From assembly GCF_000013225.1 (NCBI RefSeq), contig NC_007776.1:1765001-1829000 (forward strand): a DNA stretch of 64,000 nucleotides, in the 5' to 3' direction. Positions 1 to 64,000 of the stretch are shown one piece after another. Each line of letters begins with the position of its first letter. The first letter of the stretch is position 1. The notes below the pieces were generated by a model that worked only from the letters and a program-made list of their open reading frames with translations, had not been told where the DNA came from and ran no database searches. This stretch comes from Synechococcus sp. JA-2-3B'a(2-13). GTDB lineage: Bacteria > Cyanobacteriota > Cyanobacteriia > Thermostichales > Thermostichaceae. The translations under genes were made by a program, and so were the position numbers.

Positions 1-1560
1 GCCCTGGAAGGGTATGTCAGCCAAAAGCTGGGGCAGTTGATGACCCGCGACATCCGCGACGATCTCTTCGCCCACATTCTGGCCTTGCCGGCTCAGTTTT
101 TCGACCGCACCCCGGTGGGCAAGCTGATCACCCGCATCACCAGCGACGTGGAAGCCTTGGGGGATGTCTTTTCCACCGGTGCCGTCGGCATTGTCAGCGA
201 CCTGTTTACTCTGGGGGTGATCGCGGTGGTCATGCTCAGCCAACGCTGGGATCTGGGCTTGCTGCTAATCCTCATCGTCCTGCCCATCAGCGCTGTTGTC
301 CTCGAGTTGCAGCGCCGCTTTCGGGATGCCAACTTTCGCGTGCGCGAAGAACTCTCCAAGCTGAACTCCTGGATCCAGGAGAACATCTTGGGCATTACCG
401 TGGTGCAACTGTTTCGGCGGGAGCGGCTCAATAGCGAGATTTTTCAAACCATGAACCGCCGCTACATCCGGGAAGTGGATCAAACCATCCTTTATGATTC
501 TGCCCTTTCTGCCGTTTTGGAGTGGGTGTCTTGGCTGGCCGTGGCGGCTTTGCTCTGGGTGGGCGGGCAGCAGGTGATGTCAGCCGGTAGGGGCTCAGTT
601 GGAGGGGGATGGACGGGATCCCTGCCCCTGCCCAGGGAACCCCTCACCTTTGGCAGCCTCTACGCCTTTATTCTCTTTTCGCAACGGTTTTTCAACCCGC
701 TGCGGCAGTTGGCCGAAAAGTTCACCGCCCTGCAGGCGGGGTTCACCGCCGTCGAGCGCATCGATGCCATCCTCAGCCTGCCGGTCGCCATCCGGGATCC
801 CGCTCAGCCCCGCCACTTGCCCCCCAATGCCAGAGGAGAGGTGCAGTTCGAGCACGTCTGGTTTGCCTACAACCCCGGGGAGTGGGTGCTCAAAGACCTC
901 ACCTTCACCATCCGCCCCGGAGAAAAAGTGGCCCTGGTGGGGCCCACGGGAGCCGGGAAAAGCTCCATCATTCGCTTGCTCTGCCGTCTCTACGACGTAA
1001 CCCAGGGATCTATTCGCATTGACGGCGTTGATATTCGGGATCTCCCCCAGGCTGAGCTGCACCGCCACCTAGGGGTAATCCTGCAGGATGGATTTTTGTT
1101 TTCCGGGGATATCCAGCAAAACATCACCCTAGGAGAGAAGGCAGATCTAGCGGCAGTGGAGCAGGTCGCCCGCCAACTCAACCTGCATGACTTCCTCCGC
1201 AATTTGCCCCAAGGCTACGCCACCCCTGTGCGAGAGCGGGGCAGCAACCTCTCCAGCGGCCAGAAACAGCTTATCAGCTTTGTGCGGGCCATGTGGCGGG
1301 ATCCCAAAATCTTGGTTTTGGACGAAGCCACCGCCAGCCTGGATGTGGGCACCGAAGCCCTCCTGCAATCCGCTCTAGACACCCTGCTGCGGGATCGCAC
1401 CGCCCTGATCATCGCCCACCGCCTTTCCACCATCCGCGATGTGGATCGCATCTTGGTTCTGCAGCGGGGGGAACTCAAAGAGCAGGGATCCCATGCCGAG
1501 CTCATGGCCCTCAGCGGGCTCTATGCCAGCCTCTATCGGCTGCAAGATCTGGGCGGCTAG
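1..1560 (+). CDS. ABC exporter, fused membrane and ATPase domains (5' partial)
   Basis: The frame is open from base 1, so the N-terminus lies outside the window. What remains is about 519 residues of an MsbA/MdlB-type half-transporter: a membrane domain (about residues 1-285) followed by a nucleotide-binding domain. Walker A is GPTGAGKSS, the signature is LSSGQ, Walker B is ILVLDEAT and the H-loop histidine sits in IIAHRLST. Such proteins form homo- or heterodimers in the inner membrane and export lipids, peptides or drugs; the substrate cannot be told. An odd Gly/Ser/Pro-rich stretch (about nt 580-645) lies in the last third of the membrane domain and looks like an insertion; it carries a GGGATCCC site. 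Confidence 0.93.
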   Translation, partial: ALEGYVSQKLGQLMTRDIRDDLFAHILALPAQFFDRTPVGKLITRITSDVEALGDVFSTGAVGIVSDLFTLGVIAVVMLSQRWDLGLLLILIVLPISAVVLELQRRFRDANFRVREELSKLNSWIQENILGITVVQLFRRERLNSEIFQTMNRRYIREVDQTILYDSALSAVLEWVSWLAVAALLWVGGQQVMSAGRGSVGGGWTGSLPLPREPLTFGSLYAFILFSQRFFNPLRQLAEKFTALQAGFTAVERIDAILSLPVAIRDPAQPRHLPPNARGEVQFEHVWFAYNPGEWVLKDLTFTIRPGEKVALVGPTGAGKSSIIRLLCRLYDVTQGSIRIDGVDIRDLPQAELHRHLGVILQDGFLFSGDIQQNITLGEKADLAAVEQVARQLNLHDFLRNLPQGYATPVRERGSNLSSGQKQLISFVRAMWRDPKILVLDEATASLDVGTEALLQSALDTLLRDRTALIIAHRLSTIRDVDRILVLQRGELKEQGSHAELMALSGLYASLYRLQDLGG

Positions 1561-1581
1561 CAGGGTGCTTCTGCCCAACCG

Positions 1582-1788
1582 TCAGCGACTGGCGCCAAAG
1601 CGAGACCGAATTGCCTTTAGGGTGGTGAAGCTGGCATCCGCGAACGCGATGCGAGCCTTGCAGAGTAACAGATTGCCGTTATCCACGGCAGTGTCTCTCA
1701 AGCTGGCCAAACCATCGCTGGCCTGCACCAGGGCACGGCGGCCCCAGCTAGAGAAATTTTTGCTGAGGGTGTTGATCAAGCGTTCCAT
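1582..1788 (-). CDS. Small hypothetical protein (68 aa)
   Basis: A 68-residue frame starts MERLINTLSKNF and ends RSRFGASR, convergent with the ABC exporter. An AAGGAG lies 17 bases upstream of the ATG, too far for an ideal ribosome site. I recognise no domain. It is basic and probably soluble. It is annotated because composition and start are plausible and nothing better explains this stretch, but it could be a chance frame. Confidence 0.4.
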   Translation of the reverse strand: MERLINTLSKNFSSWGRRALVQASDGLASLRDTAVDNGNLLLCKARIAFADASFTTLKAIRSRFGASR

Positions 1789-1966
1789 AGGGATTGGACA
1801 TTCCGCTCCTTGTCTTCCACCTAGCCTACTCCCCCAGCCGCAGGTATCCACAGAGGGCCATCAAGAAAATTGTTTGTTACAGATTGTTAAAAACTTGCCG
1901 TCAAGCCGGCAGACTGGCTATGATAGGCCCCAAGTTTGGCAAGCAATTCAAAGAAAGCGGTTAGCC

Positions 1967-2338
1967 ATGAATCATCGGCCAGAGGTAGTGGAAGGCACAG
2001 AGTCCAAGCAGAAGGTGACCCTGTATCTCTCACCTGAGCTGCACCGGAATCTGAAGATTCGGGCTGCCGTGGAGCGGGAGCCGATGTCGGCAGTGGCAGA
2101 GAAGGCCATTACCTTCTATCTGCTTCACCCAGAGGTCATTGAAGGGGTACAAGGTAGCGCCTATCGTGTCCATCAATGTCCCAAGTGTAGTCACCCATTT
2201 GTTATCCGCGATGGAGAGGTGGTTTCCCTGCACCAGACATCGGCTGCCGAAGCCATCCTTGAAGAGGTGGAGCCAGAATACTGGGGATCGGCTGCTGGCT
2301 CGGAAGAGCAACGGCAGGATGCTCTGGTACCCTGCTAG
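1967..2338 (+). CDS. Ribbon-helix-helix-like protein with a C-terminal CxxC motif
   Basis: A 123-residue protein. Residues about 16-60 resemble a ribbon-helix-helix fold (a beta strand KVTLYLSPELHRNLKIRAA followed by two predicted helices), as in small DNA-binding regulators. Around residue 71 there is a single CPKC motif, half of a zinc ribbon or a redox/metal site, followed by an acidic tail. The ATG at 1967 was chosen because family similarity starts right there, although the same frame is open much further upstream. It sits 200 bp before ycf46 in the same direction. DNA binding is an inference from fold resemblance only. Confidence 0.75.
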   Translation: MNHRPEVVEGTESKQKVTLYLSPELHRNLKIRAAVEREPMSAVAEKAITFYLLHPEVIEGVQGSAYRVHQCPKCSHPFVIRDGEVVSLHQTSAAEAILEEVEPEYWGSAAGSEEQRQDALVPC

Positions 2339-2536
2339 AACGCTCCCAAGCGGGCCCCCTTCAGGAACTTGAGCTGATAGGAGCAGACAGCAACACAGAA
2401 GGCTTCTAAAATCCTCTCAAAATCCATCCAACAAGGGCGTACTCCCAAGTGCAATCCAATACCTAGGCAACTCGAACCCCATTTTTCAACCGTTCTGGCG
2501 GCTCCTGAAATTTCCCCTCTGCAGTTGGTGTTTCCC

Positions 2537-4048
2537 ATGCAAGAGCTAAGCATCCTCATTCAAGCTCAATACCCACTGCTGTACCTGCTGACTCCAGAGG
2601 AGGAACGGGCAGAAGCGGCTCTGGCAGCAATTGCCCGCACCCTTAAGCCTCAGCGTCGCCTATTCATTTGGACAGTTACCCACGGCATCGTCGAATACGG
2701 CAACCCCCGCAGCCTCACCCAGCACAACACCCAATCCCCCCAGCCCGCCATCCAGTGGGTAATGGAGCAAAAGGATCCCGCCATCTGCGTCTTCAAAGAC
2801 CTACATGACTTCTTGGACAACACCGAGGTGAAGCGCTGGCTGCGGGATGCTATTGCCAGCCTGAAGGGATCCCACAAAACCATCCTGCTCATGTCGCCGG
2901 TGCAGGTGATCCCGGTCGAGCTGGAGAAAGACATTTGCGTAGTGGACTTCCCCCTGCCGGACATGGCCACATTGGAGCGCGCCCTCAACCGCCAGCTGGA
3001 GCAGATCCCGCGCTCCCTGCCTTTGGCTCCTGATACCCGCGAAAAGTTGCTCAAGGCGGCCCTGGGCCTAACGCAGGACGAGGCAGAAAAAGTCTACCGC
3101 AAGGCTGTGGTGATGCATGGTCGCCTCACCGAGGCAGAAGTAGACATCATCCTCTCTGAGAAGAAGCAACTGATCCGGCGCAACGGCATTCTCGAGTTTA
3201 TCGAAGAGGACGAGACCATCGACGCCGTTGGCGGTCTGGAAGAGCTGAAGCGCTGGCTGCTGCAACGTTCTGAGGCCTTCACTGAGCGGGCCCGCGCCTA
3301 TGGACTGCCCCAACCCAAGGGTATGCTGATCCTGGGCGTGCCTGGCTGCGGTAAGTCGCTGATCGCCAAGACCACTGCCCGTCTCTGGGGCCTGCCCCTG
3401 CTGCGTCTGGACATGGGCCGCGTTTATGATGGCTCCATGGTGGGCAAATCGGAAGCGAATCTGCGCAGTGCCCTGCGAACTGCTGAATCTCTCGCCCCTG
3501 CCATCCTTTTCATCGACGAGCTGGACAAAGCCTTTGCTGGATCAGCAGGCTCCAGCGATTCTGACGGGGGCACCTCTAGCCGCATCTTTGGCTCCTTCCT
3601 GACCTGGATGCAGGAGAAACGCTCGCCGGTTTTTGTCATGGCCACGGCCAACCGTGTGGATCGTCTGCCGGGTGAATTCTTGCGCAAGGGCCGTTTTGAC
3701 GAAATCTTCTTCGTGGACTTGCCCAACATCAACGAGCGCATCGAGATCTTTCGGATCCACCTGAAGAAGCGGCGGCGCGACATCAGCCGCTTTGATCTGC
3801 GCCAGTTGGCCGCAGCCTGTGAAGGCTTCTCCGGCGCGGAGATCGAACAAGTTTTGATTGCTGCCATGTACGAAGCGTTTGCCCAGAACCGTGAGTTTAC
3901 CCAGCTGGACATTCTGGCAGCAACGAAAGCAACTCAACCGCTATCTCGCACCATGACGGAGCAAGTGGTAGCGTTGAGGGAATGGGCCCAGCAGCGGGCT
4001 CGGCCTGCAGCGGCCTCTGTAGCCGAGTACCAGCGGCTGGAGTTCTAG
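2537..4048 (+). CDS. ycf46: AAA-type ATPase Ycf46
   Basis: A 503-residue AAA protein conserved in cyanobacteria and red-algal plastids. The N-terminal half is family-specific. The AAA domain has Walker A GVPGCGKS (about residue 267), Walker B LFIDELDKA and a clear second region of homology with FLRKGRFDEIF. I chose the ATG at 2537 (MQELSILIQAQYPLLYL), which matches the usual Ycf46 start, over an upstream TTG. Ycf35 follows 124 bp downstream in the same direction. The molecular role is not established; from memory, work in Synechocystis links this protein to stress response and inorganic-carbon use. Confidence 0.92.
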   Translation: MQELSILIQAQYPLLYLLTPEEERAEAALAAIARTLKPQRRLFIWTVTHGIVEYGNPRSLTQHNTQSPQPAIQWVMEQKDPAICVFKDLHDFLDNTEVKRWLRDAIASLKGSHKTILLMSPVQVIPVELEKDICVVDFPLPDMATLERALNRQLEQIPRSLPLAPDTREKLLKAALGLTQDEAEKVYRKAVVMHGRLTEAEVDIILSEKKQLIRRNGILEFIEEDETIDAVGGLEELKRWLLQRSEAFTERARAYGLPQPKGMLILGVPGCGKSLIAKTTARLWGLPLLRLDMGRVYDGSMVGKSEANLRSALRTAESLAPAILFIDELDKAFAGSAGSSDSDGGTSSRIFGSFLTWMQEKRSPVFVMATANRVDRLPGEFLRKGRFDEIFFVDLPNINERIEIFRIHLKKRRRDISRFDLRQLAAACEGFSGAEIEQVLIAAMYEAFAQNREFTQLDILAATKATQPLSRTMTEQVVALREWAQQRARPAAASVAEYQRLEF

Positions 4049-4172
4049 GAGGAGGTGAGGATCCAAAGCTACCTTGACAGAAGCAGGGACGGCAGGGCCC
4101 AAACCTTCCCCAAAGAACAGTGCCCATTGTTTGTGTCGATGTTCCAACCCCTATACAAAGGAGAGAAACACC

Positions 4173-4523
4173 ATGTCTCATTTTAGCACCCTGCGTACCA
4201 AAATCACTGACGGTCAAGTCCTGATCAACTCTCTGCGCGATCTCGGCTACACCGTTAAGCTGAACGCCGACGTGCGTGGCTACAACGGCCAGCGTGTTCG
4301 CGCTGACATCGTGGCTCAGTTGGAAGGCGACTACGATCTGGGCTGGTCGAAGAATCCCGACGGTTCCTACGACCTGATCGCCGATCTGTGGGGCGTGGCC
4401 AAGAAGCACAACCAAACCGAGTTGATCAACTCCATCAACCAGAAGTACGCCGTCAACAAGACCTTGGCCGAGGTGAAGCGTCCTGGCCTGAACAACGCCA
4501 ACGTTAAAGTGGTGGTGCACTAA
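4173..4523 (+). CDS. ycf35: DUF1257 protein Ycf35
   Basis: A 116-residue soluble protein beginning MSHFSTLRTKITDGQVLINS, the typical Ycf35/DUF1257 opening, and near the usual family length. An AAAGGAGAG ribosome site lies 10 bases before the ATG at 4173, which decides this start over longer in-frame options. It follows ycf46 and ends in an intrinsic terminator. The family is found in cyanobacteria and algal plastids and its function is unknown; the pairing with ycf46 suggests a shared process. Confidence 0.92.
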   Translation: MSHFSTLRTKITDGQVLINSLRDLGYTVKLNADVRGYNGQRVRADIVAQLEGDYDLGWSKNPDGSYDLIADLWGVAKKHNQTELINSINQKYAVNKTLAEVKRPGLNNANVKVVVH

Positions 4524-4575
4524 GCCGGATCCTGTCTCGCCATCGCTGCAGCGATCTACACCGACTAAAGTTAGG

Positions 4576-4602
4576 AGGGGCTGAATCCAGCCCCTACTTT
4601 TT
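4576..4602 (+). terminator. Intrinsic terminator after ycf35
   Basis: An eight-base perfect stem (AGGGGCTG / CAGCCCCT) with a four-base AATC loop is followed by ACTTTTT. It lies about 50 bp after the ycf35 stop and is oriented for the plus strand. It also lies downstream of the convergent pgk gene, but the T-run only fits the plus strand. Confidence 0.85.
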
Positions 4603-4646
4603 GGCTTGGTTTTTGGATTGGAGGGGCTGCGACCCGAAGGAGGAAC

Positions 4647-5885
4647 CTACGCTTCTGTGAGAGCGGCAATGCCGGGCAGCACCTTCCCTTCCAATAGCTC
4701 CAGGCTGGCTCCGCCACCGGTGGAGATATGGGTCATTTTGTCGGCCAGGCCCACTTTTTCCACGGCAGCCACCGAGTCTCCCCCGCCGATGATGGTGGTG
4801 GCTCCCGCTTGAGTGAGATCGGCCAGGGTGCGGGCAATGGCTTCTGTGCCCAGGGCAAAGCGGTCGAATTCGAACACGCCCATTGGCCCATTCCAGACCA
4901 CGGTTTGGCACCCCTGCAGGGCGGACTGAAAAGCTTTTACCGATTCTGGGCCAATGTCCAAGCCCATCCAATCCTCGGGGATGGCGTGGATGGAAACGGT
5001 CTGGGCCTGGGCATCTTTGTCAAACCTATCGGCTACCACCACATCCACCGGCAGCAGCAGCTCCACCCCCCGCTCTTTGGCTTTTTCCATCAGGGAGCGG
5101 GCCAGATCCAGCTTGTCGGTTTCCACCAAAGACTTGCCGGTTTGGATCCCTTGGGCTTGGTAAAAGGTAAAGATCATGCCGCCGCCCAGCAGGAGTTTGT
5201 CCACTTTTTCCAGGAGCCGCTCAATGACGCCGATCTTAGTGGAGACTTTGGAGCCGCCGATGATGGCCGCCAAGGGGCGCCGCGGATCCTCAATGGCGCC
5301 GGAGAGGAATTGCAGCTCCCTTTCCACCAGGTAGCCAGCCACAGCAGGCTGGAGGTAGGCGGTGACGCCGGCAGTAGAGGCGTGGGCGCGGTGGGCACTG
5401 CCAAAGGCGTCGTTGACGAACAGGTCGGCCAGTGAGGCCAACTTGCGGGCAAATTCCGGGTCGTTGTCTTCCTCTTCTGGGTAGAAGCGGACGTTTTCCA
5501 GCAGGGCCACCTGGCCGTTTTCCAGGCGGTTCACTACCGCCTCGGCCTCAGGGCCGATGCAATCGGGGGCAAAGGCGACCGGCTGGCCCAGCAACTGAGA
5601 AAGACGGGTGGCCACGGGGGCCAGGCTATTGCCCTCGCGGGCGACCTTAACCGCGCCTGTCTCTTTGTCCTTCTTGACGGGGCGGCCCAGGTGGCTGGTG
5701 AGGATCACTTTGGCGCCTGCCTGGGTGAGGGCCTGGACGGTGGGCAGAGCAGCCCGAATGCGGGTGTCATCGGTAATGTTGCCCTGGGCGTCCAAGGGGA
5801 CATTGAAATCGGCTCGCACCAGCACACGCTTGCCGGCCAGATCAAAGCCGGATGACAGCAGGGATCCCAGTGTTTGTTTGGCCAT
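4647..5885 (-). CDS. pgk: Phosphoglycerate kinase
   Basis: A 412-residue enzyme that phosphorylates 3-phosphoglycerate with ATP in the Calvin cycle and does the reverse in glycolysis. The N-domain substrate motif [12 protein letters not shown], the basic HLGRP region, [15 protein letters not shown] and the C-terminal nucleotide loop [11 protein letters not shown] are all present, and the length is close to that of bacterial PGKs. It is transcribed divergently from pds across a 207-bp gap and stands alone. Confidence 0.97.
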
Positions 5886-6068
5886 CGTTGTTTTCCCCCG
5901 GACTGCAGAAAATCTTTATTTTTTCTTCCGTATGTATCCTACCAGCGATTGGGATCCCGGCAGTGAGACAGATGGGCTTCGGGATCCCCTTGTTCCGCTG
6001 CTTTTGCTGGGTCGGCCTTCCGTCTGCCCCTTGGCCCCGGCAATTGTAACGGTTTGCAAATAGAATAA

Positions 6069-7511
<1,443 letters not shown>

Positions 7512-7667
7512 CTCTCCGCCGTCCGCCTCCTATGCCTTTTGAATCTTTCTTTTCCCCACAACCTCTTCTAGGCTATCCGCGGCGTCCGCTTTCCCGTAGT
7601 GTTGATATGTGCCCTCGCCGTTCCTCTTCCTTCTCTATCCTGGCCCTGTGCTCCTGGAGATAGCCAG

Positions 7668-8546
7668 ATGAGTCCGCTTGAGCAATCTTTTGCCCTCTGT
7701 CGCCAGATTACGGCCAAGCACGCTAAGACTTTCTACCTGGGATCCCTGCTCTTGCCCCAGTCCAAACGGCGGGCCATCTGGGCCATCTACGCTTGGCTGC
7801 GGCAAACCGATGAGTTGCTGGATGGACTGGAAGCCAGCCAGGCAGAGGTGGAGGTCACCCGCAGCAAGCTGGAGCAGTGGGGATCCCATCTGGAGTCGCT
7901 CTTCCAGGGAGGCGAGCCGCAAGTCCCCACGGACCTCGCTTTGATCCACACCATCCGCACCTACCGCCTTTCCATCGAGCCGTTTCGCGAGATGCTGCGG
8001 GGGCAGAGCATGGACTTGGATACGCGGCGCTACGCCACCTGGGAGGATCTGCGGGTCTACTGCTACCGCGTGGCTGGGGTGGTGGGGCTGATGTGCTCGG
8101 AGATCATGGGATTTGTGCCGGGCCGGGATGGCCGCGAGGAGGCGGTGGCGCTGGGGATCGCCATGCAACTAACCAACATCTTGCGGGATGTGGGAGAGGA
8201 CGCCCGCCGCGGGCGGATCTACATCCCCCTGGAAGATCTGCGCCGCTTCAACTACTCCGAGCGGGACCTGTTTAACTATGTTATTGACGAGCGCTGGATG
8301 GCTTTGATGGACTATGAGATCCGGCGGGCTAGAGAGCTCTATGCCCAAGCGGAACGGGGGATCCCTACCCTGCAGCCGGACTCCCGCTGGCCGGTAGCCG
8401 CTTCCTTGATGCTCTACCGGCAGATTCTCAACGCCATCGAGCGCAACCACTACCAGGTTTTTCGCACCCGCGCTTACGTGTCCACTCTCAGCAAGGCATT
8501 GGCGCTGCCGGTGGCTTGGTGGCGTTCCAACTACTACGGCTATTAG
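7668..8546 (+). CDS. crtB: Phytoene synthase
   Basis: A 292-residue head-to-head prenyl synthase that condenses two geranylgeranyl diphosphates to phytoene, the first committed carotenoid step. The two aspartate-rich Mg-diphosphate motifs are visible as QTDELLDG near residue 45 and NILRDVGEDARRGR near residue 172. The ATG at 7668 follows a GGAG ribosome site and begins MSPLEQSFALCRQITAKHA; longer upstream starts are not supported. It lies just after pds. Confidence 0.96.
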   Translation: MSPLEQSFALCRQITAKHAKTFYLGSLLLPQSKRRAIWAIYAWLRQTDELLDGLEASQAEVEVTRSKLEQWGSHLESLFQGGEPQVPTDLALIHTIRTYRLSIEPFREMLRGQSMDLDTRRYATWEDLRVYCYRVAGVVGLMCSEIMGFVPGRDGREEAVALGIAMQLTNILRDVGEDARRGRIYIPLEDLRRFNYSERDLFNYVIDERWMALMDYEIRRARELYAQAERGIPTLQPDSRWPVAASLMLYRQILNAIERNHYQVFRTRAYVSTLSKALALPVAWWRSNYYGY

Positions 8547-8628
8547 CCAACGGTGCCCAACCGGAGTGGTGGCAGAAAATCGGACACAAGACGGCAAGCC
8601 CAAAACCCGTGAACGGCGAGGAAAACGT

Positions 8629-9444
8629 ATGGTGAACCGTGCCCTGACCCTACCCTATCAGCGAATCTGGGAAGACAGTTTAACCATCTTCTGGCGCGAC
8701 TGGCTGGATCTGCGGGGGCGAGTTTGGCAGGTGGTGGCCTCGGGGCTGGTGGCTCCCCTCATCTACATTGTTGCCTTTGGGGTGGGCCTAGGGGGATCCC
8801 TGCGGGCCGAAGCTTTGGCCGAGGTGGCCGGATCCACGGCGGCAGGTTCTTATTTGCGCTTTATTTTGCCGGGGATGGTGGCTCTTTCAGCCATGACCAT
8901 CAGCTTTGCCGGCACCACCTTCTCCATTTGTGGATCGCGGCTATTTACCAAGAGCTTTGAAGAGCTGCTGCTGTTGCCGGTGCACCCCTTGTCTTTGCAT
9001 CTGGGCAAGGTGCTGGCGGGCATTGCCCGCGGCCTGCTGACGGCCTTGGGGGTGTTGGCGGTGGGGGTGCTGGGTACGGGGGCCTGGGGCCTGCTTCACC
9101 CCTTGTCGCTGTTGGTTCTACTTTTGGATTGCGCCGTCTTTGCCGGCATTGGGGTAATTGCTGGCTTGAAGGTGCCCAGCCTGGAGAGTGTGGGCGTGCT
9201 AACCAACTTTTTGATTACGCCCATGTCTTTTCTGGGGGCCACCTTTTTCGATCCCGCCCAGTTGCCGACCTACCTGCAGGTGCTGGTCTATTGCCTGCCC
9301 CTTTCCTACGCCAGCATTGGCATGCGGGCAGCCGCCTACCAGCCGCTTGCGGAGTTTCCCTGGTACACGGTGGGAGTTTTGGGCGGCTTGGCGGTAATCC
9401 TGGCTTTTGTGGGAGCTTATCTGTTTTCCCACCAGCAGGACTAG
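8629..9444 (+). CDS. ABC-2 type transporter permease
   Basis: A 271-residue integral membrane protein with about six hydrophobic segments and the ABC-2 family layout: a cytoplasmic N-terminal helix (SLTIFWRDWLDLRGRVWQ), then YLRFILPGMVALSAMTISF and the late segment FLGATFFDPAQLP. A GAGGAAAA ribosome site precedes the ATG at 8629. Its ATPase partner is not adjacent, so it must be encoded elsewhere. The stop overlaps the convergent helicase stop by three to four bases. The substrate is unknown. Confidence 0.88.
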   Translation: MVNRALTLPYQRIWEDSLTIFWRDWLDLRGRVWQVVASGLVAPLIYIVAFGVGLGGSLRAEALAEVAGSTAAGSYLRFILPGMVALSAMTISFAGTTFSICGSRLFTKSFEELLLLPVHPLSLHLGKVLAGIARGLLTALGVLAVGVLGTGAWGLLHPLSLLVLLLDCAVFAGIGVIAGLKVPSLESVGVLTNFLITPMSFLGATFFDPAQLPTYLQVLVYCLPLSYASIGMRAAAYQPLAEFPWYTVGVLGGLAVILAFVGAYLFSHQQD

Positions 9445-12400
9445 CTGCCCTTGCCAAATACTTCTGGGTAGCGAGCCAGCTGCTCTTGCAAATCTTGGTT
9501 GTAGCGCAGAACAAGCACGCGGTAGCCCCGTCCCTGCAGCTGCGAGCGCAGTTGGCGATCCCGTTCCGCTTGGGCAGGCTGGTCGTGGACTGGGCCATCG
9601 CAGAAGATGCAGATGTTGGGGCTGTAGAAGAAGTCAACGACGCAGTCGGGATCGGCAATGGCTTTCTGGGCATCCTCAGGCAGCCGATACCCTCCTGCTG
9701 CCAGCGTTTCGAGAAAGCGGCGCTCCAGTTCAGAGCGAGGGTCCAGGAGCTGGCGCAGCCACTCCAGGTGCTCTTGGCGGGAGCGACCCAGGGAGCGCAG
9801 CTCGGTGCGGCTGTTGACCAGCAGGCCCAAAAGATCCCGGATCTGATAGCGGTCAAGCTGCAGCGCTTCCCGTTGGTTGGCATAGCTGAGCAGGCATTCG
9901 TAGCAGGCTGCTCGGCATTCGGGCCGCAGGTCTTGGATCCCGGCCTCTGAAAGCTGGAAGTGACAGATCTCCAGCGCCACTTGGGCCACTTCCGCTAGAG
10001 CCTGGGGCTCTTCCACCAGGCGCCGCAGGACGCCAGCGCCCCCTTCTGCTGTTTCGTAGAAGAGCATGGCCTGATGGGATCCCTGGCCGATGCACTCGGC
10101 GGCCAGCTCTGTCTCTTCTAGCTCAAAGGTCTCTTCGATCCCTCGCTTGAGGGCATAGCGCAGGGTGGTCTCCAGGGCCTGCGGATTCTCCACCCCTGGC
10201 TGAACTAGGCGCACCAGCAACAGGTTTTGGGTACTGCGCACCGCCAGGCGAATGGACTGCAGGGGGACTGGGTTGGACGAGCCTGCCCTGTTCCGCTCAA
10301 GCTGATCTCGCGAGGGAACTTCCCCATTTTCAAAGTTGACCAAAAAGCCGCGCCCTCCACTTCCCCGCCAGCCGTGGTTGATGCGTAGCAGGGTGGCCGC
10401 CGGGGCATAGCGCAACTGCAGCAGGGGAGTTTGTCCGCTCAGCACATCAGCTTCTTGGACGCGGTAGCCAGAGCTTTCGGGAGCAAACTGGAAGAAGGTC
10501 TGCAGCTCGTAGCCTTGCCGCCGCCGCTCCTCTTCGTCAGCTGTGATGCGATTCCGCCGCCGCATGCGCACATTGGGCATTTCCAGAAGCTGGGTAAAGA
10601 GGCTGTTTTGCCCATCGAACTGGGTGCCGCAGACGGGGCAGCAATCCAGGTGGGGATCGGCAAAGGCCCCACAGCTAAAACAGAGCTTGTGGCTACTTTT
10701 GCGCTCCTCCAGGCCGCCGGGCGGAGCCTGAAACGCCACTGCTTCCCACTGGCAGCCCTCATGGTAGAGGAAGTTGTGGGGAGCAAACTCGCGGATAGCC
10801 AAAAAGCGAGGCCGGGCGATGAACTCGCCCTCGCTGCCGCGGGGCACCCAGGCCCGCACCGGCAAGGCAGGGAAGTTGTAGCCGGGCAAGAAGCCTTCGC
10901 TAGCCAAATAGCGGTAGGGATAGAAGTCGCTTTCCTCCCGCTGGGTTCCAATCTGCAGCAGCAAGTTGCGCTGGCGCAGGGCTTCTTGCTGGCGGCGCTC
11001 GGCTTCCTGTTGGTCTTTCTTTTGGCGAGTCGTCTGGAGCTGGCGGTTAGCGGCTTCCAACTGCTGCGTGGCAGCCCGATAGAGCTCTCGCCAGCGATCG
11101 AAAGCTCGGTCAAAAGCCTGGGGTGCCTCTTCAATGACCTGCTGAAGCCAGCGCTCGCTAAACCAGCCGCTTTTATCTAGGAGTTGGCGATCGGCGGCCA
11201 GCAGCTTCTGCACCTGCTCCTTCACTTGTTGGCGGGCAGACTCCTCAAGTTGGATTTGCTGGGCCACTGTCTCCCTGAGGGGCAGCTCTTCCCGATCCGC
11301 GTCGATGACGGTTTCAATGGAATTGCCTAGGGGCAGGCGCACCTGAGCCAACCAAACGGCGTGGATGTGAGCGCGCAGCAGCGATTCGTTGGCTAGATCC
11401 AGGCGGGGAGGGCGCACGCGACCGGCCACCATCTCGGGGCGGCGGCGGAAGTAGTACTGGTCGTGGCTATTGAAAGCCCCGCAATAGGTGATGATGAGTC
11501 CCGGCTGCCCCTGGCGGCCTGCCCGACCGCTGCGCTGGGCGTAGTTGGCGGGTGTGGGGGGCACGTTGCGCAGATGCACCAGATCCAAATCGGCAATATC
11601 GACCCCCAACTCCAGGGTTGGCGAGCACACCAAATAGGGAAGGCGTCGAGCTTGATCCTCCCCGCGAAAGCGCCTTTCTCGCTGCTCCCGCTCTCCTGGC
11701 CGAACCACTTGGGCAGTGTGCTCCCTAGCCTCCAGGGATCCCAGCCCTGCTGCCCCGGCCTGGTAGAGGCGCTGGAAAAAGAGATTAACGGGGCGGCGGG
11801 CAGAGGAGTAGCCGCTCTGCTCGGCCCGGCGGGAATACAGAGGATCTGGCGGCGGCGAGCCATTGCCCAGGCACCAGCGCAGACAGCCAGCGTTGAGCTG
11901 GTAGGCTTCCTGGCCATTCTCCGAGTGGCGCCGCAGCAGGTCGTAGCTAACTAGGAGAGAAAGCAGGGATCCCAAAAGCTCATCGTAGGTTTCCCGGGTT
12001 AGCCCAAGGCGCTTGGCAAGAAAGCGTCCGAGGGCGCTGCGGGGGCCCAGGCTGAAAGTTGTTATGTCCTTTCCGTCGCAGCTTTGGCGGACAAAGCAGG
12101 TGGCCGTCCGCAGCTCGTCGTACTCTTCTAGGCCCCAAAACTCGTTGAGGTGTTGCTCGGCCCGTCGGCGCAGCGTTCTCTGGGACTCGGCTTTGAGCAG
12201 GCGCACATCGATGGCCAATTTGCGCCGAAACTGATCCAAAACAGCCCGCAGCAGGCGTTCCCGCTCCTCAACCTCGGCCTGGACAAACCAGGGGTGGAGA
12301 GGGGCCAGGGCCGAGCCTTGGCAAAGCTCCCTGAGGCTGCGGTATTCGATTTTCAACAAGCCCACCTGTTCCAGGTTGGGGTGGGTAACCCGCCAGCCGC

Positions 12401-14492
12401 GCCGCAGATCTTCATAGAGCCGGTATTCGGTTAGCTCGCTAAAGGTCTGCCACACTTCCTCGGCACTGGGCGAGTCGGGATCCAAATCGGGGTTTTGGGT
12501 AATGTCGGCAAGGCTCAAGCCTGAGGCCTGCACCACTGCCGGGGCTACCTCTGAGAAGTCCAGCTCTTTTTTCTCCTGCAGGGCAGCATAGAGCGAGGCC
12601 CGCAGAAGGGCCACATGCACAAAATCGTTGAAGTGGCCGGCCTGCAGGGAGGCGTCCTGGCGGTTGTCGGTAAAGGTGAGCAGCTTGCCGCGGGCTGCAC
12701 CCGTCTGAGCGGCATGGCGCAGCAGAGAAGTGGCCAGAATGGTGGTGGCGCTGGAGCGGCCTTCGCTGGAGAGGGAAGCCAGCTTGGCGAACTCCCGCTC
12801 CCGCCCACTGTAGTACTCGCCGCAAGCTAGGCAAAGAGAAAAGGGCTGGGGCTGCCACCACAGCTTCTGGGCCTCTGCCTGAGGCACCTCGGAAAAGGAG
12901 CCGTCCGGGCGTACCCAAACTGCTTGGGGGACGCGCTTTTTCCAGTGGGGTTTGAGCCGGTTTTCAGGGGTGTACCAATCTTCCGGGATCTGCTCTGGCG
13001 ACCACTCGTTGTCAATGGGATCCAAGCTGAGGTAGCCGGCCTGCTGGTCTTCGCCTTCCTCAACCTCTTCCCCCAGAGGATAGGGCAGGAAGTGAGTCTT
13101 TGACCTGAGGACGTGGTAGTAGTCCTGGCCACAGTGGCGGCAGAACTTGACGGGGAAAAACAGCTTTCCTTCCCCTGCTTGCACTTGTCCTTCCAGGGAA
13201 AACTGCCGCTTGTCCCGACTTTCCAGGGTGGCATAGAGGGTGCGGCCCTGGGAGATAAACTGGTGCAACTTCAAGGCCGGGCCGCGGCTAGAGCCCTCCC
13301 GCAGGCTGCTGGCGTGGGCCAGAAACTGGCGTAGGGACTCGGTGCAGCTCTCAGGGGTAGTGCTGGTCAGCTCTGCCAGTTGGGCAGCTACCTTGGAAAG
13401 CTCCCGGGGCACGCGGCGCCTGAAGCTGCCATCGGGACTTTGCTCCAGGCCCAGCTCGTACTCCAACCAGCGCATCAAGGGGTGGCGGCGCAGGCTAGCT
13501 AGGTCGGTGGGCCAGGGGGGATCGAGGGCGGGTTTGAGCTCTTCAGGTGAAGGCGGGCCACTTTCGCTCAAAGGGGCCAGGGTCTCCTCGATAATCTGCT
13601 CCGGTGTGAAGGGATGGCCAAAGAAGCGGCTGGCGAAGTCGGCCACGGTCTGGCGGCGCTCCAGGGCACTGGCCTCTGGCCGAGCAATCATGGTGGCGCT
13701 GGTGCCGATGTGAACCAAGTCCTTGGCGGCGCAGCGTCCCTTGAGGCGGCGAACCAGCATCGCCACATCGGCCCCCTGCCGGCCTCGGTAGGTGTGCAGC
13801 TCGTCAAAGACCAGGAAGCGCAGCCCGTTGGAACTTAAAAAGCGCTGATCTTCGGGGCGCACCAAAAGCAGCTCCGCCATCACGTAGTTAGTAAGCAGAA
13901 TTTGGGGCGGATCCCGGCGCAGATCTTCCCGGTCGCTTTCTGCAGTTTCCCCGGTGTACTTGGCAAAGCGCAGCGGAAAAGGGCGATGGTAGGCGCGCTC
14001 GTAGCGCTCGTGCAGAGTTTGTAAAGACTGGTATTGGGAGTTAACCAGGGCGTTCATGGGATAGACCACCAGGGCCGTCACCTGGCCCAGGGATCCCCCC
14101 TGGCGGATCCAGTTGTCGAGAATGGGCAGGAAGTAGCAAAGGCTTTTGCCGGAGCCGGTGCCGCTGGTAACCACAAAGCTTTCCCCTGCCAAGGCTTTGG
14201 CGATGGCCTCCTCCTGGTGGCGGTAGAGGCGGAAGGGTCTGCCATCCTCAAAGCGGAAAATGCGGGCTGTTTCTTGGGCAATGCGCCCCGCCTCGGCCAA
14301 CTCGTCAACGGTTGGACCAGATACATAACTAGGGCTGAGCTGGAGGAGGGGTTCTGGCCAGAGGTGGATCCCTTCCTCTAGAGCTTGATTCACAAAGGCT
14401 TGCGCCCGTTGGTCGCCAATGAGAAAAAAGGAGCGGACAAAATCGCGATAGTCGTCCAGAACAGTGGCGTGGAGATCAAAGATGGTGGACAT
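9441..14492 (-). CDS. DEAD/DEAH helicase with DUF1998 zinc region and Vsr-like C-terminus (defence module 1)
   Basis: A 1683-residue superfamily-2 helicase, the third gene of a minus-strand module. Walker A GTGSGKS is at about residue 110, the DELH box at 230, SAT (HIGTSATM) follows, and motif VI is QRSGRAGR. Cysteine pairs CRHCG and CLACG lie mid-protein; CFSCG, CPVCG and CYECLLSYANQ mark a DUF1998-type zinc region. The last 100 residues resemble a Vsr/DUF559 nuclease fold (ELERRFLETL, VVDFF, CDG, RGYRVLVLRY), but Phe replaces the usual catalytic Glu. The ATG at 14492 (MSTIFDLHATVLDDYRDF) has an AAGGGC ribosome site and the family's typical start; an open frame continues upstream. It resembles DrmA and DrmB joined in one chain (inference). 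Confidence 0.88.
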   Translation of the reverse strand: MSTIFDLHATVLDDYRDFVRSFFLIGDQRAQAFVNQALEEGIHLWPEPLLQLSPSYVSGPTVDELAEAGRIAQETARIFRFEDGRPFRLYRHQEEAIAKALAGESFVVTSGTGSGKSLCYFLPILDNWIRQGGSLGQVTALVVYPMNALVNSQYQSLQTLHERYERAYHRPFPLRFAKYTGETAESDREDLRRDPPQILLTNYVMAELLLVRPEDQRFLSSNGLRFLVFDELHTYRGRQGADVAMLVRRLKGRCAAKDLVHIGTSATMIARPEASALERRQTVADFASRFFGHPFTPEQIIEETLAPLSESGPPSPEELKPALDPPWPTDLASLRRHPLMRWLEYELGLEQSPDGSFRRRVPRELSKVAAQLAELTSTTPESCTESLRQFLAHASSLREGSSRGPALKLHQFISQGRTLYATLESRDKRQFSLEGQVQAGEGKLFFPVKFCRHCGQDYYHVLRSKTHFLPYPLGEEVEEGEDQQAGYLSLDPIDNEWSPEQIPEDWYTPENRLKPHWKKRVPQAVWVRPDGSFSEVPQAEAQKLWWQPQPFSLCLACGEYYSGREREFAKLASLSSEGRSSATTILATSLLRHAAQTGAARGKLLTFTDNRQDASLQAGHFNDFVHVALLRASLYAALQEKKELDFSEVAPAVVQASGLSLADITQNPDLDPDSPSAEEVWQTFSELTEYRLYEDLRRGWRVTHPNLEQVGLLKIEYRSLRELCQGSALAPLHPWFVQAEVEERERLLRAVLDQFRRKLAIDVRLLKAESQRTLRRRAEQHLNEFWGLEEYDELRTATCFVRQSCDGKDITTFSLGPRSALGRFLAKRLGLTRETYDELLGSLLSLLVSYDLLRRHSENGQEAYQLNAGCLRWCLGNGSPPPDPLYSRRAEQSGYSSARRPVNLFFQRLYQAGAAGLGSLEAREHTAQVVRPGEREQRERRFRGEDQARRLPYLVCSPTLELGVDIADLDLVHLRNVPPTPANYAQRSGRAGRQGQPGLIITYCGAFNSHDQYYFRRRPEMVAGRVRPPRLDLANESLLRAHIHAVWLAQVRLPLGNSIETVIDADREELPLRETVAQQIQLEESARQQVKEQVQKLLAADRQLLDKSGWFSERWLQQVIEEAPQAFDRAFDRWRELYRAATQQLEAANRQLQTTRQKKDQQEAERRQQEALRQRNLLLQIGTQREESDFYPYRYLASEGFLPGYNFPALPVRAWVPRGSEGEFIARPRFLAIREFAPHNFLYHEGCQWEAVAFQAPPGGLEERKSSHKLCFSCGAFADPHLDCCPVCGTQFDGQNSLFTQLLEMPNVRMRRRNRITADEEERRRQGYELQTFFQFAPESSGYRVQEADVLSGQTPLLQLRYAPAATLLRINHGWRGSGGRGFLVNFENGEVPSRDQLERNRAGSSNPVPLQSIRLAVRSTQNLLLVRLVQPGVENPQALETTLRYALKRGIEETFELEETELAAECIGQGSHQAMLFYETAEGGAGVLRRLVEEPQALAEVAQVALEICHFQLSEAGIQDLRPECRAACYECLLSYANQREALQLDRYQIRDLLGLLVNSRTELRSLGRSRQEHLEWLRQLLDPRSELERRFLETLAAGGYRLPEDAQKAIADPDCVVDFFYSPNICIFCDGPVHDQPAQAERDRQLRSQLQGRGYRVLVLRYNQDLQEQLARYPEVFGKGS

Positions 14493-14625
14493 CGAATCTG
14501 CCCTTAAGGCCCGCTTGGTTAGCTCAAGCCTAGCTTGAAGATGCCGCAAGTGGTGTTTGAAACCGCACCCACCAAGATCTACGGCCCGCTGAACGGCAAA
14601 AAGATATCTCCGAAGTGGGATCGGC

Positions 14626-14680
14626 AATGCGCCAGCTTCCCCCACACCTCCAGTACCCGCCGACGGCTGCAGCGTTCTCC
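14626..14680 (-). pseudogene. Fragment of a second methyltransferase 3' end
   Basis: About 50 bases here match the extreme 3' end of the module-1 methyltransferase (15423-15475) at roughly 80% identity by eye. On the minus strand the fragment reads RRRVLEVWGKLA, against RRLVLEAWEKLA in the intact gene. Nothing upstream continues the match. It shows that a methyltransferase tail once lay directly before the helicase gene, or that this end was duplicated when VapBC arrived. Confidence 0.6.
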
Positions 14681-14690
14681 GAATGCAGGA

Positions 14691-14727
14691 ACCAGAATCC
14701 CTTGCCTTTAGGCAGGGGGTATGTCAA
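14691..14727 (+). mobile_element. IS200/IS605-type right-end remnant
   Basis: A hairpin CCCTTGCC-TTTA-GGCAGGGG (14699-14718) is followed by TATGTCAA. This layout is familiar as the right end of IS200/IS605-family elements. No tnpA or tnpB frame accompanies it, so it is a scar. It is unlike the ends of the two TnpB elements elsewhere in this window. Confidence 0.5.
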
Positions 14728-14760
14728 GAGAAAACTGGTCTGCAGAAGGCCACCTCTGCC

Positions 14761-15156
<396 letters not shown>

Positions 15157-15158
15157 CC

Positions 15159-15362
15159 TCAGTCCTGCAGGCACGACAGGCGTTGCTGCTGCAAATTGCC
15201 CTCCCATTTCAACTTGCCGCGTAAGTTGCGGATCTCAGCTTGCTCGTGTAGGCGAATCAGGACACGCAGCGCTTCGTGAATCACCTCGCGCTTGGTCTTG
15301 AGGCCGGTTACCTGGCGGGCACGCTCGATCAGGTCGTCATCCAGGACGATGTTGGTGCGCAT
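15159..15362 (-). CDS. vapB: VapB-type antitoxin
   Basis: A 67-residue antitoxin opening MRTNIVLDDDLIERARQVTG, followed by the TKREVIHEALRVLIR helix: a ribbon-helix-helix DNA-binding N-terminus of the VapB/DUF2191 type. It probably represses its own operon and neutralises the VapC that follows two bases later. It starts only about 44 bp after the methyltransferase stop, so it may be co-transcribed with the defence genes as well as carrying its own promoter. Confidence 0.88.
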   Translation of the reverse strand: MRTNIVLDDDLIERARQVTGLKTKREVIHEALRVLIRLHEQAEIRNLRGKLKWEGNLQQQRLSCLQD

Positions 15363-15405
15363 GAGGAGCCACTTGTGTGTATAGAAATGCAGATCTATGT
15401 GTATT

Positions 15406-19955
<4,550 letters not shown>

Positions 19956-19959
<4 letters not shown>

Positions 19960-22850
19960 CGGCAAACCACCGGTTGGAGAACAAGGAGTCCTAAAAGATC
20001 GGGGGGAAGCTGCGGCTTCACCTTCAGCCCCCGCCCCTGTAGGGACACGGCTTGGCGGATGCGCCTATGGGCAGCCTCCAGCTCAGCAGCACGCTGCAAA
20101 ATCCGCTCCCGCGCCGCCTGCTGCAGCCGGTGATCCCTTCCCCAGTTTTCCTCTGTCTCCTGCCACGGGCCGAGACAGGCCAGGAGATGCTGAACCAGCT
20201 CCCGCTTTTCCGCTAGCGGTAGGTTCTCATCCGGCTTGGCCGTGGCCAGCAGTTGGAGAGCTGCGCCCGTCTCCAGCCAGCGGGCCTCGCCGCTCTCCAG
20301 GCCAACACCGCCTAGCACCAGCACCTCTTCCGCCAAGAGAGGCTGCCCCTGGGGTTGCTCCACCAGGTAGCGCACCCGCAGCAGCAGTAGAGTTGTAAGA
20401 TCAACTACCGCTCGGGTGCGTAGAGCGCCGCAGCGGGAGACGACAGCATCCCCTTTCTCTGGGTTGTCGAGGGCTTCCTCCAGCAAAAACTGGGCCAGGG
20501 CAACCACGACGCGGTGGTTGCGGCCAATGTATTCGGCACCTTCGGGCGTGGGCGAGTCGAAGCTGATTAGCCAACGCCCGCCTTTGGGAGAGGGCAGGGC
20601 CAGGCGAATGGCTTCCGGCAAGGTGGCAGTGGCTTCGGAGCCGACGCTAACCTGGTAGACCCCCGACCGCTTCCCTGGGGTTATGGCTAGGTTGAGGCGC
20701 TGGGCGGCAGCCAGGAAGAATTCGCGCACAGCTTCGGGATCCCCTAGCACGGCATCGGTGGCCTCCAGCTCCCGCTGCACTGCCTCAGGCTTGAGGGCCC
20801 GCTGGGCAAAACGGGTGCGGTTGCGCCGCTCCTGTTCGACAGAGCGATCCCAGCGCCGGTGAAACTCATCCACTTCCGGCACGCCAAGATCGAGGGTTAG
20901 CTGGCGCTCGGCGGACCAGTGTCCCTTGCGCAGGAAGAGGGCTTCGAGCACAGCCTGGGTAACGCTTTCGCTAGCCTCCGGCACAGGCACGTGGGTGCCC
21001 AGGGTGCGGTGGATCTCCCGCGCTTTGTTGAGCAACACCTCCAGTACCACGCCATCTACGGGGTTGTCGCGGCCAAAAAAGCGGATGACCTTGACCCGGC
21101 TGGCCTTTTGGCCGTAGCGATCCACCCGGCCCTCCCGCTGCTCCAGCCGATTGGGGTTCCAGGGCAGGTCGTAGTGGATGACGGCTGTAAACTTTTCCTG
21201 CAGGTTGATCCCTTCCGAGAGGCAGTCGGTGGCCACCAGCACCCGTGGTCGGTCAACTTCCAGGTTCGCGATCTTGGCCTCCCGCTCCTCGTCTCCCATC
21301 CTGCCCGTTACACAGGCTACTTGGGCTGGGGATCCCAGCTGTTGCCGAAGGTAACTGTCCAGATACTCCGCAGTGGCAACGTAGCGGCACCAGAGGATGG
21401 GATGAAAACCTTCCTGAAGCAACTTTTTCACCAGCTCGATGGCCCGCGCCAGTTTGGTGTCGTGCTCTGGGCCCTGGAGCTGTTTGGCCAGACGGGCCAG
21501 GGCCTGCAACCGGCGGCGGTCGCTATCCGGCAGGGTTGGGTCTGCGGCTTCAAGAGCTGGCGTTGGCAGCTCATCGTCGGTACGCTCTTCTGCCGACTCG
21601 AACACCCAGCGGCTCAGTTCTGCCTCAACCTCTTCTTCTGCCTCCAGGGTTGCTCCGCTGCGATTGTGCAATGCCGCTACTGCTGCCGCCGGGCTGGACA
21701 TTACGCAGCGCAAAAGGGCCAGCGCTCCCCAGTAGCGCACTCGCTGCTGGCGCTTCTCTAGTTGCTGCCCTGTGCACACCAATTCCGAGCAAAACCCATA
21801 GGTGTCCTCGAACAGCTTGCGCTGTCCCTCAGAAAGGGTGTAGGTTTCATCTTCAGCTTCCCGGGTTGGAAAACAGGTGAGCTCCTGCCAAGTTTCCCGA
21901 ATATCTCGCCGCGTGCGCTGGACAAAATGACGGGCTAGCTGGACGCGTTGGTCTTCGTTGAGATCCTGGAGATCCCATGTCTCGAACTCGGGCCGCAGCA
22001 GCCCCAGCAGCGAGCGGAAGGCCTCTTCGACACCGCTGTGGGGAGTTGCCGTCAGCAGGATCAGGTGGCGGTTGGGGTTTTGGGCCACCGCTTTGAGCAG
22101 ACTGTGGCGCTCCTGCTGGTTTTTGCCATGGGCTGCCGCTGCCCCATGGACTTCGTCGGCAATGACCAGCTCAGGACAAAATTGCAGAAATGGGTGGCGG
22201 TTGCGCTCGGTCTTGACGAAGTCAATGCTGGCCACCTGGACAGGAAAGTGCTCGTAGAGGCTGCGCCCAACAGGGGTTTTTCGCTCCAATTGCCCCACCG
22301 TTCCCGAGCGGATGACCACTGGCTCCAGGTTAAACTTCTCGGCCAGCTCGCTGGCCCACTGCTCGCACAAATAGGGAGGGCACAGGACACAAAGGCGTCG
22401 GATCTCGCCGCGATCCAAAAGCTCCCTGGCTATCAGCAGCGCCTCGATGGTCTTGCCCACCCCTACGTCGTCGGCAATCAATAGCCGCACCGGATCGAGG
22501 CGCAGCGCCATGAGCAAGGGCACAAACTGGTATACCCGTGGCCGAATCGAGAGGCGCCCCAGAGAGCGAAAGGGAGTTGCGCCCTCCCGTAAAATCAGCC
22601 GGGCCGCCTGCCAGAGGAGAAGGGTACTGGTGGTATCGGCAGGATGATCCCCAGAGGGCCAAGGAAAGGCGGTAGGCTCCACTCGCTCGAAGGGCAAGGT
22701 GCCGCCCACAAGGTTCATCAGGTGTCGGTGAATGCAAACCGCATCTTCTGGGGTGCCGGTGAGGGGCCGCAGCACCACAATTTCTTCTGAATCAGCGGGG
22801 AGCACCACCCACTCGCGGTTGCGGCAGCGGACAATTGAGCCAGGCTGCAT
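19956..22850 (-). CDS. SNF2-family helicase (DrmD-like, defence module 1)
   Basis: A 964-residue SNF2/RapA-like ATPase. Walker A is DDVGVGKT (127-134), the DEVH box is at about 232, TATPHSG follows, and the C-terminal lobe has ATDCLSEGINLQEKF and NRLEQREGRVDRYGQ. It is the first gene of the module: its stop overlaps the methyltransferase start by four bases (ATGA), and the divergent cyclic-nucleotide-binding gene lies upstream. In class 1 DISARM an SNF2 helicase (DrmD) precedes the adenine methylase in this way. Translocation on foreign DNA is inferred from the family. Confidence 0.9.
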
Positions 22851-22992
22851 GGGATCCCTGGGAGCGACCTACCTTTTCCATTGCATCTTAGATACTCTTT
22901 GGGGACAACTCTCTCCCATCTCCCAATACCCTGCCGGCAGCGGTAGGATGAAACGGAGCCGGCCTCAGGTACCCCTCTGGCCCACCGACATC

Positions 22993-23508
22993 ATGAGCAG
23001 CCCCCGTTATCCGTTTGAGCGTGTTCGCGAGCACTTGCTCTTCCAATCTTTGGAAGATGCCGAGTGGAAGGCGCTGACGGCAGCCCTGTTGCCCAGCCGC
23101 TTCTCTCCTGGCCAGGTGATCTTTCAAGAGGGGGATCCCAGCAGTGACCTGTACATGATCCTCAGTGGAGTGGTGGAGCTGCGTCGCCAATATGTGCGAC
23201 ATCCGGGAGATTATTGGCTGGCTACGCTGCACGCCGGGCGTTTGTTTGGGGAACTTTCTCTGCTGACGGGACGGCGGCGCTCCTTTACGGCAGTGAGCAT
23301 GACCGAGGTGCAAACCCTACGCCTTTCCACCGAAGGGCTGATCCTGCTGCCTCTGGAAGTCCAGGTGAAACTCTACCGCGCCTGGAGCCAGATCATCAGC
23401 GAGCACCTTTACTGGCTGGATAGTATGTTCACGGATCTGCTGGAGCAGCGAGGGGTAGAAAATGTAGCCTCGGCTATGGCTCTGCTGCACCAGCGCTATC
23501 CCGCTTGA
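22993..23508 (+). CDS. Cyclic nucleotide-binding domain protein
   Basis: A 171-residue stand-alone cNMP-binding (CRP-like) domain. The beta-roll GQVIFQEGDPSSDLYMILSG and a phosphate-binding cassette FGELSLLTGRRRSF are clear, but no helix-turn-helix follows, so it is not a complete CRP-type regulator. ATG codons at 22993 and 22948 are both possible; I took 22993 (MSSPRYPFERV), where the domain begins, though neither has a strong ribosome site. It is divergent from the SNF2 gene. Confidence 0.8.
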   Translation: MSSPRYPFERVREHLLFQSLEDAEWKALTAALLPSRFSPGQVIFQEGDPSSDLYMILSGVVELRRQYVRHPGDYWLATLHAGRLFGELSLLTGRRRSFTAVSMTEVQTLRLSTEGLILLPLEVQVKLYRAWSQIISEHLYWLDSMFTDLLEQRGVENVASAMALLHQRYPA

Positions 23509-23664
23509 AAGAGGCTCAATCCCTGCTCCGCATAGGTTTGCAGGTCAACGTCCACGAAGACAACCCCTTGGATCCCAAATTTTGTCTTCAGAATGTTCAG
23601 GGGTTGCGATATCATGTGCTAGGCAGCAGCCCCCAAGAGATTTCAAGCAGCGAGGTCAGGAGCA

Positions 23665-24684
23665 GTGGTTAGGGTAGCCATCAACGGGTTTGGTCGCATT
23701 GGTCGCAACTTTTTGCGCTGTTGGCTGGGTCGCTCCCAGTCCAACCTGGACATTGTTGCCATCAACGACACCTCAGATGCTCGCACGGCTGCCCACCTGC
23801 TCAAGTACGATTCCATCCTTGGGCCGTTGCAGGGAGCAGACGTTGAGCCTGCAGAAAACGGTTTGGTGGTGAACGGCAAGCATATCTATGCCGTTTCCGA
23901 CCGCAACCCCAGCAACCTGCCCTGGAAAGAGTGGAAGGTGGATCTTGTTATTGAAGCTACAGGTGTTTTTGTCGACTACCAGGGTGCCTCTAAGCACATA
24001 GAAGCGGGGGCCAAAAAGGTGGTGATCACCGCCCCGGCCAAGGGGGGAGACATTCCCACGTTTGTCTACGGTGTTAATCAACACACCTACGACCCGGTGC
24101 GGCACAACATTGTCAGCAACGCCAGCTGCACCACCAACTGCCTTGCCCCGATCATCAAGGTGTTGCTGGACAAGTTCGGCGTCCTCCGTGCCACCATGAC
24201 CACCACCCACAGTTACACCGGCGACCAGCGGATCTTAGATGGTGGTCACCGCGATCTGCGGCGGGCCCGGGCAGCAGCATTGAGCATGGTGCCCACCACC
24301 ACGGGGGCTGCCAAGGCGGTGGCTTTGGTGATCCCGGAGCTGAAAGGCAAGCTGAATGGGGTGGCGGTACGGGTTCCCACGCCCAATGTGTCTCTGGTGG
24401 ACTTGGTGGTGCAAACAGAGCGGCGCGTGATTGCCGAGGAGGTAAACGCTGCCCTGAAGGAAGCCTCGGAAACCACGATGAAAGGGATCATCGCCTACTC
24501 GGATATTCCCTTGGTCTCCATCGACTACCGCGGCCACGACTGCTCGGCCATTGTGGATGCGGAGATGACCAGTGTGCTGGATGGGGATCTGGTCAAGGTC
24601 ATGGCTTGGTACGACAACGAGTGGGGCTACTCCCAGCGGGTGTTGGACTTGGCGGAATACATGGCCGCTCACTGGGTGGAGTAG
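23665..24684 (+). CDS. gap2: Glyceraldehyde-3-phosphate dehydrogenase, photosynthetic type
   Basis: A 339-residue enzyme starting at a GTG ([17 protein letters not shown]). Catalytic Cys lies in [11 protein letters not shown], and [20 protein letters not shown] and [11 protein letters not shown] are present. The [17 protein letters not shown] segment and the length fit Gap2, the NADP(H)-using Calvin-cycle form, rather than glycolytic Gap1. The GTG is the only start that fits the Rossmann strand. It is a single-gene unit; an opposite-strand gene follows. Confidence 0.95.
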
Positions 24685-24718
24685 GCTGCTTCGGTTGGCA
24701 ACCCTCTTCTGTTCCCCA

Positions 24719-25279
24719 TTATTCCCCCATCGAGAACTGGGCAAAAACCTGCCAGCGCTTGCCGTCGTGGAGGAGAAGCGTCAAAGCCGACGCCGTGAAG
24801 GAACTTTGAAAAAAACGGGTCTTGAACTGCGGCCAAGCGGCGCGAAAGTGGGCGGGGGTTAGATCTCGAAAGGCAACGGTCATGTGGGGCACAAACGGAC
24901 GGGCTTGAGCGGTTGTCTCTTTCTGGTTGAGAAGGATCCCCATGTGGTGATGGGCTTGAGCTTGTAGCCGCTGCAGTTCTGGGGAGGGCACGACATGGAT
25001 AAAAATGACGCGCGGTGCGAAGGCCCCAAAGCCGGATAGCTGGATGGAGACGGGGGTCTGACGCCTGGCAAAGGCCTCTAGGGATCCCGTCAAGGCCGGC
25101 AGATCGGAACTGGGCCACTCGAACGGCGGCACCAGAGTGATGTGGGGAGGCGAGCGCAGGGCCGCTTGGCTGGCAAATTGCTCGGCAAACTGCTGTTTGA
25201 TGGCTGTCACCTGCTCTTGCAGTGCTGGAGGGGGGAGCAGAGCAAGAAACAGTCGCTGCTTGGGGTTATCCACCAGCAT
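24719..25279 (-). CDS. thpR: RNA 2',3'-cyclic phosphodiesterase (2'-5' RNA ligase family)
   Basis: A 186-residue 2H phosphoesterase. The two diagnostic motifs are PPHITLVPPF (about residue 52) and VPHMTVAF (about residue 131). Family members hydrolyse 2',3'-cyclic phosphates on RNA or ligate tRNA halves in vitro. The ATG at 25279 (MLVDNPKQRLFLALLPP) is preferred over an upstream TTG. The gene is convergent with gap2 and divergent from the ferredoxin gene, with only a 59-bp gap for both promoters. Confidence 0.88.
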   Translation of the reverse strand: MLVDNPKQRLFLALLPPPALQEQVTAIKQQFAEQFASQAALRSPPHITLVPPFEWPSSDLPALTGSLEAFARRQTPVSIQLSGFGAFAPRVIFIHVVPSPELQRLQAQAHHHMGILLNQKETTAQARPFVPHMTVAFRDLTPAHFRAAWPQFKTRFFQSSFTASALTLLLHDGKRWQVFAQFSMGE

Positions 25280-25338
25280 CGGTAAGAACCTAGAGAACAG
25301 GGGATAATGCAACTGTAGCCAAGCCCAAACATCTTGTT

Positions 25339-25788
25339 ATGTCGCGTCCTGTCGCTTCTTCCCCTATCCTGGATCCCTCCTCGACAACCGGATCCCCAGG
25401 CCAAGCGCCTCAGCCGGCTCCCATTCCGCCCTACCAGTGGCATTTGTTCCTTTGTGCAGATCAAACCAAGCCCAAATGTTGTGAGAAAGCCGTGGGATTG
25501 GAAGCCTGGGACTATTTGAAATCGCGGATCAAGGAATTGAACCTGGAAATCGGGAGCGGGGGATCCCTGCGGGTACACCGCACCAAAGCCAACTGCCTGC
25601 GGGCATGCGACTATGCTGTTCCTGGCCCTGTGCTGCTGGTCTATCCCGGTGGGTTTTGGTACCACTCGGTCACGCCGGAGGTGGTGGAGGAGATTCTTCA
25701 AAAGCACATCTTGGGAGGGATCCCTGTTGTTGAGTATCTGGTAGCCCAAGATACCCTCAGCGCCCCTGATCCAAAAGGGCATGGATAG
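25339..25788 (+). CDS. Thioredoxin-like 2Fe-2S ferredoxin
   Basis: A 149-residue protein with a disordered Pro/Ser-rich start (about residues 1-30) and then a thioredoxin-fold 2Fe-2S domain. The cysteine ligands are spread as C (FLCADQTKPKCCE) and C (NCLRACDYAVPGPVLLVYP), matching Shethna-type ferredoxins. The likely role is electron transfer with an unknown partner. The 3' end overlaps the convergent plsC by about 30 bp. Confidence 0.86.
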   Translation: MSRPVASSPILDPSSTTGSPGQAPQPAPIPPYQWHLFLCADQTKPKCCEKAVGLEAWDYLKSRIKELNLEIGSGGSLRVHRTKANCLRACDYAVPGPVLLVYPGGFWYHSVTPEVVEEILQKHILGGIPVVEYLVAQDTLSAPDPKGHG

Positions 25789-26389
25789 CCTGCACGCACT
25801 CTGCCGTCACCCGCTGCAAATCGGCCTTATCGCTGGAAGCGGGGGGGAGAATCAGGTTGCCAATGCGCACCGTGATGGGGCAGAACAAACGCGGCCACCG
25901 GGATCCCTTGGGCAAGACCTTTTCCGTGCCCCAAAGGGCTACAGGCAGCAGAGGCGTTTGGGTGCGGGCTGCAACCAAGGCCGCTCCCAAGTGGGGCTGA
26001 GGAATGCGGCCATCGGGGGTACGAGTGCCATTCAAAAAGATCCCTACCGCCCATCCCTGCGCCAAAGCTGCTTCCGTGGCCCGCAGGGCAGCGCGGTCAG
26101 AGCCGCCTCTTTTGACCGGGTAGGCGCCGTAGAGCTGGATCACCTGCTTCAGCCCCGGCACCCGAAACAGCTCTTCCTTGGCCATGAAGGCCACCGGGCG
26201 GCGCACCGCATTGGCCACCAGCGGCGGATCCAAATGGCTGGCGTGGTTGCTGACGACGATGAGGGATCCCTGGCGAGGCACGTTTTCCTGCCCATAGGTG
26301 CGCCCAAAATACAGTCCCCGAAACAAGGGGTTGACCACCAGCCACTTGAGCAGCCAGTAGGCCAACCAATCCCGGCGGCGATAACCCAT
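25757..26389 (-). CDS. plsC: 1-acyl-sn-glycerol-3-phosphate acyltransferase family
   Basis: A 210-residue membrane-associated acyltransferase of phospholipid synthesis. The HX4D catalytic box is NHASHLDPP (about residue 48). Motif III, usually FPEGTRS, reads FLNGTRTPDG, so the Glu that helps hold the glycerol-phosphate is Asn here. The ATG at 26389 is taken over an in-frame TTG four codons earlier. Substrate (lysophosphatidate or another acyl acceptor) is not certain, in part because of that change. Confidence 0.88.
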   Translation of the reverse strand: MGYRRRDWLAYWLLKWLVVNPLFRGLYFGRTYGQENVPRQGSLIVVSNHASHLDPPLVANAVRRPVAFMAKEELFRVPGLKQVIQLYGAYPVKRGGSDRAALRATEAALAQGWAVGIFLNGTRTPDGRIPQPHLGAALVAARTQTPLLPVALWGTEKVLPKGSRWPRLFCPITVRIGNLILPPASSDKADLQRVTAECVQAIHALLDQGR

Positions 26390-26476
26390 CTGTGAGTCCA
26401 ACGATCCCTGCCACTCCGGCAGCAGTTCCCTCTCTGAGTGTAGTGGAGGGTGGGTGCTGAAGGGGATCCCTGGGCT

Positions 26477-27229
26477 TCAGCTCTCCAAATCGGGATCCTC
26501 ACCCAAAGCCCGCAATCTTGCCGCCAGACGCTCCGCCCGTTGACGTTCCTGTTCCGCCCGTTGGCGTTCTTGTTCGGCTCTTTGGCGTTCTTGTTCCGCC
26601 CGTTGACGTTCCTGCTCCGCCCGTTCCCGCTCCAACTCAGCCCGTTCATCGCCGGTCAGCAGCAACTGCCCTTGGGCATCACACCAGCGCAGCCAGCGAG
26701 CTTGTTTCCCCTCAAAAACGCCTTCCCACACCGTCAGGCCCAGCCCCACCTGTTCTAGCCAGGTCTCGGTCATTTCCGCGTAGTGGCGGCCCCGCAGTTC
26801 GAAAATGCGCAACTCCTCTGGCCCCAGCTCATGATTGGGATCGAAGACCGCGTAGTAGCTAACTCGCATCTGCTCATAACGGCTCAGCTTGCCTTCCAGC
26901 TCGTCGCCTTCGCGGTTGGAGACGATCTCGATCACCACATCCGGCGGCTTGTCAAATTGCCAGAGCAGGTAGCAACGGTTTTGCTTCTCCCACCATTGCT
27001 CCGGCACCGTGACGTCCAGGCTGAGAAAAACATCCGGCACAATCGGGGGCCGACCGATGGCGGTGTAGATGCCTACATTTGCCGCTGCTAAAAAGGTTTT
27101 GCCGCGCAAAGCGCTGTAGAGAGCCCCTGTCAAGAGGCGCTGCTGCTTTTCGGAGGCGAAATTATCCACCGGGGTATCGTCCTCCGTCACAAGGTCGGCA
27201 ACGTCGGGAACCAGCAGTTCAGTATCCAT
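26477..27229 (-). CDS. Uma2-family (DUF820) nuclease-like protein with coiled-coil tail
   Basis: A 250-residue protein. The N-terminal 190 residues are the DUF820/Uma2 restriction-endonuclease-like fold: PDVFLSLDVT, DVVIEIVSNREGDE and KLSRYEQMRVSYYAVFDP carry the PD-(D/E)xK-like acidic residues. The tail is a highly charged coiled coil made of near-identical seven-residue units (EQERQRA) encoded by a 21-bp tandem repeat. The family is strongly expanded in cyanobacteria; its cellular role is unknown. Confidence 0.88.
   Translation of the reverse strand: MDTELLVPDVADLVTEDDTPVDNFASEKQQRLLTGALYSALRGKTFLAAANVGIYTAIGRPPIVPDVFLSLDVTVPEQWWEKQNRCYLLWQFDKPPDVVIEIVSNREGDELEGKLSRYEQMRVSYYAVFDPNHELGPEELRIFELRGRHYAEMTETWLEQVGLGLTVWEGVFEGKQARWLRWCDAQGQLLLTGDERAELERERAEQERQRAEQERQRAEQERQRAEQERQRAERLAARLRALGEDPDLES
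26529..26633 (-). repeat. 21-bp tandem repeat, five units, in a Uma2 gene
   Basis: Five contiguous 21-bp units (starts 26529, 26550, 26571, 26592, 26613) based on TGTTCCGCCCGTTGACGTTC. They encode the EQERQRA heptads of the coiled-coil tail. The unit length is a multiple of three, so copy-number change would stay in frame. Confidence 0.9.
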
Positions 27230-27361
27230 GGGCAGATGGGGGTGGGGATGCCAGTGATCTTAGCTGCTCACCTCAGGGATCCTCTGCTCCCTGAGAAACA
27301 GAGAAAACAGAGTCCTCGAGCAAGCCCAGGTACAATCGAGAAAGCTTTACTTAACGATGAT

Positions 27362-27401
27362 TTCTTTTTCTTCGCTGCTCGTTCTTTTTCTTCGCTGCTC
27401 G
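27362..27401 (+). repeat. Perfect 20-bp tandem duplication before a GNAT gene
   Basis: The 20-mer TTCTTTTTCTTCGCTGCTCG occurs twice back to back, ending directly at the likely start codon at 27402. Because 20 is not a multiple of three, it changes which upstream ATG is in frame. Confidence 0.95.
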
Positions 27402-27881
27402 ATGCAGATCGACATCCGTCCTGCGGAAAACTCGGACAGTGCGGCTCTGCTCCACATTTTGCAAGTGGTCTTTGCGGAGTATCCAGGCTGTGTATTGGAC
27501 ATCGAAGAGGTGCCGGAGTTGCTTCAGCCTGCCACAGCTTTCGCGGAGATGGGGGGATCCCTTTGGGTGGCGCAGCATCAGGATCAAGTGGTCGGCTGTG
27601 TCGGCCTTGTGCCCGATGGGATCCCTGGGCGAATGGAGCTGAAAAAACTCTACACCCTGCCCGCAGTGCGGGGTCGAGGTTTGGGTCGGCGTTTGATTGA
27701 ACAGGCCGAATTTGCGGCTCGGCAGCAGCAGGCGGACTCTCTGCATCTGTGGACAGATACTCGCTTCACGACGGCTCATCGGGTTTATGAGCGGCTCGGC
27801 TATGTGCGTCTGCCGGAAATTCGTGAATTGCACGATCGCAGCAACTCTGTGGAGTATCACTACGAAAAGCATCTCCATTGA
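27402..27881 (+). CDS. GNAT-family N-acetyltransferase
   Basis: A 159-residue acetyltransferase. The acetyl-CoA pyrophosphate loop is RGRGLGRRLIEQAEFAA (about residue 89), preceded by the strand MELKKLYTLPAVRG. The C-terminal RVYERLGYVRLPE is also typical. I chose ATG 27402 (MQIDIRPAENSD), where GNAT similarity starts; an ATG at 27357 would add residues translated from the 20-bp duplication. The stop overlaps the start region of the next gene. The acetyl acceptor is unknown. Confidence 0.87.
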   Translation: MQIDIRPAENSDSAALLHILQVVFAEYPGCVLDIEEVPELLQPATAFAEMGGSLWVAQHQDQVVGCVGLVPDGIPGRMELKKLYTLPAVRGRGLGRRLIEQAEFAARQQQADSLHLWTDTRFTTAHRVYERLGYVRLPEIRELHDRSNSVEYHYEKHLH

Positions 27882-29008
27882 GGGTTGGGCTGTTGAACTG
27901 TGATGTGCTGGTGATCGGCTGTGGGGTGGTGGGCTGTGCCATCGCCTACGAATTGTCTGCGGCTGGCCTATCGGTGGTTGGGATCGATGCCGGGGATCCT
28001 GCCGCCGGCTCGACAGGGGCAGCTCTGGGGGTATTGGTGGGCATTTCCAGTCGGCAAGCGGGTGGGGAGACGGTTCAGCTTCGCCTGAAAAGCCTGGAGC
28101 TGTTCGATCCCCTAATCGCGCGGCTGGAGGAAGACCTGGGCCGGAGTTTGCCCGTCAATCGGCGCGGCATTCTCAAACTCCTCAGGGAGGAGGAAGTGGA
28201 AGCTTGGCAAGAAACCCTGGTGGCCCGCCGACAAGCAGGTTACCGCCTAGATCTGCTCAGCCTTGCCGAAGTGGGATCCCTGCAGCCCGGCCTGCGCAGC
28301 GACCTGGCGGCGGCCATCTACTCTCCCCAGGATCGACAAGTCCAACCCAAGCTCCTAACCCAGGCTCTCTTGGAAGCAGCCCAACGCAAGGGATCCCGCT
28401 TTTTCTTCCACCAGCCTGTCCAGAAGATTCAGCGCAGCTCGGATCCCCCCTTTCGCCTGCAAACGGTCTACACGCCCGCTCTCACCCTCTCGGCAGGGCA
28501 CGTCATCCTGGCGGCAGGTCTGGGCAGCTCTCCTCTGGCCAAAGAGCTGGGGCTGCAGGTGCCGCTGCAAGCGGTCAAAGGTCAGGCCCTGCGGGTCAAA
28601 GCCCCCGGGATCCCCCTGGGGCCCGTGGTCACCGACGCGGATCTGCATCTGGTTCCCCTGGGGGATGGATCCCTGTGGGTGGGGGCAACAGTGGAATTTC
28701 AGGCCCCTCATCCCGAGCCGACGCTGCTGGCGCTACAAGATCTGCTGGCCCGCGCCATCCGACTCTGCCCGGCTTTGGCCGCAGCGACTTTGTTGGATCA
28801 TTGGGCCGGCCATCGGCCTCGACCAGTGGGACAGCGCGCCCCCATCCTGGGTTGGGCTCCTGGCTACGCCAATCTGCTCATTGCCACCGGCCATTATCGC
28901 AATGGAGTGTTGCTGGCCCCGATCAGCGCCGCCATCCTGCGGGACTTGGTACTGAAAGGGGAAACAGCCCTCTGTGATCTAGGGCCCTTTGCCCCCAGAC
29001 AGGGCTGA
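27878..29008 (+). CDS. FAD-dependent amine oxidoreductase (DAO/glycine-oxidase-like)
   Basis: A 376-residue DAO-superfamily flavoenzyme. The N-terminal dinucleotide motif VIGCGVVGCAIAYEL is followed by GSTGAALGVL, and the C-terminal FAD segment ATGHYRNGVLLAP is typical of ThiO/glycine oxidase. In cyanobacteria such enzymes can supply iminoglycine for thiamin, but no thi genes are nearby, so the substrate is open. The start is uncertain: TTG 27878 overlaps the GNAT stop, and TTG or GTG codons 15-30 bases later are equally possible. Confidence 0.85.
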   Translation: MRVGLLNCDVLVIGCGVVGCAIAYELSAAGLSVVGIDAGDPAAGSTGAALGVLVGISSRQAGGETVQLRLKSLELFDPLIARLEEDLGRSLPVNRRGILKLLREEEVEAWQETLVARRQAGYRLDLLSLAEVGSLQPGLRSDLAAAIYSPQDRQVQPKLLTQALLEAAQRKGSRFFFHQPVQKIQRSSDPPFRLQTVYTPALTLSAGHVILAAGLGSSPLAKELGLQVPLQAVKGQALRVKAPGIPLGPVVTDADLHLVPLGDGSLWVGATVEFQAPHPEPTLLALQDLLARAIRLCPALAAATLLDHWAGHRPRPVGQRAPILGWAPGYANLLIATGHYRNGVLLAPISAAILRDLVLKGETALCDLGPFAPRQG

Positions 29009-29124
29009 GCCCGTATCCATCTTCCGGCTCTCGGCCCGCCGATGGACAGGACATATGTCAGAATGAAAGGCTGCCTGGTTAGGATCGGATCGTCCGTTGA
29101 GTAGCCCATAAGGAGAAGAGAGCC

Positions 29125-29424
29125 TTGCCGAAGTTCGCCCTAAAAGCCCTCTGGTTGGAAAACGATTTGGCTATTGCCGTCGATCAGGTGGTGGCCAAAA
29201 ACCGCAGCCCCCTCACCCACTACTTTTTCTGGCCGCGGGATGACGCTTGGGAGCAGCTTAAGGCTGAGCTGGAAAGCAAAACTTGGATCAGCGAAGTGGA
29301 TCGCATCGAGCTGCTTAACCGAGCCACCGAACTCATCAACTACTGGCAAAACGGCGGGCGCAACCGCCCCATCAGCGAAGCCCAGGCCCAGTTTCCCGAC
29401 ATCCTGATCGGCGGCAACTCCTAG
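29125..29424 (+). CDS. ycf65: Ribosomal protein PSRP-3/Ycf65 (cS23)
   Basis: A 99-residue small-subunit ribosomal protein shared by cyanobacteria and plastids. The signature [20 protein letters not shown] and the downstream [17 protein letters not shown] helix are intact, and the length is normal. Translation begins at a TTG (29125), preceded by AAGGAGAAGAG. It lies upstream of groEL but is separated from it by an independent regulated promoter. Confidence 0.93.
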
Positions 29425-29470
29425 CCCTCTCCCCCCTGTCAGCCAAAACGTGACTCCGGATCTGCCCATC

Positions 29471-29525
29471 TTGCTCAGGCTCCCGTCTTTGAGCTAGATT
29501 GGCACTCGGGAGTTTAGAGTGCTAA
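29471..29525 (+). promoter_or_regulatory. groEL promoter with CIRCE operator
   Basis: The inverted repeat TTGGCACTC-N9-GAGTGCTAA spans 29499-29525 and differs from the consensus CIRCE (TTAGCACTC-N9-GAGTGCTAA) at one base. A plausible sigma-70 promoter (TTGCTC, 18-bp spacer, TAGATT at 29495-29500) overlaps its left edge. HrcA bound here would repress the chaperonin gene until heat shock. Confidence 0.92.
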
Positions 29526-29536
29526 CTCCCTGCTAG

Positions 29537-31243
<1,707 letters not shown>

Positions 31244-31273
31244 TCTTGCGAAAGTGAGCTTTCTGGGAAGGGA

Positions 31274-31669
31274 TCAGTCTTGGATGTACTCCTCGCCGGA
31301 GATCAGGGCAGCTTCAGCTTTTTGAAACTCCCTGCCCAAGTAGGCCGCATGGCTGAGCTGGGAGACCACTTTCTCCTGCTCTTTTTCAAAGATCTGCACA
31401 CACAGTTCTTTGGCCGTGCGCCCAACGTACACCCGTTCAGGGGATCGGTTGACGGAGCCCTTTGCCGGGATCACAGCTCCTGTTTCCGGATCGGTGGCCA
31501 GCCCCCGCTCATTGATGACGGTGCTGTAGTACTTGGCGCAAATGAGGTTCTGCTCCCGATCCAAGTAGATGACGAAATAGCCCGCCGGATCCAGATCCAG
31601 GGGGCGGCGGGAGAGATGGTCGTCAATGCTGCGAATCTGCTCGCTCAGGGGCTTGGAGGAAGGGGACAT
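31274..31669 (-). CDS. DUF4346 domain protein
   Basis: A 131-residue soluble protein matching the cyanobacterial DUF4346 pattern, for example DLDPAGYFVIYLDREQNLI and the C-terminal LSHAAYLGREFQKAEAAL. ATG 31669 (MSPSSKPLSEQIRSID) is where recognisable sequence begins. It is convergent with groEL and 30 bp from it. The function of the family is not known. Confidence 0.8.
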   Translation of the reverse strand: MSPSSKPLSEQIRSIDDHLSRRPLDLDPAGYFVIYLDREQNLICAKYYSTVINERGLATDPETGAVIPAKGSVNRSPERVYVGRTAKELCVQIFEKEQEKVVSQLSHAAYLGREFQKAEAALISGEEYIQD

Positions 31670-31867
31670 AGAACGGCTGACCCAGAACCACACAGGAGAA
31701 ACGTAGCCGGGACTACTTTTGGCTGCTCTCATTGTGGCAGATGAACCCAATCTTTGGGCAGCCTTTGGGGTGGTTGACTTCCTTCCCAGCTTGAACGGTG
31801 GGGCTGGTCATATACCCGATGAAGGGGATCCTGTGCGGGCCATCCACCTGAGGTCTCAGAGCTTGGA

Positions 31868-32500
31868 TTAGCGCGGGGCAACCCGATAGAACCGAGTGGC
31901 CGTCACCCACTGGTCCGAAGGGATCCCCTCGACGATGATGGCGCGGGCAATGGCATTGCCCAGTTGGGATCCCCGCACCCGCACGTCGGCAAAGGAGCCA
32001 CTCTGCTCAAAAGAGGCAATCTCCTGGAAGTTCAGCGGACGGGGAGAGGCCACCGCCAACACCTGGGCTTGGCCGAAGGGTGGAGCGATGGTCAACCGAT
32101 AGCTGGCCCCTGGCGGCGGGAAGGTGCGCACTTCTCCGGCCCGCAGAAACTCGTTGCCACCGGAAAAGCGGTTGGGCAAAATCAGATGGGTACGGCCATC
32201 GGCTTGGATGCTGAACAGGTAAACGTAGGCATCGCGGTTGGTGCTCAGGGTAATGGCAATCGGCTCGCCAGGCCGGTAGATGGGGTTAGACCCGTGCCGA
32301 TCCAGCTCCAGATTCACCCGCAGGTCGGAAGGAACGGGGTTGACAATGATGGAGCGAGTGCCAGCATCCAACTGACGGGTATCGGCCAGTTGCAGCCTCT
32401 GTAAAGGAGGGTAGATGCCCAGGGTTTGCGGAAAAACGGCGGTGGCCGGAGCTACAGACAGCCCCAAAGCCAGCGGTAGGAAAAGCAGTTTGGCATTCAT
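31868..32500 (-). CDS. Secreted DUF4384 domain protein
   Basis: A 210-residue protein with a cleavable-looking signal peptide (MNAKLLFLPLALGLSVAPATA), so probably periplasmic or lipid-surface exposed. The central region (RPGEPIAITLSTNRDAYVYL, then ADGRTHLILPNRF) is a DUF4384 beta-sandwich, often found in surface or protease-linked proteins. No catalytic residues are recognisable. It stands alone. Confidence 0.83.
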   Translation of the reverse strand: MNAKLLFLPLALGLSVAPATAVFPQTLGIYPPLQRLQLADTRQLDAGTRSIIVNPVPSDLRVNLELDRHGSNPIYRPGEPIAITLSTNRDAYVYLFSIQADGRTHLILPNRFSGGNEFLRAGEVRTFPPPGASYRLTIAPPFGQAQVLAVASPRPLNFQEIASFEQSGSFADVRVRGSQLGNAIARAIIVEGIPSDQWVTATRFYRVAPR

Positions 32501-32737
32501 GGTTCACACCCAATCAATGGCTATGTTCATCCTAGGAAGGGGCGCAGGTTATGCAGGTCAGGCTTTGCGCAATCTCCAATCTCTTGCCGCGGCAGTTTCT
32601 CCTGCTGCAGATGGCACCCCCAAGAGGGAAAAGACGGTAAACCAGCGGGGGCACGGCTCTGTTCTCGGTACCTGGGATGGGAATTGGGGGCAACACGTTT
32701 GGCAAGGGTTAATCTACAGGTAAGGGATCCCTTCCTC

Positions 32738-33208
32738 ATGCCAGCTTCCCAGTCAACCCCCAACTTGCTCATGGCTCACGACAGCTACCAAGAAGGCATC
32801 GCAGCGGTACAAGCGGGCGATTTCCAGGCTGCCATCCAAGCGTTTCGCCAGGCGGTTGCTGCCGATCCAACCCATACCGAAGCTCGTTACAAGCTGGCCT
32901 GGGTACTGGGCATGAGCGGCTATCTGGATCCGGCCCTGACAGAGCTGGAAGCCGTTTTGGCGGCAGATCCCAACCATGTGGCAGCCCATTACAATCGAGG
33001 GGCCCTCCTCTTGCAAAAGGCCCAACTGGAAGCCGATGAGGACGGACAAATCGATCTGGCCGTTCTGCAACAGGCGGAAGCAGCCTTTCAAGCGGTGATG
33101 CGCTTGGATCCCACCGACCAACGGGCCTTTGCCTTCCTCAATTTGGTCAAGCGGGCCATTCGCAACCATCAGGCGTCCACTCAGGTCTCCGGCGGCAGTG
33201 GCGGGTAA
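32738..33208 (+). CDS. Tetratricopeptide repeat protein
   Basis: A 156-residue protein with about three TPR-type helix pairs (GIAAVQAGDFQAAIQAFRQA; LDPALTELEAVLAADPNHVA; LQQAEAAFQAVMRLDPTDQR). No signal peptide. ATG codons at 32738 and 32771 are both possible; the first has an AAGGG about 12 bases upstream. Family role: protein-protein scaffold; partners unknown. Confidence 0.83.
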   Translation: MPASQSTPNLLMAHDSYQEGIAAVQAGDFQAAIQAFRQAVAADPTHTEARYKLAWVLGMSGYLDPALTELEAVLAADPNHVAAHYNRGALLLQKAQLEADEDGQIDLAVLQQAEAAFQAVMRLDPTDQRAFAFLNLVKRAIRNHQASTQVSGGSGG

Positions 33209-33294
33209 ATCTGTGGAGGTTGTGGTCGGCTGGTGATTGCACAGCCTGAAGCCCATTGCGTAACATAAGTAAAGCCTGGGGATCCCGGCAATTT

Positions 33295-33379
33295 GGAGAG
33301 GTGTCCGAGCGGTTTAAGGAAGCAGTCTTGAAAACTGCCGTGGTTGACGCCACCGTGGGTTCGAATCCCACCCTCTCCG
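33295..33379 (+). tRNA. tRNA-Ser (UGA)
   Basis: The acceptor stem GGAGAGG pairs with CCTCTCC, discriminator G at 33379. The anticodon loop CTTGAAA carries TGA. The long variable arm typical of serine tRNAs follows, and the T-arm reads GGGTTCGAATCCC. CCA is not encoded. It lies just before the second defence island, a common integration site type. Confidence 0.96.
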
Positions 33380-33449
33380 TTTATCTTGAGGTAAAGCCCA
33401 ACGGGTCGAAGCTACAGAGATTCACTGGCCCAGAGGGGGAGCTATCCAC

Positions 33450-33644
33450 ATGACCATCCTTGATTTATCGACCTTGACCACTCAACAGCTCAAAGACATA
33501 GCTTGGCAGTTGCGGGGCACTCCCGCAGTGGAGCCCATCTATCGGGAACTGGGATCCCGACCCAAGAGCATAGTGATTGCACCTGAAGATCCCCAGTGGA
33601 CAGAAAAGGTTAACCAAATCCTCACAGAGGGATCCCCATCCTGA
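33450..33644 (+). CDS. Small hypothetical protein (64 aa)
   Basis: A 64-residue frame beginning MTILDLSTLTTQQLKDIAWQ and ending ILTEGSPS, with a GAGGGGGAG ribosome site. It contains two GGGATCCC sites (33550, 33628), so it belongs to the native chromosome rather than the island that follows. I recognise no domain. Confidence 0.6.
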   Translation: MTILDLSTLTTQQLKDIAWQLRGTPAVEPIYRELGSRPKSIVIAPEDPQWTEKVNQILTEGSPS

Positions 33645-33789
33645 CCGTCGCATCCCAAACAAGGCGGGACATGAATATCGAACAGCCGTCCTTGCCTGCC
33701 TGTGTCAGCTCTGCTAAATACTAAACACCCCCCACAGTTCCTTTAGTTGAAGAGAGGGTCACCATCTTGGGTAGCAGGAGCTAGCCGCA

Positions 33790-36700
33790 ATGATTCCCAC
33801 CGTCAAAGACGTTTGTCAAATTCATCCTATGGCCTTGAACTACGCCATAGTTGAGCAAATTGAAAATCTGTCGAATGTTATCGAGCATACAGCAGAGGAT
33901 GCCCGGGCATTCTTCGCCAAAAACCACATTACCCGCGGGATGGATCTGTTGCTGCGTCAGGGGCTCAAACGGCTGGCAGGTCGCTCCGACCAAGCGGTGT
34001 TTGAACTCAAACAGGCGATGGGGGGTGGTAAAACCCACTCCATGATTGCCCTAGGGTTGCTGGCGCGGGATGCCGCTTTGCGTGCCGAGGTTGTGCCAGA
34101 CATCACTCAAGATGCTCCTTTTGCCGACGCTAAACTGGTTGCCATCAATGGACGCCTCAAGTTCGAGCAACGGTTTATTTGGGGAGAGATTGCCCGGCAA
34201 CTGGGGAAAGAAGAGGCTTTTGTCAAATTTTGGCAGCACGGAGCAGATGCCCCCAGTGAGCAGGATTGGATTGATTTAATTGGAGATGAACCCACCCTCA
34301 TTCTATTGGACGAGCTGCCGCCCTACTTCGACTACGCCATTACCCGCATGGTGGGCGGAGGTACATTGGCGCAAGTGACAACCTACGCCCTATCGAACCT
34401 GCTGAGTGCCGCCTTGAAGTTAAAGCGCTGCTGCATTGTCATTTCCAACCTATCCGGCAGCTACGAAGGAGCCTCACGGGAACTGCAAAAAGCAATCGGT
34501 AACTTCGCTCAAGAAACCAACCGCCAAGCGCGATCCATCACACCGGTAGACCTGGGCACATCGGAAATTTACGACATTCTCCGCAAGCGGCTATTTAGCT
34601 CCCTGCCCAATGTACAAACCATTGATGCAGTTGCTTCTGCCTACGCAAAAGTGCTGGGAGATGCAGCCAGAGCCAAATCAATTGCCAAAACTGCCGAACA
34701 AATTGCCGCCGAAATTCATGCTTCTTACCCTTTCCATCCTTCGGTTAAGCACATCATTGCCCTATTTAAGGAAAACGAAAGCTACCGTCAAACTCGCGGC
34801 TTGATGCAGTTTGTTTCAAAAATAATCCAGTCGGTATGGAAGCGTCCCAGCAACGATGTCTACCTGATCGGTTGCCAGCATCTGAACCTCAACATCCCAG
34901 ATGTGCGGGAAGAGATCAACAAAATCAGCAATCTACAGGGAGCGATTGCCCACGATATTGCGGCCAATGGCACTGCTGTCGCTGAACTGGTGGATCAAAA
35001 ACTGGGCCATGATGCTGCCAGTCAGATTGCTGCCCTGCTGTTGACTGCCTCTCTGTCTGAATCAGTTGATGCCGTGAAAGGCTTTACCGAGGGGCAATTT
35101 TTGGAATACCTAGTAGCTCCTCAGCGGAATGTCAGCGAATTTCAGGATGCTTTTCAAGCGTTCCGTGCCAACGCCTGGTACCTGCACCGCAAAGAAAACG
35201 ATGCTTGGTACTTTTCCAACATCGAGAACCTGCGTAAGCGCATTGATAGCCGTGCCCGCAACGCTCCCCAGCCGAAAATTGATGCGGAAATGAAGCGGCG
35301 GCTGGAAGAAATTTTCCGACCCCAACGGCGGATTGCCTATCAAGAGGTGCAAGCCCTGCCCAAAATTGATGAGATTCGCCTCAATGGCCCGCGGGTGTGC
35401 CTGGTACTCAGCCCAGACAGCAAAACACCCCCAGAAGAGGCCCAGCAGTTTTGGGAAAGTGTTCCCGAGAAGAACAACTTTTGTGTGGTTACCGGAGATG
35501 GCTCCAATCTGGCCAGCCTAGAAGACAAAACCCGTCGTTTGTGGGCCGTTGCCCGAGTACTGGAAGAAACCGGTGGAGACAAATCCCCCCACAAAGCAGA
35601 ACTGGAGGAAGAGGCCGAACAAGCCGCCTACGACTTTAACGCCACTGTGGTCAGCCTGTTCAATCGGGTCTATTACCCCATCAAGGGCAAACTGACTCCT
35701 ACCAAGCTCTCCATGACCTTTACGGGCAATACCTTCCATGCTGAAGAGCAGATCGAAAAAGCCCTATCCGATGTCGGTGCATCCAAGCTGTATGTCGATG
35801 TGGAAGCCAATGCCGAGGCGTTGCTGTCGCGAGCAGAAGACCTGTTGTGGCCGGCAGGGGGAGAGCGGCGTATCCCTTGGCGAGACGTGGTTTCCCGCAC
35901 CATCACCAACGAGCGCTGGCCCTGGTTGCCCCCCAAAGGAATGGATACCCTGCGGCAGATAGCCGTCAGCCAAGGTCGCTGGCGGTACACCGAAGATGGA
36001 TACATCGAAAAGGGGCCCTTTCCGCCCCCCCGCACATCCGTAGCCATCACCCAGCGAGAATACGATGACCGCACCGGTACGGCTACCTTGGAAATTCTGC
36101 CTCGAGATGCGGGCAAAAATGGCCGTGTTCACTACAGCTACACGCCCAATGTGGATGCCAACAGCCCTGTGGTGCCCGATACGATCTGGACAACCGATGC
36201 CACTGCCCTGTGGTTTGTCGCCATTGACCCGGATGGCCGGCACGAGACAGGGGATGTCTATGCTTGGAAGAATACGCTGACCCTCACCCACCAGCCTCGT
36301 ATTGGCGGCGGCAAGCGCACCGTAGAGCTAACCGTGAAACCCCGTGGTCAAATTCGCTGGAACACCACGGGCATCAACCCACGGGAAGGCACCCTCTACA
36401 CTGGCCCCATCGAACTAGAGGGATCAGAAGCCGTTACCATCTATGCCTACGCCGAAGATCAAGGGGTGAGCACCACTCGCAAATTCACGATCCCGGCGCT
36501 CGACCAAAAAGGGCCGGTGATTGACAAAAACAAACCGGCTAAGCTGCACAAGCGCCTCAACCTGCAAGGAAATAAGGCGAGTTATACGGCCATCAATCAG
36601 AGCAAGGCTTTGGGTGTGCGACTGGCGGGTGGGATCTCCCTAACCGTGGGGGAAGGGAACCGAGCCATCACCACCCGGTTTGGAAGCGATATGGTGGTAA

Positions 36701-36870
36701 AAGCGGAAGACATTGAGCAGTTTATTGCGATAGCACGTCAGGCTTTGGGCAATGAGACGGCAGAGGTGAGTCTGCGCTTGGACGACCTACACTTCAGCAG
36801 CGGCCACGATTTGGAAGTCTTTTTGCATCGGTTGGAAATCAATCCTGAGCCGGGAGAGGTAGAGCAGTGA
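33790..36870 (+). CDS. DUF499 AAA ATPase (defence module 2)
   Basis: A 1026-residue ATPase of the DUF499 family. Walker A is GGGKTH (78-83) within ELKQAMGGGKTHSMIALGLL, and the Walker B region is LILLDELPPYFDYA (about 170). The C-terminal third (from about residue 720) looks like beta-rich repeats followed by a segment shared by the family. It starts at ATG 33790 and its last four bases overlap the next gene (ATGA type). In many genomes DUF499 genes travel with DUF3780, DUF1156 methyltransferase and a PLD-helicase, exactly the set here. The biochemical role is probably NTP-driven DNA handling (inference). Confidence 0.9.
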   Translation: MIPTVKDVCQIHPMALNYAIVEQIENLSNVIEHTAEDARAFFAKNHITRGMDLLLRQGLKRLAGRSDQAVFELKQAMGGGKTHSMIALGLLARDAALRAEVVPDITQDAPFADAKLVAINGRLKFEQRFIWGEIARQLGKEEAFVKFWQHGADAPSEQDWIDLIGDEPTLILLDELPPYFDYAITRMVGGGTLAQVTTYALSNLLSAALKLKRCCIVISNLSGSYEGASRELQKAIGNFAQETNRQARSITPVDLGTSEIYDILRKRLFSSLPNVQTIDAVASAYAKVLGDAARAKSIAKTAEQIAAEIHASYPFHPSVKHIIALFKENESYRQTRGLMQFVSKIIQSVWKRPSNDVYLIGCQHLNLNIPDVREEINKISNLQGAIAHDIAANGTAVAELVDQKLGHDAASQIAALLLTASLSESVDAVKGFTEGQFLEYLVAPQRNVSEFQDAFQAFRANAWYLHRKENDAWYFSNIENLRKRIDSRARNAPQPKIDAEMKRRLEEIFRPQRRIAYQEVQALPKIDEIRLNGPRVCLVLSPDSKTPPEEAQQFWESVPEKNNFCVVTGDGSNLASLEDKTRRLWAVARVLEETGGDKSPHKAELEEEAEQAAYDFNATVVSLFNRVYYPIKGKLTPTKLSMTFTGNTFHAEEQIEKALSDVGASKLYVDVEANAEALLSRAEDLLWPAGGERRIPWRDVVSRTITNERWPWLPPKGMDTLRQIAVSQGRWRYTEDGYIEKGPFPPPRTSVAITQREYDDRTGTATLEILPRDAGKNGRVHYSYTPNVDANSPVVPDTIWTTDATALWFVAIDPDGRHETGDVYAWKNTLTLTHQPRIGGGKRTVELTVKPRGQIRWNTTGINPREGTLYTGPIELEGSEAVTIYAYAEDQGVSTTRKFTIPALDQKGPVIDKNKPAKLHKRLNLQGNKASYTAINQSKALGVRLAGGISLTVGEGNRAITTRFGSDMVVKAEDIEQFIAIARQALGNETAEVSLRLDDLHFSSGHDLEVFLHRLEINPEPGEVEQ

Positions 36871-37544
36871 GCGATAAAAAATGGGAGACGGTGGGGTTCG
36901 GCTGTCCCAAAACCGTTGATCCCCACCACTTTGTGGTCGAAATACCTGCCGGCAGAACCGCTCCTGTGCTGATTTACGAAGTCTATGGCATCAAGGCGGG
37001 CATCAACGGACAGCCGGACATTGCGGAGCGCTGTGTTCTCAGCCGGTCTATCTGGAGCCAGATTGCTGAGGATCTCAAACAAGAGTTTAATGACCGCCTG
37101 CGGGCGAAAAAAATGAATCCGAGCCGTTGGACAACTGGCCGCAACCTCGTAGAACGTCTGCTGGGGAAGGAATTGCTGGTGCTGGCTTGGGCAGTAGAAC
37201 GGGCCAAACCGGAGGCGATCCCCAATGCCATTCGCAACTGGAGAGGGCTGCGTCCAGAAGAGCGCTGGTGGCTTTACACCATGACAGCAGCGGCGACAGG
37301 GGGTGTCGATCACGGGAATATCGGTTGGCGCAAAGCCCTGCGCTATGCCCTCACAGAAAATCCCTTGACGGAACTGAGTGTGCCCACTCCGGTCAAGCGC
37401 CCATACCAGCCAGCTTGTTCCGATAGCTTGCGTAGCGAAGCCGTAGAAGCCGATCAACTCAGCCTGTTATCCTGCTTGCAAGAAGATCCCTCGCCCTTTT
37501 GGGATAGTGAAGCAACCATTGGCACGACAAAGCTAAGAGATTAA
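36867..37544 (+). CDS. DUF3780 protein (defence module 2)
   Basis: A 225-residue protein that overlaps the DUF499 stop by four bases, so the two are translationally coupled. The opening KKWETVGFGCPKTVDPHHF and the conserved NPSRWTTGRNLVERLLGKE and LRPEERWWLYTMTAAATG segments fit DUF3780. The last 45 residues are less conserved. No catalytic motif is visible. The family is known almost only from this gene neighbourhood. Confidence 0.87.
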   Translation: MSDKKWETVGFGCPKTVDPHHFVVEIPAGRTAPVLIYEVYGIKAGINGQPDIAERCVLSRSIWSQIAEDLKQEFNDRLRAKKMNPSRWTTGRNLVERLLGKELLVLAWAVERAKPEAIPNAIRNWRGLRPEERWWLYTMTAAATGGVDHGNIGWRKALRYALTENPLTELSVPTPVKRPYQPACSDSLRSEAVEADQLSLLSCLQEDPSPFWDSEATIGTTKLRD

Positions 37545-37582
37545 GTTATACTAGATAAAACCGCCTATTTGGGAGAATGCAA

Positions 37583-37804
37583 ATGATGACAGAACTGCTG
37601 GAGAAAGCGATTAGCAAGTTAAAAGCTCTACCCACAGAGGAGCAAAATGCAATTGCCAGCCTGATTCTTGATGAGCTAGAAGACGATCAGCGATGGGAAG
37701 AATCCTTTGCCTCTTCAGCAGATATGTTAGCAAAACTCGGTGCCGAGGCAATAGCCGAGTATCAAGCAGGCAAGACGGAAGAATTAAACCCCGAAACACT
37801 GTGA
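37583..37804 (+). CDS. Antitoxin of a RelE/ParE-type pair
   Basis: A 73-residue acidic protein (MMTELLEKAISKLKALPTEE, then LILDELEDDQRWEESF and AEYQAGKTEELNPETL). This form commonly precedes small RelE-like toxins in cyanobacteria and other bacteria. A GGGAGA ribosome site 7 bases upstream favours ATG 37583 over 37577. The toxin start codon overlaps its stop, but the toxin itself is truncated, leaving an orphan antitoxin. Confidence 0.8.
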   Translation: MMTELLEKAISKLKALPTEEQNAIASLILDELEDDQRWEESFASSADMLAKLGAEAIAEYQAGKTEELNPETL

Positions 37805-37893
37805 AATCTCGCACCACTGCCCAGTTTCGCAAGTTGTTTAACGCTCTTCCAGAGTCCATTCCAGATTTGGACAAGCTAGACTTACAAAGGACG
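37801..37893 (+). pseudogene. Truncated RelE-like toxin
   Basis: A GTG start overlapping the antitoxin stop is followed by KSRTTAQFRKLFNALPESI, the usual opening of this toxin family, which normally runs about 90-100 residues. After about residue 20 the match ends and the frame runs into the reversed remains of another toxin gene. The catalytic C-terminal part is missing. Confidence 0.75.
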
Positions 37894-38064
37894 CTAATCC
37901 CGATCAAAAGTCAATATAATCCGCTTCTCTTGTGCAGCTCTAGCCAAGACCTCGAAATCTTTAGTACCTGGAGCTTCCTCTGAGAGCGATGCCACATCTA
38001 AGCCAGCATCTCGCAATAGACAGATACTTAAGCGTGGAAAATTTTCATTGACGAGAAATTGCAT
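37894..38064 (-). pseudogene. Truncated DUF5615 PIN-like toxin
   Basis: Minus-strand frame of 56 residues: MQFLVNENFPRLSICLLRDA, then DVASLSEEAPGTKDFEVLAR and RIILTFDRD, the N-terminal half of DUF5615 (Mut7-C/PIN-like) toxins. Family members run about 110-120 residues; the rest was lost at the junction with the RelE-like remnant. Its start codon lies four bases from the right end of a TnpB element, which cut it off from its DUF433 partner at 39360-39599. Confidence 0.75.
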
Positions 38065-38067
38065 CAA

Positions 38068-39349
38068 GTAAACTACCCGGCTCCGACCGCTAAGCGGTAC
38101 GGAGCGGGCTTTCAGTAGCCCTGAGCCTGCTCTGCTCTACCAGAGAACAAAACAAGCCCGGACCTCTAGGCTGGTTTACGACAGCCCCCAAGAGCGCAAT
38201 CACATTCGCACCATTCAAATCCGCATCCCCTTCCCATCCACAGTGCCCACACTTGAACTGCTTCCCACTGCGGTAGGATTGCGCAGGATCGGGATGGATG
38301 TGTAAACACTTGTGACAGGTCTGCGACGTGTAGGCGGGCGGCACAAGAATCAGAGAAACCCCTGCAACTCTCGCCTTGTATTCCAGAAACTGGCGTAGCT
38401 GGTAGAACGCCCAACTGTTGGTCCTACGCCGCTCGGCTTTGCTGCGTGGCTGTTGATTGACCCTTTCCCGGATCCCTGTCAGGTCTTCCAGAGCAATAGC
38501 GCTGTTGGTAGCTTTTGCCCTAGAGACAATAGCTTTGGAGATGCGATGATTGACCCACACTTGAAAGCGTCTCTCCTTGCCAGACAGCCGTTGCAACAGT
38601 TCTCTGCATCTGCGCCGCGAACTGCGTGTGCCCTTACTGGCTTTGCGTTGGAGTACCGCCCTCAACCGGGAGTAGTGGTCTCGGACTCTGTTCAACTGCT
38701 GTCCATTCCAGTTGTCCCCCTCTGACGTATGGGCAATATCTGTCCTTCCCAAGTCCACCCCGATCACCTTGTCGGTATCTTGTTGTTTGGGTGGTTTTTT
38801 CTCTACGCAAATCTGGATGTAGTAGGAGCCGTCCTTCCGCTGGACTAGGGTGGCCGATTTGGGGTTAGAACCAGCCAGCATCCCACGCTGGTAGTTGCCA
38901 ATGGCTAGTTCAAAGCGTTCTCTCCCTTCCACCGTGGTCAGCGACACCGTCCAGTCTTTTTGACGGAACGAAAAGATGCGAGCGTCGTAGGTAACAAAGC
39001 CGCTCTTAAACTCCTTGACGGGACGCTTTTTCTGCTTAGCCACTTTGCGGGAACCCGCTACCCGTCTGCACACCTGTTGAGCCAAGTTACTGGACAAGCC
39101 AAACCGGGCTCGAATCTCGTAGTAGCAAAGGGATTGCAGCTTGACCGCGTTGACGATCTTCTCCGGCGTGTTTTGGTTGACCCAGTTCAATGCCTGTACA
39201 AAGGCATCCATCGTCGCGTCCAATTTGGCGGCTTGCGACGAGGACACCTTGAGCTTGCAGGATATGGTCAGGGCTTGGCTCATAAGTTCATTGTACTTCA
39301 TCAAAGCGCATTCCTCCCGGCAGTGACCCTACGGGTACAGTGCGGGGCT
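38068..39349 (-). mobile_element. TnpB-only IS200/IS605-family element, copy 1
   Basis: The element carries tnpB and no tnpA. On the minus strand its left hairpin (39313-39349) begins GCCCCGCAC and ends GCCGGGAGGAA; its right hairpin (38068-38112) begins AAAGCCCGC and ends CGGGTAGTTTAC. The second element at 59931-61198 has the same end pattern. It is inserted between a DUF433 antitoxin gene and its DUF5615 toxin. The right end downstream of and overlapping tnpB is where a guide (omega/re) RNA would be encoded, by family knowledge. Confidence 0.8.
38090..39283 (-). CDS. tnpB: TnpB RNA-guided nuclease (IS200/IS605), copy 1
   Basis: A 397-residue TnpB. The RuvC triad is intact: Asp in IGVDLGRTDIA, Glu in IALEDLTGIRER and Asp in GDADLNGANVIA. 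A zinc finger CHKC...CGHC sits between the last two. I chose ATG 39283 (MSQALTISCKLKV) because copy 2 starts at the same place. In both copies a TACAAT box lies 12 bases before the ATG, which suggests a leaderless transcript. Known activity: RNA-guided DNA cleavage that preserves the element at its donor site. Confidence 0.9.
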   Translation of the reverse strand: MSQALTISCKLKVSSSQAAKLDATMDAFVQALNWVNQNTPEKIVNAVKLQSLCYYEIRARFGLSSNLAQQVCRRVAGSRKVAKQKKRPVKEFKSGFVTYDARIFSFRQKDWTVSLTTVEGRERFELAIGNYQRGMLAGSNPKSATLVQRKDGSYYIQICVEKKPPKQQDTDKVIGVDLGRTDIAHTSEGDNWNGQQLNRVRDHYSRLRAVLQRKASKGTRSSRRRCRELLQRLSGKERRFQVWVNHRISKAIVSRAKATNSAIALEDLTGIRERVNQQPRSKAERRRTNSWAFYQLRQFLEYKARVAGVSLILVPPAYTSQTCHKCLHIHPDPAQSYRSGKQFKCGHCGWEGDADLNGANVIALLGAVVNQPRGPGLFCSLVEQSRLRATESPLRTA

Positions 39350-39359
39350 CCTGCGATTT

Positions 39360-39599
39360 CTAGCTGACTTTATCTGAAAAACTGTAGAAGTTCATTTCAC
39401 GCATACATTCTTGGATATAGCTAAACATAGCCCTAAGTGCTTCTGGAGTCAGCGTAGGGTAGTTTTCCAAAATCTGCTTTTCCGTCCAGCCTGCCGAAAA
39501 TAGCCCCAAAATAAATTCCACCGATAGGCGACTTCCTCTGAAAACTGGCTTACCCAGGAGAATATCGGGATCCGAATGAATATAGTCTTCCCAGTTCAC
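39360..39599 (-). CDS. DUF433 antitoxin
   Basis: A 79-residue protein from a GTG start. DPDILLGKPVFRGSRLSVEF is the classic DUF433 opening, followed by a helix-turn-helix-like GWTEKQILENYPTLTPEALR. DUF433 genes normally sit directly before a DUF5615 toxin. Here the truncated toxin lies 1.3 kb downstream, beyond the TnpB element. The gene itself looks intact. Confidence 0.88.
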   Translation of the reverse strand: MNWEDYIHSDPDILLGKPVFRGSRLSVEFILGLFSAGWTEKQILENYPTLTPEALRAMFSYIQECMREMNFYSFSDKVS

Positions 39600-39651
39600 G
39601 GCTTAGGGCCCTAAGAGCTACCATGATCGATGGTATCGCCGGAGATCTCCC

Positions 39652-42450
39652 TTGTCCATCATCCCCCTTGCTTGGAAAGATAAGCCGAGTTTGATCGAGC
39701 GGCTCTTGCCTGCCCAAAAAATCAGCGCCGAAGCGCAAAAGGAACGCAAAGCTGGGGCTGGCCAAACCCTCACGGCGTTGGGGAGCTATTGGAAAGGGCG
39801 CAAACCTCTGATCCTGGCCAAAGCTTGCGTATTGGGGGCATTGCTACCTGCAACGGATAACCCCGAAGGCGATCTGGAAGTGTTTGAGTTGCTGATGGGC
39901 ATTGCTGACAGCAGTTTGGAACGCCGTCTGAAATCGCCACGGGACAAACCCAAATTGGCGCAACGCTCTTACCTGGAAAAACTGGAACTCTGCAAACGCC
40001 CGGAAGAATGCGACGATGCCACCCTCTACGGCCCCATTTGGGATCGGGTGAACCAACATTTGGGGACAAATGCCCACAGTTTCCCGGAATTGGTGGAACA
40101 ACTGGGGACTTTGCGGTTTGGCCATCGCCCACGAGTAGGGGATACCTTTTGCGGCAGCGGTCAAATTCCCTTTGAGGCGGCAAGGCTGGGATGCGATGTC
40201 TATGCCAGCGACCTCAATCCCATTGCCTGTATGCTCACTTGGGGAGCGCTGAATATCGTGGGAGCCGATGAAGCCACCCGTCGGGAAATTGAAGCAGCCC
40301 AAAAAGCAGTGGCTGAGGCGGTGGATCGGGAAATTACTGCTCTAGGCATTGAGCATGATGAGCACGGCAACCGCGCCAAAGCCTACCTATACTGCCTAGA
40401 AACCCGTTGCCCCCACACCGGCTGGATGGTGCCAATGGCTCCCAGTTGGGTGATCAGCAAAACCCGCAATGTGGTGGCCAAGTTAATCCCCAATTACGAC
40501 CAAAAACGTTTTGAAATTGAAATTGTATCCGGGGTCAGCGAAGCGGAAATGAAAGCCGCTGCCAAGGGCACCGTTCAGGATGGCGATTTGGTTTACGTTC
40601 TGGATGGAGAAGAGTACCGCACGCCTATTAAAACCATCCGAGGCGATTACCGCCTTCCCGATGGCACCACTGGCAACAAATTGCGCCGTTGGGAAAAGCA
40701 CGATTTTATGCCTCGCCCCGACGATATTTTTCAGGAACGGCTGTATTGCATTCAGTGGATCACCGCCGAAACATTGGGCAAGAGCCGTCAAGAAACCTTT
40801 TTTGCCAGCGTCACCCCCGCCGACCTAGAACGAGAGCGCAAAGTAGAGCAAATCGTTAGAGAAAACCTCGCCGCTTGGCAAGAAGCTGGTTTAGTACCCG
40901 ATATGCCGATTGAACCTGGAGAAAAAACCGATGAGCTAATTCGCACGCGGGGCTGGACTTATTGGCATCATTTGTTTAATGCACGACAGCTTATTCTATT
41001 GTCAACATTGTCAAGGCTTTGCAAAAGTGCATCCAGCCAAATTTTTTTATTGCGTACATTAAATAGAAGCTCAAAGCTATGTATGTGGGAAGGACAAATT
41101 GGATATGAGAGCACAAGTCATGTTTTCACCAATCAAGCCTTGAATCCCCTGTTTAACTATGGAATGAGAGGTTGGACTTTTATGGAGGGTGTCTTTTATG
41201 AAAAAGACCTTAAAAGTGTATTCCTACCATGTAAAGCTTCTATATTCCATGTTTCGGTAAATCAGAACAAAGAAAAATGCAACATTTTCATCACCGATCC
41301 ACCGTATGCGGATGCGGTGCATTACCACGAGATCACGGAATTTTTCATCGCGTGGTTGCGCAAGAATCCCCCCAAGGAGTTTGCCGATTGGGTGTGGGAC
41401 AGTCGCCGGGCGTTGGCCATTCAGGGCAAAGGCGAAAAGTTTCGGCAGGACATGATTGCCGCCTATAGTGCCCTAGCGAACCACATGCCCGACAACGGGT
41501 TGCAGATTGTGATGTTTACCCATCAGGATGCGGAAGTGTGGTCGGATATGGCCAGCATCATGTGGGGGGCGGGCTTGCAAGTTACAGCCGCTTGGTACAT
41601 TGCCACCGAAACCACTTCTGAACTCAAAAAGGGCGGTTATGTGCAAGGCACGGTGTTGCTGGTGGCGCGTAAGCGGTTGCAAGATACTTCTGCCTATCGG
41701 GATGAGTTGGTGGAAGAGGTGCGGCAAGAAGTTGCCCATCAGATTGAAACCATGGTGGGGCTAAATCAAAGCACCCAAGGCAAGGGGCGCACCGAAAACC
41801 TGTTTGAAGATGCCGATTTGCAAATGGCAGGTTATGCGGCAGCGTTGCGGGTATTGACGGGCTACCGGCGCATTGATGGACAGGATATGGTGGCAGCAGC
41901 CCTGCGCCCCCGACCCAAAGGCGAAAGAGATATCGTTCGGGAAATTATTGATTATGCCGTGCAGGTTGCCAATGAGCATCTTGTACCTGAAGGCATCGCG
42001 CAGGGGGTGTGGGAGGGGTGCTGTGGTGCAGAGCGCTTTTATCTGAAAATGATGGAACTGGAAGCCGTAGGGCTGAAGAAGCTGGACAACTACCAGAACT
42101 TTGCCAAGGCATTTCGAGTTGGCGACTATGGCAAATTGATGGCCTCTCAGCAGCCCAACAATGCCCGACTCAAAAATGCTCTAGACTTCAAGAAGAGCAG
42201 CTTTGAGGGCGAATTTGGCCGCTCAGCACTGCGAGCCGTTTTGTTTGCTCTCTACGAACTGCAGAAAGAGGCGGATAGCGATGAGGTGATGGAACACCTG
42301 CGGTCTTTGGTGCCCAACTACCACATGCGCCGGGATGATTTGGTGGCTTTTTGTCAATACATTGCCCGCAAGCGAGAACACCGCTATCCAGAAGAGTCCT
42401 CAGCCGCCGGGATCTTGCTCGCCCTTATCAGAAATGAACGCTTGGGTTGA
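39652..42450 (+). CDS. DUF1156 DNA methyltransferase (defence module 2)
   Basis: A 932-residue adenine/cytosine-type DNA methylase. The DUF1156 N-terminus (SLIERLLPAQKISAEAQKER) is followed by SAM motif I DTFCGSGQIPFEAARLG (about residue 164) and catalytic DPPY (about residue 548) in TDPPYADAVHYHEITEFF. It starts at a TTG with GGAG seven bases upstream. Nucleotides about 40970-41290 are strikingly AT-rich and use different codons from the rest, as if a segment had been swapped in. It probably modifies self DNA for the module. No GGGATCCC in its 2.8 kb. Confidence 0.9.
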   Translation: MSIIPLAWKDKPSLIERLLPAQKISAEAQKERKAGAGQTLTALGSYWKGRKPLILAKACVLGALLPATDNPEGDLEVFELLMGIADSSLERRLKSPRDKPKLAQRSYLEKLELCKRPEECDDATLYGPIWDRVNQHLGTNAHSFPELVEQLGTLRFGHRPRVGDTFCGSGQIPFEAARLGCDVYASDLNPIACMLTWGALNIVGADEATRREIEAAQKAVAEAVDREITALGIEHDEHGNRAKAYLYCLETRCPHTGWMVPMAPSWVISKTRNVVAKLIPNYDQKRFEIEIVSGVSEAEMKAAAKGTVQDGDLVYVLDGEEYRTPIKTIRGDYRLPDGTTGNKLRRWEKHDFMPRPDDIFQERLYCIQWITAETLGKSRQETFFASVTPADLERERKVEQIVRENLAAWQEAGLVPDMPIEPGEKTDELIRTRGWTYWHHLFNARQLILLSTLSRLCKSASSQIFLLRTLNRSSKLCMWEGQIGYESTSHVFTNQALNPLFNYGMRGWTFMEGVFYEKDLKSVFLPCKASIFHVSVNQNKEKCNIFITDPPYADAVHYHEITEFFIAWLRKNPPKEFADWVWDSRRALAIQGKGEKFRQDMIAAYSALANHMPDNGLQIVMFTHQDAEVWSDMASIMWGAGLQVTAAWYIATETTSELKKGGYVQGTVLLVARKRLQDTSAYRDELVEEVRQEVAHQIETMVGLNQSTQGKGRTENLFEDADLQMAGYAAALRVLTGYRRIDGQDMVAAALRPRPKGERDIVREIIDYAVQVANEHLVPEGIAQGVWEGCCGAERFYLKMMELEAVGLKKLDNYQNFAKAFRVGDYGKLMASQQPNNARLKNALDFKKSSFEGEFGRSALRAVLFALYELQKEADSDEVMEHLRSLVPNYHMRRDDLVAFCQYIARKREHRYPEESSAAGILLALIRNERLG

Positions 42451-42471
42451 AGAAGAAGTTATAGGATTAAC

Positions 42472-42921
42472 TCACTCACAAGTTGTATTGTCAGGGCTTC
42501 CTTCAAGCTCAGCATATGAGTTAAAGTATTTCTCAACAATCGACTTTATTTGGTTAACATAAGCTATAGCCTTGTCCGCATTTTTTTGTTTGTAGTATTC
42601 CAAGGGGACAATATCTACAGCTCCATAAAAAGCCAACTCCCTATCTTTGCGCATCTCAAATGATATGTTTTCCAGCAAGGCTATTTCCTCGTCAGAAAGC
42701 TCTGGGAACCGTTCTCTATTTTCTGCTACTTGGCCACCAGGGTCATGGGTTTTGCCGTAGTTTATTCCCTTAATGATTAGGCAAGCTTTGATGAATAACT
42801 CAATGATTTCTTGGCACATCCGAACTACGTCAGCGTAATCGCCAACCTCATAGAAGAATGACAACGCTTGGATGCGATAATTAGCCCTTTGATAGTAGTC
42901 TCTTGCTAATTTCTTTCTCAT
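42472..42921 (-). CDS. HEPN-domain protein (toxin candidate)
   Basis: A 149-residue all-helical HEPN protein: YYQRANYRIQALSFFYEVGD, MCQEIIELFIKACLIIKG, then GKTHDPGG. The His of the last segment fits the HEPN active-site/motif position, although a full Rx4-6H motif is not clear. Its start overlaps the end of the nucleotidyltransferase gene by about 40 bp, the usual MNT-HEPN arrangement. Family knowledge: such HEPN proteins are RNases silenced by the partner. It is antiparallel to the defence genes around it. Confidence 0.83.
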   Translation of the reverse strand: MRKKLARDYYQRANYRIQALSFFYEVGDYADVVRMCQEIIELFIKACLIIKGINYGKTHDPGGQVAENRERFPELSDEEIALLENISFEMRKDRELAFYGAVDIVPLEYYKQKNADKAIAYVNQIKSIVEKYFNSYAELEGSPDNTTCE

Positions 42922-43396
42922 CGTTATTCACCCAATAGGGGATCCCCCGGCATACTTTATACGTAATTAAACTGTCACAGATGAGTTGATTGACTATATC
43001 CCTGATCTGCGTGATGCAGTTCTGCTTTTCATAGATGATGTGGTGGTTGGTAGCCACTTCATAAGTCAAGCTGGCTGGCCTGCGTAGCTCTGTGGGCTTT
43101 AGCAAGATAAAGTTTATCTCCAAGCCAAGAAGTTTTTCTAGATCCCTGCAGGTAGGAAGCAGTAAGTCATCTCTGCTTCTGCAATCGGGTATATTCTCTG
43201 CAATTACTAATAAATCGAGGTCAGAGCCGTGAACCCATGAATTATTGGCGCGGGATCCATAGACAACAATAGCCCACAGATCCGAGCCAAAGACGGATTG
43301 AATTTTCTCTTGAATAAGCCGCGCTTGTGCTTCGGATATTCCTATGCTGCGCTTCTCTCTGCCCTGAAAGCCTGCAGACTCTTGTACGGTTGACAT
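42881..43396 (-). CDS. MNT-family nucleotidyltransferase (antitoxin candidate)
   Basis: A 171-residue minimal nucleotidyltransferase. The signature VVYGSRANNSWVHGSDLDLL holds the GS and DxD metal ligands. Paired with the downstream HEPN gene by a 41-bp overlap, it probably adenylylates and so inactivates the toxin, as in MntA-HepT. It contains one of only two GGGATCCC sites in the island (about 42939). Confidence 0.85.
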   Translation of the reverse strand: MSTVQESAGFQGREKRSIGISEAQARLIQEKIQSVFGSDLWAIVVYGSRANNSWVHGSDLDLLVIAENIPDCRSRDDLLLPTCRDLEKLLGLEINFILLKPTELRRPASLTYEVATNHHIIYEKQNCITQIRDIVNQLICDSLITYKVCRGIPYWVNNDEKEISKRLLSKG

Positions 43397-43498
43397 GGCT
43401 ACCTTGCGCTGATCAGCTTATTCTGCAAAGACGCTGCTTGCGCCTTCGGCTGCTCATTTTAAGGCTAGAGTATTGTTACAATTTTACCCCAGCCCGCC

Positions 43499-46210
43499 AT
43501 GTCCAGCACTTCTTTCCTACGCCGTTTCAGTTCCCGCCAGCAGCGGCTCAGCCATGTCTTTCTCAAAGATCGCCTGGCAAAGGCACGCACCTACAAGCGC
43601 ATTGCTGGGTACTTTCGCTCTTCTATTTTTGAATTGGTGACTGAAGAGATTACACACATCGAGCAGGTGCAGATCGTCTGTAACAGCGACTTGGATCCCT
43701 GGGATATTGCCATCGGCAAAGCTTCCCGCCAGGCCAGAGAAATGGCGCTCAAAGAAAAATGGAACGAAGAGAAAGGAGAATTGATCACCAGCCTATTACA
43801 GCGCCCCCGCTACCGTCAACTTTACGAAATCCTCAAAAGCGGCAAAGTGGAAGTGCGAGTGGTGTCAGCCGCAGATGCCCCCTTTCTCCACGGCAAAGCA
43901 GGTGTTATTGAGGCAAGAGATGGCACCAAATCTGCTTTTATCGGCAGCCTCAACGAAACGCGGCAGGGATGGCAAGAGCATTACGAAATTGTCTGGGAAG
44001 ACCAGTCGCCAGAAGGGGTTGCTTGGGTCGAAGCGGAGTTTCAGTACCTGTGGGAACGGAGTGTTCCTCTGCCAGAAGCGATTGTGGAAGAGGTGGGGCG
44101 ATTATCTCGCAAGGTAGAGGTATTTCTTCAAGACTTGCAACCTGTCGATGTTCCTGGAGCCGCATTGGTGGAAGCCCCTCTCTATCGCCGGGGTGAGGTT
44201 CTCAAACCATGGCAGCAGTCGTTTGTGGAAATGTTCCTGGAACACCGAGAGCTGTATGGTGCAGTGCGACTCATTCTGGCAGATGAAGTGGGGCTGGGTA
44301 AAACCTTGTCTTTGGCGGTTGCGGCGATGGTGGCGTGCCTTTTGGAAGATGGGCCAGCCTTAATTCTTTGTCCGGCTACCCTCTGCCAGCAGTGGCAAGT
44401 GGAACTCAAAGATAAACTGGGCATTCCCTCTGCTGTGTGGCTCTCCAACCGCAAGGTATGGCAAGATGCCAATGGGCACATCATCAAAACCAAGGGTGCT
44501 GAAGGTATTGGCCGTTGCCCCTATCAAATTGGTATTGTTTCTACGGGTCTCATCTTTCACAATGCCCCCGAAGCCCAATGCCTTTTGGAACGACGCTTTG
44601 GCACGATTGTCCTGGATGAGGCCCACCGCGCCCGCTGTACCCGTGGTGTCACGGTAAGGGATCCCAAACCCAACAATCTCTTGGACTTTATGGGCAAGGC
44701 GGCCACCCAGTCCAAGCACGTCCTTTTGGGCACAGCCACCCCCATCCAAACCCATGTTGAGGAACTGTGGGATCTGCTGGGAGTGCTCAACAGCGGTGCC
44801 GAGCATGTGTTGGGACGACGGCATCAGCAGTTGTGGCAGCAGACGCAAAGGATCCTGCCCATCTTGACAGGACAACAAGCAGTGACCGACGAGCATTTTG
44901 CCTGGAATTTGCTCCGCAATCCTCTGCCGCCATCTGTTGAGGATCCCTTGTTTGACCACATCCGCAGCGATCTGAAGCTCTTCAAAGGTCAACACTTCAC
45001 AGATAAGCCCCTGACGGAATTGGAGGACTTCACCCGCCAAGAACTGCGAGATGCCCTGGAAGAGCGCCAACAGGGGCTGACTTTTTTCCAGCGACACAAC
45101 CCAATTCTGCGCCATACCGTATTGCGAAAACGCTCTACCTTGGAAGAATTGGGCTTGCTTGAGCGGATTGCCGTCGATATTTGGCCGAGCGAGGGAGAGC
45201 AATTGCCCATGTTCTGTGGGCTGGGTTTGCTCACTTCTCCCGAATTTGATGTGGCCTATGAAGCTGCCCAAGATTTTGCTAGGGCTTTGAGACAGCGTAC
45301 CCAATCCGCTGGGTTTATGAAAAGCATCATGCAAAGCCGGATCTGCTCCAGTATTGCCAGCGGCCTATCTACGGCTCAGAAACTACTGGAAAAGCGGCGT
45401 TTTTTTGAGGAGGACGGAGAAGAAGATTGGCTGTTAGACAACCTTCCAGAGATTTTAGAGGCAGAATATGCCCATTTGGAGCGCATTGTTAGCGTCTTGA
45501 GCCAAAAGAGCACGGATCCCAAACTCGATGCCGTCCTCTATTTCCTACAGGAACGACACTGGCTGGACTTGGGATGCATCATTTTCAGCCAGTATTTTGA
45601 TACCGCCCATTGGGTGGCCAACAACCTGAGCCAACGTCTGCCTCAAGAAAGTGTGGCTCTCTATGCAGGCGCCCACAAGTCGGGTTTGTTTTTTGCCGGA
45701 GAATGGCGGAGCGCAGAGCGGGAAGATATCAAGAGAGCCGTGCGAGAGCGTACCATTCGGCTGGTGGTGGCCACCGATGCTGCTTGTGAAGGTCTGAATC
45801 TCCAAACTTTGGGCACGCTGATCAACATTGATCTCCCTTGGAATCCTTCCCGCCTAGAGCAGCGCATCGGGCGGATCAAGCGCTTTGGTCAGACCCGCGA
45901 CCGTGTGGACATGCTCAACCTGGTGTACCACGGTACCCACGACGAAAAGGTATACGAGGTGCTTTCTCAGCGGATGAAAGATCGCTACGACTTGTTCGGT
46001 TCTTTGCCCGATACTATCGAAGATGAGTGGATTGAGAATATCGAAACTCTGGAGGCCAAATTGCAGGAGTTTACAGAGCGCAAGAAACAGGCCAACGCTT
46101 TTGAGCTGCGCTACGCAAGCACAGTTGAACCCAAAGGCCCAAGATGGGAGACCTGCGAAAAGGTGTTGTCCCGTCGGGATATTGTGGAACGTCTTTCAGA
46201 AGGGTGGTAG
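43499..46210 (+). CDS. PLD-nuclease/SNF2 helicase fusion (defence module 2)
   Basis: A 903-residue protein. Residues about 1-215 are a phospholipase D-like domain with HGKAGVIE (131-138) and an IGSLNET core; only one HxK is present, so two subunits may be needed for an active site. The SNF2 ATPase follows: DEVGLGKT (262-269), DEAH (373-376), TATPIQTH, and the C-terminal ATDAACEGLNLQ and NPSRLEQRIGRIKRFGQ. In this family the PLD domain is the presumed effector and the helicase the motor. It comes last in the module, downstream of the methyltransferase, with the antiparallel HEPN-MNT pair between. Confidence 0.9.
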   Translation: MSSTSFLRRFSSRQQRLSHVFLKDRLAKARTYKRIAGYFRSSIFELVTEEITHIEQVQIVCNSDLDPWDIAIGKASRQAREMALKEKWNEEKGELITSLLQRPRYRQLYEILKSGKVEVRVVSAADAPFLHGKAGVIEARDGTKSAFIGSLNETRQGWQEHYEIVWEDQSPEGVAWVEAEFQYLWERSVPLPEAIVEEVGRLSRKVEVFLQDLQPVDVPGAALVEAPLYRRGEVLKPWQQSFVEMFLEHRELYGAVRLILADEVGLGKTLSLAVAAMVACLLEDGPALILCPATLCQQWQVELKDKLGIPSAVWLSNRKVWQDANGHIIKTKGAEGIGRCPYQIGIVSTGLIFHNAPEAQCLLERRFGTIVLDEAHRARCTRGVTVRDPKPNNLLDFMGKAATQSKHVLLGTATPIQTHVEELWDLLGVLNSGAEHVLGRRHQQLWQQTQRILPILTGQQAVTDEHFAWNLLRNPLPPSVEDPLFDHIRSDLKLFKGQHFTDKPLTELEDFTRQELRDALEERQQGLTFFQRHNPILRHTVLRKRSTLEELGLLERIAVDIWPSEGEQLPMFCGLGLLTSPEFDVAYEAAQDFARALRQRTQSAGFMKSIMQSRICSSIASGLSTAQKLLEKRRFFEEDGEEDWLLDNLPEILEAEYAHLERIVSVLSQKSTDPKLDAVLYFLQERHWLDLGCIIFSQYFDTAHWVANNLSQRLPQESVALYAGAHKSGLFFAGEWRSAEREDIKRAVRERTIRLVVATDAACEGLNLQTLGTLINIDLPWNPSRLEQRIGRIKRFGQTRDRVDMLNLVYHGTHDEKVYEVLSQRMKDRYDLFGSLPDTIEDEWIENIETLEAKLQEFTERKKQANAFELRYASTVEPKGPRWETCEKVLSRRDIVERLSEGW

Positions 46211-46304
46211 CCATATATCAGCCAATTCGATATGCTTCTGCCAATGGGCTGGAAAAAGTTGCCTCTGACCACGAGTTAATACGGGCGGAAGTGCCTTGAC
46301 CATG

Positions 46305-46919
46305 CTAGGCTCCAGCCCGAAAAATCTGCTCAGCCGTGAGGTTTAATTCAGGGAAAACTTTAGAGCGAATCCGGTCATTGCCCCGAAATAATTGCGCCTG
46401 ATATTCCTCATTGACCAGTTGGAAAACCGAGATTGTGGGAACCTTCGGCTCGCCAATGTACCGACGACCCCCCAACGCTTGGTAGTCAACGATCCAGTAT
46501 TCGGCAATACCTAACGTCTCGTAGTCACTCAGCTTATGCCAGTAGTCATCTCGCCAGTTGTTGCTGGTAATTTCAATGACAAGAGGAATAGAGGTTCCGT
46601 GGATGAGCGTCGAGGATTTCTGCCACAGGGGTTCTCTGGCCAAGGCGGTACGGTCAATCACCACCCCATCAGGAGCGTAGGCAGTATCGCCTTCCGGCGC
46701 CTTGATCAAGGTGTCCCGACCTAGAAAATAGTTGAGGTTGCACCTGCGGATTTCTAATGCCAATTCGATGGCAAGAAAACCACTGATTTCATCATGTTTC
46801 CCTGTGGGTTGCATCTCAACCGCAACTCCGTTGTGTAGTTCGTATCGTCTGTTAGGTTTCCACTCCAGAAACTCAGCAAAAGTCATTAGCTTAGAAGACA
46901 CAGCATAGGTAGCAGTCAT
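46305..46919 (-). CDS. Uma2-family (DUF820) nuclease-like protein
   Basis: A 204-residue DUF820 protein. The acidic core is visible as YAPDGVVIDR, IPLVIEITSNNWRDDYWHKL and YETLGIAEYWIVDYQ. A GGGAGGAAAA ribosome site before ATG 46919 (MTATYAVSSKLMTFAEFLE) decides the start against a longer frame. It lies at the far edge of the island, tail-to-tail with the PLD-helicase. Confidence 0.9.
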   Translation of the reverse strand: MTATYAVSSKLMTFAEFLEWKPNRRYELHNGVAVEMQPTGKHDEISGFLAIELALEIRRCNLNYFLGRDTLIKAPEGDTAYAPDGVVIDRTALAREPLWQKSSTLIHGTSIPLVIEITSNNWRDDYWHKLSDYETLGIAEYWIVDYQALGGRRYIGEPKVPTISVFQLVNEEYQAQLFRGNDRIRSKVFPELNLTAEQIFRAGA

Positions 46920-47113
46920 AGTTTTTCCTCCCTTGAATGAGTTAAAACGCCCTAGATACTTCTGCAAACATTGTCGCCCATCTCATCCTTTAATAGTCTT
47001 TTATGGCATAGCCGTATAACCCTAGCCAGAGCCGGATGTAGATATCTAGCAGAATCACTTCAGGCATTCCCAACTTGCCTCATCTACGTTTCAAGTGGGG
47101 GAGTAGGTTCTTG

Positions 47114-47728
47114 TCAGGAGCGTGTTGCATTTGAATCTTGCTCTAATTCAATATCACCGTAAATGTCTGCCAGGGAAAAAGTGATGTTGACAGATGGCAG
47201 CGTAACAACATCATCCAGGGCATGGTAGTCCCTGAAGATCCACTCGACATTTCCCTGGCGGCGGTAGTGTTCTACACTGATTCGAGCTTGGTCAATTAGC
47301 AGATACTCCTGTAAAGTTGGGAGAGAGCGATAGGCAGCAAACTTCGCTCCTCTATCGTAGCTTTCGGTGGCAGGCGAGAGCACTTCCACAATTAAGATAG
47401 GGTTAGTGACAGTATCCTTGCTCCCTTCTTTAAGCTGAACTGGGTTTTGGATCACCATACCATCGGGATAGACATATTGTTCGAAGGCAGGTATGTAAAG
47501 TCTGAGATCACTAGAAAAAACGGAAAAACCCTTGCCTCTTAGCTTAAGCCAAAGTAGGGCATTGACACTGGTAATCAGTTGGCTATGAATGGGTGTGCCG
47601 CCAGTTATCTCAATAATTTCCCCATTGCGAAATTCACGGCGGATCCCGCCTGTGGCCTCTGATTCAGCTTCCAGGGCAAAGTATTCCTCTGAAGTGTGGG
47701 TTTTACGGGGGGCGAGGGCAGTGGTCAT
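47114..47728 (-). CDS. Uma2-family (DUF820) nuclease-like protein
   Basis: A 204-residue DUF820 protein. The typical start SEEYFALEAESEATGGIRRE is followed by GEIIEITGG, YPDGMVIQNP, PILIVEVLSPATESYDRGAK and YLLIDQARISV, so the PD-(D/E)xK-like residues are intact. It is only distantly similar to the neighbouring Uma2 gene, so this is not a recent duplication. It is probably the last gene of the island. Confidence 0.9.
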   Translation of the reverse strand: MTTALAPRKTHTSEEYFALEAESEATGGIRREFRNGEIIEITGGTPIHSQLITSVNALLWLKLRGKGFSVFSSDLRLYIPAFEQYVYPDGMVIQNPVQLKEGSKDTVTNPILIVEVLSPATESYDRGAKFAAYRSLPTLQEYLLIDQARISVEHYRRQGNVEWIFRDYHALDDVVTLPSVNITFSLADIYGDIELEQDSNATRS

Positions 47729-48090
47729 GGCATCTCCTCAGGCAGCGGCAGAATGGCTCAAACGGTCAGTCGGGTGTCGAGAAGCTCGACGCGGTGGCCT
47801 TCGGGTTCTCTCGGTCGCAAGTGCAGCCAACCTCTCTGCGTCCTTCGTCGGCCTCTCTACACTGAGAAGCATCCTGCGATTCTAGGGTAAAGACCGGTGG
47901 TGGGGAGCTGACGCTTTTGTTATCCTGTCGCATAAGCTCCCCCTCTGGGATCCCAGGGGAAAGTGGGCCAACCTTGCCTGACACTGAACGCCAGCACAGC
48001 CCGCATAATGTTCCCGCACAATGTCCTGCACAATGTTGTGTCAGCAAGACTTGGTTCTCGATGGCAGGTTTGCAGAGAGGACGTGACCTG
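47729..48090. other. Intergenic stretch at the island's right edge
   Basis: No convincing gene. GGGATCCC reappears at 47948. Near 48000-48040 three imperfect 12-13 bp units based on CCGCACAATGT follow one another. A GC-rich stretch at 47750-47830 looks faintly structured but does not fold into a tRNA. Confidence 0.5.
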
Positions 48091-48852
48091 ATGTTTACTT
48101 GGCTCTGGACGAAACAATTCTCTCGCTTGAATCAAAGGCTACAGAGCCTGGAGGTAGCCCGCGAGGAAAACCTTCTGTCTCCCGATCTGAGCGCCCAAAC
48201 TCTGCAGGTGGCCCCCGACTTTTGGGAACGGCAGCACCAAGCCTTTGTCTATGTGGACAAGCAAATGCAAAGGCTCAGCCGTCGCAGCAAGATTTGGGGA
48301 GGAATGGCGCTGTTGGCCATTCTGGCCGATGCGGCTTTGATAGTGGCAGGTCTGACGGCGTTTCAGTCTTGGCAGCAGGTGCAGGCGGATCGCCAATTAA
48401 CTCGCATTGCCCAGCAGACTGCGGCTGCCGATCCTGTGCAGCGAGCTTTTGAGGATCTGGTGGCCCAATTGCCCCAGATGAGCGGGGCAGAGCGATATCG
48501 TGCCCTAGAGGCGTTGCAGGCTCTCTCGGCTATCTCGATGGCGCACGGCGGCTATTCCTACGACGGTTCTGCGGGTATTTCTGTGTACAGCTCTGCTCTC
48601 CCAGCAACCCCTCTTGAGGCTCAACTGCAAACCATTTACCGGTTGGGGCAAATGCGGGTGGTGGAGGCGGTGCCGGCTTTGCTGACCAAGCTTGCGGACG
48701 ATGAACCGGTGGTGCGGGAGGCGGCAGCCCGTGCCCTCGGCCAAATTGGGGATCCGCGCGCCTTGGGTCCCTTGCACGATCTTCTGGCCTATGAGCCCAA
48801 TGAGTTGGTTCAAGATGCCGCTATTGCTTCGATTGCCCAACTGCTGCGCTGA
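48091..48852 (+). CDS. Membrane-anchored HEAT-repeat protein
   Basis: A 253-residue protein. A single hydrophobic segment (GGMALLAILADAALIVAGL, about residues 71-90) follows a polar N-terminus. The C-terminal 80 residues hold PBS-lyase-type HEAT repeats (AVPALLTKLADDEPVVREAA; GDPRALGPLHDLLAYEPNEL). ATG 48091 has GAGAGGA upstream; an ATG ten codons earlier is possible. Role unknown; HEAT repeats usually mediate protein contacts. Confidence 0.78.
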   Translation: MFTWLWTKQFSRLNQRLQSLEVAREENLLSPDLSAQTLQVAPDFWERQHQAFVYVDKQMQRLSRRSKIWGGMALLAILADAALIVAGLTAFQSWQQVQADRQLTRIAQQTAAADPVQRAFEDLVAQLPQMSGAERYRALEALQALSAISMAHGGYSYDGSAGISVYSSALPATPLEAQLQTIYRLGQMRVVEAVPALLTKLADDEPVVREAAARALGQIGDPRALGPLHDLLAYEPNELVQDAAIASIAQLLR

Positions 48853-48864
48853 AGAGAGGGTTAG

Positions 48865-49779
48865 ATGGGGGTGGGAGTTGAGGCACTGGGGATGAGTATC
48901 GGCAAAATGAGCAGGCTGGGCAAACTGCTGGGGGTGATTTGTTGGGTGTGGGGATCCGCTCTGCCCGTTTGGGCGCAGGATCCCTTCCGCAGCGGGGACA
49001 ATGCCCGCCCCATCAGGCCGGAGGTGGCGGCAGCTTTTGAAGAGTTCTTCTGTGCAGGCCGCTACAGCCAGAGCCGGGAAAAACTGGAAATGGCCAAGAA
49101 GGCCTCCCCCGAAGAGCCGATGGTCTATGCCCTGTTGGCGGCGCTGGCTTATCAGGAGGGAGACCTGGAAGCATTTGCCCAGTTGGCCACTCAAACCCGA
49201 CAGGTGGCCGCCGAGTTGAAAAAGACGGATCCCTTGCGTGGCAACCTTTATGAGGGCGTGGGCTACGGGCTAGAGGCAGCCAACATTGTGGTGCGAGATG
49301 GGGTGGTCATCGGTTTGCCCAAGGCTCTGCCCACCCTCAATCAATTGTTTGCCTCCATCCGGGCCGCCCAAGCAGTGGACAGCAGCGATCCGGAGCTCAA
49401 TCTGCTCAACGGCTACATGGATTTGCTGCTGACCTACCGGGAGAAGGCTCTGAATCAGTTTCGGATGGCAGCGCCTGACTATCTGTCCTACCGCGGCCAA
49501 GCTCTGGCCTACCGGGATATGCAGCGCTTTGACGAGGCATTGGAGGCGGTAGATCGGGCCATTGCTGCTTCCTGCAACAACCCGGAGCTCTATTACCTCA
49601 AGGCGCAAATTTTGGTTTCCAAAGGGCAAGACCGAGAGGCCGTCCCCCTTTTCGATCAAGCCCTGCAAGCTTCCGCCCAACTGCCCCAACCTTTGGTGGA
49701 GCAAATCCAGATGGAGCGGGATCGCGCCGCCCAGCGCAGTGGGTTGACCGGCCAGTTGCCGGCTGCACCTAACCCCTGA
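48865..49779 (+). CDS. Secreted TPR protein
   Basis: A 304-residue protein in the same direction as the HEAT-repeat gene, 12 bp after it, so likely co-transcribed. A signal-peptide-like segment (KLLGVICWVWGSALPVWA) precedes the mature start QDPF. TPR-type helices follow, clearest at YRGQALAYRDMQRFDEALEA and YYLKAQILVSKGQDREAVPL. Starts at 48865, 48892 and 48907 are possible; the last fits a signal peptide best. Confidence 0.75.
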   Translation: MGVGVEALGMSIGKMSRLGKLLGVICWVWGSALPVWAQDPFRSGDNARPIRPEVAAAFEEFFCAGRYSQSREKLEMAKKASPEEPMVYALLAALAYQEGDLEAFAQLATQTRQVAAELKKTDPLRGNLYEGVGYGLEAANIVVRDGVVIGLPKALPTLNQLFASIRAAQAVDSSDPELNLLNGYMDLLLTYREKALNQFRMAAPDYLSYRGQALAYRDMQRFDEALEAVDRAIAASCNNPELYYLKAQILVSKGQDREAVPLFDQALQASAQLPQPLVEQIQMERDRAAQRSGLTGQLPAAPNP

Positions 49780-49788
49780 AGGGATCCC

Positions 49789-50340
49789 ATGAGCCTGCGC
49801 ATCAGCGGCAAACGAGCGCTGCAAACTCCCGCTGGCTTGGGCACTCGACCCACCCCTGGCCGGGTGAGGCAGGCCTTGTTCAACATCTTGCAAGGGCAGG
49901 TGGAAGGCTGTCGCTGGCTGGATCTGTGCTGTGGGGCCGGTACGGTGGGAGCAGAAGCTCTGTGTCAGGGGGCCGCTTTTGTGGCCGGGATCGAGATTGC
50001 CGCCCCTGCCTGCCGCATCATCCGAGCCAACTGGGCCAAGGTGGCGCAGCTGGGGCAATCTTTCCAGGTCATTCAGGGAGATGCCCGCAAGCTGCTCAGC
50101 CGCGGCCTGAACTTGGAGCCATTTGATTACGTGTACTTTGCTCCTCCCTACGAGGCCGGTCTGTACGCCCCGCTCCTGCCCCTGATCCCGCCCTTGCTCA
50201 AGCCAGGCGGAACCTTGATCGTCGAGCATCGCAGCGGCCAGAAGCTACCAGACCAGGTGGGATCCCTGCTGCGCTTTGACCAACGAACCTATGGGCAAAC
50301 GGCGCTGGCTTTCTATCGCAATCTGGAAGAGCAGCTCTAG
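49789..50340 (+). CDS. rsmD: 16S rRNA (guanine966-N2)-methyltransferase
   Basis: A 183-residue RsmD-family enzyme. The opening LRISGKRALQTPAG and TRPTPGRVRQALFNIL is characteristic. SAM motif I is LDLCCGAGTVGAEAL. The catalytic motif is FAPPY, where most members have DPPY or NPPY, so the first residue is changed to Ala. It starts nine bases after the TPR gene and its stop overlaps the convergent gene by four bases. Confidence 0.88.
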   Translation: MSLRISGKRALQTPAGLGTRPTPGRVRQALFNILQGQVEGCRWLDLCCGAGTVGAEALCQGAAFVAGIEIAAPACRIIRANWAKVAQLGQSFQVIQGDARKLLSRGLNLEPFDYVYFAPPYEAGLYAPLLPLIPPLLKPGGTLIVEHRSGQKLPDQVGSLLRFDQRTYGQTALAFYRNLEEQL

Positions 50341-50957
50341 CTGGGGAAGGGAGTGCTGACGAAGCCGATTTCCAAGAGCTGCTGGTAGGCTTGGGTGCCC
50401 AGCTCGCGGGTTGGGCTCTGGCTGTTGATGACCTGGATCAGCCAGCCCACGGCCTCTTCCGGTCGCCCGGCGGCGCGGTAGACCACGGCCAAATCGTAGG
50501 CAGCTTGATCCCGGGCTTGGGCGGCAACACGGGCCAGCTCCCGCTGTTCTTCGGAGATGCGGTTTTGGATCCCGGCGAAGGCGCGGGAGAGATCTTGGTG
50601 GTAGTTGGAGCGCTGGTTGTAGGCGTTGAACACCTGCTGCAGCAGCTCGACAGCCTGGTCGTAGTTTTGCGCTTGGATGGCGGCATTGGCTTCGGCAGCC
50701 AGTTGTTCGGCTCGCAACGCGCTGAGGGCGCTGCTGGGCTGCTCTAGGGCGCGAAACTGCTGCGGATTGGGAATAAGCTGCTGTCCGGCAGGGAGCTGCT
50801 GAGCGGTGGCCCAGAAGGTGGAGCCCACGCCCAAGATGAGGCCGAGTAATACGCCGAAAACCAACCGCGCCCAAGAACGGCGCAGAAGGCTGAGCCCCTG
50901 GGCGATGGCGTCCTGGCGACAGCCTTGGGAAGCAACAGTAGGACGTCGTCCAATCAT
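50337..50957 (-). CDS. Hypothetical membrane-anchored protein, TPR-like
   Basis: A 206-residue protein. An N-terminal membrane segment (LVFGVLLGLILGVGSTFWAT, about residues 31-50) is followed by a long soluble helical part with an Ala/Gln-rich TPR-like pattern (AQNYDQAVELLQQVFNAYNQ; AAYDLAVVYRAAGRPEEAVG). ATG 50957 (MIGRRPTVASQG) is chosen because the longer frame has no ribosome site. Function unknown; it lies just downstream of glgA in the same direction. Confidence 0.78.
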   Translation of the reverse strand: MIGRRPTVASQGCRQDAIAQGLSLLRRSWARLVFGVLLGLILGVGSTFWATAQQLPAGQQLIPNPQQFRALEQPSSALSALRAEQLAAEANAAIQAQNYDQAVELLQQVFNAYNQRSNYHQDLSRAFAGIQNRISEEQRELARVAAQARDQAAYDLAVVYRAAGRPEEAVGWLIQVINSQSPTRELGTQAYQQLLEIGFVSTPFPS

Positions 50958-51002
50958 GTGCGGGTAACCCCCAAAACCTTTTTTGACCCGTTCCACTCTA
51001 CC

Positions 51003-52544
51003 CTACTCCTCGGGTCTTTGCTGCAGCTCAGGGATCCCTTTGGAGCGAGGCTGGGAGGAGATGGGCTTCTTGAGCTTGGGCGGAGAGGAGCTGGGCGAGT
51101 TGGGTGGCTCTGGAGGCTTTTCCGGCAGCAGCGGTAGGTTGAGAATCAGCTCATACATGCGCAGGTATTCCAGCGCTGAGCGGTGCCAACTGAAATCGCT
51201 GGCCATGCCCCGCTTCTGCAGCGCTTGCCAAGTTTCTTTGTGCTGGAAGGCTTCCCAAGCCCGCGCCAGACAGGTGTAGAAGTCCAGGGCTTCGTAGCGG
51301 TCAAAGCAGTAGCCGGTGCCGATCCCCTTGCTGGGGATGTGGTGGCTGACGGTATCCACCAGCCCCCCCGTGCGGCGGACAATGGGCACACACCCATAGC
51401 GCATGGCGATCATCTGGCTGATGCCACAAGGTTCAAAGCGGCTGGGCATCAAAAACGCATCTGCCCCCCCGTAGATCAACTGGGCCAGCTTGGGTTGGTA
51501 GCCTTTTTGGTAGGCCATTTTGCCCGGGTGCCGCTCGGCCATCTCCCGGATCCGCCCTTCGTAGTAGGCTTCGCCGCTGCCTCCCAGCAAAACGAATTGC
51601 GCGTCGCTGTAGTCCAGGAAGCGATCCAGGGCTTGGATGAGCAAGTCGATCCCTTTTTGCTCCACCAAACGGGCCACCATGCCCATCAGAAAGGTATCTG
51701 GGTTGACGGTCAAGCCCAACTTGGCCTGTAGCGTGGCTTTGTTGGCCGCCCGCCCGCTGAGATCATCGATGCTGAAATTGGCCTCTAGGTCTGGGTCGGT
51801 GCGGGGATCAAACCTATCGATGTCGATCCCATTCAAAATTCCTCGCAACCGTTCCCCTTTCCAGGCCAACAAGTCCTGCAGTCCTTCCCCATGCAGAGGG
51901 GTGCGAATTTCCATCGCATAGGTGGGCGAGACGGTGTTCACTTGGTCGGCGTAGAGGATCCCGGCAGCCATGGTGTTGTGGGCAGAAAAATACCAGGGCA
52001 GCCAGGTCATGCGCTCCAGTTGCCAGCGCCAGGGCCCTTGGTAGGCCAGGTTGTGGATGGTGAACACCGTGCCAATATCGGGAGCTTGGTGCATCCAGGC
52101 CGGGATCATGCCGGTGTGCCAATCGTGGCAGTGGATGATGTTGGGTTTCCAGGGGTAGTAAGTCCAGGCAAATTCGGCTACGGCGTTGGCAAAAAAGGTG
52201 AAGCGCCAGAACTCGTCCTCGCCGTAGTAGATGCGGTGGGGAGCAAAGCAGTAGTGGCTGACCAAGTAGAGGGGCACATCGGTGCCGGGCAAAACGCTTT
52301 CGTAAATATCGGCCACCTGACCCATAACCTGTTTAGACCAGATGGGATCTTTCGAGCGGGGGTATTGCCCCGGTTCCTGGCCGAACTTGTCCCAGAGAAA
52401 GCCATACAGAGGCATGATGATGCGGACATCCTGACCCAGCTTGCGCAAAACGACAGGCAGGGATCCCACCACATCCGCCATGCCCCCCACCTTGGCCAAA
52501 GGTGCTGCCTCTGCCGCTGCGAACAAAATCTTGGCTTGAACCAC
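51003..52544 (-). CDS. glgA: Glycogen synthase
   Basis: A 513-residue GT5 enzyme that adds glucose from ADP-glucose to growing glycogen in the cytosol. The N-terminal substrate motif is [18 protein letters not shown]; the C-terminal [18 protein letters not shown] and [10 protein letters not shown] blocks are intact. The last 40 residues are a Pro/Ser/Lys-rich extension. It starts at a GTG with GGGAGG eight bases upstream. It is divergent from psbD. Confidence 0.95.
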
Positions 52545-52799
52545 GCTGCCCTCCCTGTTGTTGTGGGCTCCGCTCCACCGCCGTGAACGGATCCCGGCTC
52601 AGTTGCCCTCAGCCAAAACCCTTCCCATCCTAAAACACAAGGGATCCCTGCGCCGGATGAGCTGATGCAGCGCCTCATCTTGAGGTTATGTTGCAACTTA
52701 TTGATTTTTCGTAAGATGGAAGGACAGTGCTGCTCAGAACTGTTGTGGGCGCTGCTGTATTGCACTTTATTCGTCGTCATTGTTCTGGAGAGACGTCCT

Positions 52800-53858
52800 A
52801 TGACCATAGCGGTAGGGCGCGTGCGTCAGGAGCGAGGATGGTTCGACATCGTCGATGACTGGCTCAAGCGCGACAGATTCGTGTTTATCGGCTGGTCCGG
52901 GCTGCTGCTGTTCCCCTGCGCTTACCTAGCCCTGGGCGGCTGGCTCACCGGCACCACCTTTGTAACTTCCTGGTACACCCACGGGTTGGCCAGCTCCTAC
53001 CTGGAAGGGTGCAACTTTTTGACCGTAGCCGTCTCCACCCCCGCCGACAGCATGGGGCACAGCCTGCTGCTGCTGTGGGGCCCCGAAGCCCAGGGGGACT
53101 TCACCCGCTGGTGCCAGATTGGGGGGCTGTGGACCTTTGTGGCCCTGCACGGAGCGCTGGGGCTGATTGGCTTTATGCTGCGGCAATTTGAGATTGCCCG
53201 GCTGGTGGGGGTGCGGCCCTACAACGCCATTGCGTTTAGCGCGCCGATAGCGGTGTTTGTGAGCGTGTTTTTGATTTACCCGCTGGGGCAGAGCAGCTGG
53301 TTTTTTGCGCCCAGCTTTGGGGTGGCGGGGATTTTCCGCTTTTTGCTGTTTTTCCAGGGGTTCCACAACTGGACGCTGAACCCGTTCCACATGATGGGGG
53401 TGGCTGGCGTTTTGGGTGGAGCGCTGTTGTGTGCCATCCATGGGGCGACGGTGGAGAACACCCTGTTTCAGGATGGGGAGGCGGCCAGCACCTTTCGGGC
53501 TTTTGAGCCGACGCAGTCGGAGGAGACCTACTCGATGGTGACGGCCAACCGGTACTGGAGCCAGATTTTTGGGATAGCGTTTTCCAACAAGCGGTGGCTG
53601 CACTTTTTCATGTTGTTTGTGCCGGTGACGGGTTTGTGGATGTCGAGCATTGGGGTAGTGGGGTTGGCGCTGAACCTGCGGGCGTATGACTTTATCAGTC
53701 AGGAGGTGCGGGCAGCGGAAGACCCGGAGTTTGAGACGTTTTACACGAAGAACATTTTGCTGAACGAGGGGATTCGGGCGTGGATGGCGCCGCAGGACCA
53801 GCCCCATGAGCGCTTTGAGTTCCCTGAAGAAGTCCTCCCCCGCGGCAATGCGCTCTAA
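52800..53858 (+). CDS. psbD: Photosystem II D2 reaction-centre protein
   Basis: A 352-residue D2 protein, full length, thylakoid membrane, five helices. It binds P680, pheophytin, QA and the non-haem iron with D1. Conserved features include [15 protein letters not shown] (redox Tyr-D region), the His of [20 protein letters not shown] and [15 protein letters not shown] 52800 follows CTGGAGAGA. Unlike the usual psbD-psbC operon, psbC does not overlap its 3' end; a terminator follows instead. It is therefore the stand-alone copy, often called psbD2. Confidence 0.97.
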
Positions 53859-53933
53859 AGGAAGCCGTTCTGGTCTCGTCAGGGATCCGCTCCCGGCGAA
53901 TCTTAAGTAATCCACTTGAGTATTGAAGAGTTC

Positions 53934-53960
53934 AGGGATCCCTCATGGGATCCCTTTTTG
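53934..53960 (+). terminator. Intrinsic terminator built from two GGGATCCC repeats
   Basis: AGGGATCCCT and TGGGATCCCT, separated by two bases, can pair as a long stem, followed by TTTTTG. It lies 75 bp after psbD. Each half is itself a perfect palindrome of the genome-wide repeat, so the RNA could also fold as two smaller hairpins. Confidence 0.8.
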
Positions 53961-53977
53961 TGTTGGGCGCGAGGTGG

Positions 53978-54541
53978 CTAGGAAGGGATCCCGTCTCGCA
54001 GGCGGGCGCGAATGGCTTGCCAGATCTGTTCAACCAACTGGGGCGGGCTAGTTTCTGACCGGATGGGCACCCGCACATCGGCTTGGGCGTAGAACGGCTC
54101 TCGCTCTTGCATCAGCTTGTACAGGGCAGCTTGGGGGTCGGGGGTTTGCAGCAGGGGGCGTTGGCCGGGATCCCGCTTGAGCCGCTGCCAAATCAGCTCG
54201 GGGGCCACATCCAGCCAAACGGTGAGGCCATGGTGCAAGTAGCTCCAATTTTTGGGGCGCAACACAATGCCGCCGCCTGTGGCGATCACCAGCCGGGTGT
54301 AGCTGCTCAACTGGGCCAACACCTGCGTCTCCAGATCCCGGAAGTAGGCTTCCCCATGCTCGGCGAAGATCTGAGCGATGGAAGAACCCCCCACCTGCTC
54401 CACCAGACCATCGGTGTCGAAAAATTGAAAGCGCAACTGGGCTGCCAGCTCCGATCCCACGGTGGATTTGCCGCTGCCCATCATCCCAATGAGATAAACA
54501 TTTACGCCGCGCAGGCGCTCAACTTCCTCGGGGTGGATCAT
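53978..54541 (-). CDS. aroK: Shikimate kinase
   Basis: A 187-residue kinase that phosphorylates shikimate with ATP on the way to chorismate. The P-loop is [11 protein letters not shown] (about residue 19), the shikimate-binding Asp is in FFDTDGLVE, and ATGGGIVLR follows. The lid Arg lies in RDPGQRPLL. It starts 11 bp after ribE in the same direction, suggesting an operon ABC-F, ribE, aroK. Confidence 0.95.
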
Positions 54542-54552
54542 GGGAAAGGTAC

Positions 54553-55191
54553 CTAGATATAGCCATGCTCGGCCAGAAACTCCAGAGAAACGCTGCTCTC
54601 GGGGGGCAGCAAGCCCAGCAATTTTTCCACATACTTGCCCAAAATATCCGCCTCTATGTTGACGGGATCCCCAACTTGGAGCTGAGAAAGGTTGGTCTCG
54701 CGGTAGGTTTGGGGGATCACAGCCACCTTGAACCAGCAGCCCCCTTGGCGCACCTCAGCAATGGTCAAGCTCACCCCATTCACCGCCACGCTGCCCTTGG
54801 GTACGATGTAACGCCCGATCTCTTCAGGAACCTTGAAGCTCAGCTCCCAGGCGTTGCCGGTGGCGGCTTGATCCCACAGTTGCCCCACCCCATCGATATG
54901 GCCGCTGACAAAATGCCCCCCTAACTTGTCTCCTACCCGCAGCGCCGGTTCCAGGTTGACTGTGCGCGGGCCGGGGGATCCGTGGCCCCAAGTCGAGCGC
55001 CGCAGGGTTTCCGGCGAAACATCGGCCAAAAATCCATCGGGCAGAATCTCCACCACCGTCAGGCAAAGGCCGTCCACCGCCACGCTATCTCCATAGGCCA
55101 ACTGAGGTTGCAACCGGGGACAGGTAACCCGTAGCTGTGAAGAATTGATCAACTGGGCTGTGCCCAAACTTCGAACCAGACCCGTAAACAT
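54553..55191 (-). CDS. ribE: Riboflavin synthase, alpha chain
   Basis: A 212-residue enzyme that dismutates two lumazines to riboflavin. It is two repeated lumazine-binding domains: [12 protein letters not shown] with [14 protein letters not shown] in the first, and [12 protein letters not shown] with [15 protein letters not shown] in the second. Length and repeat layout are normal. It lies between the ABC-F gene (12 bp upstream) and aroK (11 bp downstream). Confidence 0.96.
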
Positions 55192-55203
55192 TGCTTTGGC
55201 TCC

Positions 55204-56901
55204 TTAGGTTTTGCCGGCTGCCTTTTTGGCTTTCTGTTTTTCTCGCTCTTTGGCTCGTTTTTCGGCAGCGATTCGCTCTTGTCGGGCTTTCTCTTTCTCT
55301 TCAGCGATCTTTTCTAGATAGTAGTGATAGTTGCCCTGGTAGGCGACCAACTCTCCGTTGCGAATCTCTACAATCTTGTTGGCCACTTTTGAGATAAAGT
55401 AGCGGTCGTGAGAAACAAGGATCACCGTGCCATCGTAATGCTGTAAAGCTTCTTCCAGCATCTCTTTGGCCGGGATATCTAAGTGGTTGGTGGGCTCATC
55501 CAAAATCAGTAGGTTGGCCGGCTGAAGTAGCATTTTCGCCAACGCCAAGCGGGCTTTTTCTCCCCCGCTCAAAGCCGCTACTTTCTTAAAAACGGCGTCG
55601 CCGCTGAACAAAAAGCGACCCAACAGCGTGCGCACTTCTTCGTTTTTCCAGTCGGGCACTTCGTCATGGATGGTGTCCAAGACGGTTTTGCTCAGATCCA
55701 AAGCCTCTGCTTGATTTTGCTCGAAGTAGGCAGGGATCACATTGTGTGCTCCCAATTTCACAGATCCCTCGGTAGGTTGCTCTAGGCCGGTGATAAGACG
55801 CAGCAGGGTGGATTTTCCTGCCCCATTGGGCCCCAGAAAGGCGACGCGATCCCCACGCTCGATCAACAGCTCCGCACCCAAAAACAAAATCTTATCTCCA
55901 TAAATGTGCGTCAAATTCTCGATCTTCACCACCTCGCGACCACTGCGGGGAGCAGGGGGAAAGCGAAACTTGAGGGTACGCACGTCGCCAATGGGCGCTT
56001 CGACCCGCTCGATCTTTTCCAGTTGTTTTTCGCGGCTTTTGGCCTGAGTGCTGCGGGTGGCACTGGCCCGGAAGCGATCGATGAAGGTTTGTTGCCTTTC
56101 AATTTCCTTTTGCTGACGTTCGTAGGCAGCTTGTTGTGCCTCTCGCCGTTCAGCTTTTTGGAGTAGGTATTGAGAATAGTTACCCAAGTATGTCGTAGAA
56201 ACTCCTCGCTCCGTCTCCACAATTTGGGTGCAAAGCCGATCCAAAAACTCTCGATCATGAGAAACAATCACCATGGGGATCGTCAAGCTCTTGAGGTAGT
56301 TTTCCAGCCACTCAATGGTCTCCAAGTCTAGGTGGTTGGTCGGCTCGTCTAGCAACATCAAATCGGGTTTTTGCAGCAGGATTTTCCCCAGGCTGATGCG
56401 CATCTGCCAGCCGCCGCTGAAGGCGCTCACCAACCGATCCCCGTCCTCCGGCTCAAACCCCGTTTCCGGCAGGATTTTCTCAATACGCGCCTCCAGTTCA
56501 TAGCCATGTAAACTCTCAAATTGGCGCTGTAGACGATCTAGACGGCGCAAAAGGGTTTCCAACGTGTCCGCGTCCGCCTGCTCCATCTGTTGGGTGATTT
56601 GGGCAATTTCTTGGTGAATGCGGTTTTCCTCTTGAAAGACTGTCCAGAACTCTTCTCGCACCGTTCGGGCGGGATCCACTCCAAATTCTTGGGTGAGATA
56701 GGCGATGCGCAGGTTGGCGGGGCGGATCACCTCGCCGCTGGTCGGTTCTTCTTGCCCGCAGATAATCTTGAGCTGGGTGGTCTTTCCGGCCCCGTTTACT
56801 CCCACTAGGCCGACGCGATCCCCAGGCTTAACTTCCCAGTTCACATCCTTGAGCACCTCACCGGTGGGATAGATTTTGCTAATGTGTTCCAGTCGCAGCA
56901 T
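55204..56901 (-). CDS. ABC-F family ATPase
   Basis: A 565-residue soluble protein with two ABC domains and no membrane part. Walker A sequences are GVNGAGKTT (about residue 34) and GPNGAGKST (about residue 355); signatures are FSGGWQMR and LSGGEKAR. The charged interdomain linker (residues about 245-300) and the Lys-rich tail are typical. ABC-F proteins act on the ribosome, in translation stalling or antibiotic protection; the subtype is not clear. First gene of a likely operon with ribE and aroK. Confidence 0.93.
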   Translation of the reverse strand: MLRLEHISKIYPTGEVLKDVNWEVKPGDRVGLVGVNGAGKTTQLKIICGQEEPTSGEVIRPANLRIAYLTQEFGVDPARTVREEFWTVFQEENRIHQEIAQITQQMEQADADTLETLLRRLDRLQRQFESLHGYELEARIEKILPETGFEPEDGDRLVSAFSGGWQMRISLGKILLQKPDLMLLDEPTNHLDLETIEWLENYLKSLTIPMVIVSHDREFLDRLCTQIVETERGVSTTYLGNYSQYLLQKAERREAQQAAYERQQKEIERQQTFIDRFRASATRSTQAKSREKQLEKIERVEAPIGDVRTLKFRFPPAPRSGREVVKIENLTHIYGDKILFLGAELLIERGDRVAFLGPNGAGKSTLLRLITGLEQPTEGSVKLGAHNVIPAYFEQNQAEALDLSKTVLDTIHDEVPDWKNEEVRTLLGRFLFSGDAVFKKVAALSGGEKARLALAKMLLQPANLLILDEPTNHLDIPAKEMLEEALQHYDGTVILVSHDRYFISKVANKIVEIRNGELVAYQGNYHYYLEKIAEEKEKARQERIAAEKRAKEREKQKAKKAAGKT

Positions 56902-57505
56902 AATGCTCCTTGGGGATCGGGACCAATTGGAGAAGTGTGGCGTTTTCTTTACATTCTTTACTCGATTTTACGTATTCTTGGGATCCCTGTCCATGGATCC
57001 TGAGCAGTTTCTGCTTGATTTCTCCCTCTCATTGATCTTGCCGGGATCCACGACAGCGTTTAATATTTCTGGTTTGCCTTCAGAAGTGCCTGCTGAACCC
57101 TGTTCGATCTTTTTTCATGTCTTCAGGGCTTGTTTGTCGGTACCCTTAGTATGGACTCTTTTGCCAGAAGCCTTGTGAGGCTTCTCTAAGGCTTAAACGA
57201 CCTCTAATGCCAGCGGGGAAAAGCCAGTTCCTGAGAGAGATTGAAGTAGCCGGTCGTGATGACAATGAGGAAGGTTGATCGGATAAGTTTTCAGTGTATG
57301 GGATGCTTACTTCGTCTCTTGTTTCTGAAATCCCCGGCAACCTATTTTTCTCTTTTGGGCATGTCCTAATGAGCTATCAATCCATTGACATTAGCAGTCA
57401 GCCCAGACAAGTTATGGTCTCTTGAGTTGACTTCTTATCTAACATAAAACCTTTGTTGATTTTGACAGGAAAGCCAATGGCGACGGGGATCAACTCAGAA
57501 GGACA
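56902..57505. other. Gene-free 600-bp stretch, AT-richer than its surroundings
   Basis: Between the ABC-F start and the response-regulator stop. I see no gene that I would support. A perfect eight-base stem (AGAAGCCT-TGTG-AGGCTTCT, 57166-57185) has no T-run on either strand. A 61-codon frame from 56993 on the plus strand (MDPEQFLLDFSLSL) is possible but unsupported. A small RNA or decayed gene could sit here. Confidence 0.5.
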
Positions 57506-58747
57506 CTACGCCTTGGCTTGATCCTCGAGGGAACGGGGGGATCCCTGAAACAGGGCAGGATGACCTGTTCTGCCTCCCTGAACCGACAGAGGATTTTGTC
57601 TGTGGGCAGGCGGCTGTTGGGCCAGAAGCCGCTTCACCTCTGCATTAAGCTGACTTTCGTTGAAGGGCTTGGTCAAGTAGGCGGTTGCCCCCGACCATTT
57701 GCCGCGGATGCGGGCCAGCAGACCATCGCGAGCGGTAACCATCAGGATGGGAAGGGACTTAAACTCTTCTAAGCTGCGCACAATGCGGCAAAGCTCTAGA
57801 CCATCGATCCCCGGCATGGCGATATCCATCAACAACAGGTGGGGCCGATGCTGAAACAACAAAGGAAGCACCTCGGCGGGGTTGCCCGTTGTAATCACCT
57901 GATAGTTGGGCAAATACTGCCGTAGGATTTCCTGCATCACCACGCTGTCGTCCACCGCCAAGATGGTTATCGGGTTGTGGCGCTTGGTCTGCAGCAGCTC
58001 TTGGGGTGTTTGTAGGCTGACCAAACCTTTTTTCGCCCAGGAGGCAAAGAGATTGGCCACCTCCAGCCGATCCCGGCACAGCTTCTTGGCGATTGCTTCC
58101 AGCGACTGGCCATCTTTGGTGAGGGTGTGGAGCTTCTGTCGTTGCTCATCGGTGATGCGGTAGCGGTTGACCCGTTCCCAATTGACCACCGGCACCGCCA
58201 ACAGGGTTGGGATCGCCACCTTCAAATCTGCCCAGCGATCGTGGCGCCGGGCGGCTTCTTGCAGCAGCGGCTCCAACTCAAACCCGCCAATGGGGGCCTC
58301 TTGGGCGACCTGCTCCTGCACCTCAAAGTAACAGGTGCCTGCCCGTTCGAATAGGTAGCGGTCGAAATCGGTAAGCAGGTTGAGCCACAGGGCATCTTCC
58401 AGCTCCCCCGGCTTGAGCAGGCCCAATTGCGTGATAGCCTCCAGCAGCTCAGGTAAGGAATGGTCTTTCATCAAGCGCTCTTGCACCACCGAGATGGCCC
58501 GCTGTGGCCATTCCAAGTTGAGGCGAGGAATAAAGCGGGATAGGCGTTTCAGCAGGATTTGCGTGTTGAGGGGTTGATCGGCAGAAAAAAGCAGCCTGCC
58601 GTGGTAGTAGGTCAACACCCAGGGTTCCGCACCCTCAGAGGGATCCAGTCCCTTGAGGTGAATGTGCAGATATCCAGTGGTAAACCGCCAACCTTGCTGC
58701 CTGAGCAGTGGCGCAAGTTCCTCCGAGCCGAACACAAAACGGGACAT
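57506..58747 (-). CDS. PatA-type response regulator (DUF4388 + receiver)
   Basis: A 413-residue regulator. The N-terminal half is the PATAN/DUF4388 domain (GYLHIHLKGLDPSEG, TYYHGRLLFSADQPLNTQIL). The C-terminal receiver has the acidic pair in LAVDDSVVMQ, the phospho-Asp in LLLMDIAMPGIDGLELCR and the Lys in LTKPF. Relatives in cyanobacteria work in phototaxis, pilus and heterocyst-pattern signalling. No kinase is adjacent. The start MSRFVFGSEELAPLLRQQ is well placed. Confidence 0.9.
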   Translation of the reverse strand: MSRFVFGSEELAPLLRQQGWRFTTGYLHIHLKGLDPSEGAEPWVLTYYHGRLLFSADQPLNTQILLKRLSRFIPRLNLEWPQRAISVVQERLMKDHSLPELLEAITQLGLLKPGELEDALWLNLLTDFDRYLFERAGTCYFEVQEQVAQEAPIGGFELEPLLQEAARRHDRWADLKVAIPTLLAVPVVNWERVNRYRITDEQRQKLHTLTKDGQSLEAIAKKLCRDRLEVANLFASWAKKGLVSLQTPQELLQTKRHNPITILAVDDSVVMQEILRQYLPNYQVITTGNPAEVLPLLFQHRPHLLLMDIAMPGIDGLELCRIVRSLEEFKSLPILMVTARDGLLARIRGKWSGATAYLTKPFNESQLNAEVKRLLAQQPPAHRQNPLSVQGGRTGHPALFQGSPRSLEDQAKA

Positions 58748-58993
58748 GCAGCGTTCTCCGGGCCAACTTCTTCAGGCCAAATGAGCAGCGATTCACCTCA
58801 GCCACACGCTCAAACCGTCGAAAGGAGAGCTTCAGAGAGCTCACTTATTTTAACAACTGGCTGATCTTAGCTTTCCCGGCCATTCCTTTACAGCAAGGGA
58901 ATACCGCTTTGCCAACCAGGATATACACCCATGCAATCCCATATGCAGTGCCTTGAAGGATTACCATTGCAAGGCTAGGGTCCGGCTATGGCT

Positions 58994-59728
58994 CTATCTT
59001 TCTAAATTGAGAGCCTGCCGTTGGGCTTGTAGCAATTCTTGGATCCCGGCTTGGGCCATCTCCAACATTTGTAGCAGTTGCGGGCGACTGAAGCAGGCGG
59101 CTTCGGCAGTGCCCTGGATCTCGATGAAGGATCCCTGCTCGTTCATAACAATGTTCATGTCCACCTCGGCTTGGCTGTCTTCCTCATAGCACAGATCCAC
59201 AAGTACCTCTCCCTGCACAATTCCTACTGAAAGGGCCGCCACCTGCTGCCGCAGCGGGGATCCCTGGGCCGGATCCAGCGCCCCCTGTTTGTACAGCCAA
59301 GTGATGGCGTCGTGCAGAGCCACATAGCCCCCTGTGATCGCGGCGGTGCGAGTGCCGCCATCGGCCTGCAGCACATCGGCATCGACGGTGATGGTACGGG
59401 ATCCCAGCTTGCGAAAATCCAAGGCGGCGCGCAGACTGCGCCCGATGAGCCGTTGAATCTCGGCAGTACGGCCCGATAGTTTCAACATTTCCCGCGGCTG
59501 TCGTTGTTGCGTGGCTCCGGGCAACATGCGGTACTCAGCCGTCAGCCAGCCTTGGCCGGTGTTCTGCAGAAAAGGGGGAACTTCTTCGGCCACACTGGCG
59601 GTGCAAAGGACATGGGTATGGCCGAACTTGACCAACACCGAGCCAGGGGCATAGCGGGTAAAGTGGCGCTCAAAAGAAACCGGGCGCAATTGAGCAGCGG
59701 TGCGATTATCTGGGCGTTGCCAGCTCAT
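58994..59728 (-). CDS. rph: Ribonuclease PH
   Basis: A 244-residue phosphorolytic exoribonuclease that trims tRNA 3' ends. It has the full-length family pattern: [36 protein letters not shown], the phosphate-site [18 protein letters not shown] and [19 protein letters not shown]. No frameshift in the C-terminus. It stands alone before a TnpB element. Confidence 0.95.
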
Positions 59729-59930
59729 GGACAGTTCAAAAAGGGATCCCTCGCATTGTCAACCATGTCTGCCCAATGCGGCTCAGGACTTGGAATCTTT
59801 GCAGAACATGACTGGGGCGATGGCTGCGGACGGAATTGGTCTGGGAAGGCAAGGACGACAAGTGTAGCAACCGCCGCAAATTGGATATTGCCGGGTATGC
59901 CACCTCTACGCGGAAGAAAGTGAAGCACTT

Positions 59931-61198
59931 GTAAACTACCCGACACCCGCGCTATGCGCAGGGTGCGGGCTTTATCCCAATCCCTAGCGGCCCCAGAGGG
60001 CAGCTAAGTTTCGGAATTTCAGGCGAGTTTACAGTCGCCCCAAGAGCAGCAATTACAAGAGAAGCATTATGGTCAGCGTCCCCTTCCCACCCACAATGTC
60101 CACACTTGAACGACTTACCATTACGGTAGGACTTGCCCCGCTCAGGGTGGATGTGCAGGCATTTGTGGCAGGTCTGACTGGTATAGGCAGGCGGAACCAG
60201 TACCACAGGCACCCCAGCAATGGCAGCCTTGTAGGCCACAAACATCCTGAGCTGGTAGAACGCCCAGTTGTTAGTCCTGCGCCGTTCGGCTTTGCTCCGA
60301 GGTTTCTGATTCAGGCACTCTCGAATGCCCGTCAAGTCCTCAAAAGCCAGTGCCGCACCAATAGCCTGGGCATCCCTGACCAAGGTTTTGCTGATGTTAT
60401 GGTTCAGCCATGTCTGGTAGCGCCGTTCTCTCCCAGAGAGCCTTCTCAGCAGCCTCCTAGAGCTGCGAGTGCGTTTGGATTGAACCTTGGCGCGTACACG
60501 GCTGAACCGGTCACGGACGGCCTGGATGTGCTCTCCACTCCAAGAGCGTCCGTTGCTGGCGGTGGCGATATCCCGTCTGCCCAAGTCAACTCCGATTACC
60601 TTTGGAGTTTTGCCAGTTGGGGGAGTATCCAGCTCAACAGCAATGTTGATGTAGTAGTCCCCTTGCTTGGTCTTGGACAGAGTAGCGCTGGTGGGCGTTT
60701 GCCCCCGCAGCAAAGCGATTTGATAACCGCCAATCTTGAGCTTGAGCCAAACCCGTCCGCTCATCAGGGTCACGCCCACGGCTTGGTCGGACTCTCGGTA
60801 CTTAAAAGTACGAGCGTCCAAAGTCAGACTGGTGGGGCGGAACTTGTGGACTTGCTTCACCGCCTTGGCATTGCTAATCACCCGACGGAGCGCCTGACAG
60901 ACGTGGTTGGCTTTCAGCCCCGTTGCTGCCCTTACCGGTCGATAGACCAAGTGGTGCAGCTTGGCGGTGTTCCAGCAGTTCTTTTGTTTGGCGGTGTCGA
61001 GAATCTGGTTGCAAGCATTCGCAAAGCCCTGCAAAGTGCGGTCAATTTCTTGACGCAACTCTTGTGGGACTATCAGCTTGCAACGTACAGAGATAGTCTG
61101 GCTCATGGGCTTATTGTAGTTTATCCAGACTTTTGACCGGCAAACCTATATGGAGGAGGGCTTTCCTCCCGACACCAAGCCTGCGGCTATGTGCGGGC
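59931..61198 (-). mobile_element. TnpB-only IS200/IS605-family element, copy 2
   Basis: Minus-strand left hairpin (61165-61198) begins GCCCGCACATAGCC and ends GTGTCGGGAGGAA. The right hairpin (59931-59973) begins AAAGCCCGCACCC and ends GGGTGTCGGGTAGTTTAC. The ends match copy 1 in layout and share the terminal CGGGTAGTTTAC exactly. Only tnpB is present. It lies between rph and ycf23 without damaging either. A guide RNA would be expected over the tnpB 3' end and right end. Confidence 0.8.
59952..61106 (-). CDS. tnpB: TnpB RNA-guided nuclease (IS200/IS605), copy 2
   Basis: A 384-residue TnpB related to but clearly diverged from copy 1. The RuvC residues are intact: Asp in IGVDLGRRDIATA, Glu in LAFEDLTGIREC and Asp in GDADHNASLVIAA, with the CHKC/CGHC zinc finger. 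Like copy 1 it starts MSQ with a TACAAT box 12 bases upstream, and its stop lies within the right-end hairpin. Needs TnpA in trans for movement. Confidence 0.9.
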   Translation of the reverse strand: MSQTISVRCKLIVPQELRQEIDRTLQGFANACNQILDTAKQKNCWNTAKLHHLVYRPVRAATGLKANHVCQALRRVISNAKAVKQVHKFRPTSLTLDARTFKYRESDQAVGVTLMSGRVWLKLKIGGYQIALLRGQTPTSATLSKTKQGDYYINIAVELDTPPTGKTPKVIGVDLGRRDIATASNGRSWSGEHIQAVRDRFSRVRAKVQSKRTRSSRRLLRRLSGRERRYQTWLNHNISKTLVRDAQAIGAALAFEDLTGIRECLNQKPRSKAERRRTNNWAFYQLRMFVAYKAAIAGVPVVLVPPAYTSQTCHKCLHIHPERGKSYRNGKSFKCGHCGWEGDADHNASLVIAALGATVNSPEIPKLSCPLGPLGIGIKPAPCA

Positions 61199-61300
61199 CT
61201 CCAGCCCGAAAATTTGGTGAGCAGCAAAACTTCTAGCGGCTGATCTCAACCCTCAGCTGCCCTACTTACCTACTTATTCCCTGCTTGTCCAAGAAAATCT

Positions 61301-61329
61301 AAAAAAAATGCACCAGCGCACGCTGGCGC
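61301..61329 (-). terminator. Intrinsic terminator after ycf23
   Basis: On the minus strand a GCGCCAGCG-TG-CGCTGGTGC hairpin (61310-61329) is followed by A then eight T. It lies 33 bp after the ycf23 stop. Confidence 0.88.
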
Positions 61330-61361
61330 AAGAGGGTCAACTTTTACCGGTCAGACATCGA

Positions 61362-62114
61362 CTAGACAAGGGCAGGGATCCGAGATCCTCCCAAGGCCTC
61401 CACCAATGCCCGCACTTGAGCCACCATGGCCACTTCATCCTGGAGCCGGCTGACAGCTTTGCCCACCCCTACACCTGAAGCGCCGGCAGCAATGGCCAAG
61501 CGCACTGTTACCGTCGAGAGGCCGGAAGCGCAGATAACCGGTACCGAGACCACACGGCTAATTTCATAGGCGGCGGCCAGGGTGGGGGCAGCCTTCTCGA
61601 TCAGGCCCAGGGATCCCCCGTGAACCGGCTCGGCACTGGTGCTGCCCTCGGTTTGGATGAGATCGGCTCCCAGATCCTCCAGTTTCTCGGCCAATTCTGC
61701 CTGTTGATTCAGAGGCAGAGTGTGGGGAACGGTTACCGACAAGAGCGTGCGGGGCAGAAGAGAGCGGGTTCGGCGGGTAAGGTCTAGGACTTCCGCTGCG
61801 GAGAAGATGCGGCCTGAAGGGTAGAAGCTGTCGTAATTGCCGATCTCGGCCATGTCTGCTCCTGCCTGTACGGCTGCGGCCAACTGCTGCGGCTCCACCG
61901 CCGACACACAGATGGGCAGATCGATCTGGGCGCGTACCCGCTGCACCAATTCGGGGCTGGCAGCGATATCCACCCAAGTGGCCCCTCCCTGTTGGGCGGC
62001 GCGGGTGATGCTCAGAACCGACTGCAGGTCGAAGTTTTGTAGACCGCTGATGATCTTGAGGGCCCGACGTTGGGCCAGAGCGTCGAAAAGAGCAGCGTGA
62101 GAGGCAGTGGTCAT
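61362..62114 (-). CDS. ycf23: DUF561 protein Ycf23
   Basis: A 250-residue TIM-barrel-like protein conserved in cyanobacteria and algal plastids. Diagnostic segments are ALKIISGLQNFDLQSVLSI, ADMAEIGNYDSFYPSGRIFS, LIQTEGSTSAEPVHGG and PVICASGLSTVTVRLA. Glycine-rich phosphate-binding loops suggest a barrel enzyme, but no reaction is established. It ends in its own terminator. Confidence 0.92.
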   Translation of the reverse strand: MTTASHAALFDALAQRRALKIISGLQNFDLQSVLSITRAAQQGGATWVDIAASPELVQRVRAQIDLPICVSAVEPQQLAAAVQAGADMAEIGNYDSFYPSGRIFSAAEVLDLTRRTRSLLPRTLLSVTVPHTLPLNQQAELAEKLEDLGADLIQTEGSTSAEPVHGGSLGLIEKAAPTLAAAYEISRVVSVPVICASGLSTVTVRLAIAAGASGVGVGKAVSRLQDEVAMVAQVRALVEALGGSRIPALV

Positions 62115-62320
62115 AGGCTCGTCAGCTTGTGGAAAGGCAGTCTAAGAGGAGTGAAAACAAATGGCTGCTAAAACTGGGCTTGGGGAAGCCTTTGCTCAGT
62201 CTAGAGGGTTTGCCTCAATCCCACAAGGGATCCCTCTTTACCCCATCATCCCAGTCCTTTTGGCTCACCACAATTCTTCAATAGATTCAATAGAATAGGG
62301 ATCCCTTCTTGCAAGCCATC

Positions 62321-63232
62321 ATGTATCGCTCTCCCTTCCCCTTCCTGGGCCTGCCTGAGCCGGATCCGGAGATGGCCCAAGCAATTCTCCTGCCCGTCCC
62401 CTACGAGGCCACCACCTCCTATGGCAAAGGCACCGCCAAAGGCCCTCAGGCGCTGTTGCAGGCTTCTGCCTATGTGGAGATCTACGACGAGGTACGGGAT
62501 CGCCAGCCAGCTCTTCACCCCGACTTCTCGGAAGAGATCTCCCGCTACTGGACGGCCCCCCCGGTGGAGTTGGAAGGTCTGGGATCTTCCGCCCAGGAGC
62601 TGGCTATGGCCGAAATCCAGCGTCGCGCTGCCGAGTGGGTGAGACCGGGGCGGTTCCTGCTTTCCATTGGTGGGGAGCACTCCATCAGCGGGCCCCTGAT
62701 TGCTGCCCACCTGGCCCATTATCCGGAGCTGCACGTCCTGCAAATCGATGCCCACTGCGACCTGAGAGATAGCTACGAGGGATCCCGCTATTCCCATGCT
62801 TCTGCCATGGCCCGCGTGGTGGAGCAAGTGGGCAGCCGCCTCACCCAAGTGGGGATCCGCTCCATCTGCGCCGAAGACCGCCAGGCCATTCGCGAGCGCC
62901 GTCTGCACACCTTTTTTGCCCACAGCTTGCACACCAAGCCAGCCCAGGAGTGGATCCCAGAGGTGATCGCCACCTTGGGCCCCCAGGTTTACCTGACGGT
63001 GGATGTGGATGGGCTGGATCCCGCTGTGGTGCCGGCCACCGGTACCCCCGAACCCGGCGGCTTGGGCTGGTGGGAGACGGTGGAGCTGATCCGGGCGCTA
63101 GGACAGCAACGGCAAATTGTCGGCGCCGATGTGGTCGAGCTGTCGGTCACGGGGGAACGGGAAACCGATCGCCGCAGCGCCTTCACGGTCGCCAAACTGG
63201 CCTATCAGATCTTGGCTGCGGCCTTGGGTTAA
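62321..63232 (+). CDS. speB: Agmatinase-family ureohydrolase
   Basis: A 303-residue manganese enzyme that releases urea from agmatine or a related guanidino compound. Metal-binding motifs are GGEHSISG (about residue 118), IDAHCDLRDSY (about 143) and DVDGLDPAVVPATGTPEPGG (about 229). The usual DAHTD is DAHCD here. ATG 62321 (MYRSPFPFLG) is preferred over an upstream TTG. Exact substrate is not settled by sequence: relatives include agmatinases and guanidine hydrolases. Confidence 0.88.
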   Translation: MYRSPFPFLGLPEPDPEMAQAILLPVPYEATTSYGKGTAKGPQALLQASAYVEIYDEVRDRQPALHPDFSEEISRYWTAPPVELEGLGSSAQELAMAEIQRRAAEWVRPGRFLLSIGGEHSISGPLIAAHLAHYPELHVLQIDAHCDLRDSYEGSRYSHASAMARVVEQVGSRLTQVGIRSICAEDRQAIRERRLHTFFAHSLHTKPAQEWIPEVIATLGPQVYLTVDVDGLDPAVVPATGTPEPGGLGWWETVELIRALGQQRQIVGADVVELSVTGERETDRRSAFTVAKLAYQILAAALG

Positions 63233-63304
63233 GCTCAAGAAGAGCTTGGCCGGCCATCCCCGGGGCACCTGTTCGAGTTCTTTAGGTTTTTGGGTAACAC
63301 ACCT

Positions 63305-64000
63305 GTGAAATCGGCCCACCCCCGTCGTCCTGCTTTTGAACTTCCCGCTTTGTCCTGGATTCCCTTGGTGGGTGGGGCATTGCTGCTGATCCTCTTGGCC
63401 ACCTTGCTGCAGTGCTTGGTGGTGGTGCCTGCCGGCACACGGGCCGTGGTGTTCAACTCCCTGACGGGGCTGAAGCCGCAGCCGCTGGGAGAAGGGCTGC
63501 ACCTCCTGCTGCCGCTGGTGGAAACGCCTATCTTCTACGACGTGCGCACCCAAACCTACACTATGGCCTCTCAACGCTCCGAAAACCAGGGGGATGATGC
63601 GTTGAAAGTGCTCAGCGCCGACGGCCAGCAGATCTCCCTCGATGTCTCGGTGCGCTTTCGCTTGGATCCCGACCAAGTGGCCCACCTGCACCAGACCATT
63701 GGCCCTTCCTACGTGGACAAAGTGATTCGCCCAGAGGTGCGGACGGTGGTGCGCAATGAACTGGCTTTGCACCGCGCCATCGCCGTTTTCTCGGAAGAAC
63801 GCGAGCAGATCCAGGAAAATGTGGAGCGGCAGCTCTCCAGCATTTTTGCTGAGAATGACCTGATCTTGCAAAACGTGCTGCTGCGCAATGTCCGCTTCTC
63901 CGACCAATTCCAAACGGCCATCGAGCAAAAGCAAATTGCCGAGCAAGAGAAAGAGCGGGAACGCTTCCTCGTGGAAAAAGCAGAGCTGGAAAAACAACGA
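63305..64000 (+). CDS. Prohibitin/SPFH-family membrane protein (3' partial)
   Basis: The frame is open to the end of the window, giving at least 232 residues. A signal-anchor (PLVGGALLLILLATLLQCLV, about residues 20-39) is followed by an SPFH domain (VPAGTRAVVFNSLTG, SADGQQISLDVSVRFRLDP) and the beginning of a charged coiled coil (IEQKQIAEQEKERERF). Such proteins form large membrane rings that scaffold proteases and quality control. The start is uncertain: GTG 63305 or TTG 63290. Confidence 0.87.
   Translation, partial: MKSAHPRRPAFELPALSWIPLVGGALLLILLATLLQCLVVVPAGTRAVVFNSLTGLKPQPLGEGLHLLLPLVETPIFYDVRTQTYTMASQRSENQGDDALKVLSADGQQISLDVSVRFRLDPDQVAHLHQTIGPSYVDKVIRPEVRTVVRNELALHRAIAVFSEEREQIQENVERQLSSIFAENDLILQNVLLRNVRFSDQFQTAIEQKQIAEQEKERERFLVEKAELEKQR

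Follow-up and report, generated by a model that had tools for sequence, protein, structure and literature searches.

A hairpin built from two copies of an iterated palindrome is a probable intrinsic terminator behind psbD in Synechococcus sp. JA-2-3B'a(2-13)

HIP motifs, the iterated palindromes of cyanobacteria, have been a puzzle since the 1990s. Elhai (2015, PMC4390886), in a study whose topics were methylation and mismatch repair, had already found the octamer GGGATCCC to be the most over-represented one in Synechococcus OS types A and B. A matching DNA methyltransferase was reported there for genomes with HIP sequences, and it was considered that replacement (alternative) HIPs might be altogether functionless; words starting with 'terminat', 'hairpin' or 'intergenic' are absent from the main text of that paper. 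A study of PCC 7002 always found HIP1 among the leading motifs surrounding stable ORFs and offered no explanation for it (PMC7406221).

Terminators built from a repeated motif have been described in Neisseria and the Pasteurellaceae, where uptake sequences (USS/DUS) are present in roughly a thousand copies or more per genome and their use in termination is described as co-option (Kingsford 2007, PMC1852404). Their stems are close complementary copies of the motif, and in the stem behind psbD examined here one copy of an iterated motif likewise pairs with a second, complementary one. Cyanobacteria are described as having no known Rho (PMC3219970, PMC7406221), and their L-shaped Rho-independent terminators carry a GC-rich hairpin and a U-tract after the gene (PMC3219970, PMC7406221), as does the site behind psbD.

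The window, the whole stretch of 64,000 nucleotides that was analysed, corresponds to positions 1765001-1829000 of a single-contig genome of 3,046,682 bases (the source genome, G000). The psbD gene in it is one of two (Table 1). The other copy, at G000:C1:888126-889178, encodes an identical D2 protein and is followed by an apparent psbC, as read from the sequence. Usually psbD and psbC overlap; at the other psbD copy and psbC in L045 (G000:C1:886626-890678), L055, L056 and L052, there is no overlap and the spacer is well over 100 nt.

The preliminary description of this DNA held that two palindromes, two bases apart and followed by five T, make a strong stem. Inspection of the sequence bore out the arrangement, with AGGGATCCCT at 53934-53943, CA at 53944-53945 and TGGGATCCCT at 53946-53955, and also the strength of the stem, but the details required correction. 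The hairpin is AGGGATCCC-TCAT-GGGATCCCT, with a 4-nt loop that takes in the inner T bases of the two 10-mers and a 9-bp stem, six of whose pairs are GC, formed by A53934-C53942 with G53947-T53955. The first of the five T closes the second 10-mer and is paired with A53934, leaving four T beyond the stem. The predicted RNA fold has a stability of -17.8 kcal/mol (z -3.0), equalled in 1 of 200 shuffles, and folding 121 nt of the intergenic region still gives the hairpin.

The distance from the psbD stop to the hairpin is 75 nt. On the plus strand TTTTGTGT directly follows the stem; on the minus strand there is no T-run. As the hairpin also forms on the aroK strand but lacks a T-run there, the signal is oriented psbD's way, and a two-way terminator for psbD and aroK was ruled out on the same ground. 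The site combines the anatomy of an intrinsic terminator (a GC-rich perfect stem, a short loop and, confined to the transcribed strand, a U-tract immediately after the stem) with a position shortly behind a same-strand gene.

A scan of the whole window for stems followed by T-runs gave 13 candidates at or below -8 kcal/mol, among which the psbD hairpin was the most stable, one of four that are intergenic, and the sole one built from HIP copies. A crude scan of 44-64 kb recovered it as one of two 9-bp stems; terminator-like sites in that scan numbered 26, against 24.6 in shuffles, which is no overall excess, and being so near the shuffle level the crude scan alone proves nothing. Elsewhere in the window, a strong non-HIP terminator-like hairpin with T8 lies on the minus strand at 61309-61330, behind a called gene.

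Table 1. Features at the psbD locus, in positions of the window (G000, source genome; G001 and G004, other genomes of the genus).
Feature	Position	Strand	Remarks
psbD (photosystem II D2 protein), second genomic copy, no psbC behind	52803..53858	+	TIGR01152, 776.5 bits
Near-HIP GGGATCCG in psbD 3' region	53882..53889	.	AGGGATCC kept in G000, G004, G001
Hairpin, left arm AGGGATCCC	53934..53942	+	contains HIP copy 53935-53942
Hairpin, loop TCAT	53943..53946	+	ATGA (reverse complement) in G004
Hairpin, right arm GGGATCCCT	53947..53955	+	contains HIP copy 53947-53954
T-run, predicted terminator U-tract	53955..53959	+	first T in stem, four after
aroK (shikimate kinase), convergent to psbD	53978..54541	-	family match
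Third HIP copy, last codons of aroK, outside hairpin	53985..53992	.	in 5/6 genus genomes

We identified GGGATCCC as the HIP of this genome: it is a palindromic octamer, lies far over expectation and falls within about 1000-2000 copies per Mb. There are 4096 copies in 3.05 Mb, compared with 53 of the backwards pattern as control, and 62 in the window, where 2.1 are expected. With so many copies close pairs must exist, and a pair alone therefore needs no explanation. The psbD pair could accordingly be a product of chance, its adjoining T-run accidental and the whole without function, and the genome-wide count fits such a view in that random placement at uniform density would put about 55 pairs at a gap of 3-12 nt, more than the about 21 that were seen (20 among 100 listed of 102 pairs, plus one of the two unlisted). 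There is thus no excess of closely spaced complementary copies of the kind known for uptake-sequence terminators; pairs at this distance fall short of the uniform-placement figure by a factor of about 2.6, perhaps because hairpins are avoided in coding DNA. At gaps of 13-30 nt the shortfall is slight (about 80 versus 99 expected).

What speaks against chance is the sequence beside the pairs. The preliminary description had proposed a genome scan for close pairs followed by T-runs, and such pairs were counted. YTTT follows 114 of the 8192 single HIP ends; at this rate 0.58 of the about 42 strand-ends of pairs with a gap of 3-12 nt should carry YTTT. Eight do (P 1e-7), a coincidence of pair and T-run 14 times over expectation. 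For gaps of 13-30 nt, the figure was 2 of about 160 strand-ends versus 2.2 expected, and both of these pairs lie within genes, antisense. By the gene calls of a simple codon-score caller trained on the window, all eight of the closer pairs with a T-run are intergenic, and a same-strand reading frame ends 22-94 nt before each. At seven this frame is a called gene; at the eighth it is a 155-aa DUF4278 frame, 43 nt before the pair, recovered at a lowered score cut-off. Pfam and NCBIfam matches identify the upstream genes as psbD, psaB (a psaA/psaB family match), groEL (chaperonin 60), phoD (PhoD-like phosphatase), phnD (phosphonate-binding protein), a fatty acid desaturase and DUF4278; the remaining one has no Pfam match.

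The 13 pairs with a gap of 3-12 nt and no YTTT are divided between genes (7) and intergenic DNA (6). One of the six, a minus-strand pair at G000:C1:2903027-2903046 (L150 1501-1520), 22 nt behind a gene, is followed by GTTTTTTT, outside the YTTT pattern, and is probably a ninth HIP-pair terminator. Single copies behaved as chance would have it: among the matches listed, 36 single HIPs outside any pair are followed by TTTT, and these are mostly within genes (25/36), with a same-strand gene end no more than 150 nt upstream in 3 of the 36. Since most of them lie within genes and few can form a good hairpin, a single HIP with a T-run was ruled out as a terminator by itself. One of the 36 (L182) is a decayed pair behind a gene. 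ARAGORN found no RNA gene or tRNA near 11 hairpin loci, and an Rfam search of 12 hairpin loci matched only glutamine riboswitches (RF01739), at L013 827-925 and L070 2100-2194; these precede a DUF4278 gene that has a HIP-pair terminator-like hairpin behind it.

Genomes of the genus were compared for the same arrangement. In six of them (the source genome included) a HIP pair is followed by YTTT at 25 strand-sites, with all six represented, and by RAAA at two strand-sites in two genomes, one of these being the other face of a T site. All 25 T sites, eight in the source genome and 17 in the relatives, are intergenic. A called same-strand gene ends within 150 nt of 11 of the 17, or of 12 with a lower threshold and 200 nt; L065 is cut by the contig end, with the psbD stop visible, and no gene was called at L062, L068, L071 and L075. 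Orthologous sites carry a pair at psaB in four genomes, at phoD and at phnD in three each, and at psbD, DUF4278, the desaturase locus and one unknown locus in two each. The identity of the arms among these pairs is fixed by the search pattern, while loops vary; at the four psaB pairs both loops and flanks differ.

Behind psbD-II, a T-run hairpin was present in 4 of the 5 genus genomes whose psbD-II 3' end was seen. G004 has AGGGATCCC-ATGA-GGGATCCCT, a 22-mer that is the exact reverse complement of that in the window: the hairpin (window 53934-53955 versus L016 129-150) is inverted as a block with its arms unchanged. The two genomes differ at 24 of 128 aligned bases outside the loop and at 1 of 36 within 40 nt around the hairpin, whereas all 4 loop bases are changed, each to that of the reverse complement. 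A single inversion between the arms would be far likelier than four substitutions (about 1.5e-5, as a crude product). G001 has GGGATCCC and a decayed CGGATCCC followed by T7 (fold -14.5 kcal/mol), and G003 has GGGGATCCT and GGGATCCC, then TGTTTTTT (fold -17.5 kcal/mol). In G005 neither psbD copy has a HIP pair or such a hairpin behind it, and in G008, of the same order, psbD is followed by a hairpin of unrelated, non-HIP sequence and T9. No compensatory base changes were found among the relatives, in which the arms are set by the search pattern or changed on one side only; pairs are kept or lost, so that this is conservation without covariation.

These comparisons bear on two of the alternatives. 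A predominance of T over A of 25 to 2 in the genus and the retention of the psbD T-run hairpin in four of five genomes, together with the enrichment behind genes, make chance a very improbable source of the psbD site. The pair might instead act at the level of DNA, as a methylation, repair or protein site whose folding is incidental, and HIPs are indeed tied to DNA methyltransferases (PMC4390886). However, such an element gives no reason for one-sided T-runs behind genes, and G001 and G003 have each lost one octamer and kept the stem and T-run, which argues that the RNA matters here and not the DNA octamer. We consider a DNA-level role highly unlikely; the RNA hairpin, more than the DNA octamers, appears to have been the target of selection.

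Pairs of the classical octamer HIP1 (GCGATCGC) were surveyed in 388 cyanobacterial genomes. With a gap of 3-12 nt they are followed by YTTT 506 times, in 161 genomes, and by RAAA 173 times, in 112 genomes; T exceeds A in 124 genomes and A exceeds T in 30. Thirty loci of each kind were fetched. Among the T loci (31 strand matches), 18 of 31 matches are intergenic and 14 follow the end of a same-strand gene by no more than 150 nt, versus 1 of 30 and 0 for the A loci. On visual inspection about 18 of the 30 A loci seem to represent a single conserved gene, and when A loci of one gene were collapsed the intergenic fractions were 18/31 for T and 1/13 for A (P 0.002). As the other 13 of the 31 T matches lie within genes, many with CTTT, the HIP1 pattern is a mixture. 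Several HIP1 T sites are two-way (AAAA-pair-TTTT). Arms of GGGATCCC with T5 are also found in numerous unrelated bacteria: a contig scan matched at least 80 stretches, and of the 80 listed 72 came from such bacteria (the other 8 came from records titled Synechococcus, Synechococcaceae or cyanobacterium); such arms are therefore not special to HIP genomes. The psbD site had been introduced as a rare case, a wording that calls for revision given at least eight such sites in the source genome, 25 in six genomes of the genus and HIP1 pairs likewise elsewhere.

The proposal that the pair forms the psbD terminator fared better. It is well supported by the anatomy, position and directionality of the site, by T-run hairpins in relatives, and by genome-wide enrichment with controls, and the site very probably serves the monocistronic psbD copy as an intrinsic (Rho-independent) terminator. 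From the sequence, predicted fold, position, enrichment and relatives, we infer that transcription ends at this hairpin. The mechanism is best read as standard intrinsic termination in which HIP copies serve as the arms. Two octamers close enough to form a hairpin would base-pair as the RNA emerges, and the T-rich DNA that follows would give a weak RNA-DNA hybrid at which the polymerase lets go. HIP is identical to its reverse complement, so a perfect stem results wherever two copies lie 3-12 nt apart. A HIP-filled genome thus supplies ready-made terminator arms, from which pairs beside a T-run behind a gene would be retained.

The stem may in addition protect the mRNA 3' end. That this is its main role, on an mRNA ended elsewhere or processed at the site, appears unlikely but deserves more weight than the alternatives above. 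Genes with a pair include psbD, psaB, groEL and glnA, and in PCC 7002 transcripts with a hairpin and U-tract are longer-lived, in addition to the recurrence of HIP1 around stable ORFs (PMC7406221). A T-run right after the stem is nevertheless a requirement of termination, and the two roles are compatible. Beyond psbD, HIP palindromes across cyanobacteria could serve as modular, orientation-free terminator arms, any two at hairpin distance forming a terminator where they adjoin a T-run, with pairs purged from coding DNA and kept behind genes, often highly expressed ones, and sometimes working two-way between convergent genes; we judge the case for this wider proposal to be evenly balanced. If true, it would assign a function to a small subset of HIPs and would explain the presence of HIP1 near stable transcripts in PCC 7002.

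About 16 of the 4096 HIP copies (<1%) lie in such pairs. With so few involved, the terminator use of HIPs is a local co-option and not the reason for their abundance, and Elhai's view that alternative HIPs may lack a function is not overturned for the bulk of the copies. The result nonetheless defines a HIP subset with a probable, cheaply testable function, common to two different HIP sequences. For the cyanobacterial transcription field it provides a concrete prediction, checkable in existing 3'-end data (GSE29264, S. elongatus; PMC3219970).

That a genome-wide repeat has here become a transcription signal, as the preliminary description put it, is supported, although it has a precedent in the uptake-sequence hairpins of Neisseria and Pasteurellaceae (PMC1852404). 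The two systems differ in several respects. HIP is itself palindromic, so the orientation of copies is irrelevant, unlike USS/DUS, and it is not known to be an uptake signal. Close HIP pairs are scarcer than random, whereas opposite-strand USS copies are in excess at short distance, and uptake-sequence hairpins account for about 55% of terminators in Neisseria (PMC1852404), as compared with eight sites found for HIP here. The psbD site differs from ordinary cyanobacterial terminators (PMC3219970, PMC7406221) in that both arms are whole iterated octamers. The flipped loop resembles the small hairpin-loop inversions described in chloroplasts, in which a loop is likewise inverted between inverted-repeat arms; here the hairpin is a putative cyanobacterial terminator, the arms are HIP copies and there is one case only. 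HIP-built terminators were not described in the titles and beginnings of abstracts found by literature search, which does not establish their absence from print. As far as these searches reach, HIP as a terminator building block is new, while the kind of co-option was already known from uptake sequences (PMC1852404) and is extended here to a motif tied to methylation.
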